Positions 1 to 38,157 of a stretch of DNA of 38,157 nt are shown here, piece by piece. Position 1 is the first letter of the stretch, and every line of letters begins with the position of its first letter. Where the stretch lies: positions 1-38,157 of the forward strand of contig CAMDFT010000025.1 of the NCBI GenBank assembly GCA_945897795.1. Reading direction: 5' to 3'. The notes under the pieces are model-generated. The model did no database searches. It was not told where the DNA came from and saw only the letters and a program-made list of their open reading frames with translations. The DNA comes from Limnohabitans sp. Rim8 (GTDB lineage Bacteria > Pseudomonadota > Gammaproteobacteria > Burkholderiales > Burkholderiaceae_C). Made by a program: the position numbers and the translations under genes.

Positions 1-2364
1 GCCCAGCGCATTGAGGTCCTGTCCACCAAATCGCTGGCCGAGGCGCTGGGTGGGCAAACCGGGTTGCAAGCGGATGTGGCGCAGTGGCAAAACCAGGCCC
101 AGGCCCTGACGCAGAGCAGCGTCTGGCCCAGTGTAGAGCTGAAATACCCCCCTCAATTGGACGCTGCCGGCAAGCAACTGCAGGCTGTTTGGGACGGGTT
201 TTCGGCCGCAGCGGCTTTGGCTACTCTGGCCCAAACCGACGCCACAACCGCTTTGCCCCCCGTGCCCGTGTGGGCCGACGAGATCCGCCGCCTGCGTGGC
301 GAATTTTCGCAACAGGTCGCTGCTGCAGCCGAATCGGCCAAGCCCGCCAAAACAGAGCAACCCGAAAAAGCAGTCAAACCCAAAATCGACCCCGCCCAGC
401 GCCAAGCCCTGCGAGAGCAAGCCATGCTGGCTGTGACCCAAGCTTTGGAGGTGCTGGAAAAGCAACTCACCGAAGCCCAGGAAACGCCACCTGTCGAGGC
501 CACCGTCGCCTTGCGCAACGCGCTCAAGACCCACGGCAAGCAGTTGGACACCAGTCTGGATGAGCGCCTGCACAAGTCTTTGACGGCCGGCGGCGATGCC
601 GAAGGCTGGCAACGCTGGCTGGCCGATCAGGTGCGCACTGACCTGGTCACTCAAGCCGAAGCGCTGCTCGATGCCAACAAAGTCCCCACTGTGGGTGGCC
701 GAAAAATGCAAGACAAGTTGCGCCAACTGCGCGACAGCTGGAAGCAAATTGACCAAGGCGGCCTGCCCAACCACGCGCTGTGGAAGCGTTTTGATGCCGC
801 TTGCAACGAAGCCTACAAAGCCGTGCTGGCCTGGCTTGAGCAAATGAAAAAAGACTCGGCCGATCAGCGTGCCCAGCGCGTGGCGCTGATGGACGAGGTC
901 AAGGCCTGGACCGCAGAGCATGCCCAAAGCGAGGACTGGCGTGCCCAGTTGCGCGCCCTTCACCAGTTCGCCGACCGTTGGCGCAATGCCGGCCACTTGA
1001 GTGAGAAGGCCTTTGGCGAAATGCAGGGCCAGTGGAAAAGCATTTTCAAAGCCGCAGCGGCCCCTCTCGAGGCGGCACAAAAAGCCAGCATTGAACGCCG
1101 CCAGGCGCTGATCAACGAAGCCCGCGAAGTGGGCGCAGCACCGGCTTTGAGAGTGGATGCTGTCAAAGCCTTGCAGCAACGCTGGCAAGTGGAGGCCCAG
1201 TCGGTGCCGCTGGACCGCAAGACCGAACAAAAACTATGGGAAGTGTTCCGCGCACCGCTGGACGAGGCCTTCCAACGCAAAGGTACAGACCGCCCTCAGT
1301 CCACAGGCCCTGTCAGTGCCCACGATCGTGCGGTCCTGGATGCCTCCAAAGCCTTGGATTCGGCCAACGCCAGTGGCGATGCGGCCAAAATCCGCGCGGC
1401 CATGGCCGTTCTTGACGCCGCCTTGCGTGGGCAAGCCTTGCAGGCGCAAGCTGCCCAAGCAGCTCAGTCACCCCAGTCACCCGTTAATGCCGCCACTTCA
1501 AGCACTGCGGCTTTGGTGCCCCCTCCATCGGTTGCCGAGGCCCAAGGTGATGAGGCTTCAGCCGCTGCAGACGCAACCGCAGAGGTTCCAGCAGACGAAC
1601 AAGCCAGCGACGCGGCAACTGCCGAAGCGCCGCAAGCCGCGCCCGCTTCGGACAGCGTGCTCCCAGAAGAGCCTGCGCCGCTTGTGGTTGCACCCAAGCC
1701 CGCCAAACCTGTGGTGGCGGTGCGCGGTGACGATCGGCCTGGCCAAAAGCGTCCCGAAGCACCAGCCGGGCGCGATGGCCGCCGTGATGGCCGTCCTGGC
1801 GAGCGCGGGGCGCGCCCCGGTGGCGACCGGGGTCCAGGTGCCGGTCGTTTTGGTGACCGCGGTGGTGATCGCTTTGGCGACCGTGAGCCTCGTGAAGACC
1901 GCGGCCCGCGCCTGGGCGATGCGGCTTTCCGCGCCCAACGCGAAGCCATGGAGCGGGCCGAAATGTCCCTGCGCAAACTGGCGGCACAAGCGCATGGCGA
2001 GACCTTGGGTCGTGTGATGACGGCTTGGCAAGCGCGCCAGGTCGAGGACTTGCCGACAGTGCAAGAGTTGGGCAAAGGCATCAACGCCACCACCCGCCAA
2101 GCCTGGGCGCAAGCCGTGAGCGCCGAACCCAAAGCCCCGGGAGCCACAGCCTTGCTGCGCTTGGAGATGGCAGCCGATGTGCCGTCGCCTGCTGACAAAA
2201 TCAGTGATCGTCGCGCCCTGCAGTTGCAATTGCTGACCCAACGCAATCAACCTGGCCCCAACGAAACCTGGGCACTCGATGTGGCACAGGTCCTGTCAGG
2301 CCCGCACGACGAACCCACCGCACGGCGCTTGCAAAACGTGCTAAAAAACTTGTTGCGAAGCTGA
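1..2364 (+). CDS. DUF349 domain-containing protein (5' partial)
   Basis: The reading frame is open from base 1, so the true start lies upstream; the stop TGA is at 2362-2364. The visible 787 residues are rich in Ala, Gln, Lys and Trp, with repeated helical units of the kind LRDSWKQI and LQQRWQVEA about every 70-80 residues in roughly the first 420 residues, the typical look of tandem DUF349 repeats. An Ala/Pro-rich linker and then an Arg/Gly/Asp-rich tract (about bases 1720-1915, with repeated GDR and GRDGR units) follow, before a short helical C-terminal domain. DUF349 proteins have no settled biochemical role; the RG-rich tract suggests nucleic-acid or ribosome contact, but that is inference. 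It ends 31 bp from the convergent lpxH. Confidence 0.8.
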   Translation, partial: AQRIEVLSTKSLAEALGGQTGLQADVAQWQNQAQALTQSSVWPSVELKYPPQLDAAGKQLQAVWDGFSAAAALATLAQTDATTALPPVPVWADEIRRLRGEFSQQVAAAAESAKPAKTEQPEKAVKPKIDPAQRQALREQAMLAVTQALEVLEKQLTEAQETPPVEATVALRNALKTHGKQLDTSLDERLHKSLTAGGDAEGWQRWLADQVRTDLVTQAEALLDANKVPTVGGRKMQDKLRQLRDSWKQIDQGGLPNHALWKRFDAACNEAYKAVLAWLEQMKKDSADQRAQRVALMDEVKAWTAEHAQSEDWRAQLRALHQFADRWRNAGHLSEKAFGEMQGQWKSIFKAAAAPLEAAQKASIERRQALINEAREVGAAPALRVDAVKALQQRWQVEAQSVPLDRKTEQKLWEVFRAPLDEAFQRKGTDRPQSTGPVSAHDRAVLDASKALDSANASGDAAKIRAAMAVLDAALRGQALQAQAAQAAQSPQSPVNAATSSTAALVPPPSVAEAQGDEASAAADATAEVPADEQASDAATAEAPQAAPASDSVLPEEPAPLVVAPKPAKPVVAVRGDDRPGQKRPEAPAGRDGRRDGRPGERGARPGGDRGPGAGRFGDRGGDRFGDREPREDRGPRLGDAAFRAQREAMERAEMSLRKLAAQAHGETLGRVMTAWQARQVEDLPTVQELGKGINATTRQAWAQAVSAEPKAPGATALLRLEMAADVPSPADKISDRRALQLQLLTQRNQPGPNETWALDVAQVLSGPHDEPTARRLQNVLKNLLRS

Positions 2365-2395
2365 CAACCCGTGAGTCGGACCTGAAGGCGCCGAC

Positions 2396-3199
2396 CTACA
2401 AAATGTTGTGGGTGGTTGGCGTCAGGTTCAAACGGGTGAAATCACCGCCACGCTGCAGCCTGAACACTTGGGCCCTGTGCGGTGCGTGGTCCAGCGACCA
2501 GTCGCTCAGCACATGCCTTTGCCCCGCGCCCAGTGGGTGGTCTGCGGGCTGGTGGGTGTGGCCATGCACCATGCGATCGGCCCCGGCGGCGTTCAACCAA
2601 TTCAAAGCCATGTCCGAGTCGGCATCGGCGTAAATGGCGCCGCTTTGTTTTTGGGATTCGCTTTGCGCGCGCATGGCGCGGGCCAGAGCCTGGCGCTCGT
2701 GCAGGGGTTTGGCCAAAAATTCGGCTTGCCAGTCGGCACTGCGCACCTGCTGGCGAAAGGCTTGGTAGGGGCGATCGTCCAGGCACAGCGCATCCCCGTG
2801 GCTGAGCAAAATGTGCTGCTCGCCCAAGAGCAGCAAGCAGGGGTCGCTCAAAGCGTGCACGCCGCAATCGGACAAGAAGCGCGGCCCCACCAGAAAGTCC
2901 CGGTTGCCGTGCATGACGGCCACATGCAAGCGCTGCGCGCTTTGGCGCAAGACCTGCGCGCAGCGCTGCAAAAAGGGGTCTGTCTCGGCGGCATCGTCGC
3001 CCACCCAAACCTCGAACAGGTCACCCAGAATCAGCACCGCATCGGCGGGCGTGTTCGCCATGAAGTGACGCCAGGCTTCGAAAGTGGCCGGCTCTGAGGC
3101 CTGGAGGTGCAGGTCCGAGATCAAGTCGACGGTCTGCCATGCCGCTGGCGCTGTCAGCCGACCCAGGGTCGGCGCTGTGGTGCGCGGGTCAGCGGACAC
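2396..3199 (-). CDS. lpxH: UDP-2,3-diacylglucosamine diphosphatase LpxH
   Basis: LpxH hydrolyses UDP-2,3-diacylglucosamine to lipid X and UMP, the fourth step of lipid A synthesis, at the inner face of the cytoplasmic membrane. The 267-residue protein carries the calcineurin-like metallophosphoesterase motifs in order: DLISDLHL near residue 25, GDLFEVWVGDD near 60, GNRDF near 100, LLSHGDALC near 133 and HGHTHQPA near 215, which supply the di-manganese ligands. E. coli LpxH has about 240 residues; the extra length is an N-terminal extension of about 24 residues before the first motif, so the start could lie a little downstream. It is the last gene of a minus-strand group and follows ppiB by 11 bp, so it is probably co-transcribed with it. 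Confidence 0.93.
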   Translation of the reverse strand: MSADPRTTAPTLGRLTAPAAWQTVDLISDLHLQASEPATFEAWRHFMANTPADAVLILGDLFEVWVGDDAAETDPFLQRCAQVLRQSAQRLHVAVMHGNRDFLVGPRFLSDCGVHALSDPCLLLLGEQHILLSHGDALCLDDRPYQAFRQQVRSADWQAEFLAKPLHERQALARAMRAQSESQKQSGAIYADADSDMALNWLNAAGADRMVHGHTHQPADHPLGAGQRHVLSDWSLDHAPHRAQVFRLQRGGDFTRLNLTPTTHNIL

Positions 3200-3210
3200 G
3201 GCTCAATCCA

Positions 3211-3717
3211 TCACAGGGCAACAGCTTTTTCGATCACCACGTCTTCTTTCGGCACGTCACCGTGGCCGCCGCGGTTGCCGGTTTTCACGCCCTTGATCTG
3301 GTCGACCACTTCGGTGCCCTTGACCACTTTGCCGAAAACGGCATAGCCCCAGCCTTGCATGGAGGGCGCGGTGTGGTTCAAAAAGTCGTTTTTCGCGACG
3401 TTGATGAAGAACTGCGACGAAGCGGAGTGGGGTGCCGAGGTGCGGGCCATGGCCACGGTGTACTCGTCGTTTTTCAGGCCATTGTTGGCTTCGTTTTCGA
3501 TGTTGGCGTCCGTGGGCTTTTGGGTCATGCCGGGCTCAAAACCACCGCCCTGGACCATGAAGCCGGGGATCACGCGGTGAAAAACCGTGTTGTCGTAATG
3601 GCCCTTGTTCACATAGGCCAGAAAGTTTTCGGTCGACTTGGGGGCTTTTTCGGCGTCCAGTTCGAGGGTGATGACACCGTAGCCGGTGATGTGCAGTTCG
3701 ACTTGTGGGTTGCTCAT
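3211..3717 (-). CDS. ppiB: Peptidyl-prolyl cis-trans isomerase B (cytoplasmic cyclophilin)
   Basis: A 168-residue cyclophilin that catalyses cis-trans isomerisation of Xaa-Pro bonds. It has the signature [14 protein letters not shown] with the catalytic Arg, followed by NGLKND, TVAMART and SSQFFINV, and ends in a VEKAVAL-type tail. It has no signal peptide, so it should be cytoplasmic, unlike its neighbour PpiA, which is clearly a paralogue. It starts 4 bp after the ppiA stop and is followed 11 bp later by lpxH, which supports an operon of TPR gene, ppiA, ppiB and lpxH. Length and motif order match the PpiB family well. Confidence 0.93.
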
Positions 3718-3721
3718 GGTG

Positions 3722-4351
3722 TTACTTCAACAAAGTGATGGATTGGATGACAACCGGCGTCCGGGGAACATCGGTTGGGAAGGGGCCGCCTGTGCCCGTG
3801 GGCGTATTGCGGATTTTTTGGACCACGTCCATGCCGGACGTGACTTTGCCAAAAACGGTGTAGCCGAAGCTTTGAAAACTGGGGTCTAAAAACGCGTTGT
3901 CTACCACGTTGATGAAAAACTGCGCGGTGGCCGATTGCGGATCGTTGGTGCGGGCCATGGCCAGCGTGCCTGTTGTGTTTTTCAGGCCTGCGGCCAAGGC
4001 TTGTCGGCCCTCATGAACGACTGGAGCGCGGGTTTTCTTTTCTCGGTATTGGCCATCGTAGCCGCCGCCCTGCAGCATGAAGCCAGGAATCACACGGTGA
4101 AAAATTGTGCCCTCGTAGTGCTTGTCACTCACGTACTGCACAAAGTTCGCGACGGTTTTGGGGGCTTTGTCTGCATACAACTCGGCCTCGATGTCACCCA
4201 TCGAGGTGCTGATGCGCACTTTGGGGGTGCTGGATGAGGTGTTTGTGCTCGATGGTGTGGTGGCGCTTTGGGCCTGCACGGTCCAAGGTGCAAGCAGGCA
4301 CATGCTCAAAGCCAGGGCGATCCAGCGGTTGTGGGGTTTCAAAAGTGTCAT
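3722..4351 (-). CDS. ppiA: Peptidyl-prolyl cis-trans isomerase A (periplasmic cyclophilin)
   Basis: A 209-residue cyclophilin-type isomerase. The first 28 residues form a classical Sec signal peptide: a basic start (KPHNR), a hydrophobic core ([13 protein letters not shown]) and cleavage after VQA. A short Ser/Thr-rich linker leads into the cyclophilin domain with [20 protein letters not shown] and ATAQFFINV. It should therefore act in the periplasm on exported proteins. The domain carries a small insertion with a Lys/Arg patch (YREKKTR) absent from PpiB. It lies 4 bp upstream of ppiB in the same orientation, so the two look like an ancient tandem duplication split between compartments. The symbol follows localisation and similarity. 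Confidence 0.9.
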
Positions 4352-4406
4352 GAGTGTGGGCTGATGTGGACAGGGTGAAATGAAGTGGCAAGCGAAGGTG
4401 CTTGTT

Positions 4407-4913
4407 TCAGGGGGTGCGCATCACCCGTTCGGCACCCTCTTGCTTGGTTTGCAAGCGGGTTGGGGTGGGTGTGATGAGTCGGGCCCGCGCGAATGCCTGT
4501 GCGGCCATGGCCAGGTGAAGATCACCCAGATTCTCCAGAGCCAGCGCATAGTCCGGCCGCGCTCTGATGGCCGCTTGCAAGGCAGCCAGCGCCTCGTCAT
4601 GGCGGTTTTCGCGCACCAGCAAGGCCGCCAGGTTGTTGTGCGGCTCTGGCAGTTCAGGGAAGGATTGGGTCAGGTCCCGCAGCGTGTCCATGGCCGCTTG
4701 GGTTTGGCCCATACCGGTCTGGATATGGCTTTGCAACAGGCGCATTTGAGGGTCAGTGGGCGTGGTTTTCAGCCTGGCTTGGGCCAAGGCCTGGGCTTGC
4801 GCCCATTGGCCGCTTTGCACCAAGGTACTGACATCTTTGTAGAGGTCGGCCTGCGCGCCCAGGCTGCAAGTCCACAGGGTACAAAAAGCCATCCAACGGA
4901 GCCAGGTTCGCAT
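4407..4913 (-). CDS. Exported tetratricopeptide-repeat protein
   Basis: A 168-residue protein with an N-terminal signal peptide (MRTWLRWMAFCTLWTCSLGA, cleavage probably after AQA near residue 22). The rest is alpha-helical with TPR-like units: a stretch around VQSGQWAQAQALAQARL, then helices ending in PEPHNNLAALLVRENRHDEAL and RPDYALALENLGDLHLAMA, which fit TPR positions W4/G8/A20/P32 loosely. It probably serves as a small periplasmic scaffold; no catalytic motif is visible. It is the first gene of the minus-strand group and precedes ppiA by 55 bp, so a role near the envelope alongside PpiA is plausible but unproven. I do not recognise a named gene. Confidence 0.8.
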   Translation of the reverse strand: MRTWLRWMAFCTLWTCSLGAQADLYKDVSTLVQSGQWAQAQALAQARLKTTPTDPQMRLLQSHIQTGMGQTQAAMDTLRDLTQSFPELPEPHNNLAALLVRENRHDEALAALQAAIRARPDYALALENLGDLHLAMAAQAFARARLITPTPTRLQTKQEGAERVMRTP

Positions 4914-5015
4914 GCGTGCCCAAAGAAAGAGGGGGGGTGAAAAAAATACGCACCCGAGCCGCTGGGGTTGGCTCAGGCCAACTCAAAAAGAGCACCACAG
5001 GCCTTGGCTCGGGGA

Positions 5016-5021
5016 TATACT
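5016..5021 (+). promoter_or_regulatory. Candidate -10 box for a short transcript upstream of cysS
   Basis: TATACT matches the sigma-70 -10 consensus at five of six positions. No convincing -35 is seen 16-18 bp upstream. A start about 7 bp downstream (near 5028) would give an RNA of about 75 nt ending at the hairpin and T-run at 5075-5102. The box could equally contribute to cysS expression if termination is incomplete. Confidence 0.35.
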
Positions 5022-5027
5022 GATTGG

Positions 5028-5102
5028 TCATTGTAGCGGAGCCCTTTGCGGTTTTCCGTGCACCGAAAGGTGCCGCCAGCCCCGTGCGCGCTGGCTTTTT
5101 TT
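5028..5102 (+). ncRNA. Candidate small structured RNA or cysS leader
   Basis: This non-coding stretch contains a 5-bp hairpin capped by a GAAA tetraloop (GCACC/GGTGC, 5060-5073). Flanking GCGG and CCGC could extend it. One base later comes a terminator-like hairpin with a T-run. The order of -10 box, GNRA hairpin and intrinsic terminator is what a short sRNA or an attenuated leader looks like. I do not recognise a known riboswitch or sRNA family. The start at 5028 is inferred from the -10 box. Confidence 0.35.
5075..5102 (+). terminator. Intrinsic terminator-like hairpin upstream of cysS
   Basis: A 6-bp perfect stem (GCCAGC at 5075-5080 with GCTGGC at 5090-5095), a 9-nt loop and seven T residues (5096-5102). 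It points in the plus direction and lies 91 bp before the cysS start, where no plus-strand gene ends, so it would terminate a leader or sRNA rather than a coding transcript. Confidence 0.55.
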
Positions 5103-5193
5103 GAGCCGTTGTAGCGCCGTTGTCTGAGCTGACGGCCCTGGGTGCGCAGCGCCCAAAGCGGCTTTTGTTGACTGCCATTTTTTTCGATTTGAC

Positions 5194-6570
5194 ATGAGTT
5201 TGCGCATTTTCAACACGCTCAGCCGTGCTGTTTCCGATTTTTCTCCGGCCGAGCCCGGCCATGTGCGCATGTACGTCTGTGGCATGACCGTGTACGACCT
5301 GTGCCATCTGGGCCATGCCCGCTCGATGATCGCGTTCGATGTGGTGCAGCGCTGGCTCAAAGCCAGTGGCTACCAGGTCACCTATGTGCGCAACGTGACC
5401 GACATCGAAGACAAGATCATCAAACGTGCTTTGGAAAACGGCGAAACCATCCGTCAACTGACCGACCGCATGATCGACGCGCTGCACCAGGACGCTGACG
5501 CGCTGGGCATTGAGCGCCCCCAACACGAGCCCCGAGCGACTGACTACGTGCCCCAAATGCTGAGCATGATTGGCACGCTGGAGCAAAAAGGCTTGGCCTA
5601 CCGCGCGGGCAACGGCGACGTGAACTACTCGGTGCGCAAGTTTCCCGGTTACGGCAAGTTGTCGGGCAAGTCGCTTGACGAATTGAATGCTGGCGAGCGC
5701 GTGGCCGTGGAAACGGACAAGCAAGACCCGCTGGACTTTGTTCTTTGGAAAAGCGCCAAACCCACCGAGCCCGAAGACGTCAAATGGACCAGTGCTTTTG
5801 GCACGGGCCGTCCCGGTTGGCACATCGAGTGCTCGGCCATGGCTTGCGAGCTGCTGGGCCAGACCTTTGACATCCATGGCGGTGGGGCTGACTTGCAGTT
5901 TCCGCACCACGAAAACGAGATTGCGCAAAGCGAGGGCGCCAACGGCCAGCCCCTGGCGCGTTTTTGGATGCACAACGGCTTCATCAATGTGGACAACGAG
6001 AAGATGTCCAAGAGCTTGGGCAACTTCTTCACCATCCGCGATGTGCTCAAAGAATTTGACGCAGAGACGGTGCGCTTTTTCATCGTGCGCAGCCACTACC
6101 GCAGCTCGCTCAATTACAGCGATGTGCACCTGAATGACGCCAAAGGCGCTTTGAAGCGCTTGTACACCGCGCTGCAAGCCGTGCCGCCAGCCCAAGTCTC
6201 CATCGACTGGGCTGATCCCTTGCCTGCACGATTCAAGGCCGCCATGGACGAAGACTTTGGCACGCCCGAAGCGGTGGCCGTGTTGTTCGAATTGGCAGGC
6301 GAAGTCAACCGCAATGGCTCGGTCGAGCGTGCGGGTTTGCTCAAGGCATTGGGGGGCTTGCTGGGTTTGCTGCAAACCGACCCTACGGTTTACTTGCAAG
6401 CGGGTGCAGGCTTGGACGATGCCGCCATTCAGGCCCAGATCCAGGCCCGGGCAGACGCCAAAAAGGCCAAAAATTTTGCCGAAGCCGACCGCATCCGCAA
6501 CGACTTGCTGGCCCAAGGCATCGTGCTCAAAGATTCGGCCGCTGGCACGACCTGGGAGTCGGCGCCATGA
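5194..6570 (+). CDS. cysS: Cysteine--tRNA ligase
   Basis: Cysteinyl-tRNA synthetase charges tRNA-Cys with cysteine using ATP. The 458-residue protein matches the class Ia family in length and order: CGMTVYD with the first zinc-binding Cys near residue 30, the HIGH-type motif CHLGHARS near residue 38, the WHIECSAM zinc region, HHENE with further zinc ligands, and the KMSKS motif ([10 protein letters not shown]) near residue 270. The C-terminal DALR/anticodon part ends with [13 protein letters not shown]. The ATG at 5194 fits the conserved start; no clear ribosome-binding site precedes it. Its stop overlaps the ATG of the DNA glycosylase by 4 bp (ATGA), which implies coupling. A hairpin plus T-run upstream (5075-5102) may attenuate its transcription. 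Confidence 0.96.
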
Positions 6571-7217
6571 CGATCAGCTCAAGCCTTGAAGTGATCCCTG
6601 TCACGCCGGCTTATTGGGCTGAGGCGTGCGCGCACCTGGCCAAAAAAGACCGGGTTATGAAAAAACTCATTCCCCAGTTTGGCGATGCCATCCTGGAAAC
6701 CCGGGGCGATGCTTTTGTGACCTTGGCACGTTCCATCGTGGGCCAACAAATTTCGGTCAAGGCCGCGCAATCGGTGTGGGACCGTTTCGCGGCATTGCCC
6801 AAACGGATATCTCCGGCTGCGGTGCTCAAGCTCAAGGTCGACGACATGCGGGCGGCGGGTTTGTCGGCGCGCAAGGTGGAGTACTTGGTCGATCTGGCGG
6901 TGCACTTCAGCTCGGGCGCGGTTCACGTTCAGGCTTGGCAAGAGATGGACGACGAGGCCATCATCGATGAGCTGGTGGCGATCCGCGGCGTTGGCCGTTG
7001 GACAGCAGAAATGTGCCTGATCTTTCACTTGCTCAGGCCCAATGTGTTGCCGCTCGATGATGTGGGTTTGATCAATGGCATCAGCCGCAACTATTTCTCG
7101 GGCGAGCCGGTGAGTCGCAGCGACGCCCGCGAGGTCGCTCAGGCCTGGAGCCCGTATTCGACCGTGGCAACTTGGTATATTTGGCGCTCGCTGGACCCCG
7201 TGCCGGTGGCGTATTGA
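6567..7217 (+). CDS. DNA-3-methyladenine glycosylase II family (AlkA-like)
   Basis: A 216-residue helix-hairpin-helix base-excision glycosylase that removes alkylated bases from DNA. The core shows [14 protein letters not shown] near residue 55, the hairpin [14 protein letters not shown] near residue 140, and LPLDDVGL with the likely catalytic Asp at 165. It lacks the N-terminal domain of E. coli AlkA (282 residues), so it resembles the shorter, single-domain members common in Burkholderiales. It overlaps the cysS stop by 4 bp and precedes accA by 47 bp. I am sure of the family but not of the exact substrate range. Confidence 0.88.
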
Positions 7218-7264
7218 GGGGCTGGACATCACGTCCACCCGGAACCTGAACAGAGGAGTCAAAC

Positions 7265-8239
7265 TTGGCCAAAAAAACATTTCTCGATTTTGAGCAACCC
7301 GTTGCCGAACTCGAAGCCAAGATCGAAGAGTTGCGCTATGTGCAGACCGAATCGGCGGTGGACATCACCCTCGAAATCGACCAGCTGAGCAAGAAAAGCC
7401 AGCAACTGACCAAAGACATTTACAGCGACCTGACCCCCTGGCAGGTCACCAAAATCTCGCGTCACCCCGAGCGCCCCTATACGCTGGACTACATCCACGG
7501 CATCTTCACCGACTTTGTGGAGATGCACGGTGACCGCCACTTTTCCGACGATCTGTCCATCGTGGGCGGTTTGGCGCGTTTCAATGGCCAGGCCTGCATG
7601 GTGCTGGGCCAACAAAAAGGGCGTGACACCAAAGAGCGCACGCTGCGCAACTTTGGCATGAGCAAGCCCGAGGGCTACCGCAAAGCCCTGCGCCTCATGA
7701 AAACGGCCGAAAAATTCAAGCTGCCCGTATTCACCTTCGTCGACACGCCTGGCGCTTACCCCGGCATCGATGCCGAAGAGCGCGGCCAGTCCGAGGCCAT
7801 TGGCCGCAATATTTTTGAGATGGCCCAGCTTGAGGTGCCCATCATCACCACCATCATTGGCGAAGGCGGCTCCGGTGGCGCCTTGGCCATTTCGGTGGCC
7901 GATCAGGTGCTGATGCTGCAGTATTCGGTTTACTCGGTCATCAGCCCCGAAGGTTGTGCCTCTATCCTTTGGAAAACCAGCGAAAAAGCCGAGGCTGCGG
8001 CCGATGCCTTGGGCATCACTGCCCACCGCCTGAAGGCCTTGGGTCTGGTCGACAAGATCGTCAATGAGCCTGTGGGCGGCGCCCACCGCGATACCGACCA
8101 AATGGTGTCTTTCCTCAAACGCGCTTTGGGTGATGCCTGGCGTCAGCTGGCCGACCTCAAACCCAAAGAGCTGCTCGAGCGCCGCCACGAGCGCCTGAAC
8201 AGCTACGGGCGCTTTACCGACACCAAAGCAGGTAAATAA
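7265..8239 (+). CDS. accA: Acetyl-CoA carboxylase carboxyltransferase subunit alpha
   Basis: AccA is the alpha subunit of the carboxyltransferase that, with AccD, moves the carboxyl group from biotin to acetyl-CoA to make malonyl-CoA, the first committed step of fatty acid synthesis. The 324-residue length is close to the 319 of E. coli. Recognisable blocks are [18 protein letters not shown] at the N-terminus, [19 protein letters not shown]-like [20 protein letters not shown] and [11 protein letters not shown]. Translation probably starts at the TTG at 7265: a strong ribosome-binding site GAGGAG lies at 7253-7258, 6 nt upstream, and the protein begins at the conserved position. It is followed after 8 bp by tilS. 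Confidence 0.96.
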
Positions 8240-8247
8240 ACCTGCTG

Positions 8248-9225
8248 GTGAGCCTCCAGGCTTCACGCATGGCCCTCACACCGATGCTGCCCATTGAACA
8301 GGCCCTGGCTGATTTCAGCCCGGGCCTTCCTTTTGCGGTGGCCTTCAGCGGTGGGGCCGACTCCACGGCTTTGCTGTTGGCCTGCGCCCGCCGCTGGCCT
8401 GGGCAGGTGAGGGCGGTGCACATTCATCATGGCTTGCAAGATGCGGCTGACGCGTTTGAAACGCATTGCCGAGCGCTGTGCCAGCAACTGAACGTGCCTT
8501 TGGCCGTGAGAAGGGTGCAGGCGGGCCATGCACCGGGTCAAAGCCCTGAAGACGCTGCCCGCAAAGCACGTTATGCAGCCCTGGTCGAAGCGGTGCAAAG
8601 CGAGTGGCCCGAGGTGCAGGACTTCGCGCTGGCCCAGCATGCCGACGACCAGGTGGAAACTTTGTTGATCGCCTTGTCGCGTGGCGCAGGCTTGCCCGGC
8701 TTGGCCAGCATGCCCTCTCATTGGCAGCGGCAGGGCCTCGATTGGCACCGGCCTTTTTTGTCGGTGCCCGGCGTGGCCTTGCGCGCGTGGCTGCAAAGCC
8801 AAGGCCATGGCTGGGTCGAAGACCCCAGCAACACCGACGAAAGCTTCACCCGCAACCGCATCCGCGCGCGCGTGCTGCCCGCCTTGGCCGAAGCCTTGCC
8901 TGCTTTTCGTGAGACCTTTGCCCGCAGTGCCAAGCATGCCGCGCAGGCGCAAGAGGTTCTGAACGAGGTGGCCGCGCAAGACCTGGCACACATCGGCGTG
9001 CCGCCCCACATCGAGGCTTTGCAGCGCTTGAGCCGAGCCCGTCAGGCACTGGTGCTGCGTCATTGGCTGCGCCAGCAACACGCCACCACACCCAGCACAG
9101 CGCAACTCAACGCGCTGTTGGACCAACTGACCGCTTGCACCACCCGTGGCCATCGGATCCATTTGAAGGTGGGTATGGGCTTTGTACAGCGCGATGGCCA
9201 GCATCTGAGCTGGCAAGCCGCCTGA
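8248..9225 (+). CDS. tilS: tRNA(Ile)-lysidine synthetase
   Basis: TilS uses ATP and lysine to convert C34 of the minor tRNA-Ile (anticodon CAU) to lysidine, so that it reads AUA instead of AUG. The PP-loop signature SGGADS is at residues 34-39, followed by HIHHGLQ and the conserved AQHADDQVETLL and RPFL regions; NRIRARVLPAL closes the N-terminal domain. At 325 residues it is shorter than E. coli TilS (432), as in many betaproteobacteria with a reduced C-terminal domain. The GTG at 8248 gives the longest frame, but the ATG at 8269 is an equally good start. It sits 8 bp after accA and probably shares its transcript. Confidence 0.92.
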   Translation: MSLQASRMALTPMLPIEQALADFSPGLPFAVAFSGGADSTALLLACARRWPGQVRAVHIHHGLQDAADAFETHCRALCQQLNVPLAVRRVQAGHAPGQSPEDAARKARYAALVEAVQSEWPEVQDFALAQHADDQVETLLIALSRGAGLPGLASMPSHWQRQGLDWHRPFLSVPGVALRAWLQSQGHGWVEDPSNTDESFTRNRIRARVLPALAEALPAFRETFARSAKHAAQAQEVLNEVAAQDLAHIGVPPHIEALQRLSRARQALVLRHWLRQQHATTPSTAQLNALLDQLTACTTRGHRIHLKVGMGFVQRDGQHLSWQAA

Positions 9226-9311
9226 CCCGTAAACCTTTATTTGCCCTCTGATCCGCCATGGGTGGAGCGGTCATGGGGCTCAGCGGGTCAAGAAAGTGTC
9301 AGCCTGGTGGC

Positions 9312-9317
9312 TACAAT
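9312..9317 (+). promoter_or_regulatory. Candidate -10 box upstream of lysC
   Basis: TACAAT in the context CTACAATG matches the -10 consensus at five of six positions, 93 bp before lysC. The same CTACAATG string occurs ahead of surE. The -35 region is weak. A TTGACA lies at 9367-9372 but is followed only by a poor -10. The rest of the 184-bp tilS-lysC gap (9226-9409) shows nothing I recognise. Confidence 0.3.
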
Positions 9318-9409
9318 GAAAGGCTTTGCCAGTGACACACCCTTGGTAATCCTCAATGATGTGGCCTTGACAGAGCGCATCCGCATTCTTTTTCTATTCA
9401 TCACTTCAA

Positions 9410-10672
9410 ATGGCTTTGATCGTTCACAAATACGGCGGCACCTCGATGGGCTCGACCGAGCGCATTCGCAATGTCGCCAAGCGCGTGGCCAAATGGGCGC
9501 GCGCTGGCCACCAGATCGTGGTGGTCCCCAGCGCCATGAGCGGCGAGACCAACCGCCTGCTGGGCCTGGCCAAAGAGCTGGCCCCGTCCAAACCCGGCCA
9601 TGACTACAACCGCGAACTTGACATGCTGGCTTCGACCGGCGAGCAAGCTTCGTCGGCCCTGCTGGCCATTGCCCTGCAATCCGAAGGCCAGCCTTCGGTC
9701 AGCTACGCAGGCTGGCAAGTGCCCATCAAGACCAACAGCGCTTTCACCAAGGCACGCATCGAGTCGATCGATGACATGCGTGTCATGGGTGACTTGAACG
9801 CTGGCAAGGTGGTGATCATCACCGGTTTTCAGGGCGTGGACGACAACGGCAACATCACCACGCTCGGTCGTGGTGGCTCGGATACCTCGGCCGTGGCTGT
9901 GGCTGCTGCCCTCAAAGCGGCCGAATGCCTGATCTTCACGGATGTGGACGGCGTCTACACCACCGACCCCCGCGTGGTGCCCGAAGCGCGCCGCCTGCAC
10001 ACCGTGAGCTTTGAAGAAATGCTCGAGATGGCGTCGCTCGGCTCCAAAGTCTTGCAAATCCGCTCGGTCGAATTTGCCGGCAAATACAAAGTGCCCATGC
10101 GCGTGCTGTCCAGCTTCACGCCCTGGGACATTGACATCAACGAAGAAGCCGCATCCGGCACCCTGATCACTTTTGAGGAAGACGAACAAATGGAACAAGC
10201 TGTCGTTTCCGGCATCGCTTTTAACCGCGACGAAGCCAAAATCTCCGTGGTGGGCGTGCCCGACAAGCCGGGTATCGCGTACCAAATTCTGGGCGCCGTG
10301 GCCGATGCCAACATCGAAGTGGACGTGATCATTCAGAACCTGAGCAAAGACGGCAAGACCGACTTCAGCTTCACCGTGCACCGCAATGACTACGCCAAGA
10401 CCATCGACCTGCTCAAGGAAAAAGTGCTGCCCTCATTGGGCGCAGCTGAAGTGTTGGGCGACGCCAAGATCTGCAAAGTCTCCATCGTGGGCATTGGCAT
10501 GCGCAGCCATGTGGGCGTGGCCAGCAAGATGTTCAGAAGCCTGAGCGAAGAGGGCATCAACATCCAAATGATCTCGACTTCTGAAATCAAAACCTCGGTC
10601 GTGATCGACGAGAAATACATGGAACTGGCCGTTCGCGCCCTGCACAAAGCCTTCGACCTGGACCAAGCCTGA
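9410..10672 (+). CDS. lysC: Aspartate kinase
   Basis: Aspartokinase phosphorylates aspartate to 4-aspartyl phosphate, the first step to lysine, threonine, methionine and diaminopimelate. The 420-residue protein has the N-terminal kinase signature [10 protein letters not shown] at residues 5-14, the [13 protein letters not shown] nucleotide-binding block near residue 155, and [12 protein letters not shown] near residue 178. Two ACT domains follow (from about residue 265), the first beginning at [11 protein letters not shown] and the second at [16 protein letters not shown], typical of lysine/threonine feedback control. Length and architecture match monofunctional class II aspartokinases. An internal ATG with its own ribosome-binding site (10175-10192) could produce the ACT-only beta subunit. 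The stop codon is directly followed by the promoter of tRNA-Ser. Confidence 0.96.
10175..10192 (+). promoter_or_regulatory. Internal ribosome-binding site and ATG within lysC
   Basis: GAGGAAG at 10175-10181 lies 8 nt before an in-frame ATG at 10190-10192 (Met261). Translation from here would give a protein of about 160 residues consisting of the ACT regulatory domains only. In-frame beta-subunit starts of this kind are established for Bacillus and Corynebacterium aspartokinases. Use here is inferred. Confidence 0.45.
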
Positions 10673-10674
10673 GT

Positions 10675-10680
10675 TATAAT
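10675..10680 (+). promoter_or_regulatory. -10 box of the tRNA-Ser promoter
   Basis: A perfect TATAAT begins 2 bp after the lysC stop and ends 10 bp before the mature tRNA 5' end at 10691, giving a predicted start near 10687. The -35 at the right distance (TTCGAC, 10652-10657, inside lysC) is weak. Confidence 0.6.
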
Positions 10681-10690
10681 TTCATCCACT

Positions 10691-10783
10691 GGAAACGTGA
10701 CCGAGTGGCCGAAGGTGCTCCCCTGCTAAGGGAGTATGGGGTGTAGAGCCTCATCGAGGGTTCGAATCCCTCCGTTTCCGCCA
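10691..10783 (+). tRNA. tRNA-Ser (anticodon GCU)
   Basis: A 93-nt type II tRNA with a 7-bp acceptor stem (GGAAACG with CGTTTCC), discriminator G and encoded CCA at 10781-10783. The anticodon arm is CTCCC/GGGAG around the loop CTGCTAA, giving anticodon GCU, which reads AGC and AGU serine codons. A long variable arm (TATGGGG...CCTCATC region) and a T-arm GAGGGTTCGAATCCCTC complete the class II serine fold. It is followed at once by a strong terminator. Confidence 0.97.
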
Positions 10784-10790
10784 GAACCAA

Positions 10791-10820
10791 GCCCGTGAGA
10801 TTCGTCTCACGGGCTTTTTT
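10791..10820 (+). terminator. Intrinsic terminator after tRNA-Ser
   Basis: A perfect 10-bp stem (GCCCGTGAGA with TCTCACGGGC), a TTCG loop and six T residues (10815-10820), starting 7 bp after the tRNA CCA end. Confidence 0.93.
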
Positions 10821-10859
10821 CTTGGCCACTGCCCCTCGCTCGGAGCAGTTTTCAGTCCT

Positions 10860-11834
10860 TCAGTTCACCATGACCAGCTTGCCCTTGACACTGCGCGAAC
10901 CCATCAAGGCGTAGGCGGCTTTGATGTCGCTCATGGGCAGGGTGCGGTCCAGCACGGGCTTGATCTTGCCTTGGCCGTACCACTGGGACAGCTCGCCCAT
11001 CATGGCAGCATTGGCTTGGGGTTCGCGTCTGGCAAAGTCGCCCCAAAACACGCCGACCAGGGATGCGCCTTTGAGCAAGGGCAGGTTCAGCGGCAGCGAC
11101 GGAATGGGCCCGCCCGCAAAGCCCACCACCAAGTAGCGACCACGCCAAGCGATGGAACGGAAAGCGGGCTCGGCCAGATCGCCGCCCACGGGGTCATACA
11201 CCACGTCGGGGCCCTTGCCCTCGGTCAGGGTTTTCAGGGCCTCGCGCAGGTTTTGGGTGCTGTAGTTGATGGTGGCATCTGCCCCCAGTGTGGTGCACAG
11301 GGCGCATTTTTCGTCGGTGGATGCGGCCGCAATCACTTTGGCGCCCATGGCTTTGGCAATCTGGATGGCCGCTGTGCCCACACCGCCAGCAGCGCCCAGC
11401 ACCAGCACGGTCTCGCCTGCTTTGAGGGCGGCCCGGTCCACCAGCGCATGGTGCGAGGTGGCGTAGGTCATGATGAAGGCCGCGCCATCGGTGGCCGGAA
11501 AACCGGCGGGCAAGGGCATGCACAGTTTGGCCGGGGCCAGGGTGTGGGTGCCAAAGCCGCCTGTGCCCGACAGGCAGGCCACGCTTTGCCCGACTTTCAG
11601 GTGCGTCACGCCTTCGCCGACGGCTTGCACGGTGCCCGCGTATTCCGAGCCCGGCACAAAGGGCAACTCGGGCTTCATCTGGTATTTGTTTTGCACGATC
11701 AGCAGGTCGGGGAAATTCAGGCTGGCCGCCTCAATTTGGATGAGCACCTGGCCTGGCCCGGGCGTGGGGGTGGGCAGTTCTTTCCAGTTAAGGGCGTCAA
11801 CGCCCGTAGGGTTCTCGCAAAGCCAAGCATGCAT
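10860..11834 (-). CDS. NADPH:quinone oxidoreductase family protein (zinc-less MDR)
   Basis: A 324-residue medium-chain dehydrogenase/reductase of the zinc-independent quinone oxidoreductase (QOR) group, which reduces quinones or enones with NADPH. The N-terminal GroES-like domain shows PGPGQVLIQIEAASLNFPD and PFVPGSEYAGTV; the Rossmann domain begins with VLVLGAAGGVGTAAIQIAK near residue 140. The cysteines that hold the structural zinc of alcohol dehydrogenases are absent. A good ribosome-binding site (GGAGAG) lies just before the start. It is transcribed towards the tRNA terminator and stands alone. The precise substrate cannot be told from sequence; related genes are often annotated as acyl-CoA-linked or crotonyl-like reductases. 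Confidence 0.88.
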   Translation of the reverse strand: MHAWLCENPTGVDALNWKELPTPTPGPGQVLIQIEAASLNFPDLLIVQNKYQMKPELPFVPGSEYAGTVQAVGEGVTHLKVGQSVACLSGTGGFGTHTLAPAKLCMPLPAGFPATDGAAFIMTYATSHHALVDRAALKAGETVLVLGAAGGVGTAAIQIAKAMGAKVIAAASTDEKCALCTTLGADATINYSTQNLREALKTLTEGKGPDVVYDPVGGDLAEPAFRSIAWRGRYLVVGFAGGPIPSLPLNLPLLKGASLVGVFWGDFARREPQANAAMMGELSQWYGQGKIKPVLDRTLPMSDIKAAYALMGSRSVKGKLVMVN

Positions 11835-11986
11835 GCCGTCTCTCCAAATGGAATCTGATTTAAAAACGGTGATCTTAGGCAGTCAGGCCCGGCCCTTCAT
11901 GTCCCCCCAGCGACCGCATGCCAAGTCTTGCCTTTTCGCGGTAAGTTGCCTGCCGTTCTCGCCCCGTTCTCTCCCCGGTATCGCCC

Positions 11987-11992
11987 TACAAT
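11987..11992 (+). promoter_or_regulatory. Candidate -10 box for the surE-pcm-nlpD group
   Basis: TACAAT (five of six consensus bases, context CTACAATG) lies 24 bp before the surE ATG and predicts an 18-nt leader. The -35 is weak. Beyond this, the 182-bp gap from the quinone-oxidoreductase gene shows only the leader of that divergent gene. Confidence 0.4.
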
Positions 11993-12016
11993 GGCCGATT
12001 CCACAAGCGTTCATCT

Positions 12017-12787
12017 ATGAAAATTCTGATCTCCAACGACGACGGCTTCCGGGCTGAAGGCATCGTGGCTTTGCACGCGGCGCTGAAAGGCATTGCCGAT
12101 GTCGAAGTGGTAGCCCCAGAGCACAACAACAGTGCCAAATCGAATGCCTTGACCCTGCACACGCCGCTGTATGTGAACCGGGCCGACAATGGATTTCGGT
12201 ATGTCAATGGCACCCCCGCCGACTGTGTCCACATCGCCTTGACGGGTTTGTTGGGTTACCGGCCCGACTTGGTGATTTCTGGCATCAACAATGGCGCCAA
12301 CATGGGCGACGACACCTTGTACTCGGGCACCGTGGGCGCGGCCATGGAGGGGTATTTGTTTGGCATTCCGGCCATCGCGGTGTCGCAAATCGACAAGGGC
12401 TGGGCGCATTTGGATGCAGCAGCCCGCACCGTCCAGCGCATGGTCCAGCAAATGGTGCACCAAAATTTGATGGGCAAAGAGCCTTGGTTGCTCAATGTCA
12501 ACATCCCCAACTTGCCTTTTGAGCAGATCAAGTCGCCCAAGGTGTGTCGCCTCGGGCGGCGTCATGCGGCCGAGCCGGTCATCACCCAGGTGGACCCCAG
12601 GGGCCAGACCATGTACTGGATTGGCGCAGCCGGCGCGGCCATGGACGACAGCGCAGGCACCGATTTCCATGCGGCAGAAGAGGGCCATGTGGTGGTCACG
12701 CCCTTGAAAGTGGATTTGACCGAGCACGATCACCTGCAGGCCTGGAGTCAGACCTGCGCGCGGCTTTGGTCACAGGACGGGGCATGA
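12017..12787 (+). CDS. surE: 5'/3'-nucleotidase SurE
   Basis: SurE is a divalent-metal-dependent nucleoside 5'/3'-monophosphate phosphatase linked to stationary-phase survival. The 256-residue protein starts with the diagnostic SNDDG metal site (Asp8, Asp9) followed by ANALTLHT-like SNALTLHTPL and SGINNGANMGDDTLYSGTVGAA with the conserved metal-binding Asn; the length matches the family (253 in E. coli). It opens the surE-pcm-nlpD group: its stop overlaps the pcm ATG by 4 bp, so translation is likely coupled. The three genes are a long-known proteobacterial cluster connecting nucleotide salvage, protein repair and cell division. Confidence 0.96.
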   Translation: MKILISNDDGFRAEGIVALHAALKGIADVEVVAPEHNNSAKSNALTLHTPLYVNRADNGFRYVNGTPADCVHIALTGLLGYRPDLVISGINNGANMGDDTLYSGTVGAAMEGYLFGIPAIAVSQIDKGWAHLDAAARTVQRMVQQMVHQNLMGKEPWLLNVNIPNLPFEQIKSPKVCRLGRRHAAEPVITQVDPRGQTMYWIGAAGAAMDDSAGTDFHAAEEGHVVVTPLKVDLTEHDHLQAWSQTCARLWSQDGA

Positions 12788-13596
12788 AACCCAGGCCCAG
12801 TTTTCCGGCCAAATTACCGCCTGCCGGGGGCCAGTCTGCGGCTTCTTTGAGTCCGCAGGCGGCCCAGATCAATCCTCGCCCAACAACAGGTCAGGGGACT
12901 CGTCAAGGGCGGGTCAACTCAGCGGCGGGGCCTGCTTCGCCTAGTGGGCTGGGGTTGGATTCGGGCGCAGTGCGTGCCCGCATGGTGGCCAAATTGGCCG
13001 AGCAGGGCGTGCAGGACCCTTGGGTTTTGCAGGCCATGGGCCAGGTGGAGCGGCACCGTTTCGTCGAAACCGCTTTGGCGGGGCAAGCGTACGAAGACAC
13101 CAGTTTGCCCATTGGCTTGGGGCAGACCATCTCCAAGCCCAATGTAGTGGCCCGCATGATCGAATTGCTGCGACAAGACTCGCCGGGCAAACTGGGCCGG
13201 GTGTTGGAAATCGGCACCGGCTGTGGCTACCAAGCGGCCGTGCTCAGCCTCTTGGCGAGCGAGGTTTACAGCATCGAGCGCTTGCGCGGTTTGCACGAAA
13301 AAGCCAAAAAAAATCTGCTGCCATTTCGTCTGCCCAATGTGCACCTGATGCTGGGTGACGGCATGTTGGGTTTCCCCAAAGGAGCGCCTTACGCCGGAAT
13401 CATTTCGGCAGCCGGTGGCGATGAGGTGCCTTCGGTCTGGTTGGATCAGTTGGCTGTCGGGGCCAGGCTGGTGGCTCCCACCGTCACGGCCTCAGGACAT
13501 CAGGCGCTGGTGGTCATTCGCAGAACAGCCACAGGCTTTGACCGGCAAGTCTTGGAGGCCGTTCACTTTGTACCCCTAAAATCGGGCATCGCATGA
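12784..13596 (+). CDS. pcm: Protein-L-isoaspartate O-methyltransferase
   Basis: Pcm methylates L-isoaspartyl residues in damaged proteins with S-adenosylmethionine so that they can be converted back to aspartate. The catalytic domain shows the active-site loop SLPIGLGQTISKP, the SAM motif VLEIGTGCGYQAAVLSLL and the AAGGDEVP region. The chosen ATG at 12784 overlaps the surE stop (ATGA) and gives 270 residues, against 208 for E. coli: about 55 N-terminal residues rich in Pro, Gly, Ser and Gln precede the domain and look disordered. A frame continues further upstream inside surE, but that would be an implausible overlap. Its own stop overlaps the nlpD ATG by 4 bp. Confidence 0.94.
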   Translation: MKPRPSFPAKLPPAGGQSAASLSPQAAQINPRPTTGQGTRQGRVNSAAGPASPSGLGLDSGAVRARMVAKLAEQGVQDPWVLQAMGQVERHRFVETALAGQAYEDTSLPIGLGQTISKPNVVARMIELLRQDSPGKLGRVLEIGTGCGYQAAVLSLLASEVYSIERLRGLHEKAKKNLLPFRLPNVHLMLGDGMLGFPKGAPYAGIISAAGGDEVPSVWLDQLAVGARLVAPTVTASGHQALVVIRRTATGFDRQVLEAVHFVPLKSGIA

Positions 13597-14432
13597 AGGA
13601 ATGGCACCGGATGATGTTTCGTGAAGTTTTTCGTTTGGGGTTCTCAGCTTTGATGCTGCTGGTATTGGCCGCGTGTACCTCTTCGCCCCGTGCCCCGGCA
13701 CCGGTCGAAACACGCGGTTCCAGCCCCAAAGTGAGTGCCCAGCCGGTTTCGCCCTCTGCCGAGACGGTGAAGGCGATGCCGGGTTCAGAAAACGCCGGCA
13801 AGCCAGGGTTTTACACCGTGCAGCGCGGCGACACTTTGACCCGCATCGCATTGGACCACGGCCATTCCTGGCGCGATTTGGCCAGTTGGAACAGCTTGCC
13901 CAATGCCCACTTGATTGAGGTGGGCCAGGTCTTGCGTGTCGCATCACCCACCGCCACAGTGGAGGCCAGTGGCGTGGTGGTTCAGCCGATGGGGGGCAGT
14001 GCTGAAGTGGGGACAGCCGCCAAGCCAGCTGCAGCGCCCACACCGGCGCCGTCTGCCAACGACGAAGGTCTTGGATTTGCCTGGCCCGCCAGCGGCAGCG
14101 TGATCGGCGGCTTTGACGAGGCCAAGAACAAAGGCCTCGACATTGGTGGCAAGGCTGGTGACCCTGTGCAGGCTGCAGCCGACGGGCAAGTGGTTTATGC
14201 CGGTGCGGGTTTGCGCGGCTACGGCAACCTGATCATTCTCAAGCACAACAACACCTTTTTGACCGCCTACGCGCACAACCAAGCCTTGATGGTTAAGGAG
14301 GACCAGAAAGTGCGCAAGGGCCAAAAAATCGCTGAAATGGGCAAGACCGATGCCGACCGCGTGAAGCTGCATTTCGAGATTCGCCGTCAAGGCAAACCGG
14401 TGGACCCGGCCAAATACCTGCCTGCGCGCTGA
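13593..14432 (+). CDS. nlpD: NlpD-type murein hydrolase activator lipoprotein (LysM and degenerate LytM)
   Basis: NlpD activates the amidase AmiC for splitting septal peptidoglycan. The 279-residue protein begins with a lipoprotein signal peptide (LLVLAAC, lipid-modified Cys near residue 28), then a LysM domain (YTVQRGDTLTRIA to LIEVGQVLRV, about residues 73-116), an Ala/Pro linker, and a C-terminal M23/LytM domain. The zinc ligands of active M23 enzymes are missing: the usual HxxxD reads KGLDIGG and the HLH motif reads KLHFEIR, so it is an activator and not an endopeptidase. A start at 13611 (ATGATG, 10 nt after AAGGA) is also possible. rpoS, which commonly follows nlpD, is not present. Confidence 0.93.
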   Translation: MKEWHRMMFREVFRLGFSALMLLVLAACTSSPRAPAPVETRGSSPKVSAQPVSPSAETVKAMPGSENAGKPGFYTVQRGDTLTRIALDHGHSWRDLASWNSLPNAHLIEVGQVLRVASPTATVEASGVVVQPMGGSAEVGTAAKPAAAPTPAPSANDEGLGFAWPASGSVIGGFDEAKNKGLDIGGKAGDPVQAAADGQVVYAGAGLRGYGNLIILKHNNTFLTAYAHNQALMVKEDQKVRKGQKIAEMGKTDADRVKLHFEIRRQGKPVDPAKYLPAR

Positions 14433-14468
14433 AGCGCAGAGTCGACCGTCAACCCAACGGGACCGAAC

Positions 14469-15254
14469 ATGACTTGGCCTGTCTTGGTGTTTGACATTGA
14501 AACCATCCCCGATATGGTGGGGTGGCGCAGGCTCAACCCAAGTGACCCGGATTTGACTGACGCCCAAGTGCATGCGCAGTGGCAGGCCGAGCGAGCCGCA
14601 GAAGGCAAAAGCGACTTCATGCCCCTGTACCTGCAGCGGATCCTTTGCATCAGCTGCGTGTTTCGCAATGCAGAGGGTTTGCGCGTGCACTCCTTTGTGG
14701 ACCGCGATGGCCACAGCGAAGCCAAAGTGGTTCAAACCTTTTTCCAGGCCATTGAAAAGCACGCACCGCAGTTGGTGAGCTGGAACGGCAGTGGCTTCGA
14801 TTTGCCGGTGCTGCACTACCGCGGCTTGATGCACGGTGTGGTGGCCGACAAGTACTGGGACCTGGGCGACGATGACCGTGAGTTCAAGTGGAACAACTAC
14901 ATCTCGCGTTACCACATGCGCCACCTGGACCTGATGGACCTGTTGGCCAAATACACCCCCAAAAACAACGCGCCCATGGACGCCCTGGCCAAGTTGTGTG
15001 GCTTTCCCGGTAAGCTGGGCATGGACGGCTCGCAGGTCTATGCGCAGTTTCAGGCCGGCCACACCGAAGACATCCGGCGCTATTGCGAAACCGATGTGAT
15101 GAACACCTACTTGCTGTATTGCCGCTTTCAGCAAATGCGTGGCGGCTTCACCGAGGCCGAGTACGCGCAGGAAATCGCCTTTGTCAAAGACCAGCTGGGC
15201 AACCTGGCCCTGCAAGAGCCGCACTGGCAGGAATACCTGCAAGCCTGGACCTGA
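14469..15254 (+). CDS. Predicted 3'-5' exonuclease (PolB-like exonuclease fold)
   Basis: A 261-residue DnaQ-superfamily exonuclease of the Predicted 3'-5' exonuclease related to PolB family. The three exonuclease motifs are present: Exo I VFDIETIP near residue 8, Exo II WNGSGFDLPVL near residue 105, and Exo III YCETDVMNTYLLY near residue 200, with the acidic residues that bind two metal ions. There is no polymerase domain. Members are widespread in proteobacteria and probably act in DNA repair or RNA/DNA processing, but no precise role is established. It starts 36 bp after nlpD and is followed 65 bp later by rlmD. Confidence 0.88.
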   Translation: MTWPVLVFDIETIPDMVGWRRLNPSDPDLTDAQVHAQWQAERAAEGKSDFMPLYLQRILCISCVFRNAEGLRVHSFVDRDGHSEAKVVQTFFQAIEKHAPQLVSWNGSGFDLPVLHYRGLMHGVVADKYWDLGDDDREFKWNNYISRYHMRHLDLMDLLAKYTPKNNAPMDALAKLCGFPGKLGMDGSQVYAQFQAGHTEDIRRYCETDVMNTYLLYCRFQQMRGGFTEAEYAQEIAFVKDQLGNLALQEPHWQEYLQAWT

Positions 15255-15307
15255 CGTTTCCCTGTGAAACTGTGCGCAGGGTCCCCAATGCAGGCCTCAC
15301 ATCCTGA

Positions 15308-15320
15308 GACAATCAGGGCA
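15308..15320 (+). promoter_or_regulatory. -10-like box abutting the rlmD start (leaderless candidate)
   Basis: GACAAT at 15308-15313 is followed by exactly 6 nt before the ATG, so the predicted transcription start falls on the A of the start codon. The stretch ACAATCAGGGCATG is matched, with one difference, by ACAATCCGGGCATG at lgt. No Shine-Dalgarno sequence is present. Confidence 0.35.
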
Positions 15321-16756
15321 TGAGCGATCCTGACATTTCCCTTTCCCAAGCCCAAGCCGCAGAACCCGGTCACAGCAGTGACGATTTACCCGAGGGCTGG
15401 CTGCGTGTCGGCTCCCTGGACATGGACGCCCAAGGCATCGCCCGCCGACCCGATGGCAAAGTCGTGTTCATCGAAGGCGCTTTGCCGTTCGAGTTGGTGT
15501 CGGCGAACGTGCACCGCAAAAAGAACAACTGGGAGCAGGGCACGGTCACCCAGATCCACCACGAGTCGTCGCAACGCGTGCGGCCAGGCTGCCCAAACTT
15601 CGGCCTGCACGCAGGTGCCTGCGGCGGCTGCAAAATGCAGCACCTGGAGGTCTCGGCCCAAGTGGCCATCAAGCAGCGGGTGCTGGAAGACAACCTTTGG
15701 CACTTGGGTAAAGTCAAAGCCGAAACCATGTTGCGCCCCATCGAGGGGCCGTCCTGGGGCTACCGTTACCGCGCCCGGTTGTCGGTGCGTTACGTGATCA
15801 AAAAGGGCCAAGTGCTCATTGGCTTTCACGAGCGCAAAAGCCGTTACGTCGCCGACATGAAAGTTTGTCCGGTCTTGCCGCCCCATGTCAGCCGCCTGTT
15901 GCTGCCTTTGCGTGCGCTGATTGGCCAGATGGACGCCCGTGAGACCTTGCCCCAGCTGGAGCTGGCTTGCGGCGACGAAGTCACGGCCTTGGTGCTGCGG
16001 CACATGGAACCCCTGAGCGAAGGCGACAAAGCCCTGCTGCGGGCTTTTGCCGCTGAGCATCAGGTGCAGTGGTGGCTGCAAGCCAAAGGCCCGGACACGG
16101 TGCAGTTGCTGGACGAAGGAGGGGCTCAGCTGAGTTATGGCTTGCCCGACTTTGGCATCACCATGCCCTTCAGGCCCACCGACTTCACCCAGGTCAATCC
16201 CTTCATCAACCGTGTGCTGGTGGCCCGTGCGCTGCGCCTGCTGCAAGCGCAAAAGACCGAGCGCGTGATCGACTGGTTTTGCGGCTTGGGCAACTTCACT
16301 TTGCCGTTGGCGACGCAAGCGGCGCAGGTGCTGGGTATAGAAGGTGCCGAGACCCTGGTGGCGCGTTCACGCGACAACTACGCACGCAACCAGGCCGCTC
16401 GGCCCGAGGGTCAGACCTTGGCCCCCACGCAATATGTGGCGCGCAATTTGTTCGAGATGACGCCCGAGATGCTGGTGGCCGATGGCACTGCCGACAAATG
16501 GTTGGTGGACCCACCCCGCGAGGGTGCTTTTGCCCTGAGCAAGGCACTGGCCGAGCTGAATGAAAACCAGGATTTGCGCCAAGGATGGAAACCCCCGCAG
16601 CGCATTGTCTATGTGAGCTGCAACCCCGCCACGTTGGCCCGGGATGCCGGTATTTTGGTGCACCGTGCGGGTTACCGCTGTGTGGCCGCCGGGGTCATCA
16701 ACATGTTTGCGCACACGGCACATGTGGAGAGCATGGCGGTGTTTGAACTGATTTGA
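15320..16756 (+). CDS. rlmD: 23S rRNA (uracil(1939)-C(5))-methyltransferase RlmD
   Basis: RlmD methylates U1939 of 23S rRNA with SAM. The 478-residue protein carries an N-terminal TRAM-like RNA-binding domain ([16 protein letters not shown] to VTQIHHES), then the [4Fe-4S] ligand cysteines in [20 protein letters not shown] and KVCPVLPP, the SAM-binding block [14 protein letters not shown] near residue 317, and the catalytic nucleophile region [13 protein letters not shown] near residue 430. Length is a little above E. coli RlmD (433). The start at 15320 directly follows a -10-like hexamer, so the mRNA may be leaderless. A bidirectional terminator closes the gene. Confidence 0.94.
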
Positions 16757-16773
16757 TAATCCAATCTCCAAGC

Positions 16774-16799
16774 AAAAAGGCTCCCGAAGGAGCCTTTTT
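16774..16799. terminator. Bidirectional terminator between rlmD and the BI-1 gene
   Basis: AAAAAGGCTCC, loop CGAA, GGAGCCTTTTT: an 11-bp perfect inverted repeat with A-run and T-run, lying between convergent genes and able to stop transcription from both sides. Confidence 0.92.
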
Positions 16800-16820
16800 G
16801 ATTTGGTAAGCTGAGACGTC

Positions 16821-17513
16821 TTAGTCTTTTTCGCCGCCCATGATGCCCAGCAGGGCCAACAGGCTTTGGAAGATGTTGAACACGCTCATGTAGAGGGCCA
16901 AGGTAGCGCTGATGTAGTTGGTTTCGCCGCCATCCAGGATGCGCTTGATGTCATACAGCAAGAAGGCGCTGAAGATGCCGATGGCCAAGGTTGAAATCAC
17001 CATCATGCCGACTGTGGAGCCCACAAACACGTTGATGATGCCGCCCACCATCAGGACCATGGCCCCGACGAACAGCCATTTGCCCATGCCCGACAGATCG
17101 CGCTTGATCACGCTGGCCAGGCTTGCCATGACAAAGAACACGCCGGCTGTGCCCGCAAAAGCGGTCATCACCAAGTCAGAGCCGTTCTTGAAACCCAGCA
17201 CCATGGCGATCATGCGCGAGAGCATCAGGCCCATGAAGAAGGTGAAGGCCAGCAAAACAGGCACGCCAGCGGCCGAGTTTTTGGTTTTCTCGATGGCGTA
17301 CATGAAACCGAATGCGCCACCCAGGAAAACGATCAGGCCCATGAAGCCTGTCAGGGATTGGGTGATGCCTGTGCTCACGCCGACCCATGCGCCCAGCACG
17401 GTGGGCAGCATGCTCAGGGCGAGCAACCAATAGGTGTTGCGCAGAACGCGGTTGCGTGCGGCCAAGTCCACATGGCCCCACTCGGTGGAATTGAGAGTGC
17501 GTAAGTCGCTCAT
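16821..17513 (-). CDS. Bax inhibitor-1/YccA family membrane protein
   Basis: A 230-residue integral membrane protein with about seven predicted transmembrane helices (for example LLALSMLPTVLGAWVG, FMGLIVFLGGAFGFMYAI, VPVLLAFTFFMGLML, KWLFVGAMVLMVGGIINVF). The C-terminal LLYDIKRILDGG and SVFNIFQSLLALLG are characteristic of the BI-1 family, where conserved acidic residues control a calcium leak. In E. coli the YccA relative modulates the FtsH protease. The ATG at 17513 is chosen because AAGGAG lies 7 nt upstream; a frame 10 codons longer exists but lacks this site. It stands alone on the minus strand, with its own likely promoter in the divergent gap. Confidence 0.9.
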   Translation of the reverse strand: MSDLRTLNSTEWGHVDLAARNRVLRNTYWLLALSMLPTVLGAWVGVSTGITQSLTGFMGLIVFLGGAFGFMYAIEKTKNSAAGVPVLLAFTFFMGLMLSRMIAMVLGFKNGSDLVMTAFAGTAGVFFVMASLASVIKRDLSGMGKWLFVGAMVLMVGGIINVFVGSTVGMMVISTLAIGIFSAFLLYDIKRILDGGETNYISATLALYMSVFNIFQSLLALLGIMGGEKD

Positions 17514-17554
17514 GGTGTATCTCCTTAACTCGCCTTGGATCAAGGCTGTGGATT

Positions 17555-17583
17555 ATTTTAAGGGCCCCGCTCTGCAAGGTCGA
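17555..17583 (-). promoter_or_regulatory. Sigma-70-type promoter candidate for the BI-1 gene
   Basis: Read on the minus strand: -35 TCGACC (four of six), a 17-bp spacer and -10 TAAAAT (five of six). It predicts a leader of about 35 nt carrying the AAGGAG site. Confidence 0.45.
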
Positions 17584-17676
17584 TGGGTTAAGGGATTTCC
17601 GTCAGGCCATGGGGTTATCCGGGTGATTCAGTTTTGCCTTGGGGGGTGCAATAGGCGGGTCAACGCCCGTGTATGC

Positions 17677-17705
17677 TTGACGTTTTTAACCCCAGTCCTT
17701 TTAAT
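17677..17705 (+). promoter_or_regulatory. Strong sigma-70-type promoter candidate for the HbpS-like gene
   Basis: TTGACG (17677-17682), a 17-bp spacer and TTTAAT (17700-17705): five of six consensus bases in each box. The -10 ends only 4 bp before the ATG at 17710, so any leader would be absent or nearly so. Confidence 0.5.
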
Positions 17706-17709
17706 CACC

Positions 17710-18117
17710 ATGAAAACACAAGCCACTTTGGAACTGTCCGATGTGAAAGCCATCGCCGCTGCGGCCGAAGCCGAAGCCCTGAAAAACAACTGGGCAGTCA
17801 GCATCGCCATCGTCGATGGCGGCGGCCATTTGCTGCATTTCGCCCGCCTGGACGGCGCGCCACCGATTTCATCCCACATCGCACCCGCCAAAGCCCACAC
17901 GGCCGCCTTGGGTCGCCGTGAATCCAAAGTCTACGAAGACGTCATCAACGGTGGCCGCACGTCCTTCCTGTCGGCCCCGACCATCCAAGGCATGCTCGAA
18001 GGCGGCGTGCCGATCATGAAGGACGGCTTTTGCTTGGGCGCCGTGGGTGTCAGCGGCGTCAAGTCGACCGAAGACGCGCAGATCGCCAAAGCCGGAATCG
18101 CAGCCATCGGTCTGTAA
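17710..18117 (+). CDS. GlcG/HbpS family heme-binding protein
   Basis: A 135-residue protein of the GlcG/HbpS (DUF336) family. Typical blocks are AAAAEAEALKNNWAVSIAIVD, GGHLLHFARLDGA, AKAHTAA, GGVPIMKDG and GAVGVSGVKSTEDAQIA. Streptomyces HbpS binds heme and senses redox stress, while GlcG is encoded with glycolate oxidase; neither context is present here, so the role is open. It has no signal peptide. The frame extends upstream to 17434, but that part crosses the divergent promoter region and the start of the BI-1 gene. Only from 17710 does it resemble the family. No Shine-Dalgarno site precedes the ATG. Confidence 0.86.
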   Translation: MKTQATLELSDVKAIAAAAEAEALKNNWAVSIAIVDGGGHLLHFARLDGAPPISSHIAPAKAHTAALGRRESKVYEDVINGGRTSFLSAPTIQGMLEGGVPIMKDGFCLGAVGVSGVKSTEDAQIAKAGIAAIGL

Positions 18118-18157
18118 TAGCGCCCGACCCGTGGCTGCTTGGCAGACATGGGCACGT

Positions 18158-18189
18158 AAAAAAGCCCGCTGAATTCAGCGGGCTTTTTT
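18158..18189. terminator. Bidirectional terminator between the HbpS-like gene and ilvD
   Basis: AAAAAA, a perfect palindrome GCCCGCTGAATTCAGCGGGC (18164-18183) and TTTTTT (18184-18189), between convergent genes. Confidence 0.93.
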
Positions 18190-18221
18190 GTGGGGCGCTA
18201 CTAAAACAGCATGGCCTGCGG

Positions 18222-19925
18222 TCAATACAGGTCGAGCACAGCCCCTTTGCTGGCGCTCGATGCATTGAAAGCAAACTTGGCCTGCACGCCGCGGGTGTAA
18301 CGCGGCGCAGGTGCGGTCCAGCCTTCGCGGCGCTTGGCCAGTTCAGCTTCGGGCACGTTCAGCTCAAGCACCAATTTGTGCGCGTCGATGGTGATGCTGT
18401 CGCCTTCATTCACAAACGCGATGTTGCCGCCGGCTGCGGCTTCGGGGGCGACGTGACCCACCACCATGCCCCAGGTGCCTCCGGAGAAGCGGCCGTCGGT
18501 GATCAGGCCCACGCTTTCGCCCAGACCTGCGCCAATCAGCGCGCCCGTGGGGGCCAGCATTTCGGGCATGCCGGGGCCGCCTTTGGGGCCGAGGTAACGC
18601 AAAACCATCACGTCACCGGCCACAATTTTGCCCGCCAAAATGGCTTCGAGCGCCGATTGTTCGTCGTCGAACACACGAGCCGGGCCGGTGATGACCGGGT
18701 TTTTCAGGCCAGTGATCTTGGCCACGGCACCTTCGGGTGACAGGTTGCCTTTGAGGATGGCCAAGTGGCCTTCGGCGTACATGGGCTTGTCGATCGGGCG
18801 AATCACGTCTTGGTCGGCGCGAGGAACGTCTGGGACGTCTTTCAGGTTTTCGGCAATGGTTTTGCCTGTGATGGTCATGCAGTCGCCGTGCAGCAAGCCG
18901 GCTGCCAGCAAGGTTTTCATGACTTGCGGAATGCCGCCCGCTTGGTGCAGGTCCACAGCCAAGTACTTGCCGCTAGGCTTCAGGTCGCAAATGACGGGGA
19001 TTTTCTTGCGCATGCGCTCGAAGTCGTCAATGCTCCACGCCACGTCTGCGGTGTGGGCAATGGCCAAGAAGTGCAGCACAGCATTGGTCGAACCGCCCGT
19101 GGCCATGATGACGGCCACGGCGTTTTCAATGGCTTCTTTGGTGACGATGTCGCGCGGCTTCAAGTCTTTTTTGATGGCTTCGATCAACACCTTGGCCGAC
19201 TCTTTGGCCGAGTTTTGCTTTTCATCGTGCGGGTTGGCCATGGTCGACGAATAGGGCAGGGACATGCCCAGTGCCTCGAAAGCAGACGACATGGTGTTGG
19301 CGGTGTACATGCCGCCGCACGAGCCCGTGCCCGGGATGGCCCGCTTTTCAATTTCTTTGAGGTCAAAGTCGCTCATCTTGCCCGCAGCGTTTTCGCCCAC
19401 GGCTTCAAACACGCTCACGATGTTCAGGTCTTTGCCTTGGTAGCGGCCCGGCAAGATGGTGCCGCCGTAGACGTAAATGGCGGGCACGTTGGCGCGCAAC
19501 ATGCCCATCATGCCGCCGGGCATGTTCTTGTCGCAACCGCCGACCACCAGCACGCCGTCCATCCACTGGCCCTGCACGCAGGTCTCGATGCAGTCCGAGA
19601 TGACCTCGCGGCTGACCAGCGAAAACTTCATACCCTCGGTCCCCATGGCCATGCCGTCAGAGATGGTGGGGGTGCCAAAGACTTGGGCGTTGCCACCGGC
19701 TTCTTCAATGCCCTCAATGGCGGCATCGGCCAGCTTTTGCAAGCCGCTGTTGCAAGGGGTGATGGTGCTGTGGCCGTTGGCCACGCCCACCATGGGTTTG
19801 GCGAAGTCACCTTCTTCGTATCCCATGGCGTAGTACATCGAGCGGTTCGGGGCGCGGGATTTGCCTTGCGTGATGTTGGCGCTGCGGCGGTTGATGGGGG
19901 TGATCGGGATGATTTTGTCGCTCAT
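18222..19925 (-). CDS. ilvD: Dihydroxy-acid dehydratase
   Basis: IlvD dehydrates 2,3-dihydroxyisovalerate and 2,3-dihydroxy-3-methylvalerate to the 2-keto acids that give valine, leucine and isoleucine. The 567-residue protein shows the Fe-S ligand regions TPCNSGL (Cys58), [13 protein letters not shown] and [15 protein letters not shown], plus the C-terminal [19 protein letters not shown] signature. At 567 residues it belongs to the shorter form of the family, nearer the [2Fe-2S] enzymes of plants and mycobacteria than the 616-residue [4Fe-4S] enzyme of E. coli; cluster type is inferred from length. The ATG at 19925 matches the conserved start MSDK. It is convergent with the HbpS-like gene and divergent from lgt. 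Confidence 0.95.
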
Positions 19926-20016
19926 GGTGGTGTCTCTGTAGAAGCCCAAAAGAAGGTCGCCACATTCTAACGGGCGCTTGTCGCGCCTGGGTGTCCAGTG
20001 CGAGGCATCTCCGGTG

Positions 20017-20029
20017 CACAATCCGGGCA
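20017..20029 (+). promoter_or_regulatory. -10-like box abutting the lgt start (leaderless candidate)
   Basis: CACAAT at 20017-20022 is followed by exactly 6 nt before the ATG at 20029, so the predicted start of transcription is the A of the codon. No Shine-Dalgarno sequence is seen. The arrangement duplicates that of rlmD. Confidence 0.35.
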
Positions 20030-20826
20030 TGCTGATCCATCCTCAAATTGACCCCGTCGCCCTCCAATTGGGCCCCTTGGCCATCCACTGGTACGGCCTG
20101 ACCTATTTGGCTGCTTTTGGCCTGTTTTTCTGGCTGGGCGTGCGGCGTCTGGGCCATGCGCCCTTCAAACACTTGCCGCAATGGCAAAAACGCGATGTGG
20201 AAGACATCCTGTTCTTGGGCGTGCTGGGCGTCATCTTGGGCGGGCGCGTGGGTTACTGCCTGTTTTACAAACCAGCTTATTACCTGTCCAACCCGCTCGA
20301 AATTTTCGCCATCTGGCAAGGCGGCATGAGTTTTCATGGGGGCTTGCTGGGGGTGATGCTGGCCATGGTCTGGTTTGCCCGCACCCGTCAGCGTCCGTTC
20401 TTGCAGGTCATGGACTTTGTGGCCCCCTGCGTGCCCACGGGTCTGGCGGCAGGCCGGGTTGGCAATTTCCTGAACGGCGAACTCTGGGGCCGCGTGGCTG
20501 ATCCTGCATTGCCTTGGGGCATGGTGTTCCGGGGGGCGGGAGATTTGCCGCGCCATCCGTCGCAGCTGTACCAAATTGCCTTGGAAGGCTTGCTGCTGTT
20601 TGTGTTGCTCTGGTGGTTTGCCCGCAAAGACCGCCCAACGGGCCAGGTGTCCGGGGCCTTTTTGCTGGGCTACGGCTTTTTCCGTTTCGTGGCCGAGTTT
20701 TTCCGTGAACCCGACGCGCACTTGGGGCTTTTGAGTCTGGGCATGAGCATGGGGCAGTGGTTGTGTGTGCCGATGATGCTGGGCGGCGTGTTGTTGTGGG
20801 TCATGGCGGCGCAAAAGAAATTTTGA
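20029..20826 (+). CDS. lgt: Prolipoprotein diacylglyceryl transferase
   Basis: Lgt transfers diacylglycerol from phosphatidylglycerol to the lipobox cysteine of prolipoproteins in the inner membrane, the first step of lipoprotein maturation. The 265-residue protein has the signature [14 protein letters not shown] near residue 144, the early [11 protein letters not shown] segment and [10 protein letters not shown], and about seven hydrophobic segments. The ATG at 20029 gives the conserved N-terminus MLIHPQIDP; a frame 17 codons longer exists but adds residues unlike the family. Lipoprotein substrates in this window include NlpD and the downstream esterase. Confidence 0.94.
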
Positions 20827-20917
20827 TGTTCCTTGGCCATTGACACACGAGGGTCAAACAGTTGACAGAAAATTCGGCTGTATTTTTTTCCAAGCTCACA
20901 GGATCAGGCGCACGACT

Positions 20918-22294
20918 TTGCCACGCAGACATTTCTGGCTTTTTGCCTTTTCCACCCTGTTGCTTGGTGCCTGCTCGGGCACGCTGCCCACCAGCGAAGC
21001 ACCCCGGCCACCGGTGGTGTTTGTGCATGGCAATGGCGACTCCGCCGCCCTGTGGCAAAGCACGCTCTGGCGCTTTGAATCCAACGGCTGGCCGCGTGAT
21101 CGTTTGCATGCCATCGATGTGCCTTATCCCTTGGCGCGAGACGCCGACAACAAGCCTCAAGCCGGGCGCACTTCCACCGATGAGCACATGGCCTTTTTGC
21201 GCGCAGAGGTGCAGCAGGTCCTGAAACGCACGGGTGCTGCGCAGGTGGTCTTGGTGGGCAACTCGCGAGGGGGCAATGCCATTCGGAACTTCATCTGCAA
21301 CGGCGGCGGTCTAAATTTGGTCAGCCATGCGGTGCTGGGTGGCACGCCCAACCACGGTGTTCAGGCCATCTCCGGCGTCAATGAGGCCAATGAATTTTCT
21401 GGCACGGGCCCTTTTTTGAGTCAGCTCAATGCCCCCAAGAACGCGCAAGGCGACGAGGTGTGTGGCCCTGCCAAATGGCTGACCATCCGATCGGACAACA
21501 ACGACAAGTTTGCACAGCCCGATGGCCTGTGGATTGGCATGAAAGGCAAAGCCACCAACGTGACTTTTGCCGGCCCGGAACTCAAAGGGGCGACGAATGT
21601 GGTGATAGCCCGAATCGACCACCGCGAAACCTCTTACTCAGCGGCGGCTTTCGAGGCCACTTTCCGCTTCATCACCGGGCAAGCGCCCCAAGTGGTCATC
21701 CGACCTGAAACTGCTGTGGTGCTGAACGGCAAATTGGTCGGCTTGGGCTCGAACCCGCAGGACCCGAAAAGCGGTAATTACCCGAACAACTTGCCCCTGG
21801 CGGGCGCAAGCCTGACGGTGTATGCGGTGGACCCGCTCACGGGTCAGCGCCAGGGCGCTGCTGTGCACCGCAAAACCGCTGGTGCCGATGGCCTGTGGGG
21901 GCCGTTCAAGGCGCAGGCTCAAACGGCTTATGAGTTTGTCATCGAGGCCCAAGGCTATGCCACCACCCACATTTACCGAAGCCCGTTTCCTCGCTCCAGC
22001 GACATCGTTCACATGAAGCCCGAGCGCTTGGCCGAGGCCGACAGGTCGGCTGCGGCACTGGTCAGCTTTGTCCGGCCCCGTGGCTACTTTGACCCGCCGC
22101 GTGACAGCATGCGCCTGGACGGCAAGACGAGCTTGCCGGGTGTGCCCCCAGGCGCGGGCGTGGCCAGCAGCAAATTGCGTTTGGATGACAAAACCCAGCG
22201 CAGTGTGGCCGCAGAATTCAACGGCGAGCGCCTGGTCGGTTTGACATGGCCCTTGGCCGAGGGTCGCACCACGGTGCTGGAGTTGACTTATTGA
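20918..22294 (+). CDS. Lipoprotein alpha/beta-hydrolase (esterase/lipase-like)
   Basis: The frame is open from 20840. A TTG at 20918 gives a compact lipoprotein signal (PRRHFWLFAFSTLLLGAC), so I prefer that start; about 458 residues. The mature part opens with VVFVHGNGDSAALW, which supplies an oxyanion-hole HG, and has the nucleophile elbow LVGNSRGGNAIRNF. The GTPNHGVQAISG segment is typical of triacylglycerol-lipase-like alpha/beta hydrolases. The second half (from about residue 270) resembles a beta-rich carbohydrate/polymer-binding module and ends in VLELTY. It probably cleaves an ester at the cell surface; short-chain polyester or lipid substrates are possible but unproven. It converges with and overlaps the araC-type gene by 7 bp. 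Confidence 0.75.
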   Translation: MPRRHFWLFAFSTLLLGACSGTLPTSEAPRPPVVFVHGNGDSAALWQSTLWRFESNGWPRDRLHAIDVPYPLARDADNKPQAGRTSTDEHMAFLRAEVQQVLKRTGAAQVVLVGNSRGGNAIRNFICNGGGLNLVSHAVLGGTPNHGVQAISGVNEANEFSGTGPFLSQLNAPKNAQGDEVCGPAKWLTIRSDNNDKFAQPDGLWIGMKGKATNVTFAGPELKGATNVVIARIDHRETSYSAAAFEATFRFITGQAPQVVIRPETAVVLNGKLVGLGSNPQDPKSGNYPNNLPLAGASLTVYAVDPLTGQRQGAAVHRKTAGADGLWGPFKAQAQTAYEFVIEAQGYATTHIYRSPFPRSSDIVHMKPERLAEADRSAAALVSFVRPRGYFDPPRDSMRLDGKTSLPGVPPGAGVASSKLRLDDKTQRSVAAEFNGERLVGLTWPLAEGRTTVLELTY

Positions 22295-23301
22295 ATCTTG
22301 CCCAGTGTGGGCGTAGATTTTTTGCGGCTCTCCAAGACATCCAAGGTGGCAGAAGGCAGTTCGCCGAACAGCTTTTTGTAATCCTGCGCAAATTGGCTCA
22401 AATGCCAAAAACCCCAATGCGAGGCAATGTCCTGGATGGTGACGCCGGGCGCGGCCTGGCGCAGGGCGCGGCGCACGCTGTTCAGGCGCAGTGAGCGCAG
22501 GTACTTGATGGGCGTGGTGCCCAGCACGTCCTGAAAGCAGTAATTGAGCTTGCGACGGCTTGTGCCCACGCGGCTGCACACCTCTAAGATGGACAGCGGC
22601 TCGTCGGCGTGGCCCAACATCAACTCGCAGGCGCGGTCCACCAGTTTTTTGCGCCGCTCCAGGTTGGGCAACTCGGAGGTGTCGACCTGCGCAGGCAGGG
22701 CTTCAAGCCATTCCATCAAGATTTCGTCTCTCAGCTGGCGCAAGGCCTGCTCATCATGCTGACGGTTAGCCAGGGCGCTGGCCTGGTCCAGCACCGTGAG
22801 CTGCAGATCCCGAAGGATCTGTGCCTTGATGTCGGTGGTGGGCAGCACCAGTTGCTTTTCGAGCCAATGGGCCAGGGGCTTTTGGTACATGCGCTCCCAC
22901 AGCGGGTTCAGCAGGCTGCGGTTGACCACCACGGCAATCAGGGTGAAGTGGGGCGGGGTGGTCAGGTCCACCTCGTCGCCCTTGCCACACATGATGGCGT
23001 GGGCGGGCACCCGCTGGCCGTTGAAAAACAGGTCCGGAGAGTCTTGCAGCGCCATGGCAAACCCGTACACGCTGTCGTCGAGACGCCCGCGCTGGCGTAA
23101 GGCGATGCTGGTGTCTTCGCGCAGCAGCGTGACTTCGGGCAGTTGGACCTGGTGGATGCGCCCCTTGAATTGCCCCGGCGAGAGTTGTTCGTACTGCAGC
23201 GCCCAGCCTTGCTGAGCCAGAGCATGCTGGTCCATGTCTTGGGTGTCCAGCACCTGAACCCAGGGTGAAGAGGGGGAATGATGGGGGGCAGGCGTGCTCA
23301 T
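22288..23301 (-). CDS. AraC-family transcriptional regulator (EutR-like)
   Basis: A 337-residue regulator with an N-terminal sensing domain of about 220 residues and a C-terminal AraC helix-turn-helix pair. The DNA-binding part contains SILEVCSRVGTSRRKLNYCF, then GTTPIKYLRSLRLNSVRRAL, then HWGFWHLSQFAQDYKKLFGE, a layout that reminds me of EutR, the ethanolamine regulator. The chosen ATG at 23301 starts at MSTPAPHH; 66 further codons are open upstream but contain no domain. It is divergent from the amidotransferase-P450-ligase operon, 157 bp away, so it is the obvious candidate activator of that operon, probably with the substrate amine or an intermediate as ligand. Confidence 0.87.
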   Translation of the reverse strand: MSTPAPHHSPSSPWVQVLDTQDMDQHALAQQGWALQYEQLSPGQFKGRIHQVQLPEVTLLREDTSIALRQRGRLDDSVYGFAMALQDSPDLFFNGQRVPAHAIMCGKGDEVDLTTPPHFTLIAVVVNRSLLNPLWERMYQKPLAHWLEKQLVLPTTDIKAQILRDLQLTVLDQASALANRQHDEQALRQLRDEILMEWLEALPAQVDTSELPNLERRKKLVDRACELMLGHADEPLSILEVCSRVGTSRRKLNYCFQDVLGTTPIKYLRSLRLNSVRRALRQAAPGVTIQDIASHWGFWHLSQFAQDYKKLFGELPSATLDVLESRKKSTPTLGKIQ

Positions 23302-23458
23302 CAAAGGCTCAAAACAAGGCTCAAATGCATGCCCCTGAGTGTGCCTGTTTCGCAAGCAGAGGCTTTTTCGTGAAAACCCGGGGTGTCCCGTGCCCAAACT
23401 TGATAGTGCGTGGACAGGCTTGTGCCTAGCATTGGTGAAACCCTGAAAGATACCCTCA
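23302..23458. promoter_or_regulatory. Divergent control region of the amine-degradation operon
   Basis: A 157-bp gap between the divergent regulator and the amidotransferase. It holds a tandem direct repeat AAGGCTCAAA (23304-23313 and 23316-23325, 12-bp period), a short palindrome AGGC-TTGT-GCCT near 23422, and a plus-strand hairpin with bulge followed by five T residues (23343-23368). AraC-type activators bind direct repeats, which fits the tandem pair, but that pair sits in the regulator's own leader. No clean -35/-10 pair is seen. Confidence 0.4.
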
Positions 23459-24187
23459 ATGAGCCTGCGCATTGCCGTTTTGCTGACCAACGACGACAAA
23501 TCTGCGTTTGCCGCGCATTTTCCGAACGACGGTCAAAAGGTGGTGCAGCTGCTGCAACCCTTGCGGCCCGACTGGACTTTTGAGGTGGTTTCGATCAAGG
23601 ACGGGGTGCTACCCGCTAGCCCCGAGGACTTTGACGGTTACGTCATTACCGGTAGCCCAGCCTCGGTCAACGACGACAGCCTTCCTTGGGTGGGTCAGTT
23701 GCTGGATTTCATCCGGGCCGTGCATGCCGGTCGCCAGCCGCTGATTGGCCTGTGCTTTGGCCACCAGGCGGTGGCTCGGGCGTTGGGTGGGCAGGTGGCG
23801 CGCAACGCCGCAGGCTGGGGCCTGGGCACCGCGCCCACGCACTGGCAGGCCGCACGCCCTTGGATGACGCCGCCTCAGGCCAGCACCACCTTGATGGCCG
23901 CGCACAACGAACAGGTCACCCGCATGCCCGAAGGCGCGGTGTGTCTGGGCGGCAGTGGCTTTTGCCCCATCGGCTCGATGCAAATCGGCCAGCACATCTG
24001 GACCACGCAGTTCCACCCCGAAATGCCACTGGTGTTCATGCAGGCTTTGCTGGGCTACCTGGACGACAAACTTGATGCCGACACGATGACCCGTGCCCAC
24101 ACCAGCCTCGCCAACGCCGCCGATGTGCCGTTGTTTGGGCAGTGGATGGCGCAATTTTTTGAACACGCAAGGAAAAACCCACAATGA
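23459..24187 (+). CDS. Class I glutamine amidotransferase-like hydrolase
   Basis: A 242-residue stand-alone GATase1 domain, similar to the GMP-synthase amidotransferase half. The catalytic triad is visible: GLCFGHQ with nucleophile Cys99, and QFHPEM with His186 and Glu188. There is no synthetase partner domain, so it likely hydrolyses a gamma-glutamyl amide, returning glutamate. PuuD in putrescine catabolism and AtdA2/TdnT in aniline oxidation are known class I amidotransferases with such a role, and here too the gene sits with a glutamine-synthetase-like ligase. Its stop overlaps the P450 ATG by 4 bp. It is the first gene of the operon. The motif around Cys99 is closer to GMP synthase than to PuuD. 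Confidence 0.85.
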   Translation: MSLRIAVLLTNDDKSAFAAHFPNDGQKVVQLLQPLRPDWTFEVVSIKDGVLPASPEDFDGYVITGSPASVNDDSLPWVGQLLDFIRAVHAGRQPLIGLCFGHQAVARALGGQVARNAAGWGLGTAPTHWQAARPWMTPPQASTTLMAAHNEQVTRMPEGAVCLGGSGFCPIGSMQIGQHIWTTQFHPEMPLVFMQALLGYLDDKLDADTMTRAHTSLANAADVPLFGQWMAQFFEHARKNPQ

Positions 24188-25449
24188 CCGTCTGGCACCC
24201 CAACGACGATGGCCTCGCCGACATCTCTAGCCACGACAGCTATGTGAATGGCACGCCGCACAACACTTTCAAGCGCCTGCGCGACGAAGACCCGATGGCC
24301 TGGTGCAACTGGGCCGATGGCAAGGGTTTTTGGTCGGTCACGCGGCATGCCGATATTTTGGAGCTCAACCGCAACCACCAGCGCTTGTCCTCGGCCCAGG
24401 GCATCCGCATGGAAGACCAGTCGCATGAAGAGTACATGGCGCGGCGGACCTTTCAGGAGACCGACCCACCCGAGCACACCCGCACCCGCATGCTGGTGGC
24501 CAAGGCCTTTTCCAAGCCCATGATGGCGTTGTACGAAGACCAGATCCGAGAACTCTGTGTTGGCATCCTTGACCAGGCCCTGGCGCTGGGCGAGTTTGAC
24601 GCCACGCACCACATTGCCCGCCAGCTGCCGATGCGCATGCTCGGGCGCATCGTGGGCCTGCCCGAAGAAGACCTGGACTGGCTGGTGGACAAGGGCGACG
24701 CGCTCATGGGCAACACCGACAGCGATTTCACCAGCCATGTGGTCGACAAGATGGACACCGAGGCCTACCGCTTCATGCCGTTTCGCTCGCCCGCCGGGGT
24801 TGACTTGTACGACTACGCAGCCCAGTTGATGGAACGCAAGCGCAGTGCGGGCGAAACCAATGGCGTGCTGCACCTGATCACCCAGCCCGACGCCCAGGGC
24901 AATGTGATCAGCGACACCGAGTTTCGCAACTTCTTTTGTCTGCTGGTGGCCGCGGGCAACGACACCACACGCTATTCGATCGCTGCCGCTTTGCACGCGC
25001 TGGCCAACCAGCCCGGCCTGATGCAGCAACTCAAGGCGGTGCAAGGCGAAGCCGCTTGGGAGGGCGTGGCCGACGAGTTCATCCGCTGGGCCTCACCCGC
25101 CACGCACTTTCGACGCACCGCGACCGAGGACTTCGAGTACCACGGCAAACAAGTCAAGGCGGGCGACAAGGTGCTGCTCTGGTTCATCTCGGGCAACCGT
25201 GACGAGCGCGCCTTTGACCGGCCGTTCACCGTCGACCTGAGCCGGGGCGTGAACCGCCACCTGGCGTTCGGGCAGGGCGGGGCGCATGCCTGCTTGGGCA
25301 TGTGGCTGGCCCGGCTGGAGTTGCGCGTCTTGATGCAAGAGCTGATCAAGCGGGTCGACCGCATCGAGCAAACGGGTGAGCACGCCTTTTTGCGATCCAA
25401 CTTTGTCTCGGGCATCAAACGCTTGCCCGTCCGCATGCACCTCATCTGA
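24184..25449 (+). CDS. Cytochrome P450 monooxygenase
   Basis: A soluble bacterial P450 of 421 residues, with no signal or membrane anchor. The I-helix oxygen-activation motif AAGNDTT is at residues 256-262, the K-helix ExxR is Glu298-Arg301, and the heme-binding loop FGQGGAHACLG has the thiolate ligand Cys370. Early sequence PHNTFKRLRDEDPMAWCNW and TDPPEHTRTRMLV are typical of class I bacterial P450s that use a ferredoxin, and a [2Fe-2S] ferredoxin gene follows two genes later. The substrate is unknown; placement between amidotransferase and glutamyl ligase suggests oxidation of an amine, possibly in gamma-glutamylated form. An AAGGA site lies inside the end of the preceding gene, and translation is coupled by an ATGA overlap. 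Confidence 0.95.
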   Translation: MTVWHPNDDGLADISSHDSYVNGTPHNTFKRLRDEDPMAWCNWADGKGFWSVTRHADILELNRNHQRLSSAQGIRMEDQSHEEYMARRTFQETDPPEHTRTRMLVAKAFSKPMMALYEDQIRELCVGILDQALALGEFDATHHIARQLPMRMLGRIVGLPEEDLDWLVDKGDALMGNTDSDFTSHVVDKMDTEAYRFMPFRSPAGVDLYDYAAQLMERKRSAGETNGVLHLITQPDAQGNVISDTEFRNFFCLLVAAGNDTTRYSIAAALHALANQPGLMQQLKAVQGEAAWEGVADEFIRWASPATHFRRTATEDFEYHGKQVKAGDKVLLWFISGNRDERAFDRPFTVDLSRGVNRHLAFGQGGAHACLGMWLARLELRVLMQELIKRVDRIEQTGEHAFLRSNFVSGIKRLPVRMHLI

Positions 25450-25460
25450 AAGGAACCACC

Positions 25461-26753
25461 ATGTCAAATGTTCAAGAACGCCTGCGGGTGCTGTATTGCG
25501 ACCACCTGGCCATTGCGCGGGGCAAATACGTCACGCTCAAGCCGGGTCAGGGCGGCGGTGCCCGTTTTTGCCGGGGCACTTTTGGCGTCACTTACGAAAA
25601 AGAGCTGATCCCGGCCCCGGGTGCGATGGTCATGGAGGGCCTGCCCGACATGGAGGCCGTCTACACCCCCGAGGACATCCGCCCCGGCTGGCAGCCCTTC
25701 ACCCAAGTGGCGATTGGTGACCTGAAAGCCAACGACGGCACCCCCCTGCCCATGTGCGGGCGCAGCGCCTTGAAACGCGCCGTGGCCGACTGGCAGGCCA
25801 TGGGGTACGAGCCGATGGTGGGCATTGAGCTCGAAGCCTTTGCCTTCCAGATCGAGCCCGACGGCTCGCTCAAGCCTTATGACACGCCCGCGGCCCATGT
25901 GTATTCCACAGGTCCCTTTTCCGACCCCAGGGGCTTCACCGATGCCCTGTGGGAAAAAGCCACGGCAGCGGGCTTTCGCATCGACAGCATGAACACCGAA
26001 TACGATGCGCCCCAGTTCGAGTTCACGCTCACCTACGACCGCGCCGTCGAGGCGGTGGACGACATCTTCTTGTTCCGTCTGCTGGCGCGTGAAGTCGCTT
26101 TCCAGCACGGCATCGTGCTGACCTTCATGCCCAAGCCCATCCTCACGGTGGGCGGCAGCGGTGTGCACATCAACTTCAGCCTGCGCGACGGCCAAGGCCA
26201 CAACGCGATCTCGGGCGGGCACGACGCCAGCCAGTTCAACGCCCTCACACTGGGCTGCACCGCCGGACTCATGCACCACCACCAGGCGCTGGCGGGCTTG
26301 TTGGCCCCCAGCACCAATTCTTACCAACGCCTGCAACCGGCCAGCCTGTCTGGCTTTTGGAAAAACTGGGCCGTGGACCACCGGGGCGTGACGGTGCGCC
26401 TGTCGGCCGAAACAGGTCCGGGTGCTCGCATTGAGCACCGCATGGGCGACGCGGCGGCCAACCCCTATACCCACACCGCCGCAGTCTTGCAGGCGGCGCG
26501 TCTGGGTGTGGTCAATGGCTATGCGCTGCAGCCAGCCGAGACGGGTGACTGTTTGGAAAACAAAGATGCCACCGAAAGCGTGTCCGAATCCTTGGCCGGT
26601 GCCCTGGACGCGCTCGAAGCCGACACGGCCCTGACCCAGGACCTGGGCGAAGGCCTGGTGGCCAACCATGTGGGCATCAAGCGCCACGAGATCGAACGCA
26701 CCGCAGGCCTGCAAGGCGACGCGCTGCGCGACTACTACATCCGATTCATCTGA
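25461..26753 (+). CDS. Glutamine synthetase-like gamma-glutamyl-amine ligase
   Basis: A 430-residue protein of the glutamine synthetase superfamily. Recognisable blocks are GIELEAFAF and EYDAPQFEFT (metal-binding Glu), GSGVHINFSL (nucleotide/glutamate region), APSTNSYQRL and IEHRMGDAAANPY. The adenylylation site typical of GlnA (NLYDLP) is absent, and the N-terminal beta-grasp region is short, so housekeeping ammonia assimilation is unlikely. PuuA (putrescine), IpuC (isopropylamine) and AtdA1/TdnQ (aniline) are known relatives that ligate an amine to the gamma-carboxyl of glutamate, and the neighbouring amidohydrolase supports that reading. AAGGA lies 8 nt before the ATG; the P450 stop is 11 bp upstream. 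Confidence 0.88.
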   Translation: MSNVQERLRVLYCDHLAIARGKYVTLKPGQGGGARFCRGTFGVTYEKELIPAPGAMVMEGLPDMEAVYTPEDIRPGWQPFTQVAIGDLKANDGTPLPMCGRSALKRAVADWQAMGYEPMVGIELEAFAFQIEPDGSLKPYDTPAAHVYSTGPFSDPRGFTDALWEKATAAGFRIDSMNTEYDAPQFEFTLTYDRAVEAVDDIFLFRLLAREVAFQHGIVLTFMPKPILTVGGSGVHINFSLRDGQGHNAISGGHDASQFNALTLGCTAGLMHHHQALAGLLAPSTNSYQRLQPASLSGFWKNWAVDHRGVTVRLSAETGPGARIEHRMGDAAANPYTHTAAVLQAARLGVVNGYALQPAETGDCLENKDATESVSESLAGALDALEADTALTQDLGEGLVANHVGIKRHEIERTAGLQGDALRDYYIRFI

Positions 26754-26771
26754 TTTGAAAGAACCCAAACC

Positions 26772-27086
26772 ATGCCCCAAGTGCACTGGATCATGCGCAA
26801 CGGCGATCGCGTGAGCGACGACGTGAACGATGGCACCAACCTGATGGACGCCGCGCAGATGAACGGCATCCCTGGCGTGGCGGGCGAGTGCGGTGGCTGC
26901 CTGTCATGCGCCACCTGCCACGTCTATGTGGATGAAGCCTGGCTGGCCTCCTGTCCGCCAATGGCCGACGTGGAAAACGCCATGCTCGGCATCGTCATAG
27001 CGCCCCGCCAAAGCGGCAGCCGCCTGAGCTGCCAGCTGATCGCATCCAGTGCGCTGGATGGCATCGTGTTGCATGTGCCGGATTGA
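26772..27086 (+). CDS. [2Fe-2S] ferredoxin, adrenodoxin/putidaredoxin type
   Basis: A 104-residue ferredoxin. The cluster ligands follow the adrenodoxin spacing: Cys-x5-Cys-x2-Cys in ECGGCLSCATCHVYV, with the fourth Cys in RLSCQLIA. An additional Cys sits between the first two ligands (GGCLS), and another in ASCPPM. Negative residues around VDEAW and MADVENAM would form the usual docking face for P450 and reductase. It should pass electrons to the P450 of this operon. No ferredoxin reductase gene is seen in the window, so a reductase from elsewhere must serve. It is separated from the ligase gene by 18 bp and from the aldehyde dehydrogenase by 42 bp. Confidence 0.93.
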   Translation: MPQVHWIMRNGDRVSDDVNDGTNLMDAAQMNGIPGVAGECGGCLSCATCHVYVDEAWLASCPPMADVENAMLGIVIAPRQSGSRLSCQLIASSALDGIVLHVPD

Positions 27087-27128
27087 ATTTTGATAAACCC
27101 CTGATGCCTTGAACGCTTGCAGAAAAAA

Positions 27129-28613
27129 ATGAAACAAGAACACATCGACGCGCTGCGTCACCAAATCATTCCTGATCAGGGCTTGTTGATCGACGGCCAG
27201 TGGGCGGCTGCGGCATCGGGGCAGACGATGCCGGTGGTCTCGCCCATCGACGGGCAGACCCTGTGCGCCCTGGCCGCCGCTGGGGCTCAGGATGTCGACC
27301 ACGCTGTGCAGGCGGCGCGACGCACTTTTGAACAGGGCGTGTGGTCGCGCATGGCGCCAGCCGAGCGCAAGAAGGTGTTGCACCGCATTGCCGACCGCAT
27401 CGAGGCCCACCACGCCGAGCTGGCGGTGCTGGGCGTGCGCGATAACGGCACCGAAATTGCCATGGCCTGGAAGGCCGAGCCGGGCAGCGCGGCCGGCACC
27501 TTCCGCTACTACGCCGAGTGTGTGGACAAGATCAACGGCGAGATCGCCCCCACGCCCGAGGGCACCTTGGGGCTGATCCACAAAGAAGCGGTCGGCGTGG
27601 TTGCGGCCATCGTGCCGTGGAACTTTCCACTCATGATCGGTGCCTGGAAGATCGCGCCCGCGCTGGCAGCAGGCAACTCGGTCGTGCTCAAACCTTCCGA
27701 AGACGCGTCACTGTCTTTGCTGCGCCTGGCGCAGCTGTGTCTGGACGCGGGCTTGCCCCCGGGCGTGCTCAACGTGGTCACCGGCACAGGCGCAGAGGCG
27801 GGTGAGGCGCTGGCGCGGCACATGGACGTGGACATCCTGACTTTCACGGGCTCCGGCCCGGTGGGGCGTCTGTTGCTCAAGGCCTCGGCCGATTCCAATC
27901 TCAAGCGGGTTTACCTGGAGCTGGGCGGTAAGTCCCCCAACATTGTTTTTGACGATGCAGTCGATCTGGCGCAGGCCGCCAAGGTGTCGGCCATGGGCAT
28001 CTTTCGCAACAGTGGGCAAGTGTGTGTGGCGGGCTCGCGCCTTTTGGTGCATCGCTCGGTGTATGACGAGTTTGTGGAACGCCTGCAAAAGATCGCCGCC
28101 AATTTGCTCGTGGGTGACCCGCTGGATGTGACGACCGACATCGGCGCGGTCAGCAGCGCACGCCAGTTGGCCCGCAACCAGAGCATGCTGGCGCGTGCAC
28201 TGGAGCAGGGCGCGCGTCTGCGCACCGGCGGTCAGGTGATCGCGCCCGTGCCCGGTGGCCAGTACATGAGCCCCGCCGTGCTCGATGGCGTTCAGCCCGA
28301 GATGGACATTGCCCGGCAGGAAGTTTTTGGACCGGTGCTGGCCGTCATGCCGTTTGACGATGAGGCCCATGCGGTGCGTCTGGCCAATGGCACCGAATAT
28401 GGGCTGGCCGCAGGGGTGTGGACCGGCAGTCTGTCCCGTGCCCACCGCATGGTGCGCGCCATCAAGGCCGGGCTGGTGCATGTCAACACCTATGGCGGCC
28501 CGGACATCACCGTGCCGCTGGGCGGCGTGCGGCAGTCGGGCAATGGGCACGACAAGTCGATGCACGCCATGGACAAATACCTTGACCTGAAAACGGCCTG
28601 GATTCAGCTTTGA
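27129..28613 (+). CDS. NAD(P)-dependent aldehyde dehydrogenase (PuuC-like)
   Basis: A 494-residue aldehyde dehydrogenase. The oxyanion/cofactor block VPWNFPL, the general base in LELGGKSPNIVF (Glu264) and the nucleophile in NSGQVCVAGSR (Cys299) are all present, with the C-terminal PLGGVRQSGNGHDKS motif of the gamma-aminobutyraldehyde/betaine-aldehyde group. It probably oxidises an amino aldehyde or its gamma-glutamyl derivative to the acid. PuuC of putrescine catabolism is the closest role I can name. The ATG at 27129 is used; a TTG four codons upstream is possible. Only a weak ribosome-binding site is visible. It lies 42 bp after the ferredoxin and 19 bp before the aminotransferase. Confidence 0.92.
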   Translation: MKQEHIDALRHQIIPDQGLLIDGQWAAAASGQTMPVVSPIDGQTLCALAAAGAQDVDHAVQAARRTFEQGVWSRMAPAERKKVLHRIADRIEAHHAELAVLGVRDNGTEIAMAWKAEPGSAAGTFRYYAECVDKINGEIAPTPEGTLGLIHKEAVGVVAAIVPWNFPLMIGAWKIAPALAAGNSVVLKPSEDASLSLLRLAQLCLDAGLPPGVLNVVTGTGAEAGEALARHMDVDILTFTGSGPVGRLLLKASADSNLKRVYLELGGKSPNIVFDDAVDLAQAAKVSAMGIFRNSGQVCVAGSRLLVHRSVYDEFVERLQKIAANLLVGDPLDVTTDIGAVSSARQLARNQSMLARALEQGARLRTGGQVIAPVPGGQYMSPAVLDGVQPEMDIARQEVFGPVLAVMPFDDEAHAVRLANGTEYGLAAGVWTGSLSRAHRMVRAIKAGLVHVNTYGGPDITVPLGGVRQSGNGHDKSMHAMDKYLDLKTAWIQL

Positions 28614-28632
28614 AAATCACACAAGGAAAACG

Positions 28633-29997
28633 ATGAACACCGACCAACTCAAGGCCGACAACGCCCAATACCTGTGGCACCCCATGGCCCATCCGGGGGC
28701 GATGAAAAAATCAACGCCCGACATCATTGCCAAGGGCGAGGGCTGCTGGATCTGGGACGTGGACGGCCACAAGATGCTGGACGGCGTGGGGGGCCTGTGG
28801 GCCTGCAACCTGGGCCACAGCAACAAGCCGGTACGCGACGCCATCGTGGCGCAGATGGACGAGCTGCCCTTTTACAACGTGTTTCGCGGCACCACCCATG
28901 TGCGGGCGATCGAGTTGTCCAAACGCCTGGTGCAGACGATGGAGCCTGAGGGCGTGGCCACGGTGATGTTTTCCACCGGCGGCTCGGACGCGGTGGAGGG
29001 TGCGCTCAAAGTGGCGCGCCAGTACTGGAAGCTCAAGGGCCAGGCAGACCGCTTCAAGTTCATCAGCCTGCGCCAGGGCTACCACGGCGTGCACTTTGGC
29101 GGCATGAGCGTGAACGGCAACACCAATTTCCGCCGTGCTTACGAGCCACTGCTGCCCGGCTGCTTTCACGTCGACACGCCTTGGGCGTACCACAACCCCT
29201 ACACCGATGACCCGATCCGCTTGGGCGAAATTTGTGCCGAAATGCTCGAGCGCGAAATTGTGTTCCAAGGGCCGGACACGGTGGCGGCTTTTATTGCCGA
29301 GCCGGTGCAGGGCGCGGGTGGCGTGATCGTGCCGCCGCCCAACTACTGGCCGCTGGTACGCCAGATTTGCGACAAGTACGGTGTGCTCTTGATTGCCGAC
29401 GAGGTGGTGACCGGCTTTGGCCGCAGCGGCGAAATGTTTGGCACGCGCCTGTGGGGTGTGAATGCCGACATGTGGTGCTTGGCCAAAGGCATCTCCTCGG
29501 GGTACATCCCGCTGGGGGCCACCGCCATCAACCACCGCATCGCCGACGTGTTTGACGCCGACACCACAGGCACCGCTTCGGTCTCGCATGGCTACACCTA
29601 CAGTGCCCACCCGATCGCGGCTGCAGCGGCGCTGGCCACGCTCGACCAGATCGAGGCGTTGGACATTCCGGGCAACGCCGCCCGTGTGGGTGCACACCTG
29701 CAGAGCCGATTGGGCAAGCTGGTCGATACCTGCAGCTTTGTGGGCGATGTGCGCGGCGTGGGCCTGATGCTGGGCATCGAGATGGTGAGCGACAAAGCCA
29801 AGCGAACCCCGATGACCCGCAGCAGCGACGACCCGGCGCGGGTCGCCAAGGCGGCTTACAAGGCGGGTTTGATGGTGCGCATTTCGGGCCCCAACATGAT
29901 CCTGTCACCACCGCTGATCATCACCCTTGAGGAGGTCGACTTCATGTGCGATGTGCTCGAAGCCGCATTTGCCGCCGTGCAGGAGGGCCGCGCATGA
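28633..29997 (+). CDS. Class III aminotransferase (omega-amino acid type)
   Basis: A 454-residue PLP-dependent transaminase of class III. It has the cofactor region STGGSDAVEGALK, the PLP-binding DEVVTGFGRSG, and the Schiff-base lysine in CLAKGISSGY (Lys285). An N-terminal LWHPMAHP block and the length are typical of omega-amino-acid:pyruvate and beta-alanine:pyruvate transaminases. It would move an amino group from an omega-amino acid to pyruvate or 2-oxoglutarate and release a semialdehyde, in the PuuE position of the route. AAGGA lies just before the ATG, and its stop overlaps the next gene (ATGA). Beta-alanine is attractive as substrate because a malonyl-CoA synthetase is downstream, but that is inference. 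Confidence 0.91.
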   Translation: MNTDQLKADNAQYLWHPMAHPGAMKKSTPDIIAKGEGCWIWDVDGHKMLDGVGGLWACNLGHSNKPVRDAIVAQMDELPFYNVFRGTTHVRAIELSKRLVQTMEPEGVATVMFSTGGSDAVEGALKVARQYWKLKGQADRFKFISLRQGYHGVHFGGMSVNGNTNFRRAYEPLLPGCFHVDTPWAYHNPYTDDPIRLGEICAEMLEREIVFQGPDTVAAFIAEPVQGAGGVIVPPPNYWPLVRQICDKYGVLLIADEVVTGFGRSGEMFGTRLWGVNADMWCLAKGISSGYIPLGATAINHRIADVFDADTTGTASVSHGYTYSAHPIAAAAALATLDQIEALDIPGNAARVGAHLQSRLGKLVDTCSFVGDVRGVGLMLGIEMVSDKAKRTPMTRSSDDPARVAKAAYKAGLMVRISGPNMILSPPLIITLEEVDFMCDVLEAAFAAVQEGRA

Positions 29998-31253
29998 AGA
30001 GCCCCGTCATCTTGATCGTCGGCACGGTGGACACCAAGAGCGACGAGATCGGCTTCATGCGCGAGCAGGTGCAGGCCGCTGGCGGGCAGGCACTCATCAT
30101 GGACGTGGGCGTGCTGGCCAAGGGCCAGGTGGTCCCGGACTTCGCCAACACCGAGGTCGCGCAGGCGGCAGGCGTGACACTTCAGCAAGTCATGGACAGC
30201 GGTGACGAAAACAGCGCCATGGCCCTGATGGCGCAAGGCGCATCGGCCCTGGCGGTCCAACTGCAGCGCGAGGGCCGCATGGACGGGCTGCTGGTGCTGG
30301 GCGGCACCATGGGCACCGACTTGGCGCTCGATGTGGCCAGCAGTTTGCCGTTGGGCGTGCCCAAGGTGGTGTTGTCCACCGTGGCGTTTTCGCCCTTGTT
30401 GCCGCCCGAGCGCATGCCGCCCGATTTGATGATGGTGCTGTGGGCCGGGGGCTTATATGGCCTCAACAGCCTGTGCCAGTCGGCCTTGGCGCAAGCCGCA
30501 GGGGCAGTGGTGGGGGCTTGTCTTGTGGCGCGAGCGCCGCGTTTTGCGCGGCCCGTCGTGGGCATGACCTCGCTCGGCTCGAGCTGTCTGAAATACATGG
30601 TGCAACTCAAGCCCGAGCTGGACCAGCGCGGGTTTGACCTGGCCGTGTTCCACACCACGGGCATGGGCGGCAGGGCATTTGAATCGCTGGCCGCGCAAGG
30701 CCAGTTCGCCTGTGTGATGGACTTCAGCTTGCAAGAGATGGTCAACCAGATGGGCGGCTCGGTCGTGAGCGCCGGGCCTGACCGCCTGATGGGCGCGTGC
30801 CTGAAAGGCGTGCCGATGATCGTGGCCCCGGGTGCCACCGACTTGGTGGATTACCCGGCCTGGGGGCAGATGCCCGAGCGCTTTGCAGGCCGTCCCTCGC
30901 ACGACCACAACCGCCTGATCGCTTCGGTGGGCATCGACGCCGATATGCGCCGTGAATTCGCCCGCGAGCTGGCCAGTCGCCTGCGTCAGGCGCAAGGCCC
31001 GGTGCACTTGGTGCTGCCTTTGCAAGGCATTCAAGAGTGGGACCGGGTCGGTGCGCCGCTGCACGATGCTGAAGGCCTGGCCGCGATGATGGACGAAATG
31101 GCGCAATGCGACTGGGGCACAGCCGAAGTCTCGCGCATCGACGCGCACATCAACGATGCGGCGTTTGTGCAGCAGGTACTGAAAGTGTTTGACGATTGGC
31201 TGGCCCGTGGGCTGGTGGTGCCTGCTGTGGGCCAGAAAGCCGCCCATGTCTGA
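29994..31253 (+). CDS. Tm-1-like ATP-binding domain protein (UPF0261)
   Basis: A 419-residue protein of the UPF0261 family, whose N-terminal domain is related to the plant virus-resistance protein Tm-1. The N-terminus reads VILIVGTVDTKSDEIGFM. Further family blocks are LVLGGTMGTDLALDVA, VVLSTVAF, TSLGSSCLKYM, FHTTGMGGRAFE and VAPGATDLVDYPAWG. Bacterial members are often encoded next to a TIM-barrel PEP-hydrolase-like protein; that partner is missing here. The biochemical role is not established. A strong GGAGG site precedes the ATG at 29994, which overlaps the aminotransferase stop by 4 bp, so it is firmly in the operon. Its end overlaps the HAD gene by 8 bp. Confidence 0.85.
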   Translation: MKSPVILIVGTVDTKSDEIGFMREQVQAAGGQALIMDVGVLAKGQVVPDFANTEVAQAAGVTLQQVMDSGDENSAMALMAQGASALAVQLQREGRMDGLLVLGGTMGTDLALDVASSLPLGVPKVVLSTVAFSPLLPPERMPPDLMMVLWAGGLYGLNSLCQSALAQAAGAVVGACLVARAPRFARPVVGMTSLGSSCLKYMVQLKPELDQRGFDLAVFHTTGMGGRAFESLAAQGQFACVMDFSLQEMVNQMGGSVVSAGPDRLMGACLKGVPMIVAPGATDLVDYPAWGQMPERFAGRPSHDHNRLIASVGIDADMRREFARELASRLRQAQGPVHLVLPLQGIQEWDRVGAPLHDAEGLAAMMDEMAQCDWGTAEVSRIDAHINDAAFVQQVLKVFDDWLARGLVVPAVGQKAAHV

Positions 31254-31914
31254 TGCCGTGAAACCCGAAGACAAGGCCTTGATTCTGGACTTTGGTGGCG
31301 TGATCAGCCGCACCCTGTTTGAAACCCACGCCCTGAGCGAAGCGGCTTTGGGCCTGGCTGCCGGCACGCTCACCTGGCAAGGCCCGTTTGCGCCCGAGAC
31401 CGATGCCCTGTGGCAAGCCATGCAGGCCGATCAGATCAGTGAGCGCGATTACTGGATGCAACGCACCCGCGAGGTTGGGCGTTTGTTGGGCGAAGACTGG
31501 ACCGAGATGCAAACCTTTGTGCAGCGTGCCCGAGGAGCCGATGTGGCGGCTGTGATCCGTCCTGAGGCGGTGGCGGCCATCCAGCAGGCCAAGGCGTTGG
31601 GTTACAAGCTGGGCATTTTGTCCAATGAGTTGGACCTGTTTTACGGCGCGGATTTTCGCGATCGTTTGCCCTTGCTAAAGCAGTTTGATGTGATCGTGGA
31701 TGCCACCTACACCCAGATCCTCAAACCCGATCCTCGCGCTTACCAGGCTTGTGTGCGGGCCTTGGGGGTGCGGGCCGAGCATGCGGTGTTTGTGGACGAC
31801 CAGCTGCGCAACGTGGCGGGTGCGCAGCGCTTTGGCCTGCCAGTGGTGCATCTGGATGTTTGCCAACCCGGTGGCGGTTTTGCCAAAGCCCTGCAAATGC
31901 TGGCGGCGCTCTGA
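31246..31914 (+). CDS. HAD-superfamily hydrolase (subfamily IA)
   Basis: A 222-residue haloacid-dehalogenase-like hydrolase. Motif I is LDFGGVISR, with the nucleophilic Asp but Gly in place of the second Asp; motif II is in LGILSNELD, motif III is KPDPRAYQ and motif IV is VFVDDQLRNV. The DxGG variant is shared with YihX-like and epoxide-hydrolase-N-terminal-like members, so phosphatase or dehalogenase activity are both open. A helical cap is present between motifs I and II. It starts 8 bp inside the end of the Tm-1-like gene and is the last of the tightly packed operon; 109 bp follow before the binding-protein gene. Confidence 0.85.
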   Translation: MSDAVKPEDKALILDFGGVISRTLFETHALSEAALGLAAGTLTWQGPFAPETDALWQAMQADQISERDYWMQRTREVGRLLGEDWTEMQTFVQRARGADVAAVIRPEAVAAIQQAKALGYKLGILSNELDLFYGADFRDRLPLLKQFDVIVDATYTQILKPDPRAYQACVRALGVRAEHAVFVDDQLRNVAGAQRFGLPVVHLDVCQPGGGFAKALQMLAAL

Positions 31915-32023
31915 TGCCGTGTCGAGGGGGTGGGGGGCTGCGGGGGTCTGTGACACCCCGGTGCAGGGCTGAGTTTGCAAAAACTTTATGATGCTGTTTC
32001 TGAACAAAACCAGGAGACACGAC

Positions 32024-33019
32024 ATGAACCACTTGAACCTATGGGGCCAACGCCGCGATTTTTTGAAGGCCATGGCCGCCGTGACGGGCTCGCTGCCCCT
32101 GTGGGCCCAAGCCCAAAGCAGCTGGCCTTCCAAACCGGTGAACCTGATCGTGCCTTTCCCGGCAGGCGGGGGCACCGATGCGTTTGCCCGGCCCATGTCG
32201 GCCCAGTTTGCCAAGCTGACGGGCAAACAACTCATCATTGACAACCGGGGCGGTGCCGGTGGCACGCTGGGCGCAGGCATTGCGGCCAAGGCAGCGCCGG
32301 ATGGCTACAACCTGTTCATGGGGGCGGTTCACCACACCATTGCGCCCAGCATGTACCCCCGTCTCGACTATGACCTGGAACGCGACTTGGTGCCCTTGAT
32401 CCAGGTGGCCAGCGTGCCCCAGGTGCTGGTGGTCAATCCCAAAAAAGTGCAGGCGGCCGATTTCAAGGCCTTCCTCGATTTCGTGAAAAAGAACCCCGGC
32501 CGACTGAACTATGGCTCCGCCGGGGGCGGCACTTCGCACCACTTGGCGGGCGAGTTGTTCAAGCTGCAGACCCAAACTTTCATCACGCACATTCCTTACC
32601 GGGGTGCTGGCCCGGCCCTGCAAGACCTGATTGCCGGCAACGTGGACATGATGTTCGATGGCTTGGGCTCATCGGCTGCACACATCAAGGGCGGTCGCAT
32701 CAAGGCCTTGATGGTCTCGGGGGCCAAGCGCAATGCGGCTTTTCCAGATGTGCCATGTTCTGCCGAGCTGGGGTTGCCCGATTACACCGTGTCCACCTGG
32801 TATGGCGTATGGGCCCCCAAGGGCACGCCCGCCGATGCACAGGCCAAGGCCATCGAAGAGCTGCGCCGCTCTTGCCAGACCGACGAGGCCAAGGCCGTGT
32901 GGGCCAACCAAGGGGCTGATTTTCCCAACCTCACGGGCGGGCAGTTTGATGCCTTCATCAAAAAAGAGCTGACCAAATGGGCTCAGGTGGTCAAAGCCTC
33001 AGGGGCCAAACTCGACTGA
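32024..33019 (+). CDS. Bug/TctC-type tripartite tricarboxylate transporter substrate-binding protein, Tat-exported
   Basis: A 331-residue periplasmic binding protein of the Bug family, greatly expanded in Burkholderiales. The signal peptide has a twin-arginine motif (QRRDFLKAM, residues 9-17) and cleavage near AQA, so export is by Tat. The mature part opens with WPSKPVNLIVPFPAGGGTDAFAR, followed by GAGGTLGAGIAAKAAPDG and HIPYRGAGPALQDLIAG, all Bug hallmarks. Bug proteins bind carboxylates, amino acids or small aromatics. No TctA/TctB membrane genes are nearby. AGGAG lies 7 nt before the ATG at 32024. It lies between the operon and the malonyl-CoA synthetase, so its ligand may be a pathway acid. 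Confidence 0.92.
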   Translation: MNHLNLWGQRRDFLKAMAAVTGSLPLWAQAQSSWPSKPVNLIVPFPAGGGTDAFARPMSAQFAKLTGKQLIIDNRGGAGGTLGAGIAAKAAPDGYNLFMGAVHHTIAPSMYPRLDYDLERDLVPLIQVASVPQVLVVNPKKVQAADFKAFLDFVKKNPGRLNYGSAGGGTSHHLAGELFKLQTQTFITHIPYRGAGPALQDLIAGNVDMMFDGLGSSAAHIKGGRIKALMVSGAKRNAAFPDVPCSAELGLPDYTVSTWYGVWAPKGTPADAQAKAIEELRRSCQTDEAKAVWANQGADFPNLTGGQFDAFIKKELTKWAQVVKASGAKLD

Positions 33020-33040
33020 GTTGGCCAATCGACAGCCAGG

Positions 33041-33078
33041 GGCCCTTGCATCTGCGGTGTGACGGGCCTTATTTTTTT
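33041..33078 (+). terminator. Possible terminator between the Bug gene and the malonyl-CoA synthetase gene
   Basis: GGCCC (33041-33045) pairs with GGGCC (33064-33068), extended by two G-T pairs, around an 18-nt loop, followed after one A by seven T residues (33072-33078). The stem is short, so read-through to the ligase gene is possible. Confidence 0.4.
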
Positions 33079-33095
33079 GTTTGCACTTTGAAACC

Positions 33096-34661
33096 ATGAG
33101 CTCCAACAACTTGTTTTCTGCCCTGCGGGCTGCTTTCCCTGCCGACCTGACTGCGGTGGCGGTCGAGACCGACGAAGGCCTGCGCTACAGCTGGCAAGAC
33201 CTCGACCGCGCCACGGCCATGATGGCCAATTTGCTGCAGTCACTCGATTTACCCGAAGGCAGCCGGGTGGCGGTGCAGGTTGAAAAATCGGTCGAAGCGA
33301 TGGTGTTGTATTTGGCATGCTTGCGCGCTGGTTGCGTGTTCTTGCCGCTCAACACCGCCTACCAAAGCGCCGAGATCGAATACTTCATTGGCAACGCCGA
33401 GCCTGCCGTGGTGGTGTGCAGTCCAGCCAATTTCGGCTGGGTCAGCAAGATTGCCTTCAAGGCGGGCACGCAGCATGTCTTCACGCTGGGCGATGACCGC
33501 ACGGGCAGCTTGCTCGAGCGAGCCGCGCACCACAGCGACCTGCACACACCTGCGGCGCGCCAGGCCGATGACCTGGCCGCCATTTTGTACACCAGCGGCA
33601 CCACCGGACGCAGCAAAGGCGCGATGCTGACCCACGGCAACTTGCTGAGCAATGCCGTCACGCTCAAGGATTACTGGGGCTGGAAGGCGACCGGAGGGCC
33701 TACAGGCCAGGGGGACGTGCTCATCCATGCGCTCCCCATCTTCCATGTGCACGGCTTGTTCGTGGCCATCCATGGCGCCTTGATCAACGGCAGCAAGATG
33801 ATTTGGATGGCCAAATTCGACCCGAAACGCGTCATCGCCCGCATGCAAGAGGCCACCGTGTTCATGGGCGTGCCCACGCTGTATGTGCGTATGCTGGCCG
33901 AGCCCACCCTCGACAAGGCTGCGGTGAAAAACATGCGCCTGTTCATTGCCGGGTCCGCCCCCTTGTTGATCGAGACCTTCACCGAATGGCAGCAGCGCAC
34001 AGGCCACACCATCCTGGAGCGTTACGGCATGAGCGAGACCGCCATGCTGACCTCCAACCCCTATGCCGCCGACAAGCGGTATGCCAAGCAGTCCGAGCGA
34101 CGTGGCGGCACGGTGGGCTTTCCTTTGCCGGGCGTGTCTTTGCGGGTGTTGGGTGACGATGGGCAAGCCTTACCGGTGGGTGAGATCGGTGGCATCCAAG
34201 TCAAGGGACCCAATGTGTTCAAGGGCTATTGGCGCATGCCTGAGAAAACGGCCGAAGAGTTCACCACCGACGGCTTCTTCAAAACCGGCGATGTGGGCAA
34301 GGTCGATGAGCGCGGCTACGTGGTCATCGTCGGCCGCAGCAAGGACCTGATCATCAGCGGCGGCTACAACGTGTACCCGGCCGAGATCGAGGGCTACATC
34401 AATGAGATGACCGGCGTGGCCGAAAGCGCGGTGGTGGGTGTGGCGCACCCCGACTTTGGCGAGGTGGGCGTGGCCGTGGTCATTGCCAAGCCTGGGGCCA
34501 CTGTGCAGCCTGAGGCCATCCTGGCCGAGCTCAAGGCCAAGCTGGCCAACTTCAAGATTCCCAAGCGCTGCTTTGTGGTGGGTGAATTGCCGCGCAACAC
34601 CATGGGCAAGGTTCAAAAAAACCTGCTGCGCGAGCAACACAAAAACATGTTCTTGGCCTGA
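33096..34661 (+). CDS. Malonyl-CoA synthetase-like acyl-CoA ligase (MatB family)
   Basis: A 521-residue ANL-superfamily ligase that forms an acyl-CoA from acid, ATP and CoA. Motifs are YTSGTTGRSKGAMLTHGN (phosphate loop), YGMSETAML, FFKTGDVGKVDERGYV and GRSKDLIISGGYNVYPAEIE, and the acyl-transfer lysine lies in NTMGKVQKN. Length and overall similarity fit malonyl-CoA synthetases (MatB), which convert malonate or methylmalonate; other short-chain acids cannot be ruled out without the binding-pocket residues. The ATG at 33096 is used. If the aminotransferase makes malonate semialdehyde from a beta-amino acid, this ligase could take the resulting malonate to malonyl-CoA. No clear ribosome-binding site is seen. 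Confidence 0.85.
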   Translation: MSSNNLFSALRAAFPADLTAVAVETDEGLRYSWQDLDRATAMMANLLQSLDLPEGSRVAVQVEKSVEAMVLYLACLRAGCVFLPLNTAYQSAEIEYFIGNAEPAVVVCSPANFGWVSKIAFKAGTQHVFTLGDDRTGSLLERAAHHSDLHTPAARQADDLAAILYTSGTTGRSKGAMLTHGNLLSNAVTLKDYWGWKATGGPTGQGDVLIHALPIFHVHGLFVAIHGALINGSKMIWMAKFDPKRVIARMQEATVFMGVPTLYVRMLAEPTLDKAAVKNMRLFIAGSAPLLIETFTEWQQRTGHTILERYGMSETAMLTSNPYAADKRYAKQSERRGGTVGFPLPGVSLRVLGDDGQALPVGEIGGIQVKGPNVFKGYWRMPEKTAEEFTTDGFFKTGDVGKVDERGYVVIVGRSKDLIISGGYNVYPAEIEGYINEMTGVAESAVVGVAHPDFGEVGVAVVIAKPGATVQPEAILAELKAKLANFKIPKRCFVVGELPRNTMGKVQKNLLREQHKNMFLA

Positions 34662-34724
34662 GGGGTCTTATCCGCCCCTGGTGGGTTCAGCTCCCACAAG
34701 CGCTCCCTGCGCCCATGTGGGGCT

Positions 34725-36032
34725 TTATTTGAGGTAGGCGTTTTTCTCGTGCACGCTCTGGATGTGTCGAGCCGCCTGCTCCGGTGTGATGTCCTGGTTG
34801 ATCACTTTCACGTTGGCATACCAAAGCTCTTCTTCCATGGAGGGCCAGACGCGGTTGATTTTCTGGGCGTTCAGGCGGATGGTCTCTTGGCACTGGCTTC
34901 GCCAGCGCATCATCTCCTGCCCCAAGGGGTCATTGATCTTGACTTTGTGGTCCGCCAACGGAAAGTAGCCGGTCAGCGTGTCGGGGAGTAACTGGGCGAA
35001 ATCGGCTGTGCCCAGCCAGGAGATGAACTTGAGCGCGGCGGCCTGGTTCGGGCTGTTTTTGTTCACGCCGATGCCGAAATCGGGGTGCACCGAGATGTGG
35101 CAAGCCTGACCTTCGTGTTCAACCGGGGGCTTGAAGACACCCAGCTCAATGGGTTTTTTGTAGGCAAAGCTGGTGCTGCGCAAAAAGTCGATGTCCCAGG
35201 AGCCCGAAGGGTAGACCGCCGCGTGACCTGTGGCAAACAGCAGCTGGGTGTCACCGTTGGACATGCTGTTTTGCTGGGGGTGCATGTAGGGCTTGAGGTG
35301 CGCCATCATCTGCCAGGCCCTGAGGAAGCCCGGGTCTGTGAATTTGACCGTGCCCTCGATCAGCCCTTGCCGGGCCTTTTCGCCTTCCCAAAAGTTGGGG
35401 CCCAAGCCGGTGAACACCACCTGGGTCGATTCCCACATGTCGGCTGTGCCCAGTGCCAGCGGGGTCACGGTTTGACTGGCCGCCACTTGGCTGAGCAATA
35501 AATAAAACTGATCCCAGGTCGTTGGAGGGTCGAGCTTCAGGTCGCGCAGGATTTTCTTGTTGTAGAACAGACCATGCATGACATAGGCCACGGGCAGGCA
35601 GTAGGTGGTGCTGCCGTCGTCGGTGGTCCAGGCCCGACGGGCCTGCGGGTTGAAGTTTTTGAGTGCTTCTTCCTTCAGGGGCAACAGGTAACCCTTGGCC
35701 TGCATGCGCACGCTGGCGTCGAAGGGCCTGCAAAAGATCAGGTCACCTGCGCGCCGGGTGGTCAGCCGGGCGTCCAGCCGAGAATCGTAGGCCAAGGGTT
35801 CCTCGGGTTGAAATTTCAACTTGATCTCAGGGTGGTGCCGCTGAAACGCAGGAATCAGGACCTTGTCCCAAAAAATCTGATCGTCCTTGCGCCAACTTTC
35901 AATGGTCAGCTCTTGTGCTTGCCCTGGCCCCGTCCAACCCATGGCCAAAAGAAGTGACGCGGCCCACGTCCAACACCGCAAAAAATGATGAACTCGTCCA
36001 GATGTGAATCGGGAGTGAAAGCAGCTTGTCAT
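34725..36032 (-). CDS. ABC transporter extracellular solute-binding protein (sugar type, family 1)
   Basis: A 435-residue exported binding protein of family 1. It begins with a long signal region (WTWAASLLLAMGWTGPGQAQ, cleavage near residue 40), and the mature protein starts ELTIESWRKDD. Typical features are RRAGDLIFCRP, the PPTTWDQFYLLLSQ motif, AVYPSGSWDIDFL and NQAAALKFISWLG. These proteins usually bind oligosaccharides or glycerol-phosphate compounds, but no permease or ATPase gene is nearby, so it is an orphan; it might feed a distant transporter or a sensor. The start is not certain. It converges with the malonyl-CoA synthetase and has its own promoter with a palindrome across the -10 box. 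Confidence 0.87.
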   Translation of the reverse strand: MTSCFHSRFTSGRVHHFLRCWTWAASLLLAMGWTGPGQAQELTIESWRKDDQIFWDKVLIPAFQRHHPEIKLKFQPEEPLAYDSRLDARLTTRRAGDLIFCRPFDASVRMQAKGYLLPLKEEALKNFNPQARRAWTTDDGSTTYCLPVAYVMHGLFYNKKILRDLKLDPPTTWDQFYLLLSQVAASQTVTPLALGTADMWESTQVVFTGLGPNFWEGEKARQGLIEGTVKFTDPGFLRAWQMMAHLKPYMHPQQNSMSNGDTQLLFATGHAAVYPSGSWDIDFLRSTSFAYKKPIELGVFKPPVEHEGQACHISVHPDFGIGVNKNSPNQAAALKFISWLGTADFAQLLPDTLTGYFPLADHKVKINDPLGQEMMRWRSQCQETIRLNAQKINRVWPSMEEELWYANVKVINQDITPEQAARHIQSVHEKNAYLK

Positions 36033-36044
36033 TGGGCGAGTTAG

Positions 36045-36084
36045 TGTATTGAAAAGAATACATTTTAGTTAATTTCAAAATCAA
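36045..36084 (-). promoter_or_regulatory. Promoter and putative operator of the solute-binding gene
   Basis: On the minus strand: -35 TTGATT (36079-36084), an 18-bp spacer and -10 TATTCT (36055-36060). An inverted repeat TGTATT-N6-AATACA (36045-36062) overlaps the -10 box, where a repressor would block RNA polymerase. The whole patch is clearly AT-rich against its surroundings. Confidence 0.5.
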
Positions 36085-36145
36085 TAACACTTGCCCTGCG
36101 ACTCACATCACTTTCCCAAGCTTTCAACAGGGGTGTCTGAGATGC

Positions 36146-36589
36146 TCAGCGCAGCACCAGCACCGGAATGTGCGAATGCGTCAGCACCTGTTGGGTTTCG
36201 CTGCCCAGCAATAGGCGTTTGATGCCTTTGCGCCCGTGCGAGGCCATGACGATCAGGTCGGCTTTGTGTTTTTTGGCCGCCGCAATGATGGCGTCAGAAA
36301 CGACGTCGGATTTGACGGTGATGGTCTTGGTGCTGACAGCTTTGGCCTTGGCGCTTTTTTCGACTGCGGCCAATTGGACTTGAGCGGCTTCGGTCCACTG
36401 GCTTTCCACGCGCGAGATCTCATCGCTGGACAGGGGGATGCTGCCTTCAAAGTACGCCTGCGGGTAGCGCGGCACCACCTTGATGGCGACCAACTCTGCG
36501 CCACAGGTGGCCGCCAGTTCGATGGCGCTGGTCACGGCTTTTTTGGACAAGGTGGAACCGTCGGTGGCCACAAGGATACGTTTGTACAT
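36146..36589 (-). CDS. Universal stress protein (UspA family, ATP-binding type)
   Basis: A 147-residue universal stress protein. It starts MYKRILVATDGSTLSKKA and ends with the ATP-binding signature ASHGRKGIKRLLLGSETQQVL followed by HIPVLVLR, so it belongs to the nucleotide-binding group. Such proteins form dimers and help cells endure starvation or low oxygen. AGGAG lies a few bases before the ATG. It is divergent from the P-type ATPase, and a perfect FNR/ANR box lies 60-73 bp upstream of its start. Anaerobic activation, as seen for several uspA-like genes in proteobacteria, is likely. Confidence 0.93.
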   Translation of the reverse strand: MYKRILVATDGSTLSKKAVTSAIELAATCGAELVAIKVVPRYPQAYFEGSIPLSSDEISRVESQWTEAAQVQLAAVEKSAKAKAVSTKTITVKSDVVSDAIIAAAKKHKADLIVMASHGRKGIKRLLLGSETQQVLTHSHIPVLVLR

Positions 36590-36648
36590 GAGGTGCTCCT
36601 GTTGAAAATGACAAAAACCCAGCTTAAAAGAGCCGCAAATGAAGGCGC

Positions 36649-36662
36649 TTGATGTACATCAA
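36649..36662. promoter_or_regulatory. Perfect FNR/ANR-type binding site
   Basis: TTGATGTACATCAA matches the FNR consensus TTGAT-N4-ATCAA at every position and is fully palindromic. It lies in the 107-bp gap between uspA and the P-type ATPase. The distance to the ATPase -10 box is exactly 22 bp, giving a centre at -41.5, the classical class II activation geometry. A less exact -10 lies at similar distance towards uspA. Confidence 0.85.
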
Positions 36663-36684
36663 GCTTTGATTGGGGCAGCTGTCG

Positions 36685-36690
36685 TATCTT
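36685..36690 (+). promoter_or_regulatory. -10 box of the FNR-dependent P-type ATPase promoter
   Basis: TATCTT, four of six consensus bases, placed 22 bp after the FNR box. No -35 is needed in this arrangement. The predicted start, 7 bp downstream, coincides with the A of the ATG at 36697. Confidence 0.55.
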
Positions 36691-36696
36691 CAAAAC

Positions 36697-38157
36697 ATGA
36701 CCCAAGTCAATGTTTTGCCAGGCCAGCCACCCGCTTCTCCTCAAGTGTTGGAATCGGCTGCGCCTGAGTTGGCTCAGGCACATGGCGACACCCCGCAGCA
36801 GCGGCTGGAACTGCTCGATGCGCCCGAGGAGTGGGCGGCATTCAGCTTGCCCGAAAAAACCGAGTCGGGCTGCTGGCGCTCCAGCGTCGTGTTTGAGGGC
36901 ATGCATTGCGCGGCCTGCGCCATTACTTTAGAAGATGCTTTGCGCGCAGTGCCGGGTGTGCAGTCGGTGCAGATCAGCGGTGCCAGCCACCGGGGCCAGA
37001 TCGTCTGGTCGCCCGAGCTCACCCGGCCCTCTGAATGGATGCGCTCGGTCGAGCGCCACGGCTACAAGGCTTTGCCCGCCAACGACGCCCACGCCCATGC
37101 GCGCAGGCGCGAGGAGGCCCGGCGCATGGTCTGGCGCTGGGCGGTGGCGGCGCTTTGCATGATGCAGGTCATGATGTACGCCGCACCGACGTACCTCACG
37201 CAGCCGGGCGAAATTTCGGACGAAGCCCAGCATCTGCTGCGCTGGGCATCCTGGGTGTTGTCCTTGCCGGTGATGTTTTTCTCCTGCACGCCATTTTTAA
37301 GCAACGCCTGGCGCGACCTGCGCGAGCGCCAGATCAGCATGGATTTGCCCGTGGCCTTGGGCATGGTGGTGACCTTTGTGGTCAGCACGCTGGGCACCTT
37401 CGAGCCTCAGGGGCCGTTCGGGGCCGAGGTCTTTTTTGACTCGTTCACCATGTTTGTGTTCTTTTTGCTGACGGGTCGCTGGCTGGAGCTGCGCATGCGC
37501 GACCGTACGGCCGGTGCGCTGGAGGCGGTGCTCAACCGCTTGCCCGACAGCGTGCGCAAGCGCCAGACCGATGGCACTTGGGCGCTCATGTCCATTCGCC
37601 GCTTGCAAGTCGGTGATGTGATCGAGGTCTTGCCCGGTGAGGCTTTTGCGGGCGATGGCCTCGTGTTGTCGGGTCAAACCCAGGTGGACGAGGCCCTGTT
37701 GACCGGTGAATCGCGGCCGTTGGCACGCAGCGTGGGTGACCGCGTCATTGCAGGCAGCCACAACCTGAGCGGCACGCTGCAGGTGCAGATCGAGCAAATT
37801 GGCGCGGCCACGCGCTATGCACAAATCGTGGCCTTGATGGAAAGCGCCTCGGTCTCCAAGCCCGCCATGGCGCAGCTGGTGGACCGTTGGGCCAAACCCT
37901 TTTTGGTGGCGGTGATGTTGGCCTCGTTGGCCTCGGCCATCTATTGGTGGCCGACCGATCCCGCGCACGCGGTGATTGTGGCGGTCGCCGTGCTGATCGT
38001 GACCTGTCCTTGCGCTTTGTCCCTGGCAACGCCTGCGGCCATGCTCGCCACGGCCGGGGCCTTGGCGCGCAGCGGTGTGCTGGTGCGGCGCCTGAGTGCC
38101 CTGCAAAACTTGGCCCTGATTGACACCGTGATTTTTGACAAGACCGGCACCCTGACA
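36697..38157 (+). CDS. Copper-type P1B ATPase, probably CcoI/FixI-like (3' partial)
   Basis: The frame runs from the ATG at 36697 to the end of the window (487 residues seen). An acidic N-terminal region of about 60 residues is followed by a heavy-metal domain with GMHCAAC (Cys71, Cys74), several hydrophobic segments (WAVAALCMMQVMMYAAPTYL, WASWVLSLPVMFFSC), the actuator motif LLTGES, the ion-channel motif CPC (Cys437-Pro-Cys439) in membrane helix 6, and the phosphorylation site DKTGTLT (Asp481) at the very end. The CPC motif marks a monovalent copper pump. The FNR-box promoter suggests CcoI, which supplies copper to cbb3 oxidase; CcoN-type genes should then follow beyond the window. A CopA-type efflux pump is the alternative. 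Confidence 0.87.
   Translation, partial: MTQVNVLPGQPPASPQVLESAAPELAQAHGDTPQQRLELLDAPEEWAAFSLPEKTESGCWRSSVVFEGMHCAACAITLEDALRAVPGVQSVQISGASHRGQIVWSPELTRPSEWMRSVERHGYKALPANDAHAHARRREEARRMVWRWAVAALCMMQVMMYAAPTYLTQPGEISDEAQHLLRWASWVLSLPVMFFSCTPFLSNAWRDLRERQISMDLPVALGMVVTFVVSTLGTFEPQGPFGAEVFFDSFTMFVFFLLTGRWLELRMRDRTAGALEAVLNRLPDSVRKRQTDGTWALMSIRRLQVGDVIEVLPGEAFAGDGLVLSGQTQVDEALLTGESRPLARSVGDRVIAGSHNLSGTLQVQIEQIGAATRYAQIVALMESASVSKPAMAQLVDRWAKPFLVAVMLASLASAIYWWPTDPAHAVIVAVAVLIVTCPCALSLATPAAMLATAGALARSGVLVRRLSALQNLALIDTVIFDKTGTLT

Follow-up and report, generated by a model that had tools for sequence, protein, structure and literature searches.

A candidate gamma-glutamyl route from arylethylamines to homoprotocatechuate predicted from a Limnohabitans operon with a glutamine-synthetase-like ligase and a cytochrome P450

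Introduction

Pathways in which an amine is first glutamylated and then oxygenated have been described for aniline, 1-naphthylamine and isopropylamine; a cytochrome P450 takes part in the isopropylamine pathway. In the aniline and 1-naphthylamine systems (AtdA, Tdn and NpaA), a glutamine-synthetase (GS)-like ligase glutamylates the aromatic amine and an oxygenase converts it to a catechol-type diol; the aniline set also includes a GAT-like enzyme, and the product is degraded by ring cleavage (PMC11335346). The Ipu pathway comprises a GS-like ligase, a P450, a ferredoxin, a ferredoxin reductase, a postulated amidotransferase and later dehydrogenases (PMC6776027). In Gulosibacter, a glutamine synthetase gene adjoins the P450 genes bioI and pipA, as judged from locus numbers (PMC9477822).

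We analyzed a contig of 38,157 nucleotides from Limnohabitans sp. Rim8 (hereafter the window) that carries an operon with a related set of genes. Like the aniline and 1-naphthylamine systems, the proposed pathway combines a GS-like ligase acting on an aromatic amine with an oxygenase and ring cleavage of the product, and like the aniline set the operon includes an amidotransferase-type enzyme. Unlike the aniline systems, which use a Rieske dioxygenase, it contains a P450; moreover, in aniline-type systems the nitrogen is attached directly to the ring, and no transaminase or dehydrogenase step should be needed before cleavage. With the Ipu pathway, the operon shares the joint presence of ligase, P450, ferredoxin and amidotransferase, so the statement in a preliminary description of this DNA that no such set had been described was too strong (PMC6776027). 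The likeness to mycobacterial piperidine/morpholine operons, in which a P450 of the PipA/MorA type occurs with a ferredoxin, is one of gene content (PMC9477822), and those systems act on cyclic amines, unlike the operon's proposed substrate.

Operon organization and conservation

The six genes that the preliminary description had listed as adjacent, from the GATase-fold hydrolase to the class III aminotransferase, are open on the forward strand at the coordinates given in Table 1, and their Pfam families score above the gathering cut-offs. The reported overlaps and gaps of 11–42 bp were likewise recovered: the GATase and P450 genes overlap by 4 bp, the successive gaps thereafter are 11, 18, 30 and 19 bp, and the value of 42 bp is obtained from a possible inner ATG start of the aldehyde dehydrogenase. 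The reading as one operon stands, but its six-gene extent does not, as the ATG of the UPF0261 gene overlaps the aminotransferase stop codon by 4 bp and the start of the HAD gene overlaps the UPF0261 stop codon by 8 bp. The operon is thus composed of the six genes and two coupled genes, and ends at position 31914. No member of the flavin oxidase family was found among the eight operon genes scanned. The open reading frame of the divergent AraC-family regulator extends to 23499, and the likely ATG start used in Table 1 was picked by eye.

Table 1. Features of the operon and its upstream regulator in the window
Feature	Coordinates	Strand	Remarks
AraC-family regulator	22288..23301	-	divergent, upstream of operon; Pfam HTH_18, 81 bits
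Class I GATase-fold hydrolase, proposed gamma-glutamyl amide hydrolase	23459..24187	+	GATase PF00117, 51.3 bits
Cytochrome P450, proposed ring hydroxylase of gamma-glutamylated amine	24184..25449	+	p450 PF00067, 63.6 bits
GS-fold ligase, predicted gamma-glutamyl amine ligase	25461..26753	+	Gln-synt_C PF00120, 233.7 bits
[2Fe-2S] ferredoxin, proposed electron donor to P450	26772..27086	+	Fer2 PF00111, 33.3 bits
Aldehyde dehydrogenase, proposed arylacetaldehyde dehydrogenase	27117..28613	+	Aldedh PF00171, 553.8 bits
Class III aminotransferase (PRK07481), proposed arylethylamine transaminase	28633..29997	+	Aminotran_3 PF00202, 329.4 bits
UPF0261 / Tm-1-like protein	29994..31253	+	PF06792 and PF23189
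HAD-family hydrolase	31246..31914	+	PF00702

The best 80 of 92 confirmed ligase loci were analyzed, with near-duplicates among them (e.g. L057 and L058). Within the 34 Limnohabitans-type loci (L014–L046 and L068), the ligase, ferredoxin, dehydrogenase, aminotransferase and UPF0261 genes occur together in 32, and in the remaining two the contig ends inside the ligase. The gene set is therefore not a chance neighborhood, and the P450–ferredoxin pair pointed out earlier is conserved with the ligase. The HAD-family gene is present in 30/34 of these loci, an orthologue of the AraC-family regulator in 26/34 and a ferredoxin reductase in 5/34, the latter counting in favor of the pathway proposed below. 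Another P450 with a ferredoxin, found elsewhere in Limnohabitans (L194–L197, 31–34% identical), was rejected as a second copy: its B-C region motif differs, and no ligase was found in those stretches.

Ligase and accompanying enzymes

The ligase retains the residues aligned to E. coli GlnA E129, E131, E212, E220, H269, R321, R339, R344, E357 and R359, and in its ammonia site D50, Y179 and E327 are replaced by C, V and L, respectively; we take these GlnA positions to be ATP, metal, glutamate or ammonia-site residues. The D50 to C and E327 to L exchanges are found in the window protein and six aligned relatives, the D50 column lying in a gappy region. Because the catalytic residues are kept and the ammonia pocket is lost, the pattern that distinguishes GS-fold gamma-glutamyl amine ligases, the protein should not be an ordinary glutamine synthetase and is predicted to be a gamma-glutamyl amine ligase, in agreement with the preliminary description. 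It scores 176.5 bits with the gamma-glutamylputrescine synthetase (PuuA) model NF045547 (cut-off 650) and matches the solved chain 8wwu, presumably NpaA1, with 105 bits. In a phylogenetic tree (row own_L001 left out), 23 core ligases form one group with IpuC outside (support 100/100), the deeper order being unsure with long branches.

Conservation was examined in sets filtered by length and identity (84 P450, 90 ligase, 74 GATase and 63 ferredoxin rows), which contain many close Limnohabitans copies. Nearly invariant residues are the haem Cys370, the I-helix AGNDTT and Glu298/Arg301 of the P450, Cys40, Cys46, Cys49 and Cys87 of the ferredoxin, and Cys99, His186 and Glu188 of the GATase-fold hydrolase, for which gamma-glutamyl peptidase 1 is the top match among solved structures (53.7 bits). 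The earlier assignment of the dehydrogenase as PuuC-like holds in so far as PuuC (NF007352) is its best NCBIfam model, but the score of 547.7 bits is under the cut-off of 850; the StyD model gives 468.5 bits (cut-off 850), and KauB is the top match among solved structures. The aminotransferase, previously equated with PuuE, is instead assigned to PRK07481 (706.8 bits, above the cut-off of 575).

Linkage to homoprotocatechuate genes in relatives

Homoprotocatechuate is 3,4-dihydroxyphenylacetate, and the usual entry into its degradation (Hpa/Hpc) is catalyzed by 4-hydroxyphenylacetate 3-monooxygenase (HpaBC). Meta-cleavage of this compound is the proposed downstream route of the operon, which encodes no HpaBC-type entry. 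In relatives, genes of the HpaD, E, F, G and I types are linked to the ligase and P450, and representatives exceed the curated cut-offs (HpaE 757.8 versus 638; HpaD 409.8 versus 321). The 46 non-Limnohabitans loci among the best 80 contain the P450 in 44 cases, the amidotransferase in 33 and the ferredoxin in 26. A ring-cleaving dioxygenase is present in 12 of the 46 (HpaD in seven and LigB, an unrelated type, in six, one locus having both), and an aromatic amino acid decarboxylase in nine. Two decarboxylase copies were compared with solved structures, and both match DOPA decarboxylase 7xin best (387 and 360 bits), followed by tyrosine decarboxylase 1. In locus L137, hpaG, the decarboxylase, hpaD, an unassigned gene, hpaE, hpaF, the ligase, the P450 and the GATase gene form a same-strand run, and two further loci, L144 and L145, bring together within 20 kb hpa genes and the genes for the GATase, P450, ligase, ferredoxin, dehydrogenase, aminotransferase and UPF0261 protein. 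In L131, a hydroxylase role was considered for the additional gene separating HpaE from HpaD but rejected; this gene is a PIN-domain gene with no solved match.

Locus labels were assigned by tblastn with representative proteins, and hpaE labels near 40% identity denote generic dehydrogenases; for LigB, the labels in L053 and L066 correspond to 29–30% identity, that of L053 being confirmed by Pfam. Of the 27 analyzed loci of at least 16 kb, seven carry no hpa, LigB or FAH label, which counts against the proposed linkage; in the remaining 20, part of the labeling is loose and includes dehydrogenases with about 40% identity. In L061 and in S. lunaelactis no P450 lies near the ligase, which also counts against the favored explanation.

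At the genome level, 80 genomes of the family to which a Shimia genome belongs were compared: HpaE exceeds the cut-off in 35/36 ligase-bearing versus 10/44 ligase-free genomes, the latter taken evenly from 113 (Fisher p 2.5e-12, uncorrected for kinship). The 36 genomes were counted by ligase, with the P450 checked in part of them, and once eight ligases of 45–51% identity are removed, HpaE is found in 27/28. Among the genomes behind the analyzed loci (24 of 25 searched, L070 left out; three of the 24 also belong to the 36), HpaE is over the cut-off in 20, and the other four have a LigB module beside the P450. A decarboxylase lies near HpaE in 12/35 ligase-bearing and 3/11 ligase-free regions, so this linkage extends to ligase-free genomes as well; several of the HpaE regions end at contig ends. 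Among the 11 ligase-free regions, L149 has the aminotransferase and the dehydrogenase beside hpa genes, and L146 the aminotransferase only.

An HpaB-family gene, whose role the P450 might take over, is present in 10 of the 24 locus-bearing genomes, which counts against the favored explanation. HpaB was not found beside HpaE in 34/35 ligase-bearing and 11/11 ligase-free regions, and is absent from 36/36 genomes of the genus Limnohabitans. Since it is missing both with and without the ligase or operon, its absence is no proof of 3-hydroxylation by the P450, and this argument was dropped.

Proposed pathway and alternatives

From the observed gene content, ligase residues and conserved linkage we infer a substrate, an order of steps and a site of P450 attack. 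The first step would be attachment of glutamate by the ligase to a biogenic amine whose aromatic ring bears a two-carbon side chain; tyramine is the most likely candidate, and dopamine and close relatives are further possibilities. Electrons would reach the P450 through the [2Fe-2S] ferredoxin from a ferredoxin reductase presumed to be encoded elsewhere in the genome (the operon has none), and the P450 would hydroxylate the aromatic ring and convert gamma-glutamyl-tyramine to gamma-glutamyl-dopamine. The GATase-fold hydrolase would then release dopamine and glutamate, the aminotransferase would convert dopamine to 3,4-dihydroxyphenylacetaldehyde, and the dehydrogenase would oxidize the latter to 3,4-dihydroxyphenylacetate, which would enter homoprotocatechuate meta-cleavage (HpaD, E, F, G, H and I). 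Because many orthologous loci lie among ring-cleavage genes, hydroxylation of the ring is a better reading of the P450's role than the previously envisaged oxidation of the nitrogen-adjacent carbon, and deglutamylation more likely precedes the aminotransferase and dehydrogenase steps. It is likely that the pathway converts an arylethylamine to homoprotocatechuate by way of a gamma-glutamyl intermediate; the complete route via ring hydroxylation is probably the best explanation overall, and the specific combination of tyramine with ring hydroxylation has a little less than an even chance.

The substrate could instead be another arylethylamine, either 3-methoxytyramine or a similar methoxylated amine, with the P450 as an O-demethylase, or phenylethylamine hydroxylated once. 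Such a substrate would leave the end product and the neighbors unchanged, the Ruegeria TM1040 locus adjoins paaABCD, and PaaA/PaaC-family genes exceed the cut-off in 29/36 Limnohabitans genomes; however, the paa linkage comes from one annotated locus, and the source suggested by the linked decarboxylase is a free aromatic amino acid, so we regard this variant as unlikely.

The Puu-like pathway of the preliminary description, in which the P450 replaces the PuuB flavin oxidase and oxidizes the nitrogen-adjacent carbon of the gamma-glutamyl amine, the dehydrogenase takes the glutamylated or freed aldehyde and the hydrolase follows in its Puu role, appears improbable. Its gene families parallel those of E. 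coli Puu in outline (gamma-glutamyl amine ligase, dehydrogenase with PuuC as best model, hydrolase and aminotransferase), and the same attack on gamma-glutamyl-dopamine would also give 3,4-dihydroxyphenylacetaldehyde. However, PuuB is absent, the PuuA and PuuC models score below their cut-offs, the conserved transaminase would become needless, and the neighbors scanned in relatives are homoprotocatechuate and general genes, in a scan that was not aimed at polyamine genes. An Ipu-type pathway, in which gamma-glutamylated isopropylamine (or a similar small alkyl amine) would be hydroxylated by the P450 at a methyl group, has the same enzyme classes (PMC6776027; pTC1 region) but is very unlikely, given identities to the pTC1 proteins of 29% for the ligase and 27% for the P450, a pTC1 P450 without the B-C region motif of the operon's P450 family, the separate grouping of the ligases and the linkage of the loci to aromatic ring cleavage.

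In its widest form, the ring-hydroxylation route may be a widespread, undescribed aquatic pathway, in which tyramine is masked as gamma-glutamyl-tyramine, a dedicated P450 family that recognizes the glutamyl tag hydroxylates the ring, and dopamine is released on the way to homoprotocatechuate. In some relatives tyramine would be derived from tyrosine by the decarboxylase of the same cluster, the route would bypass tyramine oxidase and HpaBC, and bacteria using it would necessarily form free dopamine as an intermediate; we put this forward tentatively, as somewhat less probable than its failure. A literature search, with subscription papers outside its scope, found no described catabolism of gamma-glutamyl-tyramine. 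If the route is correct, aromatic biogenic amines would join anilines, naphthylamine and isopropylamine as substrates of the strategy of glutamylation, oxygenation and hydrolysis, and a substrate class could be named for this P450 family, for which we found none. These ligases would no longer be annotated as glutamine synthetase family proteins, and for freshwater Limnohabitans and marine Shimia relatives, algae and decaying protein could serve as sources of usable tyramine or dopamine.

Distribution in the genus Limnohabitans

In the window's own assembly, which is 87% complete, no CHMI, no HpaD over the cut-off, no large LigB and no ring-cleavage operon were seen. Part of the ring-cleavage operon is present in 33/36 genus genomes, and the operon-bearing genome G007 has a full HPC operon elsewhere, the latter counting in favor of the proposed pathway. 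The HPC genes are found in nearly the whole genus irrespective of the operon, which counts against the favored explanation. An aminotransferase orthologue of at least 93% identity is found in 13/14 genus genomes with a full P450 match (own copy included) and in 0/22 of the remaining ones. The downstream TctC and MatB genes were considered as pathway members acting on malonic semialdehyde from beta-alanine and rejected; because a GntR regulator and malonyl-CoA decarboxylase occupy the same place in L017, and the cluster of this decarboxylase has members in 12 loci, they are read as a neighboring malonate operon.

Organization of the operon and its conservation in Limnohabitans

The six open reading frames of the preliminary description had the coordinates and families claimed for them, as judged by an ORF check and by Pfam and NCBIfam searches, and their spacing is compatible with the proposed single transcript. 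The operon extends past these six genes, through a UPF0261 gene and a HAD-family hydrolase gene: the start codon of the former (ATG 29994) overlaps the stop codon of the aminotransferase gene, and that of the latter (ATG 31246) overlaps the stop codon of UPF0261. An AraC-type regulator gene lies upstream in divergent orientation. UPF0261 also accompanies the aminotransferase and dehydrogenase in homoprotocatechuate (hpa) clusters of other bacteria (loci L144 and L145), and HAD accompanies operon genes in L072 and L149.

Searching a genome collection with the ligase sequence yielded 92 confirmed loci, the best 80 of which were analyzed; the closest bore titles that were mostly Limnohabitans, Comamonadaceae or Burkholderiales. 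In the 34 loci of Limnohabitans type (L014–L046 and L068; ligase identity ∼89–97%), the operon families stay with the ligase (31–33 of 34). The P450 is found in 33 loci, the ferredoxin, dehydrogenase, aminotransferase and UPF0261 in 32 each, and the amidotransferase in 31, with the absences falling at contig ends. Among 36 genus genomes, a full P450 match (at least 92%) is present in 14, that of the window included, and a fragment in one more. Of these 14 genomes, 13 also have an aminotransferase orthologue (at least 93%), and the 22 remaining genomes lack one, their best matches reaching at most 51%; the exception among the 14 is G016, whose contig stops inside the ligase gene. A ferredoxin reductase gene, of which none was found in the window, is present in five of the 34 loci and would there complete a class I P450 chain. 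In some Limnohabitans operons, such as those of L014 and L033, a C5-cytosine DNA methylase or HNH endonuclease gene lies between the ferredoxin and dehydrogenase genes, as though restriction-modification genes tended to insert there. Some loci seem to carry mistaken public titles: L018, of Limnohabitans type, is titled Akkermansia muciniphila, and L057 (Flavobacteriia, unverified) and L058 (Roseobacter) agree in both length and matches.

Coordinates of features in the window and in ligase loci of other genomes
Sequence	Coordinates	Feature	Remark
Window	29994–31914	UPF0261 (Tm-1-like) and HAD hydrolase	Translationally coupled to the operon
Window	31988–34661	TctC and MatB	Downstream; resemble a malonate utilization operon
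L017	15516–17701	GntR and malonyl-CoA decarboxylase	Added to a TctC/MatB-type set; decarboxylase clusters with genes from 11 further loci
L014	5099–6058	Inserted gene	
L033	10648–11496	Inserted gene	
L053	1797–3745	LigB-type and glyoxalase-type ring-cleaving dioxygenases	Side by side, as in some clusters
L094	5103–8901	Ligase-P450 locus of Ruegeria sp. TM1040	Adjoins phenylacetyl-CoA epoxidase genes paaABCD

Ligase and P450

The ligase was read from a MAFFT alignment against E. coli GlnA positions, whose roles in the ATP, metal, glutamate and ammonia sites we take as given. The ATP, metal and glutamate residues are retained, and ammonia-site D50, Y179 and E327 are replaced by C, V and L, the D50 column being less certain because of gaps; the same positions are P, V and Y in PuuA and C, T and W in IpuC. 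Since the ammonia-site residues are replaced and the catalytic residues kept, the protein should not be a glutamine synthetase, in agreement with the earlier claim that it differs from the ordinary enzyme. A 31-row tree places the 23 proteobacterial ligases together (support 100/100) and leaves PuuA, IpuC and GlnA outside, and long branches make the deeper order unsure. It counts against the proposed pathway that L061 has the ligase but no P450, although its sequence reaches 9 kb upstream, and that S. lunaelactis has no P450 adjacent to the ligase.

The P450 contains the heme-binding cysteine, the I-helix motif AGNDTT and the ExxR pair. In an alignment of 84 relatives, a set rich in close Limnohabitans copies, many P450 residues are nearly invariant, among them RSNF at 404–407 and a charged B-C-region stretch (G73, I74, R75, E77, D78, Q79, R87 and R88). 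The B-C stretch is absent from six P450 paralogues (from Limnohabitans and one same-order relative) and from the P450 of the Ipu plasmid pTC1, and is altered in relatives from Streptomyces and Embleya. Both regions presumably touch the substrate, as in P450s generally, and we infer that they may read a glutamyl tag.

Association with homoprotocatechuate genes

The 46 loci outside the Limnohabitans type contain the P450 in 44 cases, the amidotransferase in 33 and the ferredoxin in 26. The neighbors of the ligase-P450 pair in these relatives include homoprotocatechuate genes, with HpaE (757.8 bits; cut-off 638) and CHMI (above its Pfam cut-off) in L084 and HpaD in L053 (409.8 bits; cut-off 321); HpaG-like and HpaI-like neighbors are under their NCBIfam cut-offs. 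A ring-cleaving dioxygenase is encoded in 12 of the 46 loci (HpaD in seven, LigB type in six, one with both). In L050, L051, L065 and L087 the LigB type is accompanied by FAH-family and acetoacetate-decarboxylase-family genes, a set also found near the ligase on plasmids of Novosphingobium, Streptomyces canus, Embleya and S. lunaelactis. Because two unrelated dioxygenases are found near one ligase-P450 pair, the product is probably a catechol. Seven of 27 long loci have no hpa, LigB or FAH label, which counts against the proposed pathway. Further LigB labels in HpaE regions have 24–32% identity.

In L137, a same-strand run of hpaG, a decarboxylase gene, hpaD, an unassigned gene, hpaE and hpaF continues with the ligase, P450, amidotransferase, Tct and aminotransferase genes (HpaE 775.5 and HpaD 386.2 bits, both above cut-offs). 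L144 contains, within at most 20 kb, hpaG, D, E and F, UPF0261, dehydrogenase, Tct, aminotransferase, amidotransferase, P450, ligase and ferredoxin genes; L145 resembles it, and both hold every window-operon family but HAD, seven in all. A PLP decarboxylase is encoded in nine of the 46 loci. When two copies were compared with solved structures, DOPA decarboxylase scored highest (387 and 360 bits), followed by tyrosine and aromatic-L-amino-acid decarboxylases. The decarboxylase lies beside HpaE in 12 of 35 ligase-bearing vs three of 11 ligase-free regions, so this linkage exists without the ligase and counts against a specific tie.

Of 149 genomes sampled from the family to which G065 belongs (titled Shimia thalassica; source of L053), 36 contain the ligase with an E value no worse than 1e-60, its identity being 45–51% in eight, and all nine ligase loci fetched from these 36 include the P450. 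HpaE was above cut-off in 35 of the 36, compared with 10 of 44 genomes sampled evenly out of the 113 that lack the ligase (Fisher p 2.5e-12, or 1.7e-10 without the eight 45–51% ligases, kinship being ignored). It was also above cut-off in 20 of 24 genomes behind analyzed loci (three also among the 36), and in the other four a LigB module adjoins the P450. HpaB was found in none of the 36 genus genomes, and beside HpaE in none of 11 ligase-free regions and one of 35 ligase-bearing regions (31% identical). Its absence fails as a discriminator, being seen with and without the ligase, and an HpaB-family gene is present in 10 of the 24 locus-bearing genomes.

The homoprotocatechuate operon is present in Limnohabitans, yet does not follow the distribution of the window operon, because CHMI, each time with a LigB gene as its neighbor on the contig, is found in 33 of 36 genus genomes, and the window's own assembly (3.26 Mb, 87.39% complete, with the window as contig 25) has no CHMI, large LigB or HpaD. 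Glyoxalase-type HpaD was above cut-off in none of the 36. G007 carries the window operon and a separate homoprotocatechuate region, in which HpaR, HpaG-C, HpaE, HpaD_Fe, HpaH and HpaI are above NCBIfam cut-offs, HpaG-N is under and CHMI is above its Pfam cut-off. By tblastn, G034, G025 and G028, the last without the window operon, resemble G007 in this region.

Proposed pathway and known systems

The ligase would join an arylethylamine to glutamate, the P450 and ferredoxin would add a ring hydroxyl to the gamma-glutamyl amide, and the GATase-fold enzyme would then remove glutamate. The aminotransferase and dehydrogenase would convert the amine to 3,4-dihydroxyphenylacetate, to be cleaved by Hpa enzymes. 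Among 11 ligase-free regions, both genes lie beside hpa genes in L149 and the aminotransferase only in L146, which suits a step after deglutamylation.

Glutamylation is described as preceding oxygenation by dioxygenase systems for aniline and 1-naphthylamine (PMC11335346) and by a P450 for isopropylamine (PMC6776027), and in Gulosibacter glutamine synthetase genes adjoin the P450 genes bioI and pipA by locus numbers (PMC9477822). The aniline and 1-naphthylamine systems share the glutamylate-oxygenate order but use a dioxygenase rather than a P450; the isopropylamine pathway shares this order and the P450 but acts on an alkyl amine rather than the proposed arylethylamine. Since these cases are described and none for an arylethylamine was found in the literature searched, the arylethylamine version would be a new variation on a known scheme. 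This substrate prediction is sharper than that of the preliminary description, which had proposed a Puu-like gamma-glutamyl amine pathway with the P450 and ferredoxin in place of PuuB.
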